The notes: generated from the letters alone by a model not told the origin. A stretch of DNA of 64,000 nt from Pseudomonadota bacterium (GCA_021801025.1 JAJYYK010000010.1:1-64000), one strand, 5' to 3'; positions 1 to 64,000 are shown, counted from the stretch's first letter. Translations and numbers: made by a program.

Positions 1-133
1 TTGCCACGCAGTGGATGTATGATTACAATCATGACCGCCCACACATGGCCTTGGGCGGTATCACACCAAAACAGCGGCTGGCCATGGCCGCGTGACTCTA
101 CTTTTAGCCTCAGCTAAAAATGGGGGGGTTACC
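1..133 (+). mobile_element. Right end of an IS3-family insertion sequence
   Basis: The window opens inside an insertion sequence. A transposase C-terminus ends at 95. It is followed by about 35 non-coding bases ending in a G-run (122-128) and TTACC, which looks like the terminal inverted repeat of IS3/IS407-type elements. The left end lies outside the window, so the exact terminus and any target duplication cannot be checked. The end near 131-133 is inferred from the G-rich tip. Confidence 0.7.
3..95 (+). CDS. IS3-family transposase OrfB, C-terminal fragment (runs off the window)
   Basis: Only the last 30 codons are present. They read through the typical C-terminus of IS3-family DDE transposases: the YNHDRPHMALGG block (the 'YN..RPH..L' signature of the rve integrase domain) followed by TPKQRLAMAA and a TGA stop at 93-95. 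The protein catalyses cut/copy-and-paste movement of the IS. Catalytic residues lie upstream, outside the window, so it is not possible to say whether the copy is intact. The match to the family tail is close and the reading frame is open to the window edge. Confidence 0.85.
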   Translation, partial: ATQWMYDYNHDRPHMALGGITPKQRLAMAA

Positions 134-314
134 AGCATACTGTAAAACTCCGTGAGGAGCTTGTATATTATAATTGCTCTTGAAATTCATTACTGGAACA
201 TACAAGTTACTGGCAAAAATTCAACGCTGATTAACAACCAACCTGAAAAACGCCTGAGTAGAGAGGCATTACCTGAAACTGGCAATATAACAACAAAATG
301 TCAAAAACATACCC

Positions 315-372
315 ACCGCCGTTTCATAACGGCGATGGTCAGGAATAGGACCCACCCGACAAGCGGGTGGGT
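315..372. other. Two tandem hairpins between the IS and the structured region
   Basis: Two adjacent inverted repeats are visible. GCCGTT/AACGGC at 318-323/328-333 encloses a 4-base loop, and ACCCACCC/GGGTGGGT at 350-357/365-372 encloses a 7-base loop. Neither is followed by a clear T-run on either strand, so they are not convincing intrinsic terminators. The rest of 134-454 shows no gene: the reading frames on both strands are short and resemble nothing known to me. Confidence 0.35.
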
Positions 373-454
373 GAGTCATCAGGAGACTTGAATAAAAGGC
401 GTCTGCCTGAATCTGCGGCCAAACGGCCTTGTCCTTATAATAAAAGAATTTCAT

Positions 455-1385
455 GAATCGCTCCCCGTGCTGTCAGGCACAGGGTTTTCCATGAACACGC
501 TGCCAGGCGCATTCATGGGCTTACAGCTGCTATTGACCGCCAGGTCAAAACACACCACTTTTCAACTGCTTCCGGCTTTCGCTCGCTTCCCGCTTGCCTG
601 ATTAGGGCTTGAAGGTTGCTCAAACGCTACTCACCGAATCTCCCCCTCTTGTACTCATCTTCCCCGGTGCCACCCGGAGCAAGAGCCGTCAGAGGTTCCC
701 GTGTTAATTCACTGTGTCAAACCCACGATTTGAGAATATGGTATTTCATGGTTCGAACTTCGCATACGCTTCATGGCTTGCGCCACTTTCGGCTTACGAT
801 GTTCCATAGATCGGCTTACCTGCCCGAACCAGTCATTAATACATCACCCTCTACAACAAGGGCATATCCAAGGGTTTTTACTCGAATGGATGACTCACAC
901 ATCCAATTACAGGCTTAAGCTATCCAGAGACCCATGCATTTCCGCATGGTGCCGGGCAATCCAGGTTTCCCCTCATGCCCCTGTCACATTTCTGTGACCT
1001 CATCAGCCCACCTGCCAAATTCAGGTTGCGCCGTTCGTATTCCGAACGCCCCCTGACGCGGATTCACACCGCTTCACAGCGAACAGGGTTTATGCGTGTT
1101 ACCACGCCTCCCGTGTCCACGTCGCCCAACAACCCGGCCTTCTGGCCGGCTTGGATTGGGTCGAAGGAAGGGTGTCCCCTTCCAGCGCCCGTCGTAGCCG
1201 CGCCAGCCAGAATTACCCGGCACGCAGCTTCAGCAGTTTGTTCGAGACTGGCAATCTCGAACGCGGGGTTTCCCCCGTGGCGTTTTAGCAGCTTGGCGTC
1301 TGCCCGGTATCCCCTCTCGCGAAGGGACACCGGGCAGACGCCGAAGCTTGCGATGTCAGCAGACTTTCGGCTGCTGGTTGCCCAC
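455..1385 (-). ncRNA. Hairpin-rich probable structured RNA, possibly group II intron remnant
   Basis: About 0.9 kb has no convincing gene but is packed with perfect stems. Examples are CCATGAA/TTCATGG at 489-495/512-518, CTCTTG/CAAGAG at 646-651/680-685 enclosing CCGG/CCGG, TGGC/GCCA at 774-785, CCATGC/GCATGG at 932-949, GTCACA/TGTGAC at 983-998, GTTCGAGA/TCTCGAAC at 1240-1262, and a 14-bp perfect stem at 1295-1308/1329-1342 that extends outward with one bulge to 1290-1347. Read on the minus strand, two of the loops are GNRA tetraloops (GAAA at 983-998, GCAA at 774-785); on the plus strand they are not. That points to an RNA transcribed leftwards. Density of GNRA-capped helices fits domain I of a bacterial group II intron. 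No reverse transcriptase and no recognisable domain V were found, so an intact intron is excluded. Another large structured RNA class is possible. Boundaries are approximate. Confidence 0.45.
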
Positions 1386-1537
1386 CATTTGAGCTTGCCC
1401 TACCTGAGTATAGCAATCTCTTCTGGTAGTTTTAAGGAACATCATGATGTGCCGCTTTGAGCCGCCCAATCACACAATGCCGCCGGGGGTTCCCTTCGAT
1501 TGCTATACCTCTGTATATCGTAACTTTGGAGGTTTCC

Positions 1538-2170
1538 ATGATGACCGCATCCACCCCGATCAGCCGCACGAAGTCGCAAGCCTTAACCCGTATTCTGGAT
1601 GTTGTGGGTAGAGGGTATACCCGCTACACAGCTGGCTCCGTCATTGCTACAAAAGCCGAGCAGTTAGCCAATAAATTTCACAAACTATACGGAATCGGTT
1701 GCACGCCCGCGCAGCGCATCACCCGCAAAAAGCATGGTACAGCGAATACCGTGTTGACGATGTACTGGCCGGATGGCGCTGTCCGGGTTGAGTGGCTGCT
1801 TCTGGCAACCGCCGGTGATGGTCTGACTGGTGAAACATTGGCGGATGTGACTGACCGCCGCCGCCTGCAATTCCTTGGCTATGAACTGGTCCGTTACGCC
1901 CATGATGGGCGTACACGTTGGACGTGGAAACGACCCAAGGTTGAAATGGCAGAACACTATGTGCTGCTGGCCGAGTTGGCCAACAAGCATGCAGGGCATA
2001 GCGTTAAGGATCTACTTGCACGGTTGGCCAATCAACCCGGTTTTCATGGCGTTCGCACGCAGAGCTGGGAACTCTGTCAGGAGGCAAGGCGGCGGGGATA
2101 CGCAGGCGAATTGCCGCATTTGTTTTACATGCAGAAAATTTCGCATGGCGATCCCCTGAAACTGCTGTAA
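1538..2170 (+). CDS. Unrecognised 210-aa protein next to the integrase
   Basis: I do not recognise a domain. The start is set at the ATG at 1538, which has a strong GGAGG at 1528-1532 with proper spacing; an in-frame upstream start at 1457 lacks one. The protein is soluble, basic and has no signal peptide or membrane segment. A central stretch (about residues 50-120) carries alternating hydrophobic/charged residues and the C-terminal third is rich in Leu, Ala and Arg (repeated AELANKH / LLARLANQ-type helices), which suggests a small DNA-associated protein, but that is only a guess. It is tail-to-tail with the integrase (6-bp gap) inside the integrated element, so it is probably element cargo or an element maintenance gene. 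Confidence 0.7.
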   Translation: MMTASTPISRTKSQALTRILDVVGRGYTRYTAGSVIATKAEQLANKFHKLYGIGCTPAQRITRKKHGTANTVLTMYWPDGAVRVEWLLLATAGDGLTGETLADVTDRRRLQFLGYELVRYAHDGRTRWTWKRPKVEMAEHYVLLAELANKHAGHSVKDLLARLANQPGFHGVRTQSWELCQEARRRGYAGELPHLFYMQKISHGDPLKLL

Positions 2171-2176
2171 AACTGG

Positions 2177-3166
2177 TCACCCAAGCTTTTCCAACAAATC
2201 TTCCAGCCGGGGGTGGTAATATCGCAGCGCCATCTGCATCGTTTTCCAGCCCATCACGCGTGCAAGTTCCTGCGCACTAAAAATACAGGCAAACCGTGAT
2301 GCCGCCTCGTGTCGAAGGTCGTGAAAGCGGAAATTCGTAATTTCTGCATGTTCCCGTGCGGTGCGAAAAGCGTTGCCCATGCCGTTAGGATCATAGAAGG
2401 CGGGAATCACGCGTCCATTGATTGGTCGAGGCAAGTTTTCAAGAATTTTTACGGCGCACCTGGTTAATGGGACAACGCGTGAATCACCGTTTTTGGTTAA
2501 ATCGAGTCGGATTGAACGTTCATTTAGGCGAATTTGCGACCAAGCGAGCGAATGAATTTCGCCTGACCGCATGCCGGTTTCGATTGCCAAACCAACTGCT
2601 GCGCCCAACCAGGGGGCAGACCTTGAATTGGCGCAGGCTTTAAGTAGTCGATCTTCTTCTCCTGCCTCCAGCCTGCGGTCCCGGCTATTGCTGGGTGCAG
2701 GTTTTTTGATTTTCAGGACAGGGTTATCCAGGCTTTCCAGCCCCCATTCCTGACGGGCAACCGTGTACAAATGACTGATGACAGCCAGATCAAGCCTGAT
2801 TGTGGCTGGTTGCACGGATAATCTGCGTTCGCGCACGTAGCTGGCGATATCGGCACCTCTGATCTGTGACAGCGAGCGCCGAGCTAAGGGATGCTTCTGC
2901 CATGCTGTGATGCGACGCAATTCAGATTCTCGGGAACGCTTGTATGGTGTGACCTCATCTGCATAGCGCGTTAGCGCTTCATGCAATGTGGTTTGATCGG
3001 CTTCTTTGCTCGAAACGAATTTGCCGAGATCCATTTCCGATTCGATAGATCGAACCCACGATTCAGCATCTCGTCTGGATTCAAAAGTCCTGGTTTGGCT
3101 GGGATAGCCTTTGCGGCGGATGATCGCCTGGAATTGATACGGACCGCGCTTGGTAATTGTAGCCAT
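2177..3166 (-). CDS. Tyrosine recombinase / phage-type integrase
   Basis: Site-specific recombinase that would insert or excise the element at the neighbouring tRNA-Asn gene. The 329-aa protein has an N-terminal arm/core-binding region (residues about 1-150) and a catalytic domain with the family residues visible: R200 in GMRSGE, K225, H282 and R285 in HDLRHEAASR, W307 in the position often held by His, and the nucleophile Y316 or Y317 near the C-terminus. The chosen ATG at 3166 begins MATITKRGPYQFQA, a usual N-terminus for this family, with GGAGA upstream; a longer frame back to 3268 adds 34 residues of no family character. It lies 140 bp from the tRNA 3' end, the classical arrangement for islands and prophages. 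The catalytic set is intact, so the enzyme may be active. Confidence 0.93.
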   Translation of the reverse strand: MATITKRGPYQFQAIIRRKGYPSQTRTFESRRDAESWVRSIESEMDLGKFVSSKEADQTTLHEALTRYADEVTPYKRSRESELRRITAWQKHPLARRSLSQIRGADIASYVRERRLSVQPATIRLDLAVISHLYTVARQEWGLESLDNPVLKIKKPAPSNSRDRRLEAGEEDRLLKACANSRSAPWLGAAVGLAIETGMRSGEIHSLAWSQIRLNERSIRLDLTKNGDSRVVPLTRCAVKILENLPRPINGRVIPAFYDPNGMGNAFRTAREHAEITNFRFHDLRHEAASRFACIFSAQELARVMGWKTMQMALRYYHPRLEDLLEKLG

Positions 3167-3306
3167 AGTAGTGTCTCCAAAAAAAGTTGACACATCCGTA
3201 TAGCTACCGCTGCAGGGGGTTTGCAGCGAACTGCAGCAAAATTGCAGCAAAAACTGAATTTTGGGCAAAAAAATAGTTAGCTACATGAGCTAACTAATTG
3301 ATTTTT

Positions 3307-3345
3307 TGGCTCCCCGACCTGGACTCGAACCAGGGACCTGCGGAT
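3307..3345 (-). other. Probable attachment site (att) at the tRNA-Asn 3' half
   Basis: Integrases of this type usually recombine within the 3' half of a tRNA gene, and the integrase gene lies immediately beyond the 3' end of tRNA-Asn. The T-arm/acceptor portion is therefore the expected core. The matching direct repeat at the far end of the element is outside the window, so the exact core cannot be seen. Confidence 0.45.
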
Positions 3346-3382
3346 TAACAGTCCGTCGCTCTACCAACTGAGCTATCAGGGA
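3307..3382 (-). tRNA. tRNA-Asn (anticodon GTT)
   Basis: On the minus strand a 76-nt cloverleaf folds. The acceptor stem TCCCTGA pairs with TCGGGGA, the D-arm carries AGCTCAGTTGGTAGAGC, the anticodon loop CTGTTAA has anticodon GTT, the T-arm has GGTTCGAGTCC, and CCA is encoded at the 3' end (3307-3309). The gene appears intact, as expected when an element restores the 3' half on integration. It marks the boundary between the mobile region to the left and the chromosome to the right. Confidence 0.97.
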
Positions 3383-3536
3383 ATTGAGGGATGCATTATA
3401 GCGATTGCCGGGCAAAAAGCAAGCCTGTTTACCAAAAGATTACCATATTCCGATCTCCCTGTACTGCGGTGTGAAGGTTAATTCACTGTGCCAGGTGCTG
3501 TCGTCTCCCACGTAATCTTCCTTGCACACATGAATA

Positions 3537-3572
3537 AAACGGCATATACCATTTACATGGTATATGCCGTTT
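3537..3572. repeat. Perfect 16-bp inverted repeat with a 4-base loop
   Basis: AAACGGCATATACCAT at 3537-3552 is followed by TTAC and its exact reverse complement at 3557-3572. On the minus strand the stem is followed by GTTTTATTC-like bases, giving a terminator-like appearance; on the plus strand it lies about 60 bp before the broken gene at 3633. It could be a terminator for leftward transcription, an operator, or the 5' leader hairpin of the broken gene. Confidence 0.6.
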
Positions 3573-3632
3573 GTATCGGTTGTGACGCATGGGTCAATGT
3601 ATGTATATATTCTTAAAATTAAGGAGGGCAAC

Positions 3633-4042
3633 ATGATCACCAGGATAAAGACCTCTGGTAGCCAGTCTCAGGTGACTGCCGGGAAATCCGTTAGCAAACC
3701 TGCCAACACAGCTTCTGCAGTGAGATCAAAGCCCCCCCACAATCGCTGCCGCAAAAGTTGTTGTGTCGGTCGAAAAATCCAGCCCTGACAAAACAGCAAG
3801 TCCACCCAAAATGGATAAACCCAAAAAATAAAAATGGTGCGCAACAGCTTCACCATGCCGGAAACTGATTATTCGCGGTTGGCCGAACTCAAGAAAAAGA
3901 GTCTGCAGTCCAGGATTCACGTCAAAAAAAGTAAATTATTACGGGTAGGCCTTCTCAGCTTATCCAAAATGTCGGACGCTGCTTTACTTAGGCTATTGCA
4001 TCTGTCGAAAAACTGAAGACGGGCAAACCGGCCAAACAATAG
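3633..4042 (+). pseudogene. Broken small basic protein gene with three frameshifts
   Basis: A strong AAGGAGGG precedes the ATG at 3633. Reading is interrupted three times. A 7-C run at 3732-3738 appears to have one base too many. The A-run just before ATGGTGCGC at 3834 appears to have one too few. A third shift lies near 3990-4000, after which GTCGAAAAACTGAAGACGGG restores a sensible Lys-rich C-terminus ending at TAG 4040-4042. Rejoined, the product has a Ser/Thr/Lys/Ala-rich N-terminal half and a C-terminal half beginning MVRNSFTMPETDY with an ELKKKSLQSRIHVKKSKLLR helix, resembling (from memory) a family of small betaproteobacterial proteins with a ribbon-helix-helix-like C-terminus. Two of the shifts are in homopolymers, so sequencing error is an alternative to decay. 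Confidence 0.7.
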
Positions 4043-4526
4043 GTCATATTTGCAGGCACCCAAATCTGGGCCGTCATATTATTCTTGAATCCGTATAAAA
4101 TGGGGCACTCCAACAGGCGCCCCGCCTACAATCCTGGCTCCATCACCCCGTCGGGGAGAAGGTTAGAGTGAGATATCTACCCAGTGTTTTCCTGATACCA
4201 AATCTGTATACACAGCACGCCAACGGAACTCAATGGCGGGCGAATCATTGACCTGTTGGTCGCAGCAAACAAACTTCAAGTCGCTGCGCACACTTTTCCG
4301 CACATTCAGCATGCATTCAAAACATACGCATAATCAAAAAAACGGGAACTCACGTAAATATGAGAACTCAAATCGCTCAAGGTTGCGTTGCTTACACTGC
4401 AACCAGTGATCATCACCGCAACCTTATTGATTGATTGACTTTTCATGTTAAGGAAGCACCTCACAATGAGCAAACTGTGGGGTGTAAAAATTTGTTGTGG
4501 ATTAAACAGATAAGGAGGATTAAAAA
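4043..4526. other. Gene-free stretch before the PDZ gene
   Basis: No convincing gene on either strand. A CCCC-GTC-GGGG hairpin sits near 4146-4156, followed by GAGAAGGTTAGAGTGAG, which looks like a worn copy of a common intergenic repeat. The 3' part should hold the promoter of the PDZ gene; its ribosome site is AAGGAGG at 4512-4518. Confidence 0.5.
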
Positions 4527-5297
4527 ATGAAGACCACAAAGCTGTTTGTATTGTTTGCCGTCGTGCTGACCATGCCGATTGCCAATATGGTTGTTGCTGC
4601 CGACCAGCCGACACATGCTGCGCCAGCGCAAGTGCAAGCTGCTGGTAGCTACCTCGGGGTATTGCTGGAACCTGTTTCCGATGCGTTGCGCGCGCAATTG
4701 GGAAGTGTCCTGCCTTCAGGCGAGGGAGTCATGATTCGCGAAGTGGCGCCCAACTCTCCTGCGGCCAGGGCGAAGTTGAGAATGTATGACATCTTGACAG
4801 CTTATAACGATCAGAAGATCTTTTCTGCTGAACAACTAAGTCATATGGTATGGGCGAGTAACCCCGACAAAACTGTCAAACTGCAGCTCGTGCGTAACGG
4901 AACAGCGCAGGATATTCAGACCAAACTGGATGCAGTTCGGGTTGTAGCGGAACCCACTTATCCACGCATGGAAATTTCGATGAATACCGGCTCTGCCGCA
5001 GGCAACCGTGAGAGCTTCGATTCAATATCGCTGATGAAGCTGAAGGACGGTAACTCCAGGGCTGAAGTTCAGTATTTTGGCAAGGACGGGAAGCTGGTCA
5101 AGCAGGACTTTACTGGCTCCACCGATGCAATTCGGGAGCAGATCATGAAACAACCGGGCATTCCGGTTGCCGAGCGCAATCAACTTCTGCAAGCGCTCAA
5201 CACCAGGAATATTGTTTTCTTCCCACCGCTGCCAACAGGCTGGATCACTCCAGGTTTCTTTATGCCATCGGGGTTTGACTGGTCACCCTACTTCTGA
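4527..5297 (+). CDS. Secreted PDZ-domain protein without a protease domain
   Basis: A 256-aa exported protein. Residues 1-25 form a Sec signal peptide ending VVAAD. A single PDZ domain spans about residues 42-135: the carboxylate-binding loop YLGV, then GEGVMIREVAPNSPAARAKL and the DILTAYNDQKI strand typical of DegP/HtrA PDZ domains. No Ser protease domain is present; the C-terminal half (about 150-230) is charged and ends in an aromatic/proline-rich tail. It probably binds peptides or C-termini of periplasmic proteins. It starts at ATG 4527 with AAGGAGG upstream, stands alone, and is convergent with the ABC exporter across a dispersed repeat. Its exact role cannot be told from sequence. Confidence 0.85.
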   Translation: MKTTKLFVLFAVVLTMPIANMVVAADQPTHAAPAQVQAAGSYLGVLLEPVSDALRAQLGSVLPSGEGVMIREVAPNSPAARAKLRMYDILTAYNDQKIFSAEQLSHMVWASNPDKTVKLQLVRNGTAQDIQTKLDAVRVVAEPTYPRMEISMNTGSAAGNRESFDSISLMKLKDGNSRAEVQYFGKDGKLVKQDFTGSTDAIREQIMKQPGIPVAERNQLLQALNTRNIVFFPPLPTGWITPGFFMPSGFDWSPYF

Positions 5298-5398
5298 GCA
5301 TTCCTGAACAATGTCACAATGGGTGAGTCTTTTGCCTCCGCAGGGGGAGATGTGATTCCTGCGGATGGGATGGGGAAGGGAAAACAAGACACTCTCCT

Positions 5399-5516
5399 TT
5401 ATCCTTTTTCCTTGCTGGTTTAAGCCTGGTGAGCTAGTCGAACTAAGGTCGGCAGGAGCGCCGAACCCCTCCCTGACTAAATATCCACCGGCCTGAAGGC
5501 CGGTGACCTCATTGCT
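5399..5516 (-). repeat. Dispersed intergenic repeat, copy 1 (reverse orientation)
   Basis: Read on the minus strand this copy begins AGCAATGAGGTCACCGGCC, contains the palindrome GGCCTTCAGGCC and the block GGATATTTAGTCAGGG, and ends AACCAGCAAGGAAAAAGGAT. It is the same element as at 34979 and 51167. The second palindrome (GGCCTGAAGGCC in the others) is here replaced by an unrelated stretch of similar length (about 5429-5456). It lies between two convergent genes. Confidence 0.9.
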
Positions 5517-5528
5517 GTCGTGGCTGTT

Positions 5529-6299
5529 TTATTCTGCCAATGTTGGATACAGCTTCACAGCGATGAATAGCAGGACAGCGAATATAGAGATCATGACCGC
5601 AAAATCGACGCCGAAACCATAAACACTTGTGCCGCCCGTGATGACCAGTCCTCGTAGCGCATCAATGAGGTAAGTAAGCGGGTTGAACTGTGCAGCGATA
5701 CGCAGCCAGCCCGGCATCATGGTTATCGGATAGATGGCATTGCTGGCGAAAAACATCGGCATGGTCAGCAGTTGACCAATGCCCATGAAGCGCTCGCGCG
5801 TCTTGACGATACAGGCAATAATGAGCGAGAAGGTGGCAAAGATGCCGGAACCCAGCATCACACTGCCCAGCACGGCCAGAATAATCAGCGGGTCAAGCCT
5901 GATTGACACATGCATCACCAGCGCAACCAGGTAAATCACGACCATCTGGATGATGCCGCGAAATCCTGCTGCGAATGCCTTGCCGAACACCAGCGAGGCG
6001 CGCCAGGCCGGGCTCACCAGCATTTTATGCACCACACCAAGGTCGCGTTCCCAGATGATGGCAATACCATAGAAAATGGCACTAAACAGAATGCTTTGCG
6101 CAAGAATACCTGGCGTAATAAAAGCCAAATAGTTCACTTGCCCCGTATGAATCCCGCGCACATGGGCGAGCACCTGCCCGAACACCACTAACCACAGTAA
6201 CGGTTGTATCGCACGGGAAACAAGCTCGGTAGGATCACGGATGAGCTTGATCAGCTCTACCGCTACAATGGCGTAAGTTTCTCGAATAAATCGCAACAT
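5529..6299 (-). CDS. ABC-2 type transporter permease
   Basis: Inner-membrane subunit of an ABC-2 exporter, 256 aa with about six membrane segments. Recognisable family features are the RDPTELVSRAIQPLLWLVVFG start of the first segment, the IAIIWERDLGVVHKMLVSPA cytoplasmic loop (the 'E-R-x-x-G-x' coupling loop of DrrB-like permeases) and the NPLTYLIDALRGL helix. It follows the ATPase gene by 10 bp on the same strand, forming a two-gene exporter. DrrAB-like systems export drugs, lipids or polysaccharides; the substrate is not deducible. Confidence 0.92.
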   Translation of the reverse strand: MLRFIRETYAIVAVELIKLIRDPTELVSRAIQPLLWLVVFGQVLAHVRGIHTGQVNYLAFITPGILAQSILFSAIFYGIAIIWERDLGVVHKMLVSPAWRASLVFGKAFAAGFRGIIQMVVIYLVALVMHVSIRLDPLIILAVLGSVMLGSGIFATFSLIIACIVKTRERFMGIGQLLTMPMFFASNAIYPITMMPGWLRIAAQFNPLTYLIDALRGLVITGGTSVYGFGVDFAVMISIFAVLLFIAVKLYPTLAE

Positions 6300-6309
6300 G
6301 GATGCCTGC

Positions 6310-7152
6310 TCAGCCTAAACGTTGTGCAGTTCTGCGGATTCTGGCCACATCGCCGAACATGGTGTTTTCATGGATGGCCTCACCCGCATAATGAGCAAAC
6401 ACATCATCCATGGTGGCGTCCTGACTGAGGCCCGCACGCAATTCGCCAGGCTTACCTGTCACACTCACTTTACCTGTATGCAGTATCGCCAGGTTGTCGC
6501 ACAGCATTTCCGCCTCCTCCATGTCGTGCGTGGTGATGAGCACAGTCATCCCGTAGTGCTGGCGCAGATCCAGTAGCCTGTCCCACACGGTGTGCCGCGC
6601 CACAGGATCGAGCCCTATGGTCGGCTCGTCCAGGAACAGGATGGCAGGTCGATGCAACATGGCCTGGGCAAGTTCCAGTCTGCGAATCATGCCACCGGAA
6701 TAGGTTCTCACCAATTTGCTTGCCGAATCGGTAAGCCCCATAAAATTCAGTGCATCACTGATGCGAGCCTTTCCTTCTTTCTTATCCAGCCCGTATAAAC
6801 GCGCTGACAACTGCAGGTTCTCAAAACCGGTCAGCGCGCCATCAGCTGATAGCAGTTGTGACACGTAACCGATTCGCCGCCTGACCTCTGCGGGAGAGGT
6901 CACAATATCAAACCCGCCAACTTCAGCCGACCCGGAAGTAGGCGGCAACAGTGTGGTGAGCATTTTGATCATGGTACTTTTCCCTGCCCCATTTGCACCG
7001 AGCAATCCGAAAATTTCGCCATAATGAACCTTTAGCGCGATGTGATCTACTGCGGTCAAACGGCCAAACTGGCGTGTGAGTGCAACCGTCTGGATGGCGA
7101 ACCTGTCCGGGGTTTCAAATATTGTGCTGTTCATATGCGATGAGGGGACCAT
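6310..7152 (-). CDS. ABC transporter ATP-binding protein (DrrA-like)
   Basis: Energises the permease encoded downstream. All nucleotide-binding motifs are present: Walker A GANGAGKST, Q-loop in YVSQ, signature YSGGM, Walker B ILFLDEP, D-loop GLDP and the switch His in TTHD. The last 60 residues form the accessory C-terminal region of DrrA-type ATPases. The ATG at 7152 is taken as the start; a TTG at 7170 and an ATG at 7134 are possible, and none has a strong ribosome site. It is the first gene of the pair, and the two-component genes lie upstream on the same strand. Confidence 0.92.
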   Translation of the reverse strand: MVPSSHMNSTIFETPDRFAIQTVALTRQFGRLTAVDHIALKVHYGEIFGLLGANGAGKSTMIKMLTTLLPPTSGSAEVGGFDIVTSPAEVRRRIGYVSQLLSADGALTGFENLQLSARLYGLDKKEGKARISDALNFMGLTDSASKLVRTYSGGMIRRLELAQAMLHRPAILFLDEPTIGLDPVARHTVWDRLLDLRQHYGMTVLITTHDMEEAEMLCDNLAILHTGKVSVTGKPGELRAGLSQDATMDDVFAHYAGEAIHENTMFGDVARIRRTAQRLG

Positions 7153-7270
7153 GGCAAAACTCGGCGACAATCAGCGTCTGCCTTCAGGGAATCTGGGGCA
7201 TAGCGCAAAAAACAACTGGTTCAATTTATATTAAAGTCAGTACCCATGTCAACACGGCGAGGCAGTGCCT

Positions 7271-8638
7271 TCATGCCGACAACAGCCGCAAAATCACTTC
7301 CAGCCCACCTTCGGGGTGGTTTCTCAATATCAGTGACGCGCGATGATTTTCTGCAATATTGCGCGCAATAGTCAACCCTAATCCCGTGCCGCCAGTATCT
7401 CGTGAACGGGACACTTCCAGCCGGAAAAAAGGCTCAAATACTTTGGCCAGTTGCTCTTCCGGAATACCTTTTCCCCCATCACGTATCCGAATCTCGACAT
7501 AACCTTGATCACCATGATTGCCATACTCGATGTGCACACGGGCATAATGTCCATATTTCACCGCGTTATCCAGCAAATTAGTCAGACAGCGGCGAAGTGC
7601 ATGAGGCTGCGCCAGGATAGAAACATGCGCATGCCCCTCCAAAGTGACATCTTGCCCCGTTTCAACAGCATCAGCGCAAAGACTGTCGAGTAAAGAATCG
7701 ATGTCCAGCCGTTGCATCATTTCTGCCGAATCCATGCTACGCGCCAAATCCAGGCCCTCACGCACCATATTTTGCATCCCGGCCAAATCACTGATCAATT
7801 TGTGGCGCAAATCCTCGTCATTGACTTTTTCCATCCGTAAACGCAAGCGTGTTAACGGTGTTTGCAAATCATGGGTAATCGCTGCCAGCATGTGAGTACG
7901 ATGCTGAATCTGTCGTTTAATTCTGGCCTGCATCGCGTTAAATGCGTGCGCTGCCTGACGTATTTCCAAGGGGCCGGCATCTTGTAAAGGTGGTTGGTCA
8001 ATATCGTGACCAAGCTCAGCGGCAGCTTCCGACAAGCGCTTTATCGGGCGAGCGACCATACTGGCCACCACATAAGCCAACAGCGCGATTAACATTAAAA
8101 AAAGCGTAAAATACGGCAGGTACAGTGGATGTTCGCGCTCCCACAGCTCACGTATCATGGGGAATTTAATCTCAAGTAATGCGCCGTCTTTCAGGCTGAC
8201 ATACACCACCTGGCATTGATTGATGTGTGGAAATTCTCGTGCAATACCTGGTTCCGCCCTGAGTCGCTTATTGATATCCAAATGACAACCAGTCTGGGTT
8301 GAGACCATAACCTGATGGTTGGTGCCAAGGCGTGATTTCAATAACATCGCCAGTGGCGAATTTTCAGGCTGCACATGCCCTGTATCATGTACAAACTGCG
8401 CTTGCAGACCAAAATCTGCACTGGTTTGCATGGCAGCCTGACGCATTTCCGGCGTCGCCTGATCCAGCGACAAAACAATTTGTTCAACACGATCTGCAAC
8501 GCGAAAGTCATGCAGTTCTGATAAGATATTACGATGTGTGTGATCTGCCAGCCAACTGGTAATGCCCACAGCGAACAACATTCCCGCCAATAAAATCAGA
8601 AACACGCGGTTGGCTATCGAATCAAAAAATCGCCTCAT
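7271..8638 (-). CDS. Sensor histidine kinase, EnvZ-like
   Basis: A 455-aa inner-membrane sensor. A membrane helix at about 10-30 is followed by a periplasmic domain (31-170), a second helix (172-195), a HAMP linker (196-250), and a HisKA domain with the phosphoacceptor H256 in AITHDLQTPLTRLR. The HATPase domain shows N-box DNAVKYG, G1 RDGGKGIPEE, F-box EPFFRLE and G2 GGTGLGLTI. It overlaps the regulator gene by 4 bp, so the two are co-translated. The pair is divergent from the Spy-like and glycine-rich genes and the RND operon, which are its likely targets. The inferred signal is envelope stress or a toxic compound. Confidence 0.94.
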   Translation of the reverse strand: MRRFFDSIANRVFLILLAGMLFAVGITSWLADHTHRNILSELHDFRVADRVEQIVLSLDQATPEMRQAAMQTSADFGLQAQFVHDTGHVQPENSPLAMLLKSRLGTNHQVMVSTQTGCHLDINKRLRAEPGIAREFPHINQCQVVYVSLKDGALLEIKFPMIRELWEREHPLYLPYFTLFLMLIALLAYVVASMVARPIKRLSEAAAELGHDIDQPPLQDAGPLEIRQAAHAFNAMQARIKRQIQHRTHMLAAITHDLQTPLTRLRLRMEKVNDEDLRHKLISDLAGMQNMVREGLDLARSMDSAEMMQRLDIDSLLDSLCADAVETGQDVTLEGHAHVSILAQPHALRRCLTNLLDNAVKYGHYARVHIEYGNHGDQGYVEIRIRDGGKGIPEEQLAKVFEPFFRLEVSRSRDTGGTGLGLTIARNIAENHRASLILRNHPEGGLEVILRLLSA

Positions 8639-9366
8639 AACTCGACTGTGACTTGGGTTGTTAACACATAGCCCTCATTGCGTATGGTTTTAATAATGCT
8701 GGGCATCCGGGCATCATCACCCAATTTTTGCCGTAACCGGCTAATTTGTATATCAATCGAACGGTCAAACGGGTCCGATTCCCGTCCTTGCATTAAACCC
8801 ATTAATTGATCGCGATTCAATATCCGGTTGGGATGGTCCAGGAATATTTTCAACATCCGAAATTCCATCCCCGACAAAGCGATGACTACACCCTCCCGAT
8901 TCAGTAAATGACGGGCAATCAGATCCAGCGTCAAACCGGCAAACTCGATTTGGCGTGTTTCTGCCCCGCCCACATGCGTTGGCAAGGCCTGCGTACGTCG
9001 TAACACGCTGCGAATGCGGGCAAATAACTCACGGGGTTCAAATGGCTTGGGCAAATAATCATCTGCCCCCATTTCTAAACCAATGATACGGTCCAGCGGC
9101 TCTCCGCGTGCAGTAAGCATAATCACTGGGATGGCCCCATGAACCGCGTGTGCGCGCAAATTTCGGCACAAAGTCAGCCCATCCTCGCCTGGCAACGTTA
9201 GATCCAGCACGACAAGGTCAATTCGCGTCTGCTCCAGAACGCGGCGCATGTCGCTGCCATTGCTGGCAACAAAGGCGTGCAGTCCGTTTGCATTGAGGTA
9301 TTCGGCCAGCAAAGTGCGAATTTCGTGGTCGTCATCCACCACCAAAATATGTGAAGTCATGTCCAT
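8635..9366 (-). CDS. OmpR-family response regulator
   Basis: A 243-aa DNA-binding regulator phosphorylated by the adjacent kinase. The receiver domain (about 5-120) has the acidic pocket D11-D13, phosphoacceptor D55 in LVVLDLTLPGEDG and K107 in LPKPFEP. A winged-helix output domain (about 140-238) carries the ALSGMEFRMLKIF and SIDIQISRLRQKLGDD elements of the OmpR/PhoB class. It is first in the operon. The 246-bp divergent spacer to the Spy-like gene should hold its own promoter and probably its binding sites. An ATG at 9360 is an alternative start. Confidence 0.95.
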   Translation of the reverse strand: MDMTSHILVVDDDHEIRTLLAEYLNANGLHAFVASNGSDMRRVLEQTRIDLVVLDLTLPGEDGLTLCRNLRAHAVHGAIPVIMLTARGEPLDRIIGLEMGADDYLPKPFEPRELFARIRSVLRRTQALPTHVGGAETRQIEFAGLTLDLIARHLLNREGVVIALSGMEFRMLKIFLDHPNRILNRDQLMGLMQGRESDPFDRSIDIQISRLRQKLGDDARMPSIIKTIRNEGYVLTTQVTVEL

Positions 9367-9612
9367 GAGTTAATTATCACCACAGCGGGCAATAAAGGAA
9401 AAGTATTTTTGTAAAATAATCTGTCAATTGCTGTACTGGATACATAGTGATACAAAACAGGCCTTACTCTCGCATAAAGTGTTACAACATTATCCATGAG
9501 CGAAAAGATTCCCACACATTTTTGCGGCATAATGCCCGATGTACAAAGTTTCTGTTTGATGTGTCATCATGTTTTATTTCGTGTCTTAAAACAAACCACC
9601 GAAAGGACTATC

Positions 9613-10179
9613 ATGAACTTTTTAAAACCTGTCTTATCCGTTCTTGCCGCTTCATTACTGACCATCACCATCGTCCAGGCTGATCAAACCAGCACCAACA
9701 ATCCACCCGCCGCTTCCACGCCAGCGCAGCAGGCACCCATGGGGAAATACCGGATGATGGATCCTCTCGCCATGGCACAAAAGCATCTGGAACACCTAAA
9801 ATCCGTGCTCAGGATTACCCCTGACGAAGAACCGGCGTGGCAGGCCTATGCAGGAAAAGTTAACATACAAGTCAAAAAAATGACTGAAAATCGTGAACAA
9901 ATGCATCATGAGCATCTTGACAAGACGATGACCACACCAGACCGCATGGAAGAAATCGCGGGCAACATGAAAGCGCGCGCTCAAGATATGGCGGAAATGG
10001 CTGATGCCACCAAAATGCTGTATGACAAACTCACACCCGAACAGCGTGCTGCTTTTGACAACACCACCGAACAGGAAGCGAACAAATTTCATCACATGAT
10101 GCACAACTGCATGGAACATGCACCTATGAACAAGCGGGCGACTCCAGTTCACGGTAACAGTACACCTGCCGGTCAATAA
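9613..10179 (+). CDS. Spy/CpxP-like periplasmic protein (LTxxQ motif)
   Basis: A 188-aa exported protein with a signal peptide ending near VQA (residues 1-23), a Pro/Gln-rich linker, then an alpha-helical, Met/His-rich domain containing LTPEQRAAFD, the LTxxQ signature of Spy/CpxP chaperones and sensors of envelope stress. Met- and His-rich helices (MHHEHLDK, KFHHMMHN) could bind metals. GAAAGGA sits 7 bp before the ATG at 9613; a longer in-frame start at 9496 would bury the signal peptide. It is divergent from the two-component system, and homologues are typically induced by such systems. The link is inferred from position. Confidence 0.85.
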   Translation: MNFLKPVLSVLAASLLTITIVQADQTSTNNPPAASTPAQQAPMGKYRMMDPLAMAQKHLEHLKSVLRITPDEEPAWQAYAGKVNIQVKKMTENREQMHHEHLDKTMTTPDRMEEIAGNMKARAQDMAEMADATKMLYDKLTPEQRAAFDNTTEQEANKFHHMMHNCMEHAPMNKRATPVHGNSTPAGQ

Positions 10180-10197
10180 CATTTCTAATGGGGTAAA

Positions 10198-10566
10198 ATG
10201 ATGAAAAAAGTGCTTTCAAGTCTGTTTATTGTATTGTGCCTCAGTGCTGGCCTTGCCCATGCAGATGGACGATGGGGCGGCGGCTGGCATGGCGGAGGAG
10301 ATGGGTGGTTTCTGCCTGCGCTAATTGGCGGAGCCGCCTTGGGTTACATGGTCTCCCAACCGCAAACGGTTTATGTGCAGTCTCCTCCTGTTGTGTACGC
10401 GCCACCACCACAAACTGTCTATGTACAAACGCCGCCTCCCGTGACCGTCGCGCCTCAAGGCACATACGCTGGACCACCACCGCGCCCATTGTACAAGGAA
10501 GTCATTGAGTACGACCCTCAGTGCAATTGCAATGTAAAGGTTCAGCGACAGGTTGGTTGGCAATAA
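10198..10566 (+). CDS. Small secreted Gly/Pro-rich protein
   Basis: A 122-aa protein with a clear signal peptide (cleavage after HADG region, about residue 22), a Gly/Trp-rich segment (RWGGGWHGGGDGW), a hydrophobic Gly-rich helix (LIGGAALGYMVS) and tandem YVQ/PPP repeats, ending with a short domain with two Cys (CNCNVKV). It resembles envelope proteins with a glycine-zipper-like helix. It lies 18 bp after the Spy-like gene, likely in the same transcript. Function unknown. Confidence 0.75.
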   Translation: MMKKVLSSLFIVLCLSAGLAHADGRWGGGWHGGGDGWFLPALIGGAALGYMVSQPQTVYVQSPPVVYAPPPQTVYVQTPPPVTVAPQGTYAGPPPRPLYKEVIEYDPQCNCNVKVQRQVGWQ

Positions 10567-10593
10567 TAAATGGTACTTGTGTGTTCACACGGA

Positions 10594-10656
10594 TTTTTGG
10601 AGTGTGGCGTAGAGGTGTAGCGATTGGCAATATACAGCCGTGCTACACTCCAAAAA
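10594..10656. promoter_or_regulatory. Inverted repeat upstream of the RND operon
   Basis: TTTTTGGAGTGT at 10594-10605 and ACACTCCAAAAA at 10645-10656 are inverted, separated by 39 bases, and end 16 bp before the RND adaptor start. The right arm overlaps the likely 5' leader. The repeat could be an operator, or a stem that terminates or attenuates transcription from the preceding genes. Confidence 0.55.
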
Positions 10657-10672
10657 ACTCTTGAGGTTAGGT

Positions 10673-11872
10673 ATGCGTAATAAAGTTTGGGTCATTGGCG
10701 GTGTGGTGTGTGTGACAGTGCTCGCCTTTGGCTGGTACCTCATGGAGGCCAACACGGTTCGTACCAAATCACAACATGGTGACTTGGCTAACCAGGCAGT
10801 ACCTGTACAGGTGGCAGTCGCCAAACTGGGTAATTTACCCATCGAACTGGATGGATTGGGCACCGTGACGGCACGCAAAACCATCACCATTACGCCACGC
10901 GTAGACAGCCTGCTGCAGCACGTGTATTTCCATGAAGGTCAGGCGGTAAAAATCAATCAGGTACTTGAAGCGCTTGACCCGCGCCCGTTCCAGGTGGTGG
11001 TTGATCAATGGATCGGGCAATTGAAGCACGATCAGGCCCTTTTGGATGACGCACAACTTGATTTGACCCGTTATCAGGGATTGTTGGCAAAAGATTCCAT
11101 ATCCAGCCAACAGGTGGACACGCAAAAGGCCTTGGTGCATCAAGATCAGGGATCAGTATTGTCTGATCAGGCACAAGTGGCAAATGCCCGTTTGCAACTG
11201 TCTTTTTGTCGGATTACAGCGCCTTTTACCGGTCGCGTGGGTTTGCGTCTGGTGGATGCGGGTAATATGGTACACGCGGCCAGTACGACCGGTCTGGTGA
11301 TGATCACACAAACCCAGCCCATTGACGTGATCTTCCCCGTTCCAGAAGACAGTCTTGAGGCTGTCTTAAACGCTTTTCGGCATGAAAACGCTGTGCCTGT
11401 GCTGGTCTACGATCGCGCCAATACGAAGCAACTGGCCGTTGGTAAATTGTTGGCTGTGGATAACCTGATTAACGTCACCACAGGCACCGTCAACTTAAAA
11501 GCGACATTTCCCAACACAGATAACCAATTATTTCCCAATCAGTTTGTTAACGTACGCTTACAGATGCCTGCGCAACGTCATGAAGTGCTGATACCTGCGA
11601 GCGCCTTGCAAACTGGGCCGCAGGGCCCATTTGTCTTCATGGTGGACAAGGCAAACACGGTTCACATGCGCCCAGTGGTTGAAGGCACCGTTTCGGGAGA
11701 AATGGCATCTGTATTACAAGGATTACAAACAGGTGAGCAAGTGGTCACTGACGGTGCAGACCGTTTAAGAGAAGGTAGCACTGTCTACATCAACAGAAAA
11801 AACAAGGTAATAAAAGTGCTTGGCAACACACCCCATCAAGCACCTTCTGCACAGATGGCCAGCGGCACATGA
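10673..11872 (+). CDS. RND efflux periplasmic adaptor, MdtA-like
   Basis: Membrane-fusion protein that joins the RND pumps to the outer-membrane channel. The 399-aa protein has an N-terminal anchor helix (5-25), a barrel-sandwich/lipoyl half-motif ([17 protein letters not shown]), a long helical hairpin (about 110-180), the second half-motif [11 protein letters not shown], and beta-barrel and membrane-proximal domains. The ATG at 10673 follows TGAGGTT and places the anchor at the N-terminus; an upstream GTG at 10640 falls in the inverted repeat. Its stop overlaps the next ATG by 4 bp, so translation is coupled to the pump. Confidence 0.93.
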
Positions 11873-14800
11873 ATCCTTCCCGGCTGTTCATTCAGCGACC
11901 GATTGCCACATCGTTGCTGATGTTGGCAATTATGTTGGCCGGAATATTGGCTTACCGGTTTTTACCAGTATCCGCTTTGCCCGAAGTAGATTACCCGACC
12001 ATACAAGTCACCACGCTCTATCCTGGCGCGAGTCCCGATGTCATGACCTCCTCGGTCACCGCACCGTTAGAGCGACAATTCGGCCAAATGCCGGGACTCA
12101 ACGAGATGACTTCCGCCAGCTCGGGGGGTGCGTCAGTCATTACCCTGCGTTTTGATTTGAGTTTGGGTCTGGATGTGGCTGAACAGGAAGTGCAGGCAGC
12201 CATCAATGCGACAGGCACTTACTTGCCCACCGATTTACCCATGCCGCCCATTTACAACAAGGTCAATCCGGCCGACGCACCCATTTTGACGCTGGCCGTC
12301 ACATCCAAAACCCTCCCGCTATCAAAAATTGAAGACCTCATCGACACACGTCTTGCGCAAAAACTGTCGCAAGTCTCCGGCGTAGGTTTGGTCAGCATCG
12401 GCGGTGGTTTGCGCCCGGCAGTCCGCGTGGAAATCAATCCCGCCGCCGTGGCAGCCGACGGATTAAATCTGGAGGATGTGCGTACCGCAGTAAGCAATGC
12501 CAACATCAACATGGCCAAAGGCAGTTTTGATGGGCCGTCGCGTTCGGCAACCATTGACGCCAATGACCAACTCAAATCCGCCAGTGATTACCGCAGCCTG
12601 ATTATTGCCTGGCGCAATGGCGCACCGATACGTTTATCCGATATCGCCGCCGTGATTGATGGCGCTGAAAACGAACATCTGGCTGGATGGAGCGGCAAAA
12701 CCCCTGCCGTGATCCTGAACATCCAGCGTCAACCGGGTGCCAATGTGATTGAAACGGTGGATCGTCTGAAAGCCGCATTGCCTGAATTGCAGGCCAACTT
12801 GCCGTCTGCGTTGAGTATCCGGATATTGAATGACCGTACCCTCAGTGTAAGGGCTTCGGTGGACGATGTGCGATTTGAGTTGTTGTTGTCAGTCGCCCTG
12901 GTGGTGATGGTTATTTTTCTGTTTCTGCGCAGTCTACCCGCCACCATTATTCCCAGCGTAGCCGTGCCGTTGTCTTTGGTAGGCACCTTCGGGGTGATGT
13001 ATCTGGCTGGATTTGGCATCAATAATTTGACCTTGATGGCCCTGACGGTGGCAACCGGTTTTGTCGTGGATGATGCCATTGTCATGATTGAAAACATCAG
13101 CAGGTATATTGAACAGGGTGAATCCCCCATGCAAGCCGCATTAAAAGGTTCGCATCAAATTGGGTTTACCATTATCTCGCTGACTTTTTCGCTGATTGCC
13201 GTACTGATCCCCCTATTGTTCATGAGCGACGTCGTGGGCCGTTTGTTCCGTGAATTTGCCGTCACGCTCGCTGTAGCGATCCTCATTTCCGCTGCGGTGT
13301 CGCTCACGCTTACCCCGATGATGTCAGCCCGCCTGTTAAAACAACACACCGCAAAATCGCCCCACCGCCCCGGTTTTTTTGATTGGGTCGTGGCGCGCTA
13401 CGCCCGCGCACTCACTTGGGTGTTGCGCCACCAGACACTGACTCTGGTTGTTGCCACGTTGACGGTGCTGCTGACTGTCGCCTTATACGTCTTCATTCCA
13501 AAAGGATTTTTTCCGGTGCAGGATGTGGGTGCGATACAGGGCATTACCGAAGCACCGCAAAATGTTTCGTTCACCTCAATGGCAGAACGCCAGCAACGGC
13601 TGGTGGATGTGGTGCTACAGGACCCCGCCGTGTCAAGCGTATCCTCTTTCATCGGCGTTGATGGCGTCAACACCACCCTGAACGCCGGGCGCATGTTGCT
13701 GACGCTTAAACCCCTGTCCGTGCGGCAAGTGAGTGCGGCGGAGGTCATCCGTCGTTTACAACCCAGGTTAGCGCAGGTGGTGGGCATTTCCATGTTTATG
13801 CAACCGGTGCAGGATTTAAGTATCGAAGACCAGGTCAGCCGCACCCAGTATCAGTTCAGCCTGATTGATGCCAACCCTGATGAACTGCACTTGTGGACAG
13901 GCAAGTTACTCAGCCGCCTTCAACAGTCGCCCGCCTTAACCGATGTGACCAGCAATATTCAGGATCAAGGCTTGCAAGCTTATATCGAAATTAACCGCGA
14001 CAGTGCCGAACAACTGGGCATTACCGTCGCCGCCATCGACAATGCCTTGTATGATGCCTATGGTCAACGGTTAATTTCAACCATTTTTACACAATCCAAT
14101 TTGTACCGCGTGGTACTGGAAGCCGCCCCGCCCTACCGGAATAGCCTCAACGCACTGAATCAGCTATATATTTTATCCACAACAGGGACACCAGTGCCTT
14201 TTTCAGCGGTGGCACGGGTCATCGAACGCCCCAGCAACCTGGTCATTCACCACAATGGACAGTTTCCCGCCACGACCATTTCATTTAATGTGCCGCGCGG
14301 TGGCGCACTGAGCACCGCCGTAGACGCCATATTACGAGCTGAACATACCGTGCAACTGCCACTCACCGTACAAACCTTGTTTCAGGGTGCCGCACTGGCG
14401 TTTCAAGCCTCTTTATCCAGCACCGTGTGGCTGATTGGAGCAGCCATTATCGTGATGTACATCGTGCTGGGCATCCTGTATGAAAGCTATATCCATCCAA
14501 TCACGATCTTGTCCACCCTGCCCTCCGCCGGGGTGGGCGCACTGCTGGCTTTGATGATTGCTGGCAAGGGACTGGATATTATTGGCATCATCGGCATTAT
14601 TTTGCTGATCGGTATCGTGAAGAAAAACGCCATCATGATGGTTGATTTTGCCCTGCATGCAGAACGGGAAGGTGGGAAAACCGCGCAGGAAGCCATTTAT
14701 GAAGCTTGCCTGTTGCGTTTACGGCCCATTTTAATGACCACGATGTCGGCATTGCTGGCAGCTTTGCCTTTGATGTTGGGCACGGGCATGGGTGCGGAAC

Positions 14801-14946
14801 TGCGCACGCCTTTGGGTATCACCATGGTGGGCGGCTTGCTGCTGAGTCAGGTCATGACTTTATTCACCACGCCCGTCATCTATTTAATGTTTGACCAACT
14901 CGCTCAACGTCTGGCAGCACAACGCCTGCGCTGGCAGAACGCATAA
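11869..14946 (+). CDS. RND multidrug efflux pump, MdtB-like
   Basis: Proton-driven inner-membrane pump of the hydrophobe/amphiphile RND family, 1025 aa, with twelve membrane segments and two large periplasmic loops. The proton-relay residues are visible: the Asp pair in [13 protein letters not shown] (TM4) and Lys in [15 protein letters not shown] (TM10). The N-terminus [19 protein letters not shown] and the [12 protein letters not shown] motif match MdtB/MdtC pumps. It is followed at once by a second, similar pump, and such pairs form heterotrimers. The operon order adaptor-pump-pump-outer-membrane factor is complete. Confidence 0.95.
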
Positions 14947-14947
14947 A

Positions 14948-17900
14948 ATGGGGTTTATTGGCTGGTTCATCCAACGTTCCGTCGCCACCACTTTAATCAT
15001 GTTGGGGGTAGTGCTTTCCGGCGGCCTGGCGTTTTTTGCCTTACCGGTTGCGCCCCTGCCACAAATTGATTTTCCGGTGATTTCCGTGCAGGCCTCGCTG
15101 CCCGGTGCCAGCCCGGAAACCATGGCCAGCACGGTGGCCATGCCGCTGGAACGCTCTTTGGGTCAAATTGCGGGCGTGAATGAAATCACCTCCAGCAGTT
15201 CTTTGGGCGCCACCAGCATCAACCTGCAATTTGATTTAAGCCGTAATATCGACGGTGCTGCGCGCGATGTGATGGCCGCGCTCAATGCCGCACGGGGTTT
15301 GTTGCCGACCGGGATGCCAAACAACCCCATTTACCGCAAGGTCAATCCGGCCGATGCGCCGATCATGATTTTGGCGTTGACCTCAAAATCGTTGCCGCGT
15401 GAACAAATGTACGATGCCGCTTCGACCATTCTGGCGCAACGCATTGATCAGATTAAGGGGGTCGGACAGGTAACCGTCGGTGGTTCCGCCCTGCCTGCGG
15501 TACGCATCGAATTAAACCCTTTGGCCTTGAACCATTACGGCATCGATGTTGAACAGGTGCGTACAGCCATCACCTCCTACAACCTGAATCGACCAAAGGG
15601 GTTTATTGAAAACGATGCGCACCACTGGCAGATTTATGCCAACGACCAGGCCAAAACCGCTGCGGCTTTTGCTCCACTGATTGTGGCCTACCGCAACGGT
15701 GCGCCGGTCAGGCTGACTGACGTCGCCAGCGTGCAGAACTCGGTGCAAGACGTGCGCAATATCGGTCTGTTAAATGGTCAACCCGCAGTGATCCTCATTA
15801 TCACCCGTCAACCGGGCGCCAACATCCTGGACACTGTGGCCAGCATCAAATCATTGCTGCCGGTTTTACAAGCCTCCATTCCCACTGCCATGCGCCTGAA
15901 TGTGGTGATGGATCGCACACCCGGCATACGCGCTTCGCTGGTGGAAGTTGAACGTGCGCTCATTATTGCCGTGGTACTGGTGGTGCTCACTGTGTGGGCC
16001 TTTTTAGGCAATGTGCGTGCCGCATTGATCCCCGGTGCGGCGGTGCCGGTTTCATTAATTGGTACTTTTTCGATCATGTATCTGGCCGGATTCAGCCTCA
16101 ATACGGTGTCTTTAATGGCACTCACCATCGCCACAGGATTTGTGGTGGATGATGCGGTCGTAGTGCTGGAAAACATCAGTCGCCACATTGAAAATGGCTT
16201 GGCGCCTTACAAAGCGGCGATATTGGGCGCACGCGAGGTAGGTAACACGGTGCTGTCGATGAGTTTGTCCCTGATCGCAGTATTTATCCCTATTCTGCTC
16301 ATGGGAGGCATCGTTGGGCGACTGTTCCGTGAATTTGCTGTCACGTTATCAGCAGCGGTACTGGTGTCTTTACTGGTTTCGCTGACCTTAACCCCGATGA
16401 TGAGTGCCTGGCTGTTACGCCCGCACCGCCCGGCTCCCCCGCAAACAGATCTGTCGCAGTGGATCCACCACAGCCGTCTGGCTGTTTTAAATAACTATGA
16501 ACGCTCATTGAATTGGGTACTGCGCCATGGCGGGTTCATGTTATGCGTGCTGGCCGCAGTGGTTGCACTGAATGTCTATTTGTACATTGTTATCCCAAAA
16601 GGATTTTTCCCTCAGCAGGATACCGGAAAATTATTCGGCGGCATTAAGGCGGATCAAAGCATTTCTTTTCAGGCCATGCGCGGGAAAATTAATGAGTTGG
16701 TTAAAATTGTCGGACAAGACCCCGCAGTACAAAATGTGATTGCTTTTACCGGCAGCGAGCGCAATTCCGGCCACATGTTTGTGGTATTGAAACCCCTGGC
16801 AGAACGCAATGTTTCTGCCGATCAAGTGGTCGCCCGTCTGCGTCACCGTCTGGTACATTTTGCGGGGGTCAAACTGGTGTTACAACCCGTACAGGATTTG
16901 CGTGTGGGCGCACGTAGCAGCAATGCACAATATCAATATACCCTGCAGGCGGATGACCTGGATCAATTGCGCCAATGGGAACCCAAGCTGCGCCAGGCCA
17001 TGAACCACTTACCCGAAATCACCGACATCGATACCGATCAGCAAGACAAAGGCGCCGAAGCGTATGTCAATATTGATCATGACAGCATGGCGCGGCTCAA
17101 TTTAACGCAAAAACAAGTCGATAACACCTTAAATGACTTATTCGGACAGCGCCCCGTATCGGTGATTTACACGCCCCTCAACCAATATTGGGTGGTCATG
17201 GAAGCCGCACCCGCGTTCTGGCAACACCCTGACAGCCTCAGCCAGGTATACATTTCCAACCCGACTGGCACGAGCGTGCCCTTGTCTGCTTTCGCGCATT
17301 TTGAACGGACCACCGCACCGCTGGAAATTAATCACCAGGGACAACAGGTTGCCACGACAATCTCTTTCAATCTCCCTATTGGGGTGTCCTTATCGCAGGC
17401 GCTGGCCGCCATCAACACCACCATGGTGCGCATCGGCACACCCAGCTCCATACATGGTGGGTTTCAGGGTACCGCCAAGGCCTTCCAAAGCTCTTTAAGC
17501 AATGAACCCCTGTTGATTTTAGCTGCCCTGCTCGCGGTGTACATCGTGCTGGGCATTCTGTATGAAAGCCTGATTCATCCACTGACGATTATATCCACCC
17601 TTCCTTCAGCCGGCGTAGGTGCTTTGTTGGCCTTGATGCTGTTCCACTTCGATTTCAGTATCATTGCCTTGATTGGTGTCATTCTGCTGATTGGTATCGT
17701 CAAGAAAAATGCCATCATGATGGTGGATTTCGCCATCACAGCGGAACGTGAACGCGGCCTGAGCCCACGCGATGCGATTTTGGAAGCCTGCATGTTGCGT
17801 TTTCGCCCCATCATGATGACCACCGTGGCGGCATCGCTGGCCGCACTACCTTTGGCCTTGGGTACCGGCGAAGGCGCGGAAATGCGCCAACCTTTGGGGA

Positions 17901-18043
17901 TTGCCATCGTGGGCGGCCTGGTGTTGAGTCAGCTACTGACCTTGTACACCACACCAGTGATTTATCTGCAACTGGACAATGTACGCAATCGAGTGAATCA
18001 ATGGCGGAAAAACAATGCGCTCACGACAAAAAATCCGGCCTGA
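14948..18043 (+). CDS. RND multidrug efflux pump, MdtC-like
   Basis: Second pump of the operon, 1031 aa, a paralogue of the preceding gene with the same topology. TM4 has VDDAVVVLENISRH and TM10 [15 protein letters not shown], so the proton relay is intact. The start at ATG 14948 gives the family N-terminus FIGWFIQRSVATTLIMLG; the same frame is open upstream into the previous gene, but an earlier start would add 19 unrelated residues. The gap to the previous stop is 1 bp. It is expected to form a mixed trimer with the MdtB-like subunit. Confidence 0.95.
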   Translation: MGFIGWFIQRSVATTLIMLGVVLSGGLAFFALPVAPLPQIDFPVISVQASLPGASPETMASTVAMPLERSLGQIAGVNEITSSSSLGATSINLQFDLSRNIDGAARDVMAALNAARGLLPTGMPNNPIYRKVNPADAPIMILALTSKSLPREQMYDAASTILAQRIDQIKGVGQVTVGGSALPAVRIELNPLALNHYGIDVEQVRTAITSYNLNRPKGFIENDAHHWQIYANDQAKTAAAFAPLIVAYRNGAPVRLTDVASVQNSVQDVRNIGLLNGQPAVILIITRQPGANILDTVASIKSLLPVLQASIPTAMRLNVVMDRTPGIRASLVEVERALIIAVVLVVLTVWAFLGNVRAALIPGAAVPVSLIGTFSIMYLAGFSLNTVSLMALTIATGFVVDDAVVVLENISRHIENGLAPYKAAILGAREVGNTVLSMSLSLIAVFIPILLMGGIVGRLFREFAVTLSAAVLVSLLVSLTLTPMMSAWLLRPHRPAPPQTDLSQWIHHSRLAVLNNYERSLNWVLRHGGFMLCVLAAVVALNVYLYIVIPKGFFPQQDTGKLFGGIKADQSISFQAMRGKINELVKIVGQDPAVQNVIAFTGSERNSGHMFVVLKPLAERNVSADQVVARLRHRLVHFAGVKLVLQPVQDLRVGARSSNAQYQYTLQADDLDQLRQWEPKLRQAMNHLPEITDIDTDQQDKGAEAYVNIDHDSMARLNLTQKQVDNTLNDLFGQRPVSVIYTPLNQYWVVMEAAPAFWQHPDSLSQVYISNPTGTSVPLSAFAHFERTTAPLEINHQGQQVATTISFNLPIGVSLSQALAAINTTMVRIGTPSSIHGGFQGTAKAFQSSLSNEPLLILAALLAVYIVLGILYESLIHPLTIISTLPSAGVGALLALMLFHFDFSIIALIGVILLIGIVKKNAIMMVDFAITAERERGLSPRDAILEACMLRFRPIMMTTVAASLAALPLALGTGEGAEMRQPLGIAIVGGLVLSQLLTLYTTPVIYLQLDNVRNRVNQWRKNNALTTKNPA

Positions 18044-18073
18044 CAAATGGGGCTCATCATACGGAGTGATGCA

Positions 18074-19480
18074 ATGAAAACAATACGTTTCACAATAAGT
18101 TTGCTGGCACTGGCAAGCCTGAGCGCTTGCGCACTGGGTCCCGATTACCAGCGTCCTGCCGTGGTAACGCCAAAAAATTATGGCGAAGCGGTTGGAAACT
18201 GGCAGCCTGCTGTGCCGAAAGACCACATGCCACGCGGCGCATGGTGGGAAATTTATCACGACGATGTACTGGATACATTGGAGGTGCAGGTAGCCGTCAA
18301 CAACCAGAATATCAAGGTTGCCGAAGCACAATACCAGGAAGCCAAAGCATTACTGGATGCGTCACTCGCTGCATATTGGCCAACCATTGGTGCGAAAGCA
18401 TCCTCCAACATTAGCCAGTATGCAAGTACGCAGTTCACAGCGCAAGGGGCCAACACGCTGGACAGCTTATCCGGCAATGCCAGCTGGACCATCGATATCT
18501 GGGGAAAGTTACGCCGCACGGCTGAAGCCAATCGCGCTTCAGCGGAGGCCAGCCAAGACACGTTGCAAGCTGCTTTGTTGAGCGCCCAGGCCACGCTGGC
18601 ACAATCTTACCTGCAATTGCGGGTGCTGGACGACGATGCCCGCATGCTGGCTCAAACGCTGGTAGCAGATCAGCGTACGGTGGACATTACCATTCATCTT
18701 TACCATGCTGGGGTATCCACGCCAGCCGATGTGGCCTTGTCAGTCAGCCAACTCAAAGCTGTCGAAGCCACACGAGTAGATTTGGGTGTGCAACGTGCGC
18801 AACTGGTTCATGCCATTGCTTTGTTAATCGGCCAAGCCCCGGCCCTGTTTTCCTTACCCGAAACCAATATCGTGCCACAATTACCAAACATACCTGCCAC
18901 AGTGCCCTCGGCGCTGTTGGAACACCGCCCGGACATTGCTGCCGCAGAACGACAGATGGCTGCTGCCAATGCGCAAATCGGCGTAGCAGAAGCTGCTTTT
19001 TTCCCCACGCTGACGCTCACGGGACAGTCCGGTTATCAAGGGGTTAATTTTCCCAGCCTCATCGCGGCGCCCAATCAATTTTGGTCAATGGGCCCCGCGC
19101 TGGCTGGCACGCTGTTTGATGGCGGAATTTTACGCGCGCAAAAAGCGCAGGCTGTTGCGGCGTACCAGGCCAGTGTGGCCACTTATCGCCAAACTGTGCT
19201 AACCGGTTTTCAGGAAGTTGAAGACGATTTGGCCAGCTTGCGCATATTGGCCCAGGAAGACCGCGTACAGACTGAAGCCGTAGCTGCGGCCCAGACAGGT
19301 TTAAATGTTGCGCTGAATCAATACCAGGCAGGCATGGTCAGCTACACCAACGTGCTCACAGCACAAACCGCCGCATTGAGCGCAAACAAAGCACGTCTGG
19401 ATGTTTTGGGACGCGAACTGGTCGCAAGTGCAGGCTTGGTGACGGCATTGGGTGGAAACTGGTCAGCCATCCACCCGTAG
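18074..19480 (+). CDS. RND outer-membrane factor, NodT-family lipoprotein
   Basis: TolC-like channel for the MdtABC-like system. The 468-aa precursor has a lipoprotein signal with lipobox LSAC (Cys at residue 18), the usual LGPDYQRP after the lipid anchor, and two TolC repeats each with long coiled-coil helices (about 60-250 and 270-465), including EHRPDIAAAERQMAAANAQIGVAEAAFFP. The start is ATG 18074, 11 bp after GGAGTG; an in-frame ATG at 18047 would place ten extra residues before the signal. It is last in the four-gene operon. Confidence 0.93.
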   Translation: MKTIRFTISLLALASLSACALGPDYQRPAVVTPKNYGEAVGNWQPAVPKDHMPRGAWWEIYHDDVLDTLEVQVAVNNQNIKVAEAQYQEAKALLDASLAAYWPTIGAKASSNISQYASTQFTAQGANTLDSLSGNASWTIDIWGKLRRTAEANRASAEASQDTLQAALLSAQATLAQSYLQLRVLDDDARMLAQTLVADQRTVDITIHLYHAGVSTPADVALSVSQLKAVEATRVDLGVQRAQLVHAIALLIGQAPALFSLPETNIVPQLPNIPATVPSALLEHRPDIAAAERQMAAANAQIGVAEAAFFPTLTLTGQSGYQGVNFPSLIAAPNQFWSMGPALAGTLFDGGILRAQKAQAVAAYQASVATYRQTVLTGFQEVEDDLASLRILAQEDRVQTEAVAAAQTGLNVALNQYQAGMVSYTNVLTAQTAALSANKARLDVLGRELVASAGLVTALGGNWSAIHP

Positions 19481-19695
19481 TTCCCTCACTTTAACGCCAC
19501 CCACTTTGTTCAATTGACCTAAATAGTTTACTCCGTTACAATTATCCTGTGAATTACATTGACTGGCTTCCGCCATCAACTATGTCAGCAATAAATTCAT
19601 GGGAATATCTTTCTTATCGCATCAAGTTACTTTGCCTGACCAATGCATAAAACCATTATCAGGATATTGTATCCTGTGCACACCAGGACAGAGAA

Positions 19696-21099
19696 ATGTG
19701 GTTTAGATGGGCAATTTTAACGGGGGTTTTGTTTTTATCCGCATGTGCAAGCGATGCCGGGTTGGCACCGCAATCCCATATTGTGAACGTCAACCCGCCC
19801 ACTGACTGGGAGATCGATACGCAGTGGTGGCAGCAATTTCATGACGCACAATTGAATGGATTGATGAAAACGGCCCTGCACAATTCGCCGGACATTGCCA
19901 TGATTGAAGCACGCATTCGTCAGGCGCACAACGAAACGCAACTGGCAAAAGACCAACTGAAAGCCAGCTATAACATTGATGGTTCGGCCGTGCGTGAAAA
20001 ATTCAGTGCGCAAGGTTATTTTCCACCGCCCATCGGTGGCAGCACTTTCAATTTGGGACAGATCACACCCGATTTTTATTATGATTTGGACTGGTGGGGA
20101 AAACATCGGGCTGTGAATCAAGCTTCTTTGGGCACCATGGCAGCGGCCAATGCGGAGGCGCAAGCCGCACGTTTGGCACTGAGCATCTCCCTCGCACAAC
20201 ACTATTTTTCTCTGCAAGCCGATGACGAACGCCTGTCACGTGTGAAGCAAATGTTGATCACAAGGCATACATTGCTGGGTTTATTGCGTGAGCAAGCAAA
20301 CGCTGGACTGGCTTCCAATCGTGAGATTTATCCCGCTGGAGGTGCCATTGCCGATCTGGAACGCGAACAATCTGCATTGGCCCAGCGCGAACATCTGGAC
20401 AGAATTGCAATCGCCGCACTCATGGGACAAACACCAGAAAATGGCGACCACATTACCATTGCCCCGCTGACACCGGCGTTGACCTTGCCCAATCAGGTGC
20501 CTGCCGATTTAATCGGGATGCGCCCCGACATCACAGCAAAGCGCGCCAATATTCAGGTAGCACTGGCGCAATCTGCATTGGCAAAAATTCAGTTTTACCC
20601 TGACATCAACCTGTCTGGATTCTTTGGTTTCCAAAGTATCGGTTTTTCAAACCTGTTACAAAGTAACAGCGAAATGGCCAGTTTCGGTCCGGCTATTCAT
20701 TTGCCTATTTTTAATCGTGACACCTTGCGCGCCACTTTAGGCGCGAAGTATGCCGAATACGATATGGCCGTAGAGTCCTACAATCAGAGCATTTTTGAAG
20801 CCATGCGTCAGGCTGCAGCGGCTTTGTCCAGTTTACACGCTGTCGCGGATCAGGAAAATTCCCAACAACAATTAATTCATACACTCGAACGATCACAAGA
20901 TCTGGCCTCCTTGCGTTATCAATCAGGTTTGCAAAACGATTTACCTGCTCTGAACGCCGCATTGGCTGTGCAAACTGCTGAGCAAACACGAACGGGATTG
21001 GCACAACAGAACTTGAACGCCTCATTGGCTTTGATAGAAGCTTTGGGCGGCCTGCCACGCCCTATTTCAGATGGAAAAAATAATGACAATGCAAAATAA
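19696..21099 (+). CDS. Outer-membrane factor of an EmrAB-like system, NodT family
   Basis: A 467-aa lipoprotein: hydrophobic leader with lipobox LSAC, then two OEP repeats with coiled-coil regions. Family signatures are DWEIDTQWWQQFHDAQLNGL near the N-terminus and LIGMRPDITAKRANIQVALAQ before the second repeat. It shares only family-level features with the preceding NodT protein, so it is not a recent duplicate. It overlaps the adaptor gene that follows and is the first gene of a channel-adaptor-MFS operon. A 215-bp spacer from the previous operon should carry the promoter. Confidence 0.92.
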   Translation: MWFRWAILTGVLFLSACASDAGLAPQSHIVNVNPPTDWEIDTQWWQQFHDAQLNGLMKTALHNSPDIAMIEARIRQAHNETQLAKDQLKASYNIDGSAVREKFSAQGYFPPPIGGSTFNLGQITPDFYYDLDWWGKHRAVNQASLGTMAAANAEAQAARLALSISLAQHYFSLQADDERLSRVKQMLITRHTLLGLLREQANAGLASNREIYPAGGAIADLEREQSALAQREHLDRIAIAALMGQTPENGDHITIAPLTPALTLPNQVPADLIGMRPDITAKRANIQVALAQSALAKIQFYPDINLSGFFGFQSIGFSNLLQSNSEMASFGPAIHLPIFNRDTLRATLGAKYAEYDMAVESYNQSIFEAMRQAAAALSSLHAVADQENSQQQLIHTLERSQDLASLRYQSGLQNDLPALNAALAVQTAEQTRTGLAQQNLNASLALIEALGGLPRPISDGKNNDNAK

Positions 21100-22213
21100 A
21101 CGCAAGGGAATGTTGGCCCTGCTTGGGTTGGTGATTTTGGTTGTGGCTGCGTTTTATGCCATCCACTGGTTCACAACAGGGCGCTATCAAATCAGTACTG
21201 ACGATGCAGATGTTTCGGGTAATCTGGTGCAACTGATGTCGCAAACCACCGGCAACGTGCAGGCAGTGTACGCAGACGAAACGCAATGGGTGAATGCTGG
21301 TGCGCCTTTGGTCATGCTCGATGGCGCCGATGCCCGGTTAACGCTCGACAAGGCAGAAGCCAATTTGGCTCAAGTGGTGCGCAACGTTGCACAACAGTAT
21401 CAAACAGCTGACGCAGCCAATAGTCTGGTTACTGCAAAACAAGTCGCACTAAACCGCGCACTCAGCGACTTGTCCCGTCGCAATGAGCTGGTGGATGCAC
21501 GAGCCATTGCCCGTGAGGATGTCGAACATGCAAAACTGTCTGTCGCCAATGCCCAAGCCGATTTACTGACTGCACAACGCCAGCGTGACGCAGCCCAAGC
21601 CCTGGTCAACCACACCACACTGACGCAGCATCCTGCCGTCATCCACGCTGAAGTGACATTAAAACAGGCTTGGCTGGGTGTGCAACGCCTGATCATCCGT
21701 GCGCCCGTATCGGGCTTTGTCGCAAAACGTGTCGTGCAAGTCGGCGAACGGGTGACGCCCGAAACGCCGCTCATGGTCATTGTACCCCCCACACAAATTT
21801 GGCTGGATGCCAATTTTAAGGAGAACCAGCTGGATCAAGTGCGTATCGGCCAGCCCGTATCCTTTACCACCGACCTGTATGGCAAAGACCTGATCTTTCA
21901 TGGTACCGTAGCCGGATTGAGTGCAGGCACCGGCAACGTGTTTTCCCTGTTACCGGCTCAAAATGCAACCGGCAACTGGATTAAGGTGGTGCAACGGCTG
22001 CCGGTACGCGTCAATCTGAACCAGGCCGAAATCACACGACACCCTTTACGGCTGGGTTTGTCAGCCACTGCGGTGGTGGATGTGCACGATCAACATGGCA
22101 AAACGCTCACCACTGCCCCGGTGACCACCTACCAGACGCTGGAATATCAGCAGAATGAGGTGCCAGTCGAACAACTCATCACCCATATCGTGCGGCAAAA
22201 CAGCGGTACATGA
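21083..22213 (+). CDS. EmrA/HlyD-type membrane fusion protein
   Basis: Periplasmic adaptor of the MFS efflux system, 376 aa: N-terminal membrane helix (about 8-28), STDDADVSGNLVQL lipoyl half-motif, long helical hairpin (about 85-185), RAPVSGFVAKRVVQVGERV second half-motif, and a short beta-barrel. ATG 21083 lies inside the end of the upstream gene (17-bp overlap); ATGs at 21071 and 21089 are also possible. Its stop overlaps the MFS gene start by 4 bp. Confidence 0.92.
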   Translation: MTMQNKRKGMLALLGLVILVVAAFYAIHWFTTGRYQISTDDADVSGNLVQLMSQTTGNVQAVYADETQWVNAGAPLVMLDGADARLTLDKAEANLAQVVRNVAQQYQTADAANSLVTAKQVALNRALSDLSRRNELVDARAIAREDVEHAKLSVANAQADLLTAQRQRDAAQALVNHTTLTQHPAVIHAEVTLKQAWLGVQRLIIRAPVSGFVAKRVVQVGERVTPETPLMVIVPPTQIWLDANFKENQLDQVRIGQPVSFTTDLYGKDLIFHGTVAGLSAGTGNVFSLLPAQNATGNWIKVVQRLPVRVNLNQAEITRHPLRLGLSATAVVDVHDQHGKTLTTAPVTTYQTLEYQQNEVPVEQLITHIVRQNSGT

Positions 22214-23748
22214 GCCAGCTTCCCCCCATACAGGGCGCATCCCTGGCGCTGTTGACGCTGGGCTTGTCGCTGGCAACGTTTATGCAGGTGCTGGACACCT
22301 CCATTGCCAATGTATCCATACCCAGTATTGCGGGAGATCTGGCTGTCAGCCCCAATCAGGGCACGTGGGTCATCACTTCTTTTGCTGTCAGCAACGCCAT
22401 TGCCTTACCCCTGTCCGGCTGGCTGGCCCGCCGGTTCGGCGAAGTACGTCTTTTTATCGTCGCAACCCTTTTATTCACGCTGGCGTCCACGTTTTGTGCG
22501 CTTTCAAGCAGCCTGCCGATGCTGGTCGTGTTTCGGGTGATACAGGGTGCCGTTGCCGGCCCCATGATCCCTTTATCGCAAAGCTTGCTGTTATCCAACT
22601 ATCCGCAAGAAAAAAAGGGCTTGGCCCTGGCATTGTGGGGAATGACGGTGGTGCTGGCCCCTATCTTCGGCCCTATTTTGGGTGGGTACATCACCGACAA
22701 CTTAAGTTGGCCGTGGATTTTTTATATTAATGTGCCGGTGGGAATCATTGCCACTTACCTGACCTGGCGGCTCCTGCATGCACGTGAGACGGCCACCGAG
22801 CGCAAACCGATTGATGGCGTAGGTTTGGTCTTGTTAATCATTGGGGTAGGCAGTTTGCAATTATTGCTGGATAAAGGCAACGAGCTGGACTGGTTTGATT
22901 CGAACTTCATCGTGACGCTGACTGTGATCTCGGTGATCGCACTCGCCGCATTCATTATTTGGGAACTGACCGATCAGCATCCCGTTGTAGATTTAAGTTT
23001 ATTCAAAGAGCGGAATTTTACCGTTGGCACCACCGCCATCAGTATCGGTTACATGACATTCTTTTCCGGGGTAGTGATCTATCCTTTGTGGTTACAGACT
23101 CAAATGGGTTATACCGCCACCTGGGCTGGGCTGTCTGCGGCACCATTGGGTATTTTGCCCGTATTCCTGTCGCCCTTTGTGGGCAAGAACATGCACAAAT
23201 TCGACCTGCGTATACTGGTCACCTTCAGTTTTCTGGTGTTCGGCAGTGTGGCATGGTGGGCTTCCAATTTCAACACCAGTGCCACCTTTGCTGAATTAAC
23301 CTTGCCACGCTTCGTCCAGGGCTTGGGCATGGCTTTCTTTTTTATTCCACTCATGTCTATTTTATTGTCCGGTCTGCCACACAACCGGTTAGCCAGCGCA
23401 TCAGGTTTATCCAATTTTCTGCGTATACTGGGAGGCAGTTTCGGCACCTCACTCAGCATCGCCCTCTGGGACAGACGCGAATCTTTCCATCACAGCCGAC
23501 TTGCCGAAAGTGTGACCACTTACAATGCCAACACCCATGCAGCCATGACGCTTTTTCAACAACAGGGAATACCCACGACAACCGCCCACGCACTGATACA
23601 AAGACAATTGGGTGGACAGGCCTATATCCTGGCCCTGAATGATGTATTTTTTATTTCCGCACTGATTTTCTTTGGCCTGATCAGCTTGATTTGGCTGGCA
23701 AAACCACCGTTTGGCGCGCCGCCAGCAGGTGGGGGCGGCGCGCATTAA
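22210..23748 (+). CDS. MFS multidrug transporter, EmrB/DHA2 family
   Basis: Proton-coupled drug exporter of 512 aa with 14 predicted membrane segments. DHA2 signatures are visible: motif D1 in LDTSIANVSIPSIAGDL, motif A GWLARRFGEVRLF, motif C WGMTVVLAPIFGPILGGYI and WPWIFYINVPVG after it. With the upstream adaptor and outer-membrane factor it makes a full tripartite pump comparable to EmrAB-TolC. The C-terminus is Gly-rich. It is convergent with glutaredoxin, 15 bp apart. Confidence 0.95.
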   Translation: MSQLPPIQGASLALLTLGLSLATFMQVLDTSIANVSIPSIAGDLAVSPNQGTWVITSFAVSNAIALPLSGWLARRFGEVRLFIVATLLFTLASTFCALSSSLPMLVVFRVIQGAVAGPMIPLSQSLLLSNYPQEKKGLALALWGMTVVLAPIFGPILGGYITDNLSWPWIFYINVPVGIIATYLTWRLLHARETATERKPIDGVGLVLLIIGVGSLQLLLDKGNELDWFDSNFIVTLTVISVIALAAFIIWELTDQHPVVDLSLFKERNFTVGTTAISIGYMTFFSGVVIYPLWLQTQMGYTATWAGLSAAPLGILPVFLSPFVGKNMHKFDLRILVTFSFLVFGSVAWWASNFNTSATFAELTLPRFVQGLGMAFFFIPLMSILLSGLPHNRLASASGLSNFLRILGGSFGTSLSIALWDRRESFHHSRLAESVTTYNANTHAAMTLFQQQGIPTTTAHALIQRQLGGQAYILALNDVFFISALIFFGLISLIWLAKPPFGAPPAGGGGAH

Positions 23749-23763
23749 GCGCGTTAGAATAAA

Positions 23764-24021
23764 TTAACCTGCCAACAACAGCACATCCAAACCACCCTGT
23801 TTATCCAGTGCCGACAAGTCATCGAATCCGCCCACGTGGGTCTGCCCCACATAAACTTGCGGCACAGTACGACGCCCGGTACGCGCCATCATTTCCTCAC
23901 GCAATGAAGGATCCAAATCAACACGTATCTTGTTGACGGTGACATTTTTATTTAAAAGCAGGCGTTCTGCCATCGTGCAATAAGGACAAACCGCGGTACA
24001 GTACATCGTGACTTCAGCCAT
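23764..24021 (-). CDS. grxC: Glutaredoxin 3
   Basis: An 85-aa dithiol glutaredoxin that reduces disulfides and glutathione mixed disulfides. The active site is C12-P-Y-C15; TVPQVYVG (cis-Pro) and GGFDD (glutathione binding) are present. It is the last gene of a run RND pump - DUF2892 - rhodanese - grx on the minus strand, with a 22-bp gap from the rhodanese gene, which suggests a thiol or persulfide role alongside those proteins. Confidence 0.95.
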   Translation of the reverse strand: MAEVTMYCTAVCPYCTMAERLLLNKNVTVNKIRVDLDPSLREEMMARTGRRTVPQVYVGQTHVGGFDDLSALDKQGGLDVLLLAG

Positions 24022-24043
24022 GTTTTACTCTTACCTCATCGAC

Positions 24044-24454
24044 TCATTTAACCGTTGGCATCTGTGCCTTCTGCCAGGCAATCATGCCACCCGAAAGATT
24101 GTAGACACGGGTAAATCCAGCTTTACGCAAAATACCACATGCAGTACCAGACCGGTTACCTGAGCGACAACTGATCACAACCGCCTGATTACGGTACTTC
24201 TCCAGCGTCTTGATGCTGTCTTTCATCTGACCCAATGGCACAAGGTGTGCATTAGCAATGTGTCCTGCGGCAAACTCACCGGGCTCACGCACATCCAGCA
24301 CCACCGCGTTTTCATGATTAATCATTTGCACTGCCTGGGTCACATCGACTTCAGGCACGCCACCAACTGAACCCAGCAGTTTGGGAAAGGCCAACATCAC
24401 ACCGGAAGTCACCGTCATGATAATCAACCAAAAATTTTGATGTACAAAATCCAA
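24044..24454 (-). CDS. Membrane-anchored rhodanese-like sulfurtransferase
   Basis: A 136-aa protein with an N-terminal membrane helix (about residues 8-28) and one rhodanese domain (38-130). The active-site loop is CRSGNRSG, so the persulfide-carrying Cys is present, and the CH2A-like VVLDVREPGEFAAGHI motif is intact. The start is a TTG at 24454, supported by TAGGAGT six to seven bases upstream; the next ATG (24418) would cut the membrane helix. With the adjacent DUF2892 protein it resembles a YgaP protein split into two genes, in reversed domain order. Confidence 0.9.
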   Translation of the reverse strand: MDFVHQNFWLIIMTVTSGVMLAFPKLLGSVGGVPEVDVTQAVQMINHENAVVLDVREPGEFAAGHIANAHLVPLGQMKDSIKTLEKYRNQAVVISCRSGNRSGTACGILRKAGFTRVYNLSGGMIAWQKAQMPTVK

Positions 24455-24463
24455 TGCTTACTC

Positions 24464-24682
24464 CTACAGGCCGCAACCTGATTTAACACCACATTTCAAA
24501 AGAATGCTGTCCAGAGGACAGAAACGGGTAAAGCCACTTTGAAACAAATTGAAACCAACAAAGACAGTCAACCACAGCCAGGTAGGATGGGTAAGATCGA
24601 CTTGACCAGTGAACTGGGCCAAAGCCAGTGACAGTAAAATAAATGTCCCGGCGATGATACGAACGATGCGTTCTACAGTCAT
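24464..24682 (-). CDS. DUF2892 small membrane protein
   Basis: A 72-aa inner-membrane protein of two helices (about 6-24 and 35-52) with the DUF2892 pattern: VERIVRIIAGTFILLS at the start, WLTVFVGFNLFQSGFTRFCPL in the second helix, and a Cys-rich end (CGVKSGC). DUF2892 domains often sit next to or are fused with rhodaneses, as in YgaP. It lies 24 bp after the RND pump gene and 9 bp before the rhodanese gene, in the same operon. Confidence 0.9.
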   Translation of the reverse strand: MTVERIVRIIAGTFILLSLALAQFTGQVDLTHPTWLWLTVFVGFNLFQSGFTRFCPLDSILLKCGVKSGCGL

Positions 24683-24706
24683 AATTATTCCGTTCTGTTT
24701 AATTGT

Positions 24707-27700
24707 TTAATTAAGGTGCACATTGCGTTCCAGCTTGCCTTCCCACAGGAAATACAGCAGCGGGATGACCACCAAGGTTAGTATGGTTGAAGCAAAAGTA
24801 CCAAAAATAAGCGACACAGCCAACCCGCCAAACACGGGATCAGTGACCATTATCGCAGAGCCGAGTATGATTGCCAAGGCAGTCAGCATGATGGGACGAA
24901 AACGTATCGCACCAGCTTCAATGACAGCATGTTCCAGTGAGTAACCTTGCGCACGATAGTCAATAATGAAATCAATGAGCAACAGCGAGTTACGCACCAC
25001 CACACCGGCCAGAGCGATCACACCAATCATGGAGGTTGCGGTAAAGGCTTGGTGGGTCAACCAATGCCCCGGGAACACGCCCACCAATGTCAGCGGAATA
25101 GCGCCCATCACAATCAAAGGCATCATAAACGATTTGTAATATCCCACCAGCATCAAATAAATAAACACCAGTGCCACAATAAAGGCAGAACCCAGGTCAC
25201 GAAACACGTCCAGCGTCAGCCGCATTTCTCCACCCCATAACAGATGATTATGAAGAATGTCGTCGGGTTGTGCTTCGACAAACCCCAAATTACCTGTTTT
25301 GAAACGCACACCATTACTCAGCAATTTCCCATCCAGCATTTTATCCAGCGCCAACACAGCGTAAACAGGGCTTGACGTCAGCAACTCACCACCTACCATC
25401 ACCACAGGGTGTTGATCCCTGTCGTAAATGGGTTTGTCTTGTATGGTACGGTCAATGGTTGCAATCGCGGAAAGCGGTATAGATTGCCCCATTTGGTTAG
25501 TGATTTGTAGCGCCAGGATTTGTTCCGGCATCTGCCGTTGATCACGCGGCAATCGAACCGTAATGTTAATGGGTTCAAGACTCCCTGTGACGTGTAAGGT
25601 ACCGGCGGTAAAGCCCGACAGATAGTCGTGCAGCATTTTAGCCACCTGACCTACTGCGACACCCGAAAGTGCCGCCTTTTGACGATCGACGTGAAGGGTA
25701 TAGGATGCCACAGAACTGGTGACGGAATCGTCGGTGTTAACAATGCCATAAATGGCATTAAAATCGCGATCCACTGTGGTTGCCGCCAAACGTAACTTGT
25801 CATAATCCGGACCGTACAACTCAGCCAAAATCTGTGACTGAACAGGCGGTCCTGGCGGGGTCTCGTACAATTTTATTTTTGCACCGGGAAAATCTTTGCG
25901 CACTGCATTTAGCGCGAGATTGAGGCGCTGGGCAATCTCATGCGACGGGACTGAACGCTCATGTTTGCTGGTTAAGTTGACACGTAACTGCGCCAGATTG
26001 TCACCCCGTTTGAGCATGTCGCCACGCACCAGGGCAGAGAAATCAATCGGCGCCGTCGTGCCAAGGAAAGTTTGGTAGTCGGTGACGTAACGGGTTGTGC
26101 CCAATACATCACCGACTGCGCGGGCAACCCTGTCGGTTTCTGCCAGCGTGCTGCCAGCCGGGGTATCGACTTGCAGTAAAAGGGTATTGGTGTTGTCGTT
26201 GGGCAACATTTTTAACTCGACGCCCATGGCTGATAATGGACCGTTCAATCCTGAGGGCCGAATAAACTGCCATGCAGGTTGCAACATCGCAGCAAACAAC
26301 AGCCCAATCACCACCATAAACAGAATATGACGATGTCTCGCACTGTGAATAAAAGGGGTAATCACGGCGACATAAGCCCGATACAAGGGATCTTTTGGGC
26401 GGGTTGCCCTGTCTTCTAATGCGGGGGTGTCTGCCATTTGTTTGGCTGCCTTGCCCGCCAGCCAGCGATTTGCCGCCCAAGGCACTACCATGTAAGCGAT
26501 CACCAGAGAAGCCACCATCGCAATGGGCACATTAAACGGGATGGGGCGCATAAAGGGGCCCATCATGCCTGTCACAAAGGCCATCGGAATAAAAGCCAGT
26601 ATCACTGCGATGGTGGCCACATTGGTGGGGTTGCCGATCTCGTTGGTCGCAATCACCAGCACATCCTTGAAATTTGTGTCGCCATGGTGCAAGTGGCGGT
26701 GTATGTTTTCGATCACCACGATGGCGGCATCAACCAGCAAACCCAGGGACAAGATCAACGCAAACAGGGTAATACGGTTGATAGTCTGACCTGCAAACAA
26801 TCCGACTGTCAGCACAACAAACAAAATAAGCGGAACGGTGAGTGTGACAATAGCCGCTTCGCGCCAGCCGAGAAATATCACCAAAATAACCACCACAGAG
26901 CCAATGGCGATACCCAAATGTTCCATCAGGGTATTGACGGCATCATTGGCTTTTGCGCCATCATCGCGGGTGACGCTGACAGTCACCCCCTGCGGGATCG
27001 CATCCCGCTTGAGCGCATCCAACTTGCTCAATACTGCACTGGCCACCACCACCGCATTGGTACCTGATTTTTTGGCAATGGCAATAGTGACCGCAGGGGC
27101 TTCGCCACGGTAAGCGGGGTGTTCAGCGGCCGGGCCGAAAGCAAACCGGCTCTGCTCATCGGTTTCGGCAGCGCCATCACGAATATCGGCCACATCCTTC
27201 AGATAAACCGGCTTGCCATTGGGCGCACCAATAATAATATGCCCGACTTCACGCACATCTCCCAAAAATCCGGATAAGCGCACTGGCTTTGACTGATCAT
27301 TATTGACCAGTGTGCCCAGGGGCAAAGACACATTGGCGCCCTGTAATTGCTGACCCAACTGGTCCAGGCTGATACCGCTGGCACTAAGTCTGGCCGGGTT
27401 GATCCAGACATTGACTGCATGTTCTGTTCCACCCGTCAACTGTGTAAATGACACACCCGGAATATTGCGCAATTGTTCAAGCACATGCGCAGCCACTAAA
27501 CGCAGTGCGTCACTGGACAACTGCGTGGCGCTCAAGGTAAGCGTCATAATGGGCACATCGTCCACATTAATCGGCTTGACGATGGGTTGCATCACACCAG
27601 CAGGCATACGGTCCATGTTTTGCATCAACTGGTTATAGAGCTTGACCAGGCTGCGCTCCTGATCCTGCCCCACATCAAACTGAACGGTGACCACGCCATA

Positions 27701-27994
27701 ATCCGCCACGGCGTAACCAAAGGTATGCTTTACACCAGACTGTGCGTTCATAATCGCTTCCAGTGGCTGAACCACCAGATGCTCAATTTCATCTGCCGAT
27801 GCGCCAGGTTTGGCCACGATAATATTGGCAGCGGGCACGACAATCTGCGGGTTGTATTCTCGCGGCGTCACCAGCAAGGCCATCACACCAGCCAGTGTCA
27901 CCGCCAGCATCATCATGGCAGTGATTTTTGATTCAAGAAAAGTTTTCGCCAGTTTGCCGGCGATATTCAGCTTCTGCGGAATGTGTTCAGACAT
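24707..27994 (-). CDS. RND efflux pump of a divergent subfamily
   Basis: Inner-membrane RND pump of 1095 aa. Topology and motifs fit the AcrB superfamily: REYNPQIVVPAANIIVAKPG after TM1, two periplasmic loops, and twelve helices. The relay differs from the MdtB/C pumps in this window: TM4 reads GLLVDAAIVVIENI (one Asp instead of an Asp pair) and TM10 reads VVRNSLLLIDFI (Arg where Lys is usual). The ATG at 27994 gives 8 bp overlap with the adaptor gene; ATG 28000 is possible. Translation upstream of these is out-of-frame adaptor sequence. Grouping with sulfur proteins suggests an unusual substrate. Confidence 0.92.
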   Translation of the reverse strand: MSEHIPQKLNIAGKLAKTFLESKITAMMMLAVTLAGVMALLVTPREYNPQIVVPAANIIVAKPGASADEIEHLVVQPLEAIMNAQSGVKHTFGYAVADYGVVTVQFDVGQDQERSLVKLYNQLMQNMDRMPAGVMQPIVKPINVDDVPIMTLTLSATQLSSDALRLVAAHVLEQLRNIPGVSFTQLTGGTEHAVNVWINPARLSASGISLDQLGQQLQGANVSLPLGTLVNNDQSKPVRLSGFLGDVREVGHIIIGAPNGKPVYLKDVADIRDGAAETDEQSRFAFGPAAEHPAYRGEAPAVTIAIAKKSGTNAVVVASAVLSKLDALKRDAIPQGVTVSVTRDDGAKANDAVNTLMEHLGIAIGSVVVILVIFLGWREAAIVTLTVPLILFVVLTVGLFAGQTINRITLFALILSLGLLVDAAIVVIENIHRHLHHGDTNFKDVLVIATNEIGNPTNVATIAVILAFIPMAFVTGMMGPFMRPIPFNVPIAMVASLVIAYMVVPWAANRWLAGKAAKQMADTPALEDRATRPKDPLYRAYVAVITPFIHSARHRHILFMVVIGLLFAAMLQPAWQFIRPSGLNGPLSAMGVELKMLPNDNTNTLLLQVDTPAGSTLAETDRVARAVGDVLGTTRYVTDYQTFLGTTAPIDFSALVRGDMLKRGDNLAQLRVNLTSKHERSVPSHEIAQRLNLALNAVRKDFPGAKIKLYETPPGPPVQSQILAELYGPDYDKLRLAATTVDRDFNAIYGIVNTDDSVTSSVASYTLHVDRQKAALSGVAVGQVAKMLHDYLSGFTAGTLHVTGSLEPINITVRLPRDQRQMPEQILALQITNQMGQSIPLSAIATIDRTIQDKPIYDRDQHPVVMVGGELLTSSPVYAVLALDKMLDGKLLSNGVRFKTGNLGFVEAQPDDILHNHLLWGGEMRLTLDVFRDLGSAFIVALVFIYLMLVGYYKSFMMPLIVMGAIPLTLVGVFPGHWLTHQAFTATSMIGVIALAGVVVRNSLLLIDFIIDYRAQGYSLEHAVIEAGAIRFRPIMLTALAIILGSAIMVTDPVFGGLAVSLIFGTFASTILTLVVIPLLYFLWEGKLERNVHLN

Positions 27995-29069
27995 TGCCAT
28001 CCCCTGCCACGATCTTGTCACCTGATTGCAACGAGGCATCTGGCTTGTCCACCACCTGTTCACCCGCTGACAGGCCCGCCTGAATTTCCGTCTGGCCTGA
28101 TACCGTGTCACCGGCACGCACCATGCGATAATGAGCGACATGGTTTTGATCCACCACGAAAACGCCACTAATTCCCGCGCGCTCAATCACCGCGCTGGCT
28201 GGAATACGCAAACCCTGACGCTTCCCTGTTGAGAAATCCACTTGGACAAACATACCACTTTGCAACGCAACACCAGGAGGCAGACTAATCTTGACCAAAT
28301 GAGAGTGCGTCACAGGATCTGCGGCTGAAACCAAATGCGTAATGGTGCCGGTCAATGTCATCTGATTGACGTGCAGGGTAACTGCTTCGTGCAGGCTTAA
28401 TTGGCCAAAAATCGTTTCCGATGTCTGCGTCTCGACATCCAGTTGGGCGGGATTCACCAAAGTTAACAGTGGCTGACCTGGGGCAGCCAAGGCACCCACA
28501 CTGGTTAAACGCTGGGTAATGGTACCGGGAAATGGTGCGCGAATTTCAGCATAACGCATTTGCGCATTGGCACTGGCGTGACCGGCACGGGCTGCGTTGG
28601 CCTGCTGTTGAGCAACGGAATACTGAAGGCGGATTTTGTCCCACTGCGCTTTGGGGATCGCTTCTTCGCGATAAAGATCGCCAAAGCGGTCATAATCGGA
28701 TTTTGCATCGGCCAACGCCGCCTCAGCTTGGGCCAAGTTAGCACCAGACATGCTGACTTGACCCTGAATGTCGCTTGGGTCCACCGTGATAAGCAAATCC
28801 CCCTGCTTCACTTGCTGCCCTGTCTCCACGTTAATGTGCCGGACATAAGCCATGATGCGTGAGGCAATTTGAATCTGCTGTTGCGCCACCACACTACCTG
28901 GATAACCTGCAACAACGGGGAACTCACTGGCTTGCGTGGTGAACAGGGTGGCCTTCACCGAATTCACCGGTGACACAATGGTGGCAGAATCACCAGTCTG
29001 ATGGTCACCACAACCGCCTAACAGCAAGGTTAAAAATAAAACAGCAAAGCGAATGGGGAAATTGTTCAC
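27987..29069 (-). CDS. RND periplasmic adaptor lipoprotein
   Basis: A 360-aa membrane-fusion protein with lipobox LGGC (Cys at residue 20), so it is lipid-anchored. It has the lipoyl half-motifs (YPGSVVAQQQIQIASRIMAYV and RAPFPGTITQRLTSVGA), a short helical hairpin (about 110-170) and a C-terminal beta-barrel ending GDKIVAGDGNV. The start is a GTG at 29069 after AGGAG with six bases between. It sits between the TolC-like gene and the pump, with 24 bp and 8-bp overlap, so it is the adaptor of that system. Confidence 0.92.
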   Translation of the reverse strand: MNNFPIRFAVLFLTLLLGGCGDHQTGDSATIVSPVNSVKATLFTTQASEFPVVAGYPGSVVAQQQIQIASRIMAYVRHINVETGQQVKQGDLLITVDPSDIQGQVSMSGANLAQAEAALADAKSDYDRFGDLYREEAIPKAQWDKIRLQYSVAQQQANAARAGHASANAQMRYAEIRAPFPGTITQRLTSVGALAAPGQPLLTLVNPAQLDVETQTSETIFGQLSLHEAVTLHVNQMTLTGTITHLVSAADPVTHSHLVKISLPPGVALQSGMFVQVDFSTGKRQGLRIPASAVIERAGISGVFVVDQNHVAHYRMVRAGDTVSGQTEIQAGLSAGEQVVDKPDASLQSGDKIVAGDGNV

Positions 29070-29093
29070 AGCAAACTCCTGGTACTCATTAAA

Positions 29094-30482
29094 TTAAAGT
29101 GCATCGGGATCAAGTTGTCCCAAGGCAAGTTTCAAATTGGCTCGTTGTACAGCCACCGCATACCGCGCAGTCACCACATCGGCACGCGCTTTGTCCAGTT
29201 GCGCCTGAGCACCCAGTTGCTCAGTAATGGTCGTCAAACCGTTGGCATAGCGTTTATTGACCAGACGTACGGCTTCTTCAATTTGCGACAAAGCCGCTTC
29301 GCGTTCAGCTAATTGTTTTTCAGCTTCATCGGCTTTACGCACTGCCTCATCCACTTGATAGGCCAACCCGGCTTCGGCTTGGGTCAAACGCGCCTGCGTT
29401 TCATTTTTACTGGCTTGCGCCTGATCCACTTTGGCATGCGTGACACCGCCATCAAAAGCGACCCATGACACCGAACCGCCTATGGTGTAGGAACTGGCGC
29501 CCAACCCCATTTGGGCATCATTCCAGTCCTGACGCAACATCAAACCCACTTGGGGCATCCATGCGGCGCGAGCCATATCTACTTTGGCAGTTTCCGCTTG
29601 TGTCTGTTTACGCAAAGCCAGAATACCGGGGTTATTTTCAAGCGCTGTTTGGCGCAAGGTTTGTATTGGCGCAGCAATCGGCTTAATTTCAGCCCACTCG
29701 CCAACATCCAGCGGATGTTCAAATGGCACGCCCAACAAAACATGTAACTGTTCCAGTGCGCCGTCTAATGCATTTTGTGCCTGAAGATGTTGCACTTGTA
29801 CATCTTGCAACCGAACCTGCGCCAGCAATAAGTCACTTTTGACAACGGTGCCACTTTTAAGCATGTTGTTCATCATGGTCAGCAATGAGCGCGCTGCGGT
29901 TTCAGCCTGTTGGGTCACACCCACAAACGCACGGGCGGCATGAACACCTTCATAGGCCTGCAACACCTGAAAAATCACATGTTGGCGGGCGGACAGATCG
30001 CCCTGCTGCGCTGCTTCCACATAAGCGCGTGCTTGTTGAATACCACCTGTAATCAACCCGCCAGTGTAAATAGGTGCCTGAATTTCCAAACGGGTATCAA
30101 AATTATGCACAAATCCCGGGTAATTAAGATTACTGGGCGCAACACCCAAGCCCTGCCCAAATTGACCCGCACCAAAATCATTAAATGTCGCCTGGCGTTC
30201 GGACAACTTTAAGCCAAAGGCACTGAGTGCATCATTGGTACCTACCACGTCTTCCGACGCAGTGAGCTTGGGAATACGGTTACCTTGCGCTTGGCGCAAA
30301 CCGGCTTTGGCCTGATTGACACGTTCCTGGCTGCCGATCAGATCAGGATTTTGCTTCAGCGCCATATTGACGCACTCGGCAAAGCTCAAGGTTTCAGCTG
30401 CCGCATATCCAGACCATGCCGTACTCAACAACAGCATCAGCGCATGAAGTAACACAGGCTTGTATGAAAATAATTTAGTCAT
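29094..30482 (-). CDS. TolC-family outer-membrane channel
   Basis: A 462-aa outer-membrane efflux protein with a cleavable signal peptide (about 1-29, ending AAAE) rather than a lipobox. Two OEP repeats form the coiled-coil barrel: ETLSFAECVNMALKQNPDL opens the first, and NNPGILALRKQTQAETAKVDMARAAWMPQV the second. It is the first gene of the operon TolC - adaptor - pump - DUF2892 - rhodanese - glutaredoxin, all on the minus strand with short gaps. Confidence 0.93.
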   Translation of the reverse strand: MTKLFSYKPVLLHALMLLLSTAWSGYAAAETLSFAECVNMALKQNPDLIGSQERVNQAKAGLRQAQGNRIPKLTASEDVVGTNDALSAFGLKLSERQATFNDFGAGQFGQGLGVAPSNLNYPGFVHNFDTRLEIQAPIYTGGLITGGIQQARAYVEAAQQGDLSARQHVIFQVLQAYEGVHAARAFVGVTQQAETAARSLLTMMNNMLKSGTVVKSDLLLAQVRLQDVQVQHLQAQNALDGALEQLHVLLGVPFEHPLDVGEWAEIKPIAAPIQTLRQTALENNPGILALRKQTQAETAKVDMARAAWMPQVGLMLRQDWNDAQMGLGASSYTIGGSVSWVAFDGGVTHAKVDQAQASKNETQARLTQAEAGLAYQVDEAVRKADEAEKQLAEREAALSQIEEAVRLVNKRYANGLTTITEQLGAQAQLDKARADVVTARYAVAVQRANLKLALGQLDPDAL

Positions 30483-30825
30483 TATTTGTAAATACCTTTG
30501 TCAACTGCCATTTTTGGAATAATACGTCATTACTTGCGCGAGCATGAATCTGCCCATTTGATTTCATATCATACTCACTGACCCAGAAATGACGAAATAA
30601 CATCTTTATACGACCATGCGTCCATATTAAACTAATTGAGACCTTTACACGATGCTTACATCTGCGCATCAGGCAAAGGTCTCTCAATGTCGACTTGATC
30701 GATATATTAGAAAATAATTATATACTAATTTATATCAATTTCGCAAGACCAAGTTTAGATTCGACATCACAAGACATTACAGAATGCTGTAGAATAACAA
30801 CAATTATGATATGTTGGAGCGGTGC
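30483..30825. promoter_or_regulatory. Divergent promoter region with nested inverted repeat
   Basis: This 343-bp AT-rich spacer separates the divergent efflux operon and rhlE. A perfect 9-bp repeat GAGACCTTT/AAAGGTCTC lies at 30638-30646/30675-30683 and encloses a second one, GATGC/GCATC, at 30651-30655/30666-30670. The nested stems could be an operator or the leader structure of either transcript. No credible gene was found; a 70-codon minus-strand frame overlapping the tolC-like start has no ribosome site. Confidence 0.5.
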
Positions 30826-32169
30826 ATGGGGTTTTCTGAACTCGGTTTGGTGCCAGAAGTGTTGCAGGCATTGTCTGAGTGTGGTTATCGTGAACCGACG
30901 CCTGTACAGGCGCAGGTGATTCCTGTTGCGCTGACCGGCTGTGATGTGATGGCTGGTGCGCAAACAGGCACAGGCAAGACAGCCGGATTTACGCTGCCTT
31001 TGTTATGTCGTTTGGCGCCCTACGCCACGCATAGTCCATCTCCTGCACGACATCCCGTGCGAGCATTGATTCTTGTGCCAACTCGCGAACTGGCGATGCA
31101 GGTAGAAGAAAGCGTTCATAAATATGGCAAACACCTGCCCTTACGTATCGCTGTGGTATACGGTGGCATTCATATGGCGCCACAAATTCAGCGTTTGCGT
31201 GAAGGTGTAGATATTTTAGTCGCCACGCCAGGACGTTTGCTGGATCATGTGCAAAACAAAACACTCGATTTGTCGCAGGTGGGTATTTTTGTGCTGGACG
31301 AGGCCGACCGAATGCTGGACATGGGGTTTATGCCGGATCTGCGCCGGATCATTGAGTTGCTGCCAACAGAACGACAAAATATGATGTTTTCCGCCACCTT
31401 CTCTGGTGAAATCAAGAAACTGGCGGACGCCATCATGCGATCCCCACGCTTGATTGAGGTGGCTCAGCGCAACACCGCAGCCGAAACCGTACGCCAATGC
31501 GTTCATCCTGTAGAACGCGCACAAAAACATGTTTTGCTTACCCATTTAATCCGTTCACGCGAGCTGAAACAGGTATTGGTATTTTGTGGTACCAAACTGG
31601 GCGCTAACCGCTTAACGCAACATTTAACCCGTAGCGGAATTCCAGCGAACGCCATCCATGGCGACAAAACCCAACAGGCACGCGTGGACGCTTTGGAGCA
31701 ATTCAAACGCGGTGAAATTACCGTCCTGGTGGCGACAGATGTCGCAGCCCGTGGCATCGATATTGATCAACTTCCCACAGTCATCAATTTTGACTTACCC
31801 CGCGTTGCGGAGGACTATATCCACCGAATTGGACGCACGGGTCGTGCTGGTGCGCTGGGCGAGGCGTTGTCATTGGTGTGTGATGAGGAACTGGAATCAC
31901 TTGCCGCCATAGAAAAACTGCTCAACAAATCGATTCCCTCTGAGGTGGTCGAAGGCTTTTTGACTGTGCCTGTGGTACGGGGACCCGCACCACGAATCAA
32001 ACCTGCAAGCCATCATGAAGCATCGGTCAACACACATCAACCCGACGACCAGCCTTACATCAGTAGCTTACCAACGGGTCAAACAGTCAAATTGCGACCA
32101 AAACCCAATGAGCAAGTAGCTGCGCTGTTTTTACCGCCCGCAAAAAAAACAGACGTCACTTCCGGGTAG
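30826..32169 (+). CDS. rhlE: DEAD-box RNA helicase, RhlE-like
   Basis: ATP-dependent RNA helicase of 447 aa acting in ribosome assembly or RNA decay. Ordered motifs are FSELGL with the Q-motif (PTPVQAQVIP), AQTGTGKT (I), PTRELA (Ia), TPGRLLDH (Ib), LDEAD (II), SATFS (III), LVATDVAARGID (V) and HRIGRTGRAG (VI). The C-terminal 70 residues are a basic, Pro-rich tail. The ATG at 30826 follows GGAG with 7 bases and gives the family start GFSELGL; a start at 30811 is less likely. It stands alone and is convergent with the reductase gene. Confidence 0.93.
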   Translation: MGFSELGLVPEVLQALSECGYREPTPVQAQVIPVALTGCDVMAGAQTGTGKTAGFTLPLLCRLAPYATHSPSPARHPVRALILVPTRELAMQVEESVHKYGKHLPLRIAVVYGGIHMAPQIQRLREGVDILVATPGRLLDHVQNKTLDLSQVGIFVLDEADRMLDMGFMPDLRRIIELLPTERQNMMFSATFSGEIKKLADAIMRSPRLIEVAQRNTAAETVRQCVHPVERAQKHVLLTHLIRSRELKQVLVFCGTKLGANRLTQHLTRSGIPANAIHGDKTQQARVDALEQFKRGEITVLVATDVAARGIDIDQLPTVINFDLPRVAEDYIHRIGRTGRAGALGEALSLVCDEELESLAAIEKLLNKSIPSEVVEGFLTVPVVRGPAPRIKPASHHEASVNTHQPDDQPYISSLPTGQTVKLRPKPNEQVAALFLPPAKKTDVTSG

Positions 32170-32243
32170 ACTAAAGCACGACTTGTCTATATTGGTGAGA
32201 CGGCTTGCCGATAACTGTCATCTTTGCAAGACCGCACTCACAA

Positions 32244-32951
32244 TTACCACCACTTCTCATAAATGGTGTGCTGCGCGGGAACACCCAAGCGCAAGAGTAG
32301 TTCGCTCAATTCATCCACCATCGCCTGGGGGCCACACAGATAATACAAAGTGTGCTCATCAATCCCCGCTTGTTGCAACAGGTCTGCGTTGATACGCCCG
32401 TTTAATCCACTCCAGTCTGGATGAGTCTTTGTCAGGGTGACCAAGCTGTGCAAACGCGGGTGCTCACTGAGTCGCCCGATATCCGCGCGAAACAAAAACT
32501 CTTCTGGACGTGCGATGCTATAAATTAAAGTGGCATCTGCTTGCACGCCCTGCTCATCAATATAACGGAATATGCTCATCAGTGGCGTAATGCCGGTACC
32601 CGCACCGATCAACACCACTCGCTTACCCATTTCCGGACGATAAAAAAAATCACCCTGACCGTTGCTGATTTGCAAGTCATCTCCAGCCTGAGCCGCATCA
32701 TGCAACCAACGGGTAAGCGGGTGACGAGCGCTGGCTTTGATGGCCAGTTCGAAGGTTCCCATCTCTGCGGTGGATGACGCCACCGAGAAACTTGCAGTCT
32801 GAAATTCCCCATCAATTTCACGTCCGACGTGTATCCATTGTCCAGGTAAACGATGAAATTCAGGCTGCGTGCAATGGAGTAAAAACCCCTTGATGCCCGG
32901 CGCAAGGACGTTTACAGCAAGTAATGTAGCTCGAAATGGAGTAAGATTCAA
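32244..32951 (-). CDS. Ferredoxin/flavin-type NAD(P)H reductase
   Basis: A 235-aa FNR-superfamily oxidoreductase: FAD-binding barrel (about 1-100) and NAD(P)-binding domain (105-235) with GAGTGITPLMS and YYLCGPQAMVD; the C-terminus YEKWW would stack on the flavin. The usual RxYS flavin motif is replaced by TASFS, so FAD contact may differ. It lacks a 2Fe-2S domain. The start is a TTG at 32951 overlapping the end of the upstream phosphatase gene, so the two are co-translated. The electron partner is unknown. Confidence 0.85.
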   Translation of the reverse strand: MNLTPFRATLLAVNVLAPGIKGFLLHCTQPEFHRLPGQWIHVGREIDGEFQTASFSVASSTAEMGTFELAIKASARHPLTRWLHDAAQAGDDLQISNGQGDFFYRPEMGKRVVLIGAGTGITPLMSIFRYIDEQGVQADATLIYSIARPEEFLFRADIGRLSEHPRLHSLVTLTKTHPDWSGLNGRINADLLQQAGIDEHTLYYLCGPQAMVDELSELLLRLGVPAQHTIYEKWW

Positions 32952-33745
32952 AATGAACTTTCGGTGGATGACACTGCAGCAGAGGCGTGAAGCGCTCGCA
33001 CCGTGTCAAGTGTGACATAACCGGACCCATGCAGGTTACCGCCAAACACGTGAGCAGGGCTGTCCGGCTCCCCCAAATCACTGATCACCGCACAAGCACC
33101 ACTGAAATCATGGTCACAGGTATAATCATTGAGCGTGACCAAAGTAGGAATATGAGCACCCATGCTGGATCGTAACCCGTTAAAAGAGTCTTCAAAGGCC
33201 ATGCATGCGCTGGCAGGCAACTGTAGTTTTTCCAAAGCCCATTGATAGATATCCGGAGCTGGTTTTTTGGCAGGAACAATATCGCCGGCAGCAATCAATT
33301 CAAACCAGTCCATGGCCTCTGCTCCCAAACTGAATTGTAACAGTGCGGTGACATTTTCAGGCGTGGTGGTGGTCACAATAGCCAAACGCAAACCAGCTGC
33401 ACGCGCTTCTGTCAGCACTCGCCTCACACCGGGACGCACAGGAATTTTACCCTGTTCAAGCAGATCGGTATAATGGCGGGTCTTGCTGCGGTGCAAAGCA
33501 ATCACCAAGTCATCAAAATCCTTGGGCGGTTGATAGTCAGGCAGGTAATCACTGACATAATGACGGATACGCTCTTTGCCGCCCGTGACGGCAAGCAGCT
33601 TGCCATACAAAGCAACATCCCAGTCCCAGTCAAGATGATGCGCCTGAAACGCGGCATTAAAAGCGATGCGATGACCGTCACGCTCGGTATCGGCCAGTGT
33701 GCCATCGACATCAAAGAGTAATGCAGATAAAGGTGTCATATTCAT
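32948..33745 (-). CDS. cbbY: CbbY-type HAD hydrolase
   Basis: A 265-aa HAD phosphatase. The nucleophile motif is LFDVDGTLADTE (Asp pair), motif II IVTTTT, motif III lies in PAKKPAPDIY and motif IV in AFEDSFNGLRSS. The block VALYGKLLAVTGGKERIRHY is a hallmark of CbbY, which removes the inhibitor xylulose-1,5-bisphosphate in Calvin-cycle bacteria. No Rubisco genes are in view, so a sugar-phosphate clean-up role is the safer claim. First gene of a pair with the reductase; divergent from dksA. Length is slightly above that of typical CbbY, with an extended C-terminus. Confidence 0.88.
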   Translation of the reverse strand: MNMTPLSALLFDVDGTLADTERDGHRIAFNAAFQAHHLDWDWDVALYGKLLAVTGGKERIRHYVSDYLPDYQPPKDFDDLVIALHRSKTRHYTDLLEQGKIPVRPGVRRVLTEARAAGLRLAIVTTTTPENVTALLQFSLGAEAMDWFELIAAGDIVPAKKPAPDIYQWALEKLQLPASACMAFEDSFNGLRSSMGAHIPTLVTLNDYTCDHDFSGACAVISDLGEPDSPAHVFGGNLHGSGYVTLDTVRALHASAAVSSTESSF

Positions 33746-33838
33746 TTGTTTGTTGCTCTTCTCACATATTTCTGATATTAAGTCGAAAGAATTATTTTAC
33801 GCACCACTTACTTTCAATTTTAGAAACGACACATTATT

Positions 33839-34261
33839 ATGAAAGCATCAGAGTTCACTCAATTTACCCCCTATGTCCCCAGTGAAGGGGAGGAATACAT
33901 GAATCCAGCACAAGCTGATCATTTTCGCAAAATTCTTGAAGCATGGAAAGCTGAATTATCAGATGATATCGATGGCACCATACATGCCATGCAAGAAGAT
34001 GCCACTTTATTCGCCGACCCCAACGACCGTGCCAGCCAGGAATCAGACATGGCTCTGGAATTACGTAACCGGGACCGCGAAAGAAAATTAATTAAAAAAA
34101 TTGATGAAACCATTAATAAAATTGACCATGACGAATATGGTTATTGTGAAGCCTGCGGAATTGAAATTGGACTGAAACGTTTAGAGGCCAGGCCCACAGC
34201 AACCTTGTGCATCGACTGTAAAACCCTGGATGAATTTCGTGAAAAGCAAGTCGCACGCTAG
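33839..34261 (+). CDS. dksA: RNA polymerase-binding transcription factor DksA
   Basis: A 140-aa secondary-channel factor that works with ppGpp to reset rRNA and amino-acid promoters. It has the long coiled-coil (about 30-105) with the acidic tip [11 protein letters not shown] and the zinc finger C-x2-C-x17-C-x2-C (CEAC...CIDC) followed by a basic tail. The ATG at 33839 lacks a strong ribosome site; a second ATG at 33899 follows GGGGAGG and would shorten the protein by 20 residues. Monocistronic. Confidence 0.95.
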
Positions 34262-34529
34262 GCACCTGTCGGATTCGAAAATTCCAGGCGTGGTGTCTCA
34301 AGCAAGCGACCCGCGTAGCAGATGCTCAAAAAGTTCGCCTGAGCGAGGACGGATTTTGCAAATTTTCACTTTACGGCGAAATGTCTGCTTACGCCACCTG
34401 AGCGTTTTGCAGTTCAACAGTTGTTTTATTGACCAAAAAATAGTGAAATATGGATCGACGGGGCGGATTTATGATGAAATCCCTTTAAGTCCGACAGGCC
34501 CTTGGGCAAACAACACAGGAGCAACGTAA

Positions 34530-34961
34530 ATGAGTGAGTTTCAGGCCAAAATGGACGGGATGCTCTACAGCTTGCTATCGTGGGAACAATTAACTGCATT
34601 CTGGCAACGGTTGGACACTGAAGCCGGATGGTATGTGTACGCAGTTGGGCAAGAAACACCCCAACAGCCTTCTGACGCCAAACAGGTAACTGATTTCATT
34701 TCACGCATTGATACCTTGTTACACGCGGAACACCAGGAACGGTATTGCGGGATTGTGTATGCCGACGACGTCCAAACACCGAACTTTGTTGTCATCTATG
34801 ACCCCAGCAATTTGGGCGTCTCTTGTGGATCAAGCAAACATCGCGTCATGCCAGGTTGGGTGATGAGCCGGATGCGTCCAGATACGTTAAACACGCATGT
34901 AGTACCCAATAACCGTAAACGCTGGTGGAATGAGTTTTTAAACGCCAGTTCAAACGTTTAA
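34530..34961 (+). CDS. Conserved-looking 143-aa protein of unknown function
   Basis: I do not recognise the family. A good ribosome site (AGGAGC, 8 bases before ATG 34530) and normal composition support it. The protein is soluble, with no signal peptide, and contains Trp-rich stretches (FWQRLDTEAGWYVYAVG, RKRWWNEF) and a central strand YCGIVYADDVQTPNFVVIYDPSNLGVSCG, which suggests a compact alpha/beta fold. It is alone between dksA and the convergent pnp. Confidence 0.7.
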   Translation: MSEFQAKMDGMLYSLLSWEQLTAFWQRLDTEAGWYVYAVGQETPQQPSDAKQVTDFISRIDTLLHAEHQERYCGIVYADDVQTPNFVVIYDPSNLGVSCGSSKHRVMPGWVMSRMRPDTLNTHVVPNNRKRWWNEFLNASSNV

Positions 34962-34978
34962 ATCCGCAAAAAATCGGT

Positions 34979-35088
34979 AGCAATGAGGTCACAGGCCTTC
35001 AGGCCGGTGGATATTTAGTCAGGGCGGGGTTCGGCGCTCCTGCCGGCCTGAAGGCCGGGTTTTTAAACCAGCAAGGAAAAAGGATAAA
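34979..35088 (+). repeat. Dispersed intergenic repeat, copy 2
   Basis: This copy has both palindromic units: GGCCTTCAGGCC near the left end and GGCCTGAAGGCC near the right end, which are reverse complements of each other, so the whole element can fold on itself. The right end is AACCAGCAAGGAAAAAGGAT. It lies between convergent genes. It matches copy 3 (51167) almost base for base, except ACAGGCC for ACCGGCC and a few changes around the second palindrome. Confidence 0.93.
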
Positions 35089-35102
35089 ACGAAGACATAT
35101 GA

Positions 35103-35142
35103 GACGCCTCACTTTACCCAAGAATGGGTGAAGTGAGGCGTC
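35103..35142 (-). terminator. Hairpin terminator after pnp
   Basis: An 18-bp stem (GACGCCTCACTTTACCCA at 35103-35120 against its reverse complement at 35125-35142, one G-T pair) with a 4-base loop ends 5 bp after the pnp stop. On the minus strand the following bases are only moderately T-rich. It may act in both directions between convergent genes. Confidence 0.75.
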
Positions 35143-35147
35143 CGGCA

Positions 35148-37274
35148 TTATGCTTCCGTCGTAGCGTCGACAGCGTCTTCTTCTTTTTTTGGCGCATCAA
35201 GCAAAGCTTTCATGGACAAACGCAGGCGACCTTTTTCATCGGCCTCCAGGATTTTCACTTTGACTTGCTGACCTTCTTTGAGGTAATCCGTGACAGCATT
35301 CACCCGCTCATGGGCAATCTGCGAAATATGCAATAAGCCGTCTTTCCCGGGTAACACACTCACAATAGCACCAAAATCGAGCAATTTAATCACTGTGCCC
35401 TCATAGGTTTTACCCACTTCTACTTCCGCAGTAATGGCTTCAATCCGCTGTTTGGCCGCCTCACCTGATTCCACACTGGTACAAGCAATTTTGACTGTGC
35501 CATCTTCACCAATCTCAATTTGCGCACCGGTTTCTTCGGTGAGCGCACGAATCACAGCACCGCCTTTGCCAATCACGTCACGAATTTTTTCCGGATTAAT
35601 TTTCATCGTGATAATTCGCGGCGCATAAGCAGACATTTCCTGACGGGGCGCATCCACGGCCTGCTTCATCAAAGCAAGGATATGCATGCGTCCTGATTTG
35701 GCCTGCTCTAATGCAGCCTTCATGATTTCCTTGGTGATCCCGGTAATCTTGATGTCCATTTGCAGTGCAGTGATCCCTGCCTCTGTGCCAGCCACCTTGA
35801 AATCCATATCGCCCAAGTGATCTTCATCACCCAAAATGTCTGTCAAGACAGCAAAACGATTGCCATCTTTAATCAACCCCATGGCAATCCCTGCCACATG
35901 AGCTTTTAAGGGCACGCCAGCATCCATCAACGCCAAACAACCGCCGCACACCGACGCCATGGAAGAAGAACCATTAGATTCAGTAATTTCGGACACCACG
36001 CGCATGGTATATGCAAAGGATTCACGGTCAGGCAATACCGCTAACAAAGCGCGTTTGGCCAAACGACCATGCCCAATTTCACGGCGTTTTGGCGTACCAA
36101 CGCGGCCGGTTTCGCCTGTGGCATACGGAGGCATATTGTAATGCATCATGAAACGGTCGCTGTATTCACCTTGCAAGGCATCAATTTTCTGCTCATCGCG
36201 CCCAGTGCCCAGCGTGGCCACCACCAGTGCCTGAGTTTCGCCACGGGTAAACAGTGCCGAGCCATGGGTGCGCGGAAGCACACCGGAACGAATACTGATC
36301 GGACGAACTGTGCGGGTATCGCGACCATCAATACGCGGTTCACCACTCAGAATACGGTTACGTACAATGCCAGCTTCCAGATTATGGAACAGGTCATTGA
36401 TTTCATTAACTTCCAATGTGCCCATCGCTGGGGTTAGCAGCTCAGCCATCACGGCGCAACGTACCACATCAATTTGTTGCGCACGCGCTTGCTTTTGACG
36501 CAAATCATAGGCTTGACGCAGGTCATTTTCAGCCAATGCAGCAATTTTTGCGATCAGTTCCTGGTTGGCAACCGGGGCAACCCAACCCCAAGGCTCAGGA
36601 TTAACTTCATCTGCCAGCTCGTTGATGGCATTGATCGCCACCTGCATTTGCTGATGTCCGAACACCACAGCACCCAACATGATGTCCTCGGATAATTCGT
36701 TGGCTTCAGATTCCACCATCAATACCGCATCTTCTGTGCCTGCGACCACCAAATTCAAGGCGGAGTTAGCCAGGTCAGTCGCATTAGGGTTCAATACAAA
36801 TTCGTTGTTAATGAAGGCCACGCGCGCGGCACCCACCGGACCGGCGAACGGCAGGCCAGCCAAAGTCACCGCAGCAGACGCACCGATTAAGGCAGGGATG
36901 TCGGAATCCACTTCGGGATTGCTGGACAACACCGTAGCAATAATCTGCACCTCATTATAAAAAGAATCTGGAAACAGAGGGCGTAAAGGACGGTCAATCA
37001 GACGTGAGGTTAGCGTTTCTTTCTCGCTTGGTTTGCCTTCACGTTTAAAAAAACCACCTGGAATGCGACCGGCAGCATAAGTTTTTTCTTGATAGTCAAC
37101 AGTAAGCGGGAAAAAATCTTGTCCTGCTTTCACTGCTTTTTGAGCCACCACCGTAACGAGAACGATGGTGTCATCCATATTAACAAGCACCGCACCACTG
37201 GCTTGGCGAGCAATCTCACCCGTTTCAAGCGTGACTTGATGACGCCCAAATTGAAACGATTTAGTAATTTTCAT
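35148..37274 (-). CDS. pnp: Polynucleotide phosphorylase
   Basis: 3'-to-5' phosphorolytic exoribonuclease and degradosome partner, 708 aa. Two RNase PH domains (about 10-230 and 320-540, with the active [19 protein letters not shown] and [19 protein letters not shown] blocks), a KH domain ([28 protein letters not shown] in pieces) and a C-terminal S1 domain ([20 protein letters not shown]...LHISQI). AAAGGA lies before the ATG at 37274. The order rpsO-pnp is the standard operon, with a 83-bp spacer that carries a hairpin. Confidence 0.97.
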
Positions 37275-37302
37275 GAATATCCTTTAATTTAGCGTGCAAA
37301 GC

Positions 37303-37324
37303 CGCCCTGCTTTCAGCACAGGGG
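37303..37324 (-). terminator. Hairpin between rpsO and pnp
   Basis: CCCTG at 37305-37309 pairs with CAGGG at 37318-37322, extended on both sides by G-C pairs. In other bacteria this spacer carries a partial terminator and an RNase III site controlling pnp. No long T-run follows, so read-through to pnp is expected. Confidence 0.5.
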
Positions 37325-37357
37325 GCAAAGACCAACCATACCTGCACAGGCAAAGTC

Positions 37358-37627
37358 TTATTTGCGCAGACCCAATTTACTGATGAGACTGCGGTAGCTC
37401 TCATCATTGGTGCGCTTGAGGTAATCAAGCAATTTACGACGACGACTGACCATTTTCAACAAGCCGCGACGCGAGTGGAAATCTTTGATATTGGCTTTGA
37501 AATGCTGTGTTAAACCATTGATACGCGCAGTAAGCAATGCCACTTGCACTTCTGATGAACCGGTGTCGCCCGCCGCATGCTGGTATTCGGTAACGATTTG
37601 TGCTTTTTGTTCAGTTGTAACAGCCAT
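37358..37627 (-). CDS. rpsO: 30S ribosomal protein S15
   Basis: 89-aa S15, full length for the family, binding 16S rRNA and aiding platform assembly. Signatures are [24 protein letters not shown] and [33 protein letters not shown] precedes the ATG at 37627. It is first in the rpsO-pnp operon. Confidence 0.98.
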
Positions 37628-37826
37628 GGTATTCTCCTTAACATTGAGATAGAAATCGCGGAAAGTTTCGGCTGAAGAAATTTTCCGTTCTTGATATCAG
37701 GCTAGCGCGCTCACCAACCTGAGGGGTCGTATCATACATGCATTTCAATGTATATTCAATGTAATTTGTATTTTAACTTGAATCTGCCCAATGATAATGG
37801 CACTGAGTCAAAATTAAATTTTTCGT

Positions 37827-39152
37827 TTATTTCGGGAAAATTTCTTGCACCACAGCATTGACCTTTCCCTGCGCAAAACGCACCTGAATCGCATCGCCCA
37901 CCTGTAATGCACTTGCATCACGTACAACCTCCCCTGCCATATCAGTAGTTAAACTATAACCACGCGCCAACACCGTCAGAGGATTGAGAGATTCCAGATG
38001 ATTACCTTGATATGCCATACGAGACTTTGCCGATTGGAGGGTATTGTGCATGGCTCGATCAAGCCGGTGACGCAAGGCTTCCAATACCACACGGCTTGTT
38101 TGAGGGCACTGGCGAAGCAAGGCAGTGGTCAACTGTTCAAGATGGAAGCGTTGCCGCTCCAGCGGATGACGCAAAGCCTCACGCAGACGCAAGCCCAATT
38201 GCTGCAGATACGCTTGTTGGGTACGCAATTTTTCACCCGGGTGAACCAAACGGGATTGCAGCAGACGTAAATTTTGTTGATGGTGTTGCAAGCTCCGTTG
38301 AAGCTGCGCCTGAAGACGGTTGTACATCCCATCAAAAATCATGCGCAATTGTTCCTGATGCGTACAGGCCACACTGGCAGCAGCTGTCGGCGTAGGTGCC
38401 CGAAAATCCGCTACAAAATCAGCAATCGTGAAATCGGTTTCATGCCCCACGCCGCTGATGACAGGGATAGGGCTGGCGGCGATAGCGCGCGCCACCCTTT
38501 CATCATTAAACGACCACAGGTCTTCCAGGCTACCACCACCGCGACACAAGATGAGGGTGTCGCATTCCATACGCCGACCTGCGATTTCCAGTGCACTCAC
38601 GATTTGTTCAACGGCACCCTGACCTTGCACCTGACAGGGATAAATGATCACCGGCAAGGCCGGCATCAAGCGGCGCAAGGTACTGAGTACGTCCTGCAAT
38701 GCAGCGCCTTGCGGTGAAGTGACGACGCCAATCTGACGGGGCAATTGAGAAATGGGGCGCTTGCGTGCGTTGTCGAACAAACCTTGTTCGGCCAAGTCTT
38801 GTTTCAGCTGTTCAAACGCCGCAAAAAGCGTACCCGCCCCCGCCAAACGCACATGCTCTACCTGAAGTTGAAACTCTCCCCGCGTTTCAAATAAACCAGC
38901 CGTGGCGCGCACCTCAACGTACAAGCCATTTTTAGGTTGCCAGTCAACGAATTGATTGCGGCTACGGAACATCACACAACGCACCTGTGCCTGAGCATCT
39001 TTCAAAGAAAAATACCAGTGCCCGGATGCAGCCAGGGTGAAGTTGGAAATCTCGCCGGTCACCCAACTAAGCGGAATGACGCTGCTTAAGGTGTGTTGAA
39101 TCAGTCGATTGAAGGCACTCACGCTGTGAATAAGCTCGGATTTGGCAATCAT
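37827..39152 (-). CDS. xseA: Exodeoxyribonuclease VII large subunit
   Basis: Nuclease subunit that degrades single-stranded DNA to oligonucleotides, 441 aa. The OB-fold N-terminus (about 5-100) begins SVSAFNRLIQHTLSS; the catalytic part contains IGVVTSPQGAALQDVLSTLRRR-like sequence, LCRGGGSLEDLWSFNDE and ISGVGHETDFTIADFVADFRAPTPTAAA in order; a coiled-coil tail follows. The ATG at 39152 follows GAGGCAAA and gives the family start; the frame is open 19 codons further up. The small subunit is not nearby. Confidence 0.95.
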   Translation of the reverse strand: MIAKSELIHSVSAFNRLIQHTLSSVIPLSWVTGEISNFTLAASGHWYFSLKDAQAQVRCVMFRSRNQFVDWQPKNGLYVEVRATAGLFETRGEFQLQVEHVRLAGAGTLFAAFEQLKQDLAEQGLFDNARKRPISQLPRQIGVVTSPQGAALQDVLSTLRRLMPALPVIIYPCQVQGQGAVEQIVSALEIAGRRMECDTLILCRGGGSLEDLWSFNDERVARAIAASPIPVISGVGHETDFTIADFVADFRAPTPTAAASVACTHQEQLRMIFDGMYNRLQAQLQRSLQHHQQNLRLLQSRLVHPGEKLRTQQAYLQQLGLRLREALRHPLERQRFHLEQLTTALLRQCPQTSRVVLEALRHRLDRAMHNTLQSAKSRMAYQGNHLESLNPLTVLARGYSLTTDMAGEVVRDASALQVGDAIQVRFAQGKVNAVVQEIFPK

Positions 39153-39463
39153 TTTGCCTCGGCTCTTGACTTTTTCCACAGGGGATGAAAGCGCACACAC
39201 AACAAACAAAAATAATTCATGATGAATATTGACATCCAGATTTAAATAATAACCGATTGTTTTTATTAACTATAATTTAGTGATAAAAAATAGGCGACAA
39301 GAAAAAATGCTTGCGCAGAGGAGACTTGAAGCAAAGTTAAACACTTTATCCACAAAGTTATCCACAGATAATGTGCGTAACTTTAAAATCCCTATACGAC
39401 AGAATGGATTAACCGGCGATCTTCACACTTTGACACAAGAAACACCTCCAAAACACAAACCGT
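39153..39463. other. Gene-free spacer with two DnaA-box consensus sites
   Basis: Between xseA and purT there is no credible gene. Two perfect TTATCCACA nonamers lie in direct repeat at 39346-39354 and 39358-39366, one helical turn apart, followed by GATAATG. The xseA promoter should also lie here. There is no dnaA/dnaN in view and no AT-rich unwinding element beside the boxes, so this is more likely a DnaA-binding regulatory or titration site than the chromosomal origin. Confidence 0.7.
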
Positions 39464-40669
39464 TTACCTCGGGGTTTGGAACAGATGCACCCTGCTGGCT
39501 GCCAATCCCGCCCGTTCACGGGCGATGCCCGTGCTTTCCGCAGTCGCCAGCGCAACCCCCATCCGCCGAGCAGGCAGCGCATTGGGTTTACCGAACAGGC
39601 GCACATCACTGCACGGCACGGCCAATGCTTCTGCAAGACCTTGATAACTTGGGGCATCGGCTGTGATACCACCATAAATGACCGCAGACGCGCCCTGCTC
39701 ACGCAAACGGGTATCCACAGGCAAACCCAATATGGCGCGCGCATGCAATTCAAACTCGTTTTGATACTGGGTACACAGAGTAACCATGCCCGTATCATGC
39801 GGACGCGGCGAAACCTCAGAAAACCACACCTCGTCACCTTTGACAAACAACTCCACACCAAAAATACCATACCCTCCCAAGTTATCCGTGACTTGCTGGG
39901 CGATGTATCGCGCACGCGTCAGGGCTGCGGCTGACATCACTTGCGGTTGCCAGGATTCCACATAATCGCCATTCACTTGACGATGCCCAATGGGCGCACA
40001 AAAAGCGGTGTGGATTTGTCCCTTTTCAGCAAGTGCCCGCACCGTCAGCAAAGTGATTTCAAAATCGAAATCAACGATACCCTCCACGATGACCTCACCG
40101 TAATCAACGCGCGCGGCTTCTGCGGCGTAGTCCCAGGCGATCGGGATGTCTTCCTCCCGGGTGATGCGCGACTGGCCTTTGCCGGAAGAAGACATAACCG
40201 GTTTCACAATGCAGGGCAAGCCAATGTGGGCATGAATGGCATCACGCAAGCTGTCCAGACTGTCTGCAAACCGGTAAGGCGAAGTAGGCAGATGCAGTGT
40301 CTCGGCAGCCAACCGACGAATGCCGGCACGGTTCATGGTCAGGTGCGCAGCACGTGCCGAGGGAATCACCTGGCATAACCCTTCCGATTCGATGGCCAAC
40401 AATTCAGCCGTGGCGATGGCTTCAATTTCCGGCACGATGAGATGCGGCTTTTCCATCTCGACCAGGGCACGCAAAGCATGGGCATCGCTCATATCAATCA
40501 CATGAGCACGATGCGCCACCTGCTGGCCCGGCGCATGGGCATACCTGTCCACCGCAATGGTTTCTACCCCCAGACGTTGCAAGGCGATGATCAGTTCTTT
40601 CCCCAACTCTCCGCTGCCCAGCAGCATCACACGCAACGCGCTGGAAGATAATGGCGTACCGAAGTTCAT
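39464..40669 (-). CDS. purT: Formate-dependent phosphoribosylglycinamide formyltransferase (PurT)
   Basis: Purine synthesis enzyme that formylates GAR using formate and ATP, 401 aa, ATP-grasp fold. [20 protein letters not shown] is the N-terminal dinucleotide-like loop; [13 protein letters not shown] is the ATP-grasp glycine loop; [13 protein letters not shown] is the metal/substrate block. The ATG at 40669 is chosen; a GTG four codons upstream is possible. It is the formate-using alternative to PurN. Confidence 0.96.
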
Positions 40670-40766
40670 GATTAATTCCACTAAAAAAGGTTAGCTCTTG
40701 GGTCACTAGCCTAAAGGCCATGGCTTTCAACCCGGAGAGGCGAAAAAAACTGCAATCCGGCCAAGT

Positions 40767-41978
40767 TTAAAGGATTTGTCCATATTTTGCACCGATGTTA
40801 AGGCCCATCGCCAGCAGCGCACTGCCGTAAGCCGCTTCACTGCATCGCGCGCGCGCAACGGGAATTCCCAAGCGGCGCTGGCGTATGGCTTGCCAGGCAA
40901 GATTACGGCTGCCACCACCGCTGCTTAATATATTGCTGGGTGGCGTGGCGCCGAGCGCAATCAATTGGGCATAACCTTGCTGTTCAATGGCGGCCATGCC
41001 TTCCAGCAAGCCATGCAACCATGACACTGGATCCGCAGGACGCGGGGTTAAGCGCGGTGCAAGCTGCGGGTCGTTAACAGGAAAACGTTCACCGGCATGC
41101 AACAAAGGATAATAATCAAACGGACTGGGTTGCTCAGGCTGAATTTGGGCACTCAGCTGTTCCAGTTCAGCATCGTTAAAATAATGGCGTAGCACTGCAC
41201 CGCCGGTGTTGGATGCGCCGCCGGTGAGCCATAAATTGCCGAATCGGTGGCTATACACGCCGCATTCCGTCGAAAAAACAGGGGTACTGGACAACAGTTT
41301 AATCACCAGCGTGCTGCCCAGTGAGGTAACCGCCATACCGGGCAGGTAGTCTGGGGCGGCCGCAATGAATGCCGCGATGCTGTCTGTGGTGCCGGCACGA
41401 ATTTCGCAGACTGCCGAATACCCCCATTGCCGTGCCCAATCGCTGCGCAATTTGCCCAACAAGCTGCCCGGCGCGACCACCTCCGGCAACAAATCCCGGT
41501 CTTTTGTCGTGTACAAATCCGCATCCCACTGCAGGGTATGCGGATTGAAGCCACTTTTTAAAGCGCTGTGGTAATCGCTGGCAGCTGGCTTGCCGAGCAA
41601 CAAACTGTTGCAATAATCTGTTTGATGCATCAAATAACGCGCACGGTTGTGGGCATCGTGCTGTGTGAGCCAGGACAGTTTCTTTGTGGGATCATGGCTG
41701 AGCGTATGGTTGTATGGCATGATGGGCGTGACCGGTTGCAAGTCAGCATCGGTCAATAGCACGGTGCCGGAAGTGCCATCTACCGCCATACAATCTATTT
41801 GCTGGCGATACGTTTCAGGCACTTGCTGCATCAGGTCCATCAATGCCGCCTGCCAGTGATGGGCTTCCTGCATGGCAGGCGGCCAGTCGATACGGGCAGA
41901 CCAATGTTCAAGCCGTTGTGTATCAATGAGACTGGCACGCACGCCAGAGGTGCCAAAGTCGATGCCGAGAGCGTACAT
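40767..41978 (-). CDS. FGGY-family sugar kinase, D-ribulokinase-like
   Basis: A 403-aa ATP-dependent kinase. The phosphate-1 loop is GIDFGTSGVRASLID, the second conserved block CMAVDGTSGTVLLTD, then AGTTDSIAAF and the adenosine loop SSGGGSRNLAWQAIRQRRLGIPV. It is shorter than xylulokinases (about 480-500 aa) and the GTSGVR start with DGTSGT fits a D-ribulose kinase-type subgroup; that assignment is from memory. The ATG at 41978 gives the family N-terminus; the longer frame to 42044 does not. Divergent from smc by 90 bp. Confidence 0.85.
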   Translation of the reverse strand: MYALGIDFGTSGVRASLIDTQRLEHWSARIDWPPAMQEAHHWQAALMDLMQQVPETYRQQIDCMAVDGTSGTVLLTDADLQPVTPIMPYNHTLSHDPTKKLSWLTQHDAHNRARYLMHQTDYCNSLLLGKPAASDYHSALKSGFNPHTLQWDADLYTTKDRDLLPEVVAPGSLLGKLRSDWARQWGYSAVCEIRAGTTDSIAAFIAAAPDYLPGMAVTSLGSTLVIKLLSSTPVFSTECGVYSHRFGNLWLTGGASNTGGAVLRHYFNDAELEQLSAQIQPEQPSPFDYYPLLHAGERFPVNDPQLAPRLTPRPADPVSWLHGLLEGMAAIEQQGYAQLIALGATPPSNILSSGGGSRNLAWQAIRQRRLGIPVARARCSEAAYGSALLAMGLNIGAKYGQIL

Positions 41979-42068
41979 GGATGAATATGCGGTACAATTA
42001 AAGCTTGTAGTGTAGCAGAACAGTTGCAAAACACACCCTAACAATTGTTTTTACTGATTCTATTCAAC

Positions 42069-45000
42069 GTGCGCCTTATTTCCATCAAATTAGCCGGTTT
42101 CAAATCTTTTGTGGACCCCGTCACGATTCCCGTATCCGGCCAGCTGGTGGGTGTGGTGGGACCGAATGGTTGCGGCAAATCCAATGTGATTGATGCAGTG
42201 CGCTGGGTGTTGGGCGAATCGCAGGCGCGGCATTTGCGCGGCGCGAACATGAGCGATGTGATATTCAATGGTTCTGCCACCCGAAAAGCGATTTCTCGCG
42301 CTTCCGTAGAGTTGGTGTTTGACAACAGTGCAGGCCGCGCACCCAGTGTGTGGGCGCAATACGCCGAAATTTCGGTGAAGCGCGTACTGACGCGCAATGG
42401 GGAATCCAGTTATCACATTAACCAGTCTCAGGTGCGTCGCCGTGATGTGATGGACGTATTTTTAGGCACTGGTTTGGGTGCAAAAACGCCTTACGCCATT
42501 ATCGAACAAGGCATGATTTCTCGCATTATTGAAGCGCGCCCGGAAGAATTGCGTGGTTTTCTGGAAGAAGCAGCAGGGATTTCCCGTTACAAGGAAAGAC
42601 GGCGAGAAACGGAAACTCGGCTGGAACACACTCGGCAAAATCTGCTCCGTCTGGATGACATCCGACGTGCCCTGACAGAGCAAATTGCGCATTTAAGTGC
42701 GCAAGCCGGGCATGCACAAATTTGGCAAGGTTTACAGCAAGACTTGATTCTGGCAAAGCAGTTGCTGTGGCTGTTAAAGCTGCGTGACGCACAGAACAAA
42801 TGCCGTCAATGCAACATGCAGATTCTGCAAATTGAACAACAATTGACTGCCCATGACGACAAGCTGCGCGGACTGGACATTCACCTGCTGGATTTACGCA
42901 CCCGACATGATGCTGCCAGCGATGCGCTCAATCATTCACAAGGCATATTGTTTGCAGCGGTAGCCGAAGTATCACATCTGGAGCAGTCTGTCCGGCATGT
43001 TCAGGACACCCAGTCACGGATCGAACTTCAACTTCGCCAGTTACACACGCAAGTTCTGGAACTGGACGACCAGCTTGCGTCCGCAGAGCTTGAATTAACG
43101 CAACGGCGTACCCGTCTGACTGACATCACGCAAAAATGGATAGCGCGCCAACGGGCTCTGGATACCCACCTCGCCACCCTGCCGCAATACGACGCACACG
43201 CCCGCGAAGCCCGTACCCGTGCATCCGATGCGCAACGTCAATTGGTCATGGCAGAGCAAGCTGTTACCAAAAGCCAGGCCCAATTGCAAGGCACCGAAAA
43301 ATCTGTGCAACAGGTGCGGGCACAAATTACCCGTTTCCAGCAAGAATTTACTCAACTGCCGGTTCAAGATACCGCCGCATTGACAGACATGGGTGAGCAA
43401 TTGGCGGGTTTGTCTGCGGAATGTACGCGCCTGGATGCCGAAATCAGCGTCACAGACAGCCAATTAACCCAATCCATACAACAGCGCAAACTGGTGCAGA
43501 CGAAATGGGAACAGGTAAACCAGCTTTGCCTGCGGCATGAAGGGCAACTGTCTGGCTTGCGCAGTGTGGTCAAGCAGGCCTCCAGCAATCAAACGCTCGA
43601 CCATTGGCTTACGCAGCATGGACTGGGAACAAGCCCCCGTTTGTGGCAAATGGTGGGGGTAGCGGATGGTTGGGAACATGCGCTGGAATTAGCTTTGGGC
43701 GATTGGCTGCAAGCCCTGGTGATCGACAAAGCGCTCATGAATGCAGCATGCGACACGCGACCGGATGGCTTGGTATGGTTAGCGCAGGATGTGCCGTGGG
43801 ATGAGGTGCAGCGATCAGACACACCCGAATCGGGTTTGACACCCCTCGGCAGTAAACTTGAATTCAAGTCGCGCAAAGCTGGCGCCATTTTAGATCACCT
43901 GCTACATGCCTATGCGGCAGAAACACCTGAACAAGCGGAAAAAATTCGTGCCAAACTCCCCCATGGCGCAAAGTGCTACACCCCACAAGGGTATATATTC
44001 ACTCGATATAGCACACAACATCCCTCACGGATAACACATGGGCAAGGTGTGCTGGCACAACAAAAACTCATCCAAAAATTAGAGCATGAACTGGTGCAGG
44101 CACAGGCACAACGATCAGAACTGGGTGAACGGTTGATGCAGATTGATCAACAGATGTCTGCATGGCAGCACCAACTGCAGCATGCGCGTAGCGCCGTGAA
44201 CCGCCTGCGGCAGCACATGCATCAGGAACAATTAACGTGGCAGAAACAAACACAGCAGGCCGAACAAATCGCCGCACGCCGTCACCAACTTATTGCGGAA
44301 CTGGAAAATCTGCAAGCCAATTTAATCAGCGCCCAACAAGAACATCTATATTTAGAAAGCCGCTTACAACAAGAACACAAAAAAACAACACAAGCAAAAC
44401 AAACTTTAAATGTCCTGCGTGATACGCAGCGTGAAAGCGAAACCCATTTGTCCGCCCAGCAGAAAACACAGCATCAATTAGAGCGCGAAGTCCAGGAATT
44501 GCATTACACACTGCGTCTGGAGCAGGCGGGTACCGAAACGCAAGTACAAAGTTTACAGCAACTCAATGAACGCAAAGCGAAGTTAACAGCGCAATTGACA
44601 GCCCTGAAAACAGAATTGACGGCCCTGGACCAGGACACGCCTGCAACACAACTGGCTGCGGCAGTGACAACGCGGCATGAGGCAGAAAAAGATTTGGCGG
44701 TGCGGCGCACAGAACTGGACAGCACCCGACAAGTTATGCGCGAGTTGGAAGAGCAACACCTGTCCCTGCAACATGCCATCGCACCGTTAAACAAGCAAGC
44801 AGAGGGCTTGCGGCTGATGCAGCAGGAAGCCAATTTGCTGGCAGCACAATGTCAGGAACAGCTTAACGCTCTGCAAGCCAATGAAGCGGAACTGGAAACT
44901 CGCTTGCCAACTGCGCGAATGACCCAGCTTAACCAGGATATTAAACAATTGAATACCGACATTGCGGCACTGGGGGCGGTAAATTTACTGGCATTGGAAG

Positions 45001-45584
45001 AGCTGGACCGGGCGCAGGAACGTGAGCGCTATCTCAACACGCAAACACTGGATCTGGAAACAGCCATCGCCACGTTACAACAGGCGATGCAGAGTATGGA
45101 TGAAGATACACGCACCTTATTTAAAGCCACCTTTGATCAGGTCAATGCATCCATGGCGGAATTATTTGGCACTTTATTTGGCGGTGGACAGGCCGCTTTG
45201 GTACTCACCGACAATGAATGGCTGGATGCAGGGGTACAGGTGATCGCTCAACCACCCGGCAAAAAGAACAGCTCTATCCAGTTACTTTCTGGCGGCGAAA
45301 AAACATTAACCGCCCTGGCCTTGATATTCGCTTTATTCAAACTGACCCCAGCGCCGTTTTGCATGCTGGATGAAGTCGATGCACCGCTGGATGACAGCAA
45401 TACCGAGCGTTATGTCAGGCTGGTACGAGAAATGTCGGACAGCGTGCAGTTCCTATTTATTACGCACAACCGCATGACCATGGAAGCTGCTGGACAGCTG
45501 ATTGGGGTTACCATGCAGGAAGCAGGTGTATCACGCATTGTTTCAGTAGATTTGGAACAAGCGGCACAAATGAATGGTACATAA
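42069..45584 (+). CDS. smc: Chromosome segregation protein SMC
   Basis: Condensin ATPase that organises and separates chromosomes; 1171 aa. N-terminal Walker A GPNGCGKSN at residues 31-39 followed by the Q-loop region; long coiled coil; hinge at about 500-660 (PRLWQMVGVADGWEHALELALGDW start); second coiled coil; C-terminal signature LSGGEKTLTALAL, Walker B FCMLDEVDAPLDD and the switch His in FITHN. The start is taken at GTG 42069, giving RLISIKLAGFKSFVDP as in other SMCs; a TTG at 42045 is open in frame. scpA/scpB are not adjacent. Confidence 0.95.
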   Translation: MRLISIKLAGFKSFVDPVTIPVSGQLVGVVGPNGCGKSNVIDAVRWVLGESQARHLRGANMSDVIFNGSATRKAISRASVELVFDNSAGRAPSVWAQYAEISVKRVLTRNGESSYHINQSQVRRRDVMDVFLGTGLGAKTPYAIIEQGMISRIIEARPEELRGFLEEAAGISRYKERRRETETRLEHTRQNLLRLDDIRRALTEQIAHLSAQAGHAQIWQGLQQDLILAKQLLWLLKLRDAQNKCRQCNMQILQIEQQLTAHDDKLRGLDIHLLDLRTRHDAASDALNHSQGILFAAVAEVSHLEQSVRHVQDTQSRIELQLRQLHTQVLELDDQLASAELELTQRRTRLTDITQKWIARQRALDTHLATLPQYDAHAREARTRASDAQRQLVMAEQAVTKSQAQLQGTEKSVQQVRAQITRFQQEFTQLPVQDTAALTDMGEQLAGLSAECTRLDAEISVTDSQLTQSIQQRKLVQTKWEQVNQLCLRHEGQLSGLRSVVKQASSNQTLDHWLTQHGLGTSPRLWQMVGVADGWEHALELALGDWLQALVIDKALMNAACDTRPDGLVWLAQDVPWDEVQRSDTPESGLTPLGSKLEFKSRKAGAILDHLLHAYAAETPEQAEKIRAKLPHGAKCYTPQGYIFTRYSTQHPSRITHGQGVLAQQKLIQKLEHELVQAQAQRSELGERLMQIDQQMSAWQHQLQHARSAVNRLRQHMHQEQLTWQKQTQQAEQIAARRHQLIAELENLQANLISAQQEHLYLESRLQQEHKKTTQAKQTLNVLRDTQRESETHLSAQQKTQHQLEREVQELHYTLRLEQAGTETQVQSLQQLNERKAKLTAQLTALKTELTALDQDTPATQLAAAVTTRHEAEKDLAVRRTELDSTRQVMRELEEQHLSLQHAIAPLNKQAEGLRLMQQEANLLAAQCQEQLNALQANEAELETRLPTARMTQLNQDIKQLNTDIAALGAVNLLALEELDRAQERERYLNTQTLDLETAIATLQQAMQSMDEDTRTLFKATFDQVNASMAELFGTLFGGGQAALVLTDNEWLDAGVQVIAQPPGKKNSSIQLLSGGEKTLTALALIFALFKLTPAPFCMLDEVDAPLDDSNTERYVRLVREMSDSVQFLFITHNRMTMEAAGQLIGVTMQEAGVSRIVSVDLEQAAQMNGT

Positions 45585-45801
45585 GTAAAACATCATTCAG
45601 CCCATGTTGCGACATGGATTCAACCTTACTTATTGAGAAATCCATACCCTGACTCGAACACACAAACTACAATATGTTAGAATAGACACTTTGCACTTTG
45701 TTCTAAATGTTGCATGCAAATCTTGTTACAACGAAACCTTGCGAGGCTAAAAAAATCAGTAAAACTCAAAAAAATCTACCTCTAAAAACAGGGTCGTACT
45801 G

Positions 45802-48258
45802 ATGGAAGTTCAAATTAATTTAGAGTTTCTTGAAGAAGCATTAAACGAGCATGCCATCGTGAGCATGACTGATGCCGCTGGAAACATCATCTATGCCAAT
45901 CAAAAATTTCTTGATATTTCTGGTTATACCTTATCTGAGTTAATCGGTAAAAATCATCGCATATTGAAATCCAGCATTCATTCGTCTTTGTTCTATCAGG
46001 AAATGTGGAACACGCTATTAAGCGGTAAAACCTGGTTTGGGGATTTGAGTAACCAACACAAGAACGGTGATATTTATTGGATGCGTGTCTCGATTAAGCC
46101 CATGCTGAATCAGGAAGGCTTGCCCATCCAATACCTGTCCATTCGCACCGACATTACCGGTCAAAAATTACTCTCGACGGAATTAAACAAACGAAAAGAA
46201 GAACTTGAAACCCTCTACCACACTACCAGAGACGGTATTGCGCTCCTGGATTTGGATTCCAAATTTCTGGCGGTCAATCCTGCTTATGAACGTATGACGG
46301 GCTATTCCCGAGCAGAATTACTTAAAACCACATGCATCGCCCTGAGTGCACCAGAGGAGGTGCTGAGATCGACATCGGTGTTAAAACGGGTTTTGGCGAC
46401 AGGCTATGTCGAAAATCATGAAAAAACCTGTATCACCAAGAACGGTCAGCACATCCATGTCAGCACATCTATCGCCTTACTGCCCAACCAGCAACGCATT
46501 TTAATCAATACCAGAGAAATCACCGAAAAACGAAAACTGGAGCATGCGCTTTCCCTGGCCAAAGAACGCGCAGAAATGACACTGGCATCCATAGGCGATG
46601 CAGTAATTACCACAGACGCAGCAGGGCTGATTACATTTCTGAATCGGGATGCCGTCAATTTTACAGGCTGGGCGCTCAATGATGCGCTGGGCAAGCCATT
46701 GTCTGAAGTTTTCAATATTGTGAATGAAAATACTCGCAAAAAAGTGGTCAGCCCAGTTGATGAGGTATTGCGTAACGGAAAAACCGTCATGTTAACCGGT
46801 CAAACCCTGCTGATTTCACAAAATGGCACGGAATACAATATTGAAGACTCGGCAGCGCCTATTTTCCTCCCCGATGGTACATTGATAGGCTGTGTACTGG
46901 TATTTTACAATGTCACAGAAAAATACCGGTTGCAAAATACCATGCGCTGGCAAGCAGCACATGACCCCCTCACCAACCTTCCCAACCGCATCTTGCTGAC
47001 AGATAGTTTTAATCGTTCAATCGCCCACGCACAACGGCAACAAAAACTGTTGGCCGTGTGCATGATTGATCTGGATGAATTCAAACCCGTGAACGATCAA
47101 TACGGGCATGATGTGGGGGATTTGCTGCTGATCGAAGCAGCCAAACGTTTAAACGATGTGATTCGTAGCGAAGACACAGCCGCACGTTTGGGCGGTGATG
47201 AATTTGTATTGCTGTTGAGTGATATCGCCGATGTGGATGAACTGCAGGTCATTATGGAACGTTTGCTCACCGCACTCGCGACACCTTACGTCATCGATAA
47301 AAAACATATTACGCTCTCCGCCAGCATCGGCAGCGTGTTATATCCGCTGGATGATGCGGATGCGGACACACTGCTGCGCCACGCTGATCAGGCCATGTAT
47401 CAAGCCAAACAACATGGACGTAACCAGCACCAGATGTTTGATGTGTCATTGGACACACAAATCATCGCCAGGCACAAGACCATCAAAGAGGTAAAAAAAG
47501 CCCTGCACGACAATGAACTGATGTTGTATTACCAACCTAAAGTCAACATGAGGACTGGGGTCATCACGGGCATGGAAGCTTTATTGCGTTGGCAACACCC
47601 CACGCAAGGCCTGATTCCTCCATTAGATTTCCTGCCCCAGGTAGAAAAAGCTGACCTGATTATTGATATTGGGATTTGGGTAATGGATCAAGCGATGCAA
47701 CAAATTTCCGCATGGCATAAAGCAGGCAAATCGTGGGTAGTCAGTGTGAATATTGCAGCACTGCATTTTCAGAATGGTGATTTTTCGCAACATCTTAAAG
47801 ACACATTGGCCCGTTATCCCGATGTACCGTCTCATTTGCTTGAAATCGAAATATTGGAATCCGTTGCCCTGGGTGATATCAACCAGATCAATCAATTGAT
47901 ATGCGATTGTCAGGCGCTGGGAGTAAGTTTCTCTCTGGATGACTTTGGAACGGGTTACTCCTCCCTGAGTTATTTAAAACGTCTGCCGGCTGAAACCATT
48001 AAAATCGACCAATCCTTTGTACATGACATCCCGGATAACAAAGACGACTTGGCTTTGGTTGAGTCCATTATCGGCATTGGGCGCGTATTTGGTCGAAAAA
48101 TTATTGCAGAAGGCGTAGAAACAGCCGAACAGGGGGTAGCGTTAATGCATCTTGGTTGTGACCTGGCGCAGGGTTACAGTATTGCCAGGCCCATGCCCGC
48201 CGCGCAAGTGCTGGACTGGTCTTTGACATATGTCGCCGACAAGATTTGGGCGGCTTAG
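45802..48258 (+). CDS. PAS-PAS-PAS-GGDEF-EAL cyclic-di-GMP enzyme
   Basis: An 818-aa soluble signalling protein. Three PAS domains (about 10-125, 133-245, 250-375), the first beginning ALNEHAIVSMTDAAGNIIYANQKF; then a GGDEF domain with intact GGDEF at residues 464-468, and an EAL domain with EALLRW starting at residue 592 and DDFGTGYSSLSYLK further on. Both synthase and phosphodiesterase motifs are complete, so either activity is possible. No membrane segment is seen, so the signal is cytoplasmic, perhaps redox or a ligand. It stands alone between smc and hemC; the flagellar operon downstream is a plausible target of c-di-GMP. Confidence 0.94.
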   Translation: MEVQINLEFLEEALNEHAIVSMTDAAGNIIYANQKFLDISGYTLSELIGKNHRILKSSIHSSLFYQEMWNTLLSGKTWFGDLSNQHKNGDIYWMRVSIKPMLNQEGLPIQYLSIRTDITGQKLLSTELNKRKEELETLYHTTRDGIALLDLDSKFLAVNPAYERMTGYSRAELLKTTCIALSAPEEVLRSTSVLKRVLATGYVENHEKTCITKNGQHIHVSTSIALLPNQQRILINTREITEKRKLEHALSLAKERAEMTLASIGDAVITTDAAGLITFLNRDAVNFTGWALNDALGKPLSEVFNIVNENTRKKVVSPVDEVLRNGKTVMLTGQTLLISQNGTEYNIEDSAAPIFLPDGTLIGCVLVFYNVTEKYRLQNTMRWQAAHDPLTNLPNRILLTDSFNRSIAHAQRQQKLLAVCMIDLDEFKPVNDQYGHDVGDLLLIEAAKRLNDVIRSEDTAARLGGDEFVLLLSDIADVDELQVIMERLLTALATPYVIDKKHITLSASIGSVLYPLDDADADTLLRHADQAMYQAKQHGRNQHQMFDVSLDTQIIARHKTIKEVKKALHDNELMLYYQPKVNMRTGVITGMEALLRWQHPTQGLIPPLDFLPQVEKADLIIDIGIWVMDQAMQQISAWHKAGKSWVVSVNIAALHFQNGDFSQHLKDTLARYPDVPSHLLEIEILESVALGDINQINQLICDCQALGVSFSLDDFGTGYSSLSYLKRLPAETIKIDQSFVHDIPDNKDDLALVESIIGIGRVFGRKIIAEGVETAEQGVALMHLGCDLAQGYSIARPMPAAQVLDWSLTYVADKIWAA

Positions 48259-48416
48259 GACTCGTTCATTCCGCCTGTTCGACCTTGTTGCGACAATCTC
48301 ACCCTGTCAGACCCAAATAATTGAGACGATTTTGGACCTGCGCGATCATATGCTAAAGCCTCTCGCATCCATTTTGGGTTAGAATAACATCCATATCCAC
48401 CCACCAATATTTCACT

Positions 48417-49352
48417 ATGTCCTCAATGCCGATTCCTGAACGTGTGGTGATTGCTACCCGCGAAAGCCCCTTAGCCATGTGGCAAGCCCACCATGTTGCG
48501 CAACAATTGCGCGCCGACTGGCCAGGCCTGCAGGTAGAAATTTTGGGTATGACTACACGCGGGGATCAAATTTTAGATGTGTCGCTGAGCAAAATTGGTG
48601 GCAAGGGATTATTTGTCAAGGAACTGGAAGCTGCCTTACTGGAGGGTCGTGCAGACATCGCCGTGCATTCCATGAAGGATGTGCCGATGTCGCTACCGGA
48701 TGGCTTCGCGCTGGTAGCCATTGGTGAACGCGAAGACCCAACCGATGCGCTGGTGTCCAATCTTTATGCCAACGTCGCCAGTTTGCCGGATGGTGCCCGC
48801 GTAGGCACTTCAAGCTTACGCCGTGAAAGCCAGTTGCGCGCCAAATTTCCTCATCTCAATATTTCCCCTTTGCGGGGAAACTTGCAAACTCGTTTACGCA
48901 AGCTGGATGAAGGCCAATATGAGGCCATTGTGCTCGCGAGCGCAGGGCTCAAGCGTTTGGATTTGGGTGAACGCATACGCGAATCACTGTCGATTCACAC
49001 CAGTTTACCCGCAGTGGGACAAGGCGCGCTGGGTATTGAATGTCTGCAACATCGCACCGATTTGTTTACCCTCCTCGCAAAGTTTAACCATGCCGACACT
49101 GCCGATTGTGTGATGGCTGAGCGTAGCTTAAGTCTGTGTTTGGGTGGTAGTTGTCAGGTGCCGCTAGGCGGCTATGCGGAAATATCTGGTGAAACGCTTA
49201 CTCTTCGGGGTCTGATTGCCCAACCCGATGGCAGTTTAGTGTTGCGTGAGCAAATCAGCGGGGCACGCCAGGACGCGAAGGCATTAGGCCGTATTGTAGG
49301 TGAGCGCTTACTTGCGCAAGGTGCTGATAAAATTATGGCTGCTTTAGCATGA
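48417..49352 (+). CDS. hemC: Porphobilinogen deaminase
   Basis: Makes hydroxymethylbilane from four porphobilinogens in haem/sirohaem synthesis; 311 aa. Signatures are [14 protein letters not shown] at the N-terminus, [31 protein letters not shown], and the cofactor Cys246 in [12 protein letters not shown]. It overlaps hemD by 4 bp (ATGA), so the hem genes form an operon. No strong ribosome site precedes the ATG at 48417. Confidence 0.97.
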
Positions 49353-50128
49353 CCAATTCGCCTTTACGCGGCAAAGGTATCCTGGTGACGCGCGCTCCGC
49401 ACCAGGCACAACAACTGACAAACCTCATTTTGGCGGCTCAAGCCTGCCCGGTGGCATTCCCGGTATTGGAAATTCTCGATGCAGCTGACCAAGCGCCCAT
49501 GAATGCCATTATTGACCGTCTGGATGATTACCAGATAGCGATTTTTATTAGCCCCAATGCTGTCAATAAAGCCATGAACCTGATTAAGGTGCGCCGCGAG
49601 CTGCCTGTCAATCTGCGCATTGCCGCCATAGGACAGGGCAGCCGCCGCGAGTTGAAACATTTTGGGCTGAGCGATGTGATTGCGCCCACGCAACGCTTTG
49701 ACAGCGAAGCATTACTGGCCATGCCTCAACTACAAAATATTCAGGGTCAGCGCGTCGTGATTTTTCGTGGCGATGGTGGACGTGAACTGCTGGGTGATGA
49801 ATTAATTCGCCGCGGCGCCCTGATTGATTATGCTGAATGCTACCGGCGAGGCCGTCCTGCCGCAAATGCCGGTGCATTGTTACGCCAGTGGTCGCGGGGA
49901 GAAATCAATGCAGTCACTGTCACCAGCTCGGAAGGCTTGCGCAATCTTTATGAAATGGTGGGAAAGCTGGGAAGGCAATGGCTTAAATCCACACCCATTT
50001 TTGTTACCCACGAGCATATTTTGGCAGTGACACAGGAACTGGGACTGCAACGTAGCATTCTGACAGAGGCGGGTGACGCAGGCTTGGTGGCAGGCATGAC
50101 AACCTGGTTTGAGCACGAACATGACTGA
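49349..50128 (+). CDS. hemD: Uroporphyrinogen-III synthase
   Basis: Closes and inverts ring D of hydroxymethylbilane; 259 aa, two alpha/beta domains. The family is weakly conserved, but [16 protein letters not shown] at the start, [51 protein letters not shown] and [14 protein letters not shown] are typical. Between hemC and hemX with overlaps on both sides, which supports the assignment. Confidence 0.94.
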
Positions 50129-51140
50129 AAATGAACAACCTGATTTTCTCGATAAACTCGGCATCTGGTTAAATCCGGCCTTGATCTTGTCGATGCTGGC
50201 ATTTATTTTTGCAGTATGGCAATGGGGATTGACGCGCAGTGAATTACATACTCTGCGTGACGAAACAGCCCAGCGTTTAACTGAAGCCAACAAATTGGCA
50301 CAGCAGGCGCAGACGATGAGCCTGCAAGCAACAGACAGCACCCGCGACATGGGAATACGCATTGCCGAACTGCAAACCCGTCTCGCCGAATCGCAAAGTC
50401 AACAACTCGCTTTAACCGAATTGTATCGCAGCATGTCGGCTCACCGTGATGAGTGGACGCTCACCGACATTGAACAATTGTTACTCACCGCCAACCAGCA
50501 ACTCCAACTGGATGGCGATGTAAAAGCCGCACTCATCGCGCTACAAGATGCTGACGCCAGATTACAGGCCATCAATCGCCCACAATATACGCCTTTACGC
50601 CGCGCGCTCAACGCCGATATGCAACGCCTGCAATCGCTGCCGCCTGTTGACGCTTTGGGCATAAGTTTTCGGTTGGACAACCTGATTGCACAAATTGACC
50701 AACTGCCACTGGAAAGCGATCCTGAACATCCTGCCTTACATCCTCCTGTCATACGCCCTGTCCTGCCGATGAACCGAACACAAGCTTTCGCACAAGCTTT
50801 GTGGTTAGAAATAAAAGGATTGGTGCAAGTTCGCCGGCTTGACACCCCGGACACCGCCTTACTGCTACCCGAGCAAAGCTATTTTTTGCGTCAAAATTTA
50901 AAATTGCGGTTATTGAGTGCGCACATTGCCTTGTCCTCACATGACCAAGCTGATTTTGATACTGATTTACAGGCGGCAAAACGCTGGATCAACCATTATT
51001 TCAACCGTGATGACCGCGCGACGCAACACGCACTGGCGCAAATCGATGAGTTATTGCGAACCCCAATCAATATTCCTACGCTCAACCTGGATGCCAGTCT
51101 GGCCGCATTGAAAGCCAGCCATCTTCCTGTCGAGCCTTAA
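50121..51140 (+). CDS. hemX: HemX-like membrane protein
   Basis: A 339-aa protein with one N-terminal membrane helix (about 18-36), a coiled coil (about 38-95) and a helical periplasmic-type domain (DIEQLLLTANQQLQLDGD-type repeats). It matches the HemX proteins encoded after hemCD in proteobacteria; they are proposed uroporphyrinogen-III methyltransferase-like or scaffold proteins, but no methyltransferase motif is visible here. The ATG at 50121 overlaps hemD by 8 bp; an upstream TTG at 50109 is also in frame. A dispersed repeat follows. Confidence 0.88.
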   Translation: MTENEQPDFLDKLGIWLNPALILSMLAFIFAVWQWGLTRSELHTLRDETAQRLTEANKLAQQAQTMSLQATDSTRDMGIRIAELQTRLAESQSQQLALTELYRSMSAHRDEWTLTDIEQLLLTANQQLQLDGDVKAALIALQDADARLQAINRPQYTPLRRALNADMQRLQSLPPVDALGISFRLDNLIAQIDQLPLESDPEHPALHPPVIRPVLPMNRTQAFAQALWLEIKGLVQVRRLDTPDTALLLPEQSYFLRQNLKLRLLSAHIALSSHDQADFDTDLQAAKRWINHYFNRDDRATQHALAQIDELLRTPINIPTLNLDASLAALKASHLPVEP

Positions 51141-51166
51141 ACCTAAAAACAAGCAGTTGACTGCTT

Positions 51167-51275
51167 AGCAATGAGGTCACCGGCCTTCAGGCCGGTGGAT
51201 ATTTAGTCAGGGCGGGGTTCGGCGCTCCTAGCGGCCTGAAGGCCGGGGTTTTAAACCAGCAAGGAAAAAGGATAA
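51167..51275 (+). repeat. Dispersed intergenic repeat, copy 3
   Basis: Complete copy between hemX and hemY, with both palindromes (GGCCTTCAGGCC, GGCCTGAAGGCC) and the tail AACCAGCAAGGAAAAAGGAT. It begins 27 bp after the hemX stop. The AAGGAAAAAGGA of its tail stands just before an ATG at 51280 that opens a 66-codon frame. Confidence 0.93.
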
Positions 51276-51279
51276 CACT

Positions 51280-51480
51280 ATGCGATTAAAGGACATTTTT
51301 GCCATTTCACCTTTCACCCAATTGGTGAGGCCGCTACGTGTTGAATTATACGCCCCTCACGGCGCAGGCTGTGTTGCTACGCGCCTGAAGGGAGTAATAA
51401 CCCTTCTTCGCTTGCAGCGCCTTGCCCTACACCATGATGGACGCATATTTCAACGTGTCCAACTACCGTTTCCAGGTTAA
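51280..51480 (+). CDS. Doubtful 66-codon frame between the repeat and hemY
   Basis: The frame begins right after the repeat's AAGGA tail and ends 3 bp before hemY, so its placement would allow translational coupling. The product is basic, with no signal peptide or known domain, and its composition is not clearly protein-like. It could be a leader, a translated remnant of inserted DNA, or chance. Within it, TCACC/GGTGA around 51318-51332 forms a short palindrome. Confidence 0.3.
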   Translation: MRLKDIFAISPFTQLVRPLRVELYAPHGAGCVATRLKGVITLLRLQRLALHHDGRIFQRVQLPFPG

Positions 51481-51483
51481 ATT

Positions 51484-51936
51484 ATGCGCTTGTTAATTTG
51501 GATCTTACTCATTTTTACCCTGGCAGTGGGTTTTACCCTGGCGGGGAAATTTGATCCGGGTTATGCCATCCTGGTGTACCCACCCTACCGGATTGAGCTT
51601 TCACTTATTCTGTTTACTTTATTGTTACTGGGTGTCATCGTGCTGGGTGCTGGTTTTCTTCGCTTCGCGACCACGGTTCTCAGCCTGCCGCGTTATGCAC
51701 GCGAATATCGGCAACACCAACGCCGACAGGAGGGAGAAACCGCCTTGTTGGACGCCTTGCGTGCCGACATTCAAAAAAAACCCAAAGTGGTTGAATTGGC
51801 TGCCCGCCGGGCCATCGAACTGGATTACCAACCGCAACTCGCGGCACTGCTCGCCGCACGCGCTGCGGAAACCTTGCACGAGTTAGCCAAACGCGACCAG
51901 TATCTTGAATTGGCAAACAAATATAAGACACTTTAA
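51484..51936 (+). CDS. hemY: HemY N-terminal domain protein, short form
   Basis: A 150-aa protein with two membrane helices (about 1-22 and 38-62) separated by the FDPGYAILVYPPYRIELSL motif of the HemY N-terminal domain, then a helical segment with ALLDALRADIQKKPKVVELAARRAIEL and LLAARAAETLHELAKRDQYLELA, the first TPR-like helices. HemY is normally about 390-400 aa with a long TPR domain; here the frame stops after the first repeats. It may be a genuine short variant or a truncation. No in-frame continuation is seen downstream. Confidence 0.85.
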   Translation: MRLLIWILLIFTLAVGFTLAGKFDPGYAILVYPPYRIELSLILFTLLLLGVIVLGAGFLRFATTVLSLPRYAREYRQHQRRQEGETALLDALRADIQKKPKVVELAARRAIELDYQPQLAALLAARAAETLHELAKRDQYLELANKYKTL

Positions 51937-52053
51937 CCTGGAAACGGTCATTGCATGAAGTGAAAAATGCGTTCATCGTAGCGCAGGGCGAGATGCAAGA
52001 TAATCATCATGATATAAATTTATGGCAGAACATTTCTGGCGGGAAACAGATTG

Positions 52054-54549
52054 ATGAAAAACGAGCCGGGACGCAACGCACTGTGCAAATGCGGTAGTGG
52101 TAAAAAATACAAACAGTGTTGCCTCAAGCGCACAAATGCTCAACCAGCATCGCCAATAAATCTCGCACAATGGATGCAGGAAGCGCTGGCACACCATCGT
52201 GCCGGGCATCTGACCGAGGCACAGATACTGTATCAGCAGATGCTGGAATACCCTGGCGCACAGCCCGATGTCTGGCATTTACTCGGGCTGCTCTGGCATG
52301 CACGCGGGGAACTGACGCAGGCGCAAGCCATGCTGGACCGGGCCGTCGCGTACCAACCCACCAATGCGGCTTATTGCGTGAGCCTGGGACTTGTCTTGCA
52401 AGCCATGGGGAGGCCCGGTGAAGCAGAAGTGCGTTACCGTCAGGCCATTTCCAGCCAACCGGATCATGCTGGCGCACACAACAATCTGGGTAATGCACTC
52501 GAAGAATTGGGGCAACAGGATGAAGCATTGATCAGCTACCATACCGCATTGCGCTTACAGGCTGACCCGGTCATTCATTACAATCTGGCTAATATGTTGC
52601 AAAAACGCGGGAACATGGATCAAGCTATCGATCACTACCAGCAGGCACTCGCTCTCAACCCGGTCTATACCGAAGCATGGGGGAATTTGGGTAGCGCGTT
52701 ACAACGGAGTTCACGCACCGCCGAGGCAATTGTCTGTTATCAGCAAGCAATTGCCTCGCGCGCGGATTATGCCGAGGCGCACAATAATTTGGGCAATGCA
52801 TTGAAGGAAGAAGGCAAGCTGATCGAGGCAGCGGCCTGCTACCGTGATGCGCTGGCCTTGCGTGAACACGATGAAGGCATCCATAACAACTTGGGGCATG
52901 TACTCAAAGCACTGGGGCAAGTGGAGGATGCCGTGATCAGTTATATGCGCGCAATCGCACTCAATCCCAATTATGTAGAAGCGATGACAAGTCTGGCCGG
53001 AATATTGCAGGAACAGGGCAAAACGTCACAGGCAATCGTACTGTATCAGCGCATTCTGGCGCTTAAACCAGATGCCCTGGAGGTACTGAACAATTTAGGT
53101 TGCGCATTCTTTAGTGTGGGCCAAATCGATGAGGCAGTAAACTGTTATTGCAATACCATATCGCTTTATCCGGATTCTGCCCAGGCACATTACAATCTTG
53201 GTGGTGCTTTACAGGCTCTGTGGCGACTGGATGAAGCCGTAGACAGCTACCGCCACGCGCTTGAACTCAAGCCTGATTATGCCGAAGCGCACAATAACCT
53301 TGGCAATGTATTCAAAGCACTGGAACAATTTGACGCAGCGAGGAGCTGTTATCAGCGTGCGCTGGAACTCGATCCGCAATCAGCGCAAACAAGCTGTAAT
53401 CTGGCTATTCTTGATTCAACCCAAAAACATTATGAGCAAGCTGAGCGTGGATATCGACAAACACTGGCCCTGGCACCGGACATGGTAGTAGCCCATCGCA
53501 ATTTGGCTGCATTGCTGGCGCAGGACGGACGTATCGACGAGGCCAGACAACACATGGATCGCGCTTACCGGCAACAGTGCTGGTTCCATGAACACCGTCA
53601 CGGGGTAGCGCGCACTGTATTAATTTTATTGGGTGTGGAAAAAGGCAATGTACCCTTTACGCACCTGTTCCCGCCCGAACGCAACAACACAGTGGAATGG
53701 ATCATTGATTATGCGCCTGATCCCTCCAGCCCAAACTTGCCGAATTATGATCTGGTCTTCAATGCCTTGGGCGAACCCGATATGACAAGTGCAGCAGCCG
53801 AATACGTGCGGCAGTTTGTGCAAGGCTGTGAGCGACCGGTATTGAACCCGCCCTCTGCAATTGCCCGAACTTCACGCGACCGGATGGATGAATTATTTGG
53901 TGATCTGGATGGTGTACTGGTGCCGACCGTATGGCGCGTGTCAGATGAAACAACCTGGCCGGAAAAATTGGCCTGGCCTGCCATTGTCCGTCCGGCGGGT
54001 TCCCACGGCGGCGAAGGCATGATGCGGCTGGACGATGCCGATGCACTAAAACGGTGGCTGTCCATACATACCGGGCAGACCTGTTATCTGAGCCAGTATC
54101 ACGATTATTGCTCAACCGATGGTTATTTTCGCAAATACCGTATGATCTTCATCAATGGCATACCTTACCCCTATCATCTGGCTATCTCATCGCACTGGAT
54201 GGTTCATTATGCCACTGCAGAGATGCTGGAAGCGTGGAAGCTTGCGGAAGAACAACAATTTTTGGCTGATCCTGTGTCCGTGTTGGGCCAGTCAGCCTTC
54301 ACGGCTATTACGGCCATCGGCCAGCGCCTTGGTCTGGCCTTTGCCGGGGCAGATTTCAGCCTGTTGCCGGATGGACGTATTCTACTGTTTGAGGCTAACG
54401 CGACAATGCTGGTCCATCCAGAGCAGGACGAACCACGGTTGATGTTCAAGAATGTCTATGTCGAGCGAATTTATGCGGCATTTGACGCATTACTTGCCGA
54501 GTTCAGCCATGGATTGACAGCAATCGGAGCATCCAGAACAGATATTTAG
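52054..54549 (+). CDS. SEC-C / TPR / ATP-grasp-like protein
   Basis: An 831-aa protein of three parts. Residues 5-25 are a SEC-C zinc motif (NALCKCGSGKKYKQCC). Residues about 30-500 are some thirteen TPRs with the YAEAHNNLGNALKEEGK and LNPNYVEAMTSLAGILQEQG pattern. The C-terminal 330 residues resemble an ATP-grasp ligase: LVFNALGEPD, the glycine loop IVRPAGSHGGEGM, DGYFRKYRMIFINGIPYPYHLAIS, and the metal-binding FEANATM. The same C-terminal domain is in the protein encoded at 55723. No signal peptide. GCGGG before ATG 52054 is weak; a TTG at 52051 is in frame. It is followed by the Ser-rich gene. A ligase acting on a protein substrate held by TPRs is my inference. Confidence 0.85.
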   Translation: MKNEPGRNALCKCGSGKKYKQCCLKRTNAQPASPINLAQWMQEALAHHRAGHLTEAQILYQQMLEYPGAQPDVWHLLGLLWHARGELTQAQAMLDRAVAYQPTNAAYCVSLGLVLQAMGRPGEAEVRYRQAISSQPDHAGAHNNLGNALEELGQQDEALISYHTALRLQADPVIHYNLANMLQKRGNMDQAIDHYQQALALNPVYTEAWGNLGSALQRSSRTAEAIVCYQQAIASRADYAEAHNNLGNALKEEGKLIEAAACYRDALALREHDEGIHNNLGHVLKALGQVEDAVISYMRAIALNPNYVEAMTSLAGILQEQGKTSQAIVLYQRILALKPDALEVLNNLGCAFFSVGQIDEAVNCYCNTISLYPDSAQAHYNLGGALQALWRLDEAVDSYRHALELKPDYAEAHNNLGNVFKALEQFDAARSCYQRALELDPQSAQTSCNLAILDSTQKHYEQAERGYRQTLALAPDMVVAHRNLAALLAQDGRIDEARQHMDRAYRQQCWFHEHRHGVARTVLILLGVEKGNVPFTHLFPPERNNTVEWIIDYAPDPSSPNLPNYDLVFNALGEPDMTSAAAEYVRQFVQGCERPVLNPPSAIARTSRDRMDELFGDLDGVLVPTVWRVSDETTWPEKLAWPAIVRPAGSHGGEGMMRLDDADALKRWLSIHTGQTCYLSQYHDYCSTDGYFRKYRMIFINGIPYPYHLAISSHWMVHYATAEMLEAWKLAEEQQFLADPVSVLGQSAFTAITAIGQRLGLAFAGADFSLLPDGRILLFEANATMLVHPEQDEPRLMFKNVYVERIYAAFDALLAEFSHGLTAIGASRTDI

Positions 54550-54822
54550 TGTGATACAAAATACAGTATGTTGTTGCAATACACAGAATCTTGTAGCATA
54601 ATTTAAAACATAGTTTTTAGAAAAATCAAAATTTTACGGGCAAGATGACTCAATCTGGTTTAGGATAATATATTTGATTATTTTACAATCAATATGTTAT
54701 TAATATAATTATAATATAATTATTGGCATTTTCGATATCGCAACGCCGCGTAAAAATCGCATGACGCGAAGGACAATGCGCACCGAATTATTCCAATTTA
54801 TCAGTTATAAAAAGGAAATATC
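54550..54822 (+). promoter_or_regulatory. AT-rich spacer, probable promoter of the Ser-rich gene
   Basis: 273 bp with very high AT content (notably 54660-54725, runs of TAATATAATTATAATATAATTATT). No gene is visible. It ends in AAAAAGGAAATATC, the ribosome site of the ATG at 54823. Such a strong, AT-rich leader is unlike the neighbours and suggests separate, possibly high or silenced, expression. Confidence 0.5.
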
Positions 54823-55458
54823 ATGTCTATTTCAGCACTCAGCGGGAGCAGTCTGGCAATAAGTAACTTAGCCCCAACAAGTTTGACAGCGGTCAACCAA
54901 AACAACCAGATTAGTAATCTCAATAGCACATCAACCCCCTCAGGCGTTGGGAAATTCAGTTTTGCTATCAATCAGGCCCTCTCACAACTTGGCATCAATT
55001 CGTCCAGCAGCGCCACCAATACACCAGCGACATCAACAACACAAAACCCGCAGCAAGCTTTGTCGGTTTTCATGCAAAACTTGTTTGCAGCAATGCAATC
55101 TCAAATGAGCACGCAGGCATCCAGTACCTCTGCCAGCAATTCAGGCGGCAACGGCAGCAGCACCAATGCCATTGCCAGCACCTCGGGTCATCATGCTCAC
55201 CATGGCGGCGGCATGAGCAAGCTTGAAAACGGTTTACAAAATCTCTTGCAGCAACTCTCAGCCCCCTCCTCATCAAGCCAAACCTCATCAGGCTCATCTA
55301 GCCCTTCGCTGAATTTGCTGCAACAAAGCTTCAACAATCTATTGTCGGCAGATGCCGCGTCAGGCACTGGGGCCACATTGAGCAGTTTCCTGCAAAACCT
55401 GTCACAAAATATGCAAGGTGCCAAACCCGCTGGGAATGTTATTTCCACCCAGGCTTGA
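54823..55458 (+). CDS. Ser/Asn/Gln-rich low-complexity protein
   Basis: 211 aa of biased composition (Ser, Asn, Gln, Thr, Ala, Leu) with hardly any charged residues. It has no Sec signal peptide; the N-terminus MSISALSGSSLAISN resembles substrates of flagellar/type III export, whose operon is 2.2 kb downstream. A hinge GHHAHHGGG (about 121-129) separates an N-terminal part from a C-terminal part made of amphipathic LQNLLQQL / LQQSFNNLL / FLQNLSQNM helices. AAGGAAATATC precedes the ATG. It is bracketed by two TPR/ATP-grasp genes, so it is a candidate substrate or partner. Function unknown. Confidence 0.8.
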   Translation: MSISALSGSSLAISNLAPTSLTAVNQNNQISNLNSTSTPSGVGKFSFAINQALSQLGINSSSSATNTPATSTTQNPQQALSVFMQNLFAAMQSQMSTQASSTSASNSGGNGSSTNAIASTSGHHAHHGGGMSKLENGLQNLLQQLSAPSSSSQTSSGSSSPSLNLLQQSFNNLLSADAASGTGATLSSFLQNLSQNMQGAKPAGNVISTQA

Positions 55459-55705
55459 AGCCTGACCCGAATTTCGCACCAACTTGGCCTTCACAGGCAG
55501 ATCAGCACACATCGCTCTAACCGTCATGGTGATGTTGCCGCCCCAAATGATGAAACAGCACTTTACTATGCCCGTTTCTCCTTACCTCCTGCTTTCTCCC
55601 CTGGTGGGAAAGAGGGATGAAATCTCGCTACGCGAGTTTCACGCTATGGGGAGAGCAGGACGAAGTTTCCCTGTGCCAATTTCACGCCAAAGGACGGGAT
55701 TCCAG

Positions 55706-55717
55706 ACCAGCAAGGAA
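55706..55717 (+). repeat. Isolated tail of the dispersed repeat serving as ribosome site
   Basis: ACCAGCAAGGAA matches the 3' tail of the repeat copies (AACCAGCAAGGAA). Here it stands six bases before the ATG of the second ATP-grasp gene, supplying its AAGGA. The rest of the element is not recognisable upstream, apart from a CTCGC/GCGAG hairpin near 55618-55640. Confidence 0.55.
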
Positions 55718-55722
55718 TTTTG

Positions 55723-57351
55723 ATGAATTCGCTGAATGACACAACCACACAGCGATTAGCGATCAAGATATCTGCGCTGCTGGCGAACGAAAAATATCAA
55801 CAGGCACTGGACACCGCAAACCACGCGCTGGACATGCATCCGCAAAGCGCAGTATTGTGTGATTTGGCAGGTGTGTGCGCATCAAAACTGGGATATGTGA
55901 CGCAAGCGGAACAACACCATCGCAACGCGCTGCTACTGGATCAAACAGCCACTGCAATCCGTTTGAATCTGGCGAATTTGTTGGCCGGTTCCAGCCGGGA
56001 TGAAGACAAGGAAGAAGCAAAAGCTTTATTTCTTGAAATAATACAAGCCGAACCCAGCCATTTACAGGCATTAAACAATCTGGGGATATTGCTGTTTCAA
56101 ACAGGGTATGTTTCGGCGGCACATACCGTCTATGCGGCTTTGGTTACTCATCATCCGGATGAAGTCACGGCACATGTCAATTTTGGGCATGTGCTGTTAT
56201 CTCTCGACAACCTGTCGTTAGCCCAAATACATTTTCATATTGCACTGTCGTTTAATCCCGATCTGCCTGAAGCGCATCAAGGCCTTGCTTCTGTTTTTCA
56301 CCGGTTGCACGATGAGGACAAAGCCTGTTTTCACAGAAAACGGGGATTTTCTGCCCAACCCATATCCAGATTGTCATACGGTGGGCCAACCAAACCTGTT
56401 CCACTGTTAATTTTGGCCTCTGCCCAAGAAGGAAATATCCCCTGGCGTTTCCTGATTGACCGCAATGTATTTGAAACGACGATCATCGCAGTAGAATATT
56501 TTGACAACGTAACACCGCTTCCTGCTCACGCACTGGTTTTCAATGCAATTGGTGATGCAGACCTCTGCCATGACGGGCTTAAGAGGGCTCAACACCTTCT
56601 TGAATCATCACACGCTTCCATCATCAACCAACCGGCAACCGTATTAAAAACCGGACGAATGGCCAATGCGATGCAACGTCAAACCGTACCGGGTGTTATT
56701 TTTCCCCGCATGGTACTTTTTTCAAAATTGAATACAGAAACAGCCTTGGTACCAGAAGTTTTGGCACAAGCACACATCCACTTTCCGTTTTTGCTGCGTA
56801 CGCCAGGTTTTCACGGTGGAAACCATTTCTTGCCTGTAAAAAACCACCACGCACTCCATGCTGCCATGGCAGCACTACCAGGGGAGAATTTATTGGCCAT
56901 TGAATTTCTCGATTCACAATCGAAAGATGGTTTATTCAGAAAATACAGGGTGATGTCAATTAATGGCCACCTATACCCCATACATATGGCAATTTCTACC
57001 CAATGGAAAGTTCACTACTTCAGTTCGGACATGGCCAATTCACCAGCGTATCGCCACGAAGAATCGCTGTTTTTAAATAATTTTTCGACATATTTTGGGC
57101 CTGGTGCACTGACATCACTCCAGCAAATCAGTCGGTCGATCGGACTGGATTTTTGTGGCATGGATTTCGGATTCGATGCGAACGGACATATTTTACTTTA
57201 CGAAGCCAACGCAACGATGGCGATTAACCCGCCAAGCGCCGATGCACAATGGGATTACAAACGTGAAGCCATTGAAAACGCACTTACGGCGACAAAAAAA
57301 ATGTTTTTGAAGCGCGCCACAGTATCCGTTTTTAGGCCGATTAGCCTCTAA
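55723..57351 (+). CDS. TPR / ATP-grasp-like protein, paralogue of the one at 52054
   Basis: 542 aa. Residues about 15-210 are five TPR-like repeats; the C-terminal 320 residues align with the upstream paralogue: LVFNAIGDAD, FLLRTPGFHGGNHF in place of the glycine loop, DGLFRKYRVMSINGHLYPIHMAIS, GLDFCGMDFGFDANGHILLYEANATM. It lacks the SEC-C zinc motif. In the loop, the RPAGSHGGEGM of the paralogue has become RTPGFHGGNHF, so nucleotide binding may differ. AAGGA, from a repeat tail, precedes ATG 55723. The gene follows the Ser-rich gene and ends 315 bp before flhB. Confidence 0.82.
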   Translation: MNSLNDTTTQRLAIKISALLANEKYQQALDTANHALDMHPQSAVLCDLAGVCASKLGYVTQAEQHHRNALLLDQTATAIRLNLANLLAGSSRDEDKEEAKALFLEIIQAEPSHLQALNNLGILLFQTGYVSAAHTVYAALVTHHPDEVTAHVNFGHVLLSLDNLSLAQIHFHIALSFNPDLPEAHQGLASVFHRLHDEDKACFHRKRGFSAQPISRLSYGGPTKPVPLLILASAQEGNIPWRFLIDRNVFETTIIAVEYFDNVTPLPAHALVFNAIGDADLCHDGLKRAQHLLESSHASIINQPATVLKTGRMANAMQRQTVPGVIFPRMVLFSKLNTETALVPEVLAQAHIHFPFLLRTPGFHGGNHFLPVKNHHALHAAMAALPGENLLAIEFLDSQSKDGLFRKYRVMSINGHLYPIHMAISTQWKVHYFSSDMANSPAYRHEESLFLNNFSTYFGPGALTSLQQISRSIGLDFCGMDFGFDANGHILLYEANATMAINPPSADAQWDYKREAIENALTATKKMFLKRATVSVFRPISL

Positions 57352-57666
57352 TCATATTTCTTACCGCTTGTTTCTGAAAGAAATCCATGAACACCACGAG
57401 AAAAATAAAAAAATAAATATATATAAAACAAGTTATTATAAGATTATCATGTGAAATTACATATAAAATATGCGGTAACAGACGCAATAAAAACAATCAG
57501 CAAAAAGGTGATATTAAAGATGATATTCATTTCCCACTTTCCTGTTTAATAAATAGAAAAGCGGTAGTTTTACTGCTTTATTCTACCCATGGCACAGAAC
57601 ATTTTTCGCTGATAATCACGAAAGGGTATTCCGTCTCGGACCAGGCAGGGAAAAGAGCAACAAACG
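57352..57666. promoter_or_regulatory. Spacer upstream of the flagellar operon
   Basis: 315 bp, AT-rich on the left, with no credible gene. The flhB operon promoter must lie here or further upstream. TGGCAC at about 57590 resembles a sigma-54 -24 element but has no matching -12 element, so I do not call a promoter class. Confidence 0.4.
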
Positions 57667-58842
57667 ATGGCTGAAGACAGCGGTCTTGAAAAAACGGAAC
57701 AGGCGTCATTACAGCGCCTGGAAAAAGCACGTGAGGAAGGCGATGTACCGCGCTCACGCGAATTGGCGACCTTTACCGGATTGTTGGCTGCGGGTAGCGG
57801 CATCTGGCTCTCAGGTGACCGGTTGATTCGCCAACTTGAGACCAATTTGGTGGATGGCATGCGTTTTGATCGTGCCCAAGCATTTGATTTCTCATTACTC
57901 TACGCCCATTTAGCACACAACTTATGGAATTTGTTTCTTGCCTTTTCGCCCGTCGCCGGGCTTTTACTTTTAGTTGCCATGTTTTCCCCTGCCCTGATTG
58001 GGGGGTGGCTCTTTAGTCCAAACGCTTTATTACCAAACTTTGCCCGCATCAATCCACTTACCGGCATTGGCAATTTACTGTCTTCACGATCGATCATGGA
58101 ACTGGTCAAGGCCATTGCCAAAGCTGCATTAGTGGGTACAGTCGCATGGTTAGTGGTGATACAACAAAAAGAAGCTGTGATGGGGCTCAGTCTGGAATCC
58201 TTGCCTTCCGCTATCACACATATGGCCAACATGTTGTGGATAGCGTTTATTTCCATGACTGCTGCGCTGGGTTTGATCGTCATGATGGACGTGCCTTACC
58301 AATTGATGCACTACGCAAACAAACTCAAAATGACTCGTCAGGAAGTGCGCCAAGAAGCCAAAGAGTCGGATGGGAATCCCCAAATCAAGGCCAAGATACG
58401 TGCGCAACAACGTGAAATGGCGCGACGGCGAATGATGTCGGAAGTGCCCAATGCTGACGTGGTGGTGACCAACCCTACGCACTATGCCGTGGCACTCAAA
58501 TATGCAGACGGCGCCATGGGCGCACCGATTGTCGTCGCGAAAGGCGCGGACGAAGTCGCTGCTAAAATTCGCGAATTGGCGCTTGAGCATGCCGTCCCTA
58601 TTTTAGAAGCACCGCCACTGGCGCGGGCCCTGTATCAACACGCGGAACTGACACACGAAATCCCTGAGGCGCTTTATACCGCCGTTGCCGAAGTGCTTGC
58701 TTACGTCTTTCAATTACGCACCTACCGTCAACATGGAGGGATTGCCCCGATTACGCCGGGCGAAATCAAAGTACCCACCGAATTGGACCCTTTGCATGAT
58801 GAGATTTCAACCCAAGCCGGGAACGGAGAAATACTGCTGTGA
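57667..58842 (+). CDS. flhB: Flagellar export switch protein FlhB
   Basis: 391-aa membrane component of the flagellar type III export gate that changes substrate specificity after autocleavage. Starts with the usual soluble lead (EKTEQASLQRLEKAREEGDVPRSRE), four membrane helices, and the cytoplasmic domain with the cleavage motif NPTH at residues 269-272. Longer than many FlhBs by a C-terminal tail of about 20 residues. Its stop overlaps the flhA start (GTGA). Confidence 0.97.
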   Translation: MAEDSGLEKTEQASLQRLEKAREEGDVPRSRELATFTGLLAAGSGIWLSGDRLIRQLETNLVDGMRFDRAQAFDFSLLYAHLAHNLWNLFLAFSPVAGLLLLVAMFSPALIGGWLFSPNALLPNFARINPLTGIGNLLSSRSIMELVKAIAKAALVGTVAWLVVIQQKEAVMGLSLESLPSAITHMANMLWIAFISMTAALGLIVMMDVPYQLMHYANKLKMTRQEVRQEAKESDGNPQIKAKIRAQQREMARRRMMSEVPNADVVVTNPTHYAVALKYADGAMGAPIVVAKGADEVAAKIRELALEHAVPILEAPPLARALYQHAELTHEIPEALYTAVAEVLAYVFQLRTYRQHGGIAPITPGEIKVPTELDPLHDEISTQAGNGEILL

Positions 58843-60914
58843 ACGGGTTTAAATTTCCGGCATGGTTGCCATTACCCAGCGGGGCAATATTAGTCGCGCC
58901 TTTTATCATCATCATCATGCTGTCAATGATGGTGTTGCCATTACCTCCTTTTATTCTCGATATCTTCTTCAGCTTCAATATCGCCCTGGCGATTATCGTA
59001 TTGCTTACCAGTTTATACACCGTTAAGCCACTGGATTTCATTGCATTTCCAACGGTGTTACTGGTGAGCACCATGCTTCGGCTTTCACTTAACGTCGCAT
59101 CCACCCGTGTGGTGCTGACGGAAGGACACACCGGTCCCGACGCAGCAGGCAAAGTCATTGAAGCATTTGGACACTTCCTGATCGGCGGCAACTACGCTGT
59201 CGGTATTGTGGTATTCATCATTTTAACCATCATCAATTTTATGGTGGTCACCAAAGGTGCCGGCCGAATTGCAGAAGTCGGCGCACGCTTTACCCTCGAT
59301 GCCATGCCAGGCAAACAAATGGCCATTGATGCCGATTTGAATGCTGGGTTGATTGCCGAAAAAGAGGCGCGTCAACGACGCACCGAGGTGGCGCAGGAAG
59401 CTGAATTTTATGGGGCAATGGATGGTGCCAGCAAATATGTGCGCGGCGACGCAATAGCCGGCATTATGGTGACGATTATCAACATTGTCGGCGGCCTGAT
59501 CGTGGGTATGGCACAACATGATTTAAGTTTCAATGTCGCTATTAAAGATTACACCCTGTTGGCGATTGGTGATGGTCTCGTTGCACAAATTCCTTCATTG
59601 ATTATTTCAACTGCAGCCGGTATCGTAGTCTCCAGAGTAGCAAGCGATCAGGATATTGGTGCTCAATTACTCAATCAACTTTTTGCAAAGCCCAATGTGC
59701 TGTATATTGCTGCAGGCATCATCGGCGGAATGGGTGTGATCCCAGGCATGCCTCATTTGGCATTTATGATGTTAGCCGCAGTGTTAGCCGGTAGCGCTTA
59801 TACGCAGACGCAAAAAAACAAATTGGCAACCATTGCACCTGAACCCGCTGCGCCGACCACCTCAACAGAAGATGAAGCGTCCTGGCGCGACATTATCCCC
59901 GTCGACACGTTGGGACTGGAGGTCGGATACCGTCTGATCCCTCTGGTAGACAAGGCCCAAGGCGGTGAATTATTGCGCAGAATTAAGGGGATACGGAAAA
60001 AATTTGCACAGGAAGTTGGTTTTTTACCGCCTTCTGTGCATATTCGCGACAACCTGGAGCTTAAACCGTCAGGTTATCGCATCACCTTAAAAGACGTTGA
60101 GGTCGGCAGCGGTGAGGCGCAGATCGGGCAATTTCTGGCAATCAATCCTGGCGTGGTCAGCGGCACGCTCCCCGGCATTACAACCATTGATCCTGCTTTT
60201 GGCCTGCCTGCCATTTGGGTAGATGCCGGTTTACGCGATCAGGCGCAAACGATGGGATACACCGTTGTCGATGCGGGAACGGTGATCGCAACGCATCTCA
60301 ACCATCTGATTACCCAGCATGCAGCGGAATTGTTGGGGCGACTGGAGGCACAACAACTGCTGGACCATTTGGCAAGCGAATCGCCAAAATTGATTGAGGA
60401 TTTGGTGCCCAAGGCCATGACTTTGTCGGCATTGCAAAAAGTATTGCAAAATTTATTGAGTGAAGGGGTGCACATTCGGGATATGCGAACCATCATCGAA
60501 ACGCTGGCCGAACATGCGCCCCGTATTCAGGATACAAACGAACTCACTGCGTTGGTACGGATTGCGCTGGGACGCGCCATTGTGCAGCAGATATATCCCG
60601 GGGCAGCCGAATTGCCCGTGATGGCTTTGGATAACAAGCTTGAACGCTTGCTGATGCAGGCCATTCAGGCGAGTGGGCCCGATCCTGGAATGGAACCTGG
60701 ATTGGCTGATACGCTCGCCACCCAGACAAATTTAGCTACACAGCAACAGGAAAAAATGGGATTACCGCCAGTTTTACTTGTGCCCCATCCTTTACGGGTG
60801 TTATTGGCACATTTTTTGCGGCGCGCAATTCCCCAGTTAAAAGTATTGTCACATTCTGAAATTCCTGATTCAAAAACCATCAGGGTGACTAATTTAGTAG
60901 GAGGTCAAGCATGA
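58839..60914 (+). CDS. flhA: Flagellar export gate protein FlhA
   Basis: 691-aa core of the export gate. Eight N-terminal membrane helices with the FHIPEP-type signature region (LDIFFSFNIALAIIVLLTSLYTVKPLDFIAFPTVLL in pieces), the KGAGRIAEVGARFTLDAMPGKQMAIDADLNAGLI loop (Asp residues used for proton coupling), and a large cytoplasmic domain that docks chaperones. The start is GTG 58839, overlapping flhB. Its stop overlaps flhF by 4 bp. Confidence 0.97.
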   Translation: MNGFKFPAWLPLPSGAILVAPFIIIIMLSMMVLPLPPFILDIFFSFNIALAIIVLLTSLYTVKPLDFIAFPTVLLVSTMLRLSLNVASTRVVLTEGHTGPDAAGKVIEAFGHFLIGGNYAVGIVVFIILTIINFMVVTKGAGRIAEVGARFTLDAMPGKQMAIDADLNAGLIAEKEARQRRTEVAQEAEFYGAMDGASKYVRGDAIAGIMVTIINIVGGLIVGMAQHDLSFNVAIKDYTLLAIGDGLVAQIPSLIISTAAGIVVSRVASDQDIGAQLLNQLFAKPNVLYIAAGIIGGMGVIPGMPHLAFMMLAAVLAGSAYTQTQKNKLATIAPEPAAPTTSTEDEASWRDIIPVDTLGLEVGYRLIPLVDKAQGGELLRRIKGIRKKFAQEVGFLPPSVHIRDNLELKPSGYRITLKDVEVGSGEAQIGQFLAINPGVVSGTLPGITTIDPAFGLPAIWVDAGLRDQAQTMGYTVVDAGTVIATHLNHLITQHAAELLGRLEAQQLLDHLASESPKLIEDLVPKAMTLSALQKVLQNLLSEGVHIRDMRTIIETLAEHAPRIQDTNELTALVRIALGRAIVQQIYPGAAELPVMALDNKLERLLMQAIQASGPDPGMEPGLADTLATQTNLATQQQEKMGLPPVLLVPHPLRVLLAHFLRRAIPQLKVLSHSEIPDSKTIRVTNLVGGQA

Positions 60915-62206
60915 ACGTACGAAAGTTTATTGCGGGTAGCGCGCGTGAAGCGTTGCGCATGGTACGCGACGCACTTGGCGGGGACGCTGTTATTTTATCC
61001 AATCGCAACGTGCCCGCAGGGGTAGAAATTATGGCATTGGCCGGGGAGGATATGGCTTCGCTGGTATCACCATCAGTGGAAAAAGAAGCAGAACCACAAC
61101 CCAATTTGATGGCTTTTTCTTCTTCTGCCGCCGCTGCAACATGGCACAACCAGGCGGGAAACCCCGCAGACGTGATACATGCGGCACGCCCTACGGATGA
61201 AGGGGCATCAGTAAAAGCCAACGCAGGCGCAGCCAAAGCCTTGGCCGAGGTGATGGATGAAATTCGTTCCATGCGCGGAATGATGGAAACACAACTCAAT
61301 GAAATTGCCTGGGGGAATACGCAAAATCGCGACCCGCATCGCGCCGACATTTTGCGCAAGTTATTGTCGGCTGGATTTAGCCCCAGCCTGTCACGCCATC
61401 TGGTCGAAAATCTTCCTGCCATCAAAACCTTGCAGGAAGGGTTTCGCTGGGTCAAATCGGTGTTAACGCGCAATTTAACTGTCATGAATAATGAAGATGA
61501 AATCCTGGAAAATGGCGGGATATATGCATTGGTCGGGCCTACCGGAGTAGGAAAAACCACCACCACAGCAAAACTGGCTGCACGTTGCGTCATGCGGCAT
61601 GGCCCCAGCAAATTGGCCTTGATTACAACGGATGGCTATCGTATCGGCGGGCACGAACAATTGCGCATTTACGGCAAAATTCTGGGTGTCATGGTGCACT
61701 CAGTCAAAGATGAAAGCGATCTGCGGATTGCCCTGAACGAACTTAAAAACAAACATACGGTATTGATCGATACTGTGGGCATGAATCAGCGAGATCAGAT
61801 GGTGGCTGAACAGGTTGCCATGCTTTCCGGTGCAGGAAAAGAGGTAAAACGCCTGTTGTGCTTGAATGCAACGTCGACAGGCGAAACCTTGACCGAAGTG
61901 GTACGCGCCTATCAAGGTTCCGGATTAGCAGGATGCATTATCACCAAGATTGACGAAGCCGCCACCACGGGTAACGTGGTCGATGTGATTGTACGCCATA
62001 AACTTAACCTGTATTACTCCGCCAATGGACAACGAGTACCCGAGGATTTACATTTGATCAACCGGGAACTGTTAATTGATCGTGCATTCAGATCACTGCG
62101 TGAATCGACCGGTTTTCAGCTTCGTGATGAGGAATTGTCACTGGTGGTTTCCGGTGCCGCACGCGCATCACAGGACCATACTTTGCGCGAGGTGAATTTT
62201 GGCTAA
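60911..62206 (+). CDS. flhF: Flagellar SRP-like GTPase FlhF
   Basis: 431-aa GTPase that sets where and how many flagella are built. N-terminal basic domain (VRKFIAGSAREALRMVRDALGGDAVILSNR), a variable linker, and the SRP-type NG domain: Walker A GPTGVGKTTTTAK at about 209-221, TTDGYRIGGHEQL, DTVGMNQRD (G3) and TKIDEA (G4). Overlaps flhA by 4 bp; followed by an FlhG-like gene, its usual partner. Confidence 0.96.
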   Translation: MNVRKFIAGSAREALRMVRDALGGDAVILSNRNVPAGVEIMALAGEDMASLVSPSVEKEAEPQPNLMAFSSSAAAATWHNQAGNPADVIHAARPTDEGASVKANAGAAKALAEVMDEIRSMRGMMETQLNEIAWGNTQNRDPHRADILRKLLSAGFSPSLSRHLVENLPAIKTLQEGFRWVKSVLTRNLTVMNNEDEILENGGIYALVGPTGVGKTTTTAKLAARCVMRHGPSKLALITTDGYRIGGHEQLRIYGKILGVMVHSVKDESDLRIALNELKNKHTVLIDTVGMNQRDQMVAEQVAMLSGAGKEVKRLLCLNATSTGETLTEVVRAYQGSGLAGCIITKIDEAATTGNVVDVIVRHKLNLYYSANGQRVPEDLHLINRELLIDRAFRSLRESTGFQLRDEELSLVVSGAARASQDHTLREVNFG

Positions 62207-62213
62207 TTTTCAC

Positions 62214-62999
62214 ATGGATCAGGCAGACGGCCTGCGGCGCATGCTGGCCGAACCCAAACCCCGCATAGTGACTTTATTATCTACTTTGGGCGTCGCAGAA
62301 AAAAACGTCATGTTGACCAATTTAACCGCCACACTGGCTCATGTGGGAAGCGACACGATCTTAGTGGATGCAAGATATTTCGATGGCGTGGGCATACACT
62401 TAAACCTGGCAAGCAAAAATGGCTTGCTGGAGGTGGCACGAGAAACCTGTTTACTAAGCGAAGTCATCACGTCCGTGCCACAGGGGTTTAGCGTTGTCGC
62501 AATGAGTGGTGAACGAGTTACCTCTGTACGTGAAAATGCCACAGAAAACCAGCGCTTGTCCAAAGTATTTACGGTACTGGCTCAACAATACGGGACAATG
62601 CTGGTAGATGCCGAACTGGATAAAAACGACAGACTCCCGGTAACAGTGCTGGATGACGGTATGATAGGCATCCATATTACTGGGGGGGCGGAATCGATCA
62701 AAGCAGGTTATTGTCTGATCAAGCGCTTGAACGCGACGCTGGGACGACGTTCTTTCGGCATTCTGGTGACACATAGCGAAGAAGATCAGGCTCGTCTGGT
62801 TTATGCAAACCTGGCCAAAACAGCCAGTCGTTATTTAGCCGTTTCATTGTATTTCATGGGGTCAATTCCTTCTGACGATCATTTGAGTCGTGCAGCAGGG
62901 CTCGGACGTTCTGTGATTGACGCATTTCCCATGGCGACAGCTTCAGTGGCATTCAGGCGCATTGCAGGACAATTGGGGTCAGGGCTCGTTAATGGATAA
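62214..62999 (+). CDS. flhG: FlhG/FleN-like protein with degenerate P-loop
   Basis: 261-aa MinD-like protein in the position of FlhG, the ATPase that restrains flagellar number. It keeps the N-terminal DQADGLRRML segment that stimulates FlhF and the overall MinD fold. The deviant Walker A (normally GKGGVGKT) reads TLGVAEKN: the signature Lys is lost, the second Lys remains and the Thr is Asn. Later motifs also differ (ILVDAR for the usual DAD). ATP hydrolysis is doubtful. ATG 62214 gives a family-like N-terminus; a TTG at 62199, overlapping flhF and behind GAGGTG, is also possible. Confidence 0.85.
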   Translation: MDQADGLRRMLAEPKPRIVTLLSTLGVAEKNVMLTNLTATLAHVGSDTILVDARYFDGVGIHLNLASKNGLLEVARETCLLSEVITSVPQGFSVVAMSGERVTSVRENATENQRLSKVFTVLAQQYGTMLVDAELDKNDRLPVTVLDDGMIGIHITGGAESIKAGYCLIKRLNATLGRRSFGILVTHSEEDQARLVYANLAKTASRYLAVSLYFMGSIPSDDHLSRAAGLGRSVIDAFPMATASVAFRRIAGQLGSGLVNG

Positions 63000-63159
63000 C
63001 GGTCACATACGCTGGGGCCACTTTGGGCGCAGACCAAGACGCAAAGCGCGTGGTGGTGTCATTCACAACAAGCGGCTTGCAACGGCGGGATATGTCCAAA
63101 ACAGCCCCACCAGCCCAGCGGGTTGCTGCGTATTCATTAACGAGCCCTTATCCTGACAC

Positions 63160-63870
63160 ATGTACACAATTAACGGGAAAGCCAATAAAGATCATTTGAT
63201 TACCGAGCACGCGCCGCTGGTCAAACGACTGGCCTATCAGCTTAAAGCGAAATTACCGCCCAGTGTGGAAGTCGACGACCTGATACAGGCCGGCATGATG
63301 GGATTGTTGGATGCGGTGAACCGCTATGAAAATACACATGGCGCACAGTTTGAAACTTACGCCGTGCAGCGCATTCGCGGCGCAATGCTGGATGAGCTGC
63401 GCAATACCGACTGGTTACCGCGAAATCTGCGTCAAAATATGCGCAAGATAGAAAAGGCCATGTCTGCATTACAACAAAGTTTGGGACGGATGCCCAGTGA
63501 AATTGAGATTGCTCACGCATTAAAAGTATCCTTGGTCGAATATCAGGACATGCTCAATGAAGGAAGCGGTCATCAATTGGTGTATTACGAGGATTATCAC
63601 GACGAAGACCATGACAATTTTCTGGATCGATATTGCACCGATATTTCAGGTGATCCGCTCACCGGCCTGCTGGAAGACGGTTTCAAAAGCGCATTGATCG
63701 GAGCAATTGAAAATTTGCCGGAGCGCGAAAAAATACTGATGGGCTTGTATTACGAGCAGGAAATGAACCTTAAAGAGATTGGTGCGATCATGGGCGTGTC
63801 TGAATCTCGTGTCTGCCAATTGCACGGCCAAGCCATTTCACGTATACGAGCAAATCTCAGGGGGCAATGA
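63160..63870 (+). CDS. fliA: Flagellar sigma factor 28
   Basis: 236-aa sigma factor for late flagellar genes. Region 2 reads VEVDDLIQAGMMGLLDAVNRYE and FETYAVQRIRGAMLDELRNTDWLPR, region 3 follows, and region 4 ends with MNLKEIGAIMGVSESRVCQLHGQAISRIRANL. Full length for the family. It overlaps the motor gene that follows (TGA within ATGATG). The 160 bp between flhG and fliA contain a 54-codon frame that I do not accept as a gene. Confidence 0.97.
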   Translation: MYTINGKANKDHLITEHAPLVKRLAYQLKAKLPPSVEVDDLIQAGMMGLLDAVNRYENTHGAQFETYAVQRIRGAMLDELRNTDWLPRNLRQNMRKIEKAMSALQQSLGRMPSEIEIAHALKVSLVEYQDMLNEGSGHQLVYYEDYHDEDHDNFLDRYCTDISGDPLTGLLEDGFKSALIGAIENLPEREKILMGLYYEQEMNLKEIGAIMGVSESRVCQLHGQAISRIRANLRGQ

Positions 63871-64000
63871 TGGACTGGGGCAGCCTGATCGGACTTTTGC
63901 TGGCATTCGTTGGCATATTGACTGCGGACAAGCTGGACGGGGGGCATCTCACCGCCTTACTTCAGCCAGCCGCATTTGTCATCGTTGTCATAGGGACTTT
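63867..64000 (+). CDS. Flagellar motor stator protein, MotA/MotC-like (partial)
   Basis: Only the first 44 codons are in the window. DWGSLIGLLLAFVGIL is the first membrane helix of MotA/PomA/MotC stators and QPAAFVIVVIGT begins the second. Position after fliA matches motC in the flhA-flhF-fleN-fliA-motCD arrangement of Pseudomonas-type flagellar operons. Two in-frame ATGs (63867, 63870) are possible; GGGG precedes them. The gene runs off the right edge. Confidence 0.85.
   Translation, partial: MMDWGSLIGLLLAFVGILTADKLDGGHLTALLQPAAFVIVVIGT

Follow-up and report, generated by a model that had tools for sequence, protein, structure and literature searches.

Sequence comparison and structural modeling place two proteins (A and B), which are encoded upstream of a flagellar gene cluster in Pseudomonadota DNA, in one ATP-grasp family. 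For our analysis we used a stretch of 64,000 nucleotides (GCA_021801025.1 JAJYYK010000010.1:1-64000), which is called the window in the following. The family has no name in Pfam or NCBIfam; it represents a known enzymatic kind, which is fused here to TPRs. According to our best explanation, for which we estimate a probability of about 0.4, A and B would be flagella-linked carboxylate-amine ligases whose targets are flagellar or co-exported proteins or the decoration of these proteins.

Organization of the gene locus

The locus involves the following features (positions are those of the window):

52054..54549, plus strand: gene A, 831 amino acids, SEC-C motif, TPR array and predicted ATP-grasp domain (homology, AlphaFold2, Foldseek)
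52072..52125, plus strand: zinc-finger-like SEC-C motif at residues 7-24 of A (PF02810, 30.3 bits, cutoff 20.4)
52171..53577, plus strand: TPR array of A, spanning approximately residues 40-508 (above-cutoff matches to many TPR families, in up to 14 stretches)
53590..54546, plus strand: predicted ATP-grasp domain of A, residues 513-831 (AlphaFold2; Foldseek matches to Ddl, VanA, RimK and LysX)
54682..54709, plus strand: site resembling a sigma-70 promoter within the AT-rich leader of Ser (agrees with the consensus at 11 of 12 positions, suggestive only)
54823..55458, plus strand: gene for a low-charge Ser/Asn/Gln/Thr-rich protein (Ser), 211 amino acids, conserved MSIS start and GNVISTQA tail (family alignment)
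55432..55455, plus strand: conserved C-terminal tail GNVISTQA of Ser (alignment)
55723..57351, plus strand: gene B, 542 amino acids, short TPR region and predicted ATP-grasp domain (homology to A, family alignment)
55762..56337, plus strand: TPR region of B, spanning approximately residues 14-205 (domain scan)
56398..57348, plus strand: predicted ATP-grasp domain of B, in which the catalytic residues are retained (family alignment)
57667..58842, plus strand: flhB, which opens the flagellar cluster flhB-flhA-flhF-flhG-fliA downstream of B (sequence, synteny)

A, Ser and B share the plus strand and are separated by gaps of 273 bp (A to Ser) and 264 bp (Ser to B). A short hemY-like gene is located upstream of the three genes and flhB follows downstream of B after about 315 bp. 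A preliminary description of this DNA had given the coordinates, the order and the strand of the three genes correctly, and it had also recognized the different TPR lengths of A and B, a SEC-C finger on one of the two proteins and the separate AT-rich leader of Ser. It did not mention a flagellar link. The region contains 17 sigma-70-like sites (8.7 expected) and thus the site in the Ser leader is suggestive only. Comparison with the sister species indicated purifying selection on all three genes (dN/dS of 0.15 for A, 0.24 for Ser and 0.18 for B). Other Sulfuriferula show no linkage of the hem and flh clusters, which are separated by about 1.1 Mb in Sulfuriferula sp. AH1. The window therefore constitutes a lineage-specific junction of these two clusters, which speaks against a flagellar role of A and B.

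The C-terminal domains of A and B

A and B align with an E-value of 3e-51, their C-terminal domains are homologous, and the sequence blocks listed as matching in the preliminary description recur in the family alignment. An AlphaFold2 model of the domain of A, which was built from a 76-sequence alignment, reached a pLDDT of 92.5 and a pTM of 0.91. When this model was compared with known structures by Foldseek, it matched D-Ala-D-Ala/D-Lac ligases, RimK, LysX and synapsin (E 1.7e-12). At an E-value of 1e-3 or better there were 592 PDB matches with TM-scores of about 0.5-0.6, and among the best 50 matches listed all were ATP-grasp enzymes or synapsins. For B the fold was assigned by homology to A. 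Judged by model and alignment, the two domains form one ATP-grasp family and we regard fold and family as settled, which bears out the fold proposed in the preliminary description.

For A, B and the relatives checked, no ATP-grasp model of Pfam or NCBIfam scored above cutoff, and the top named model for the domain of A was CPSase_L_D2 (14.5 bits, cutoff 19.8). The rimK_fam model TIGR00768 gave 13.7 bits for B and 22.4 bits for one relative, compared with a cutoff of 143.4, so that neither is assigned to this family of RimK-type tailing enzymes. With the domain of A as query, phmmer found no match in the PDB and a profile search yielded weak ATP-grasp matches only.

Eleven residues (R96, R134, G141, D177, K182, R184, H196, W203, H206, D255, E268) are invariant in all 76 aligned sequences including A and B, and position 270 is either N or D (N270 in B). 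On the basis of the ATP-grasp fold, we take R134, K182, R184, D255, E268 and N/D270 to have nucleotide or metal roles. The glycine loop of B had been read as a sign of altered activity, and one active and one regulatory enzyme had been suggested. However, the loop residues vary across the family, B deviates mostly at such variable positions and it retains the conserved R134, H139 and G141. Since the catalytic residues are intact in both proteins, nothing indicates that B is inactive or regulatory.

In ATP-grasp ligases, ATP is used for activating a carboxylate, which is then joined to an amine. Because of the ATP-grasp fold and the intact catalytic residues, we infer such chemistry for A and B: ATP would serve to activate a carboxylate as acyl phosphate, and attack of an amine on this intermediate would give an amide.

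Clades and genomic neighbors of the family

The genome from which the window originates carries four copies of the ATP-grasp gene, A and B plus a divergent pair on another contig (C8). Tandem or divergent pairs of TPR-ATP-grasp genes were also found elsewhere (L065, L066, L113). A tree of 157 domains separated clade I (73 domains; A, B and TPR-fused relatives) from clade II (84 domains, mostly with a short N-terminus). Typically, a clade II gene belongs to a trio whose other members encode a PF00282 decarboxylase and a protein that matches no Pfam model, and this arrangement recurs in many genomes. The third protein of the trio was modeled as PLP fold-type-I enzyme (pLDDT 80) resembling SufS, CsdA (cysteine desulfurase) and Egt2. 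Many clade I copies of Paraburkholderia are solitary or located beside a gene for a SerC-like aminotransferase, which in L073 scores above the PRK12462 cutoff. Inspection of the B-clade and C'-clade neighborhoods revealed no conserved partner.

These neighbors are relevant for a different explanation, according to which the product of A and B is a soluble amide or peptide metabolite, as with their clade II relatives. Here the TPRs would be involved in regulation or complex formation, and the proximity to flagellar genes would reflect co-regulation with motility. The clade II trio and the aminotransferase beside the Paraburkholderia genes are in line with such small-molecule ligases, but in the window no decarboxylase or aminotransferase gene adjoins A or B, the long TPR arrays of clade I suggest a protein client, and the family is found in several unrelated flagellar settings. 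We consider this explanation rather unlikely.

Association with flagellar genes

Among Burkholderiales genomes, FlgI was present in 64 of 68 ATP-grasp-positive and in 202 of 331 negative genomes (p 6e-9); at the genus level it was present in 28 of 29 positive and 89 of 129 negative genera (p 8e-4). The genus-level figures are safer, since the p-values overstate certainty: related genomes and loci are not independent, part of the rows stems from a sequence-selected set, and gaps in MAGs affect all counts. A flagellar gene within 6 kb was observed at 21 of 152 ATP-grasp loci and at none of 40 control regions (p 0.005), which had been placed systematically in seven ATP-grasp-positive genomes; the proportion expected from cluster sizes is roughly 3 percent. 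The flagella-adjacent loci involve 8 of 29 genera, and the flagellar genes close to them lie at many positions (flhB; fliE/F/G; fliP/Q/R; flgA-F; fliC/fliD). The complete genome of one congener (G017) lacks flhB, flgI and any copy of the ligase.

Most flagella-adjacent copies belong to clade II and have no long TPR array, and most clade I genes do not adjoin flagellar genes. The flagella-adjacent clade I set consists of the window and its sister species, L067 (near fliE/F/G), L099 (97 bp from fliE) and L226 (343 bp from flgB), with L093 as a weak case. Taken together, nearly all genomes with the ATP-grasp family are flagellated, the family recurs near flagellar genes, and it can be classified as flagella-associated. 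Shared ancestry or a motile lifestyle may account for this association.

Properties of the Ser-rich protein

The 211 residues of Ser comprise 49 Ser, 22 Asn, 21 Gln and 17 Thr. Charged residues are rare, with 3 Lys, 1 Glu, 1 Asp and not a single Arg. Neither Pfam nor NCBIfam contained a model matching Ser above cutoff, and its description as a charge-poor, Ser-rich protein of no known family was therefore accurate. Homologs gave weak Pex19 and EF-hand matches below cutoff, and a literature search for ALTTAQ retrieved no match. The alignment of the homologs shows an MSIS-type start, the blocks QALxxFMQNLFAA and LQQLS and a strongly conserved C-terminal tail of the GNVVSTQA type; cysteine is almost absent. 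A DxDxD stretch is frequent in the family and absent from the window copy. Judged by this alignment, Ser represents a real, conserved and unnamed family, which we found in 45 of 399 Burkholderiales genomes.

Across taxonomic families, Ser genes most recurrently adjoined genes of a CpxR/CpxA-like two-component system, which was the case in 5 to 6 families, and ATP-grasp genes ranked second. Thus, Ser is often linked to a CpxAR-like system. When we scanned the upstream regions of Ser genes for CpxR boxes, 3 of 43 carried one (2.15 expected), which does not support CpxR control. Ser is a separate, probably exported protein. Since no signal peptide was evident by eye, this prediction of export draws on composition and genomic context.

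Relation between the ligases and Ser

ATP-grasp genes were present in 29 of 45 Ser-positive and in 39 of 354 other Burkholderiales genomes (p 1e-14, odds ratio 14.6). The association persisted when genera were counted (12 of 24 vs 17 of 134, p 1e-4) and within flagellated genomes (odds ratio 8.5, p 4e-9). Homologs of the ligases do lie beside Ser-rich genes: Ser adjoins A and B in the window genome and its sister species (G000/G004), A in G006, a clade II copy in G013 and a Paraburkholderia-type clade I copy in Sterolibacterium (L089). By chance, about 0.05 adjacent pairs would be expected in the sample of this order. The Ser genes at these positions are not all orthologous and the adjoining ATP-grasps are drawn from different clades. 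Because the loci of G013 and the window may go back to a common ancestral one within Sulfuriferula, we estimate two to four independent events. The full order A-Ser-B was seen only in the window and in the sister species, there across a contig break. In four congeners (G005, G007, G009, which is 64 percent complete, and G010), A was present and no Ser gene was detected.

From these data two further explanations can be judged. If Ser were the substrate of A and B, it might carry graspetide-like cross-links or receive a RimK-type C-terminal tail. The repeated adjacency, the co-occurrence across genomes and the strong conservation of the C-terminal tail would fit. However, A occurs without detectable Ser in four congeners, an ATP-grasp gene is missing from 16 of 45 Ser-positive genomes, ligases of different clades adjoin Ser, the window copy offers a single Asp, a single Glu and three Lys, and the Ser gene is preceded by a separate leader with a promoter-like site. 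We therefore find this explanation highly doubtful. Alternatively, the neighborhood may be a coincidence of the rearrangement that joined the hem and flh clusters, with Ser being an envelope-stress protein and A and B unrelated housekeeping ligases. The distance between the two clusters in strain AH1, the restriction of the full trio to two sister species and the prevalence of CpxAR-like neighbors are consistent with such a coincidence, but it does not account for the recurrent adjacency with non-orthologous Ser copies or for the co-occurrence at the genome level, and it appears equally improbable to us.

Since the full trio was seen only in two sister species, A occurs without detectable Ser in four congeners and more than a third of the Ser genomes are ligase-free, the relation of ligases and Ser is a loose partnership and no obligate module. 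Thus, of the ligase-substrate module put forward in the preliminary description, the proximity of Ser to the family above chance held up, whereas a dedicated module is not supported, as A occurs without detectable Ser and CpxAR is the commoner neighbor. Because of these four congeners, Ser is not a dedicated substrate of A and B; it is at most an occasional partner and a candidate additional client.

Comparison with known systems

The domain layout of A and B is also met in FlmG, the flagellin O-glycosyltransferase of Caulobacter, a cytoplasmic enzyme in which a TPR domain at the N-terminus precedes a C-terminal glycosyltransferase domain. Both flagellin modification and motility depend on FlmG (PMC7591256). 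However, the catalytic domain of FlmG is a GT-B glycosyltransferase, whereas A and B carry an ATP-grasp domain and their binding of flagellin is only putative. ATP-grasp proteins with flagellar association have also been described. Deletion of SfmE (SO_3265), encoded in the sfmABCDE operon of Shewanella, shifts the flagellin mass (PMC3765264), and CDR20291_0245 of C. difficile belongs to a flagellin-modification locus (PMC5207246, PMC5207245). Unlike A and B, these two proteins are described as ATP-grasp_4 (PF13535) members of decoration operons with no mention of TPRs, and our domain scans gave no match of the A/B family to PF13535.

With RimK, LysX and D-Ala-D-Ala ligases, A and B share the predicted fold and the ATP-grasp catalytic layout, but the identity is 12-18 percent, TIGR00768 scores are far below cutoff and A and B are fused to TPRs. 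Profile similarity to the R2K clade of ATP-grasp proteins (CDC123, PF18299) was weak and below cutoff (E 0.013-0.05).

The layout had also been likened to graspetide systems. Graspetide chemistry requires Asp or Glu, alongside Ser, Thr or Lys, in the precursor core. As in systems with microviridin-type ligases, an ATP-grasp gene adjoins the gene of a low-complexity protein, but here there is no acidic core, no short precursor and no obligatory pairing of ligase and partner. With two acidic residues in 211, Ser is ruled out as graspetide precursor, and the occurrence of A without detectable Ser in the four congeners is at variance with a ligase-precursor pair. A phylogenomics paper on graspetides reports separate TPR proteins of unclear role and does not mention TPR-ligase fusions.

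Possible function

We interpret A and B as two TPR-fused clade I members of an unnamed family of putative ATP-grasp carboxylate-amine ligases. By analogy with FlmG, the TPR arm most likely serves to bind a client protein in the cytoplasm. Flagellated Burkholderiales account for nearly all occurrences of the family, which also recurs in flagellar clusters, and the likeliest clients would therefore be flagellar or co-exported proteins, or a small-molecule decoration attached to those. A and B may thus add an amide-linked group to such a protein. The Ser-rich protein, which is independent, probably exported and often CpxAR-linked, would be a candidate extra client.

A more far-reaching version appears unlikely to us. 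In this version, exported proteins of Burkholderiales would undergo a new class of modification: prior to secretion, flagellar proteins and exported Ser/Asn/Gln/Thr-rich proteins would have amino acids or amines attached to them by TPR-guided ATP-grasp ligases and by clade II partners, the latter being fed by the trio with the PLP decarboxylase.

The preferred reading of A and B as flagella-linked ligases would define an ATP-grasp family that is absent from Pfam and NCBIfam, and it would give this family a testable role in the decoration of flagellar or exported proteins in a large bacterial order. Moreover, it would extend the logic of FlmG, a TPR combined with a catalytic domain, from sugars to amide bonds.

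Gene pairs and low-complexity neighbours

TPR-ATP-grasp gene pairs, in tandem or divergent orientation, occur at loci L065, L066 and L113 without an intervening Ser gene (Ser encodes the Ser/Asn/Gln/Thr-rich protein), and therefore the pairing recurs independently of Ser. In genome G006, a Ser-family fragment lies upstream of A, the gene that in the window combines SEC-C, TPR array and ATP-grasp domain, and this suggests that Ser copies around A are duplicated or decaying. Two congeners, G010 and G005, carry ATP-grasp copies that are possibly pseudogenes or alignment-edge effects.

L026:8738-8947 (G006), short Ser-family fragment, some 1.7 kb upstream, on A's opposite flank
G010:C2:14374-15195, ATP-grasp copy, one in-frame TGA in first match
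G005:C175:3418-4239, ATP-grasp copy, one in-frame TGA in first match
Window 51484-51936, hemY-like gene, 150 aa only, HemY_N domain alone

HemY usually has a TPR part, which is absent from the window gene; the hemY-like gene is also short in the sister species (G004). Giant low-charge proteins were found close to ATP-grasp or trio genes (see below) at L108, L118 and L135. The L118 protein, the one scanned, consists of ALTTAQ repeats (PF20080) and is a further low-complexity neighbour of the ATP-grasp family.

CpxR/CpxA-like two-component systems adjoin Ser-rich genes at L048, L184, L194, L201, L210, L217 and L220, and this arrangement spans several taxonomic families. CpxR boxes were not enriched in the upstream regions of Ser-family genes.

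The clade II trio

Members of clade II, the mostly short-N-terminus branch of the ATP-grasp domain tree, typically belong to a conserved trio.

L057:3883-8099, decarboxylase (PF00282), ATP-grasp of clade II, unnamed protein of PLP fold type I

The same trio was detected at L041, L056, L058 and further clade II loci, with a sigma-54 activator upstream in several genomes and fliC and fliD adjoining in some. The trio looks like an undescribed amide-forming pathway.
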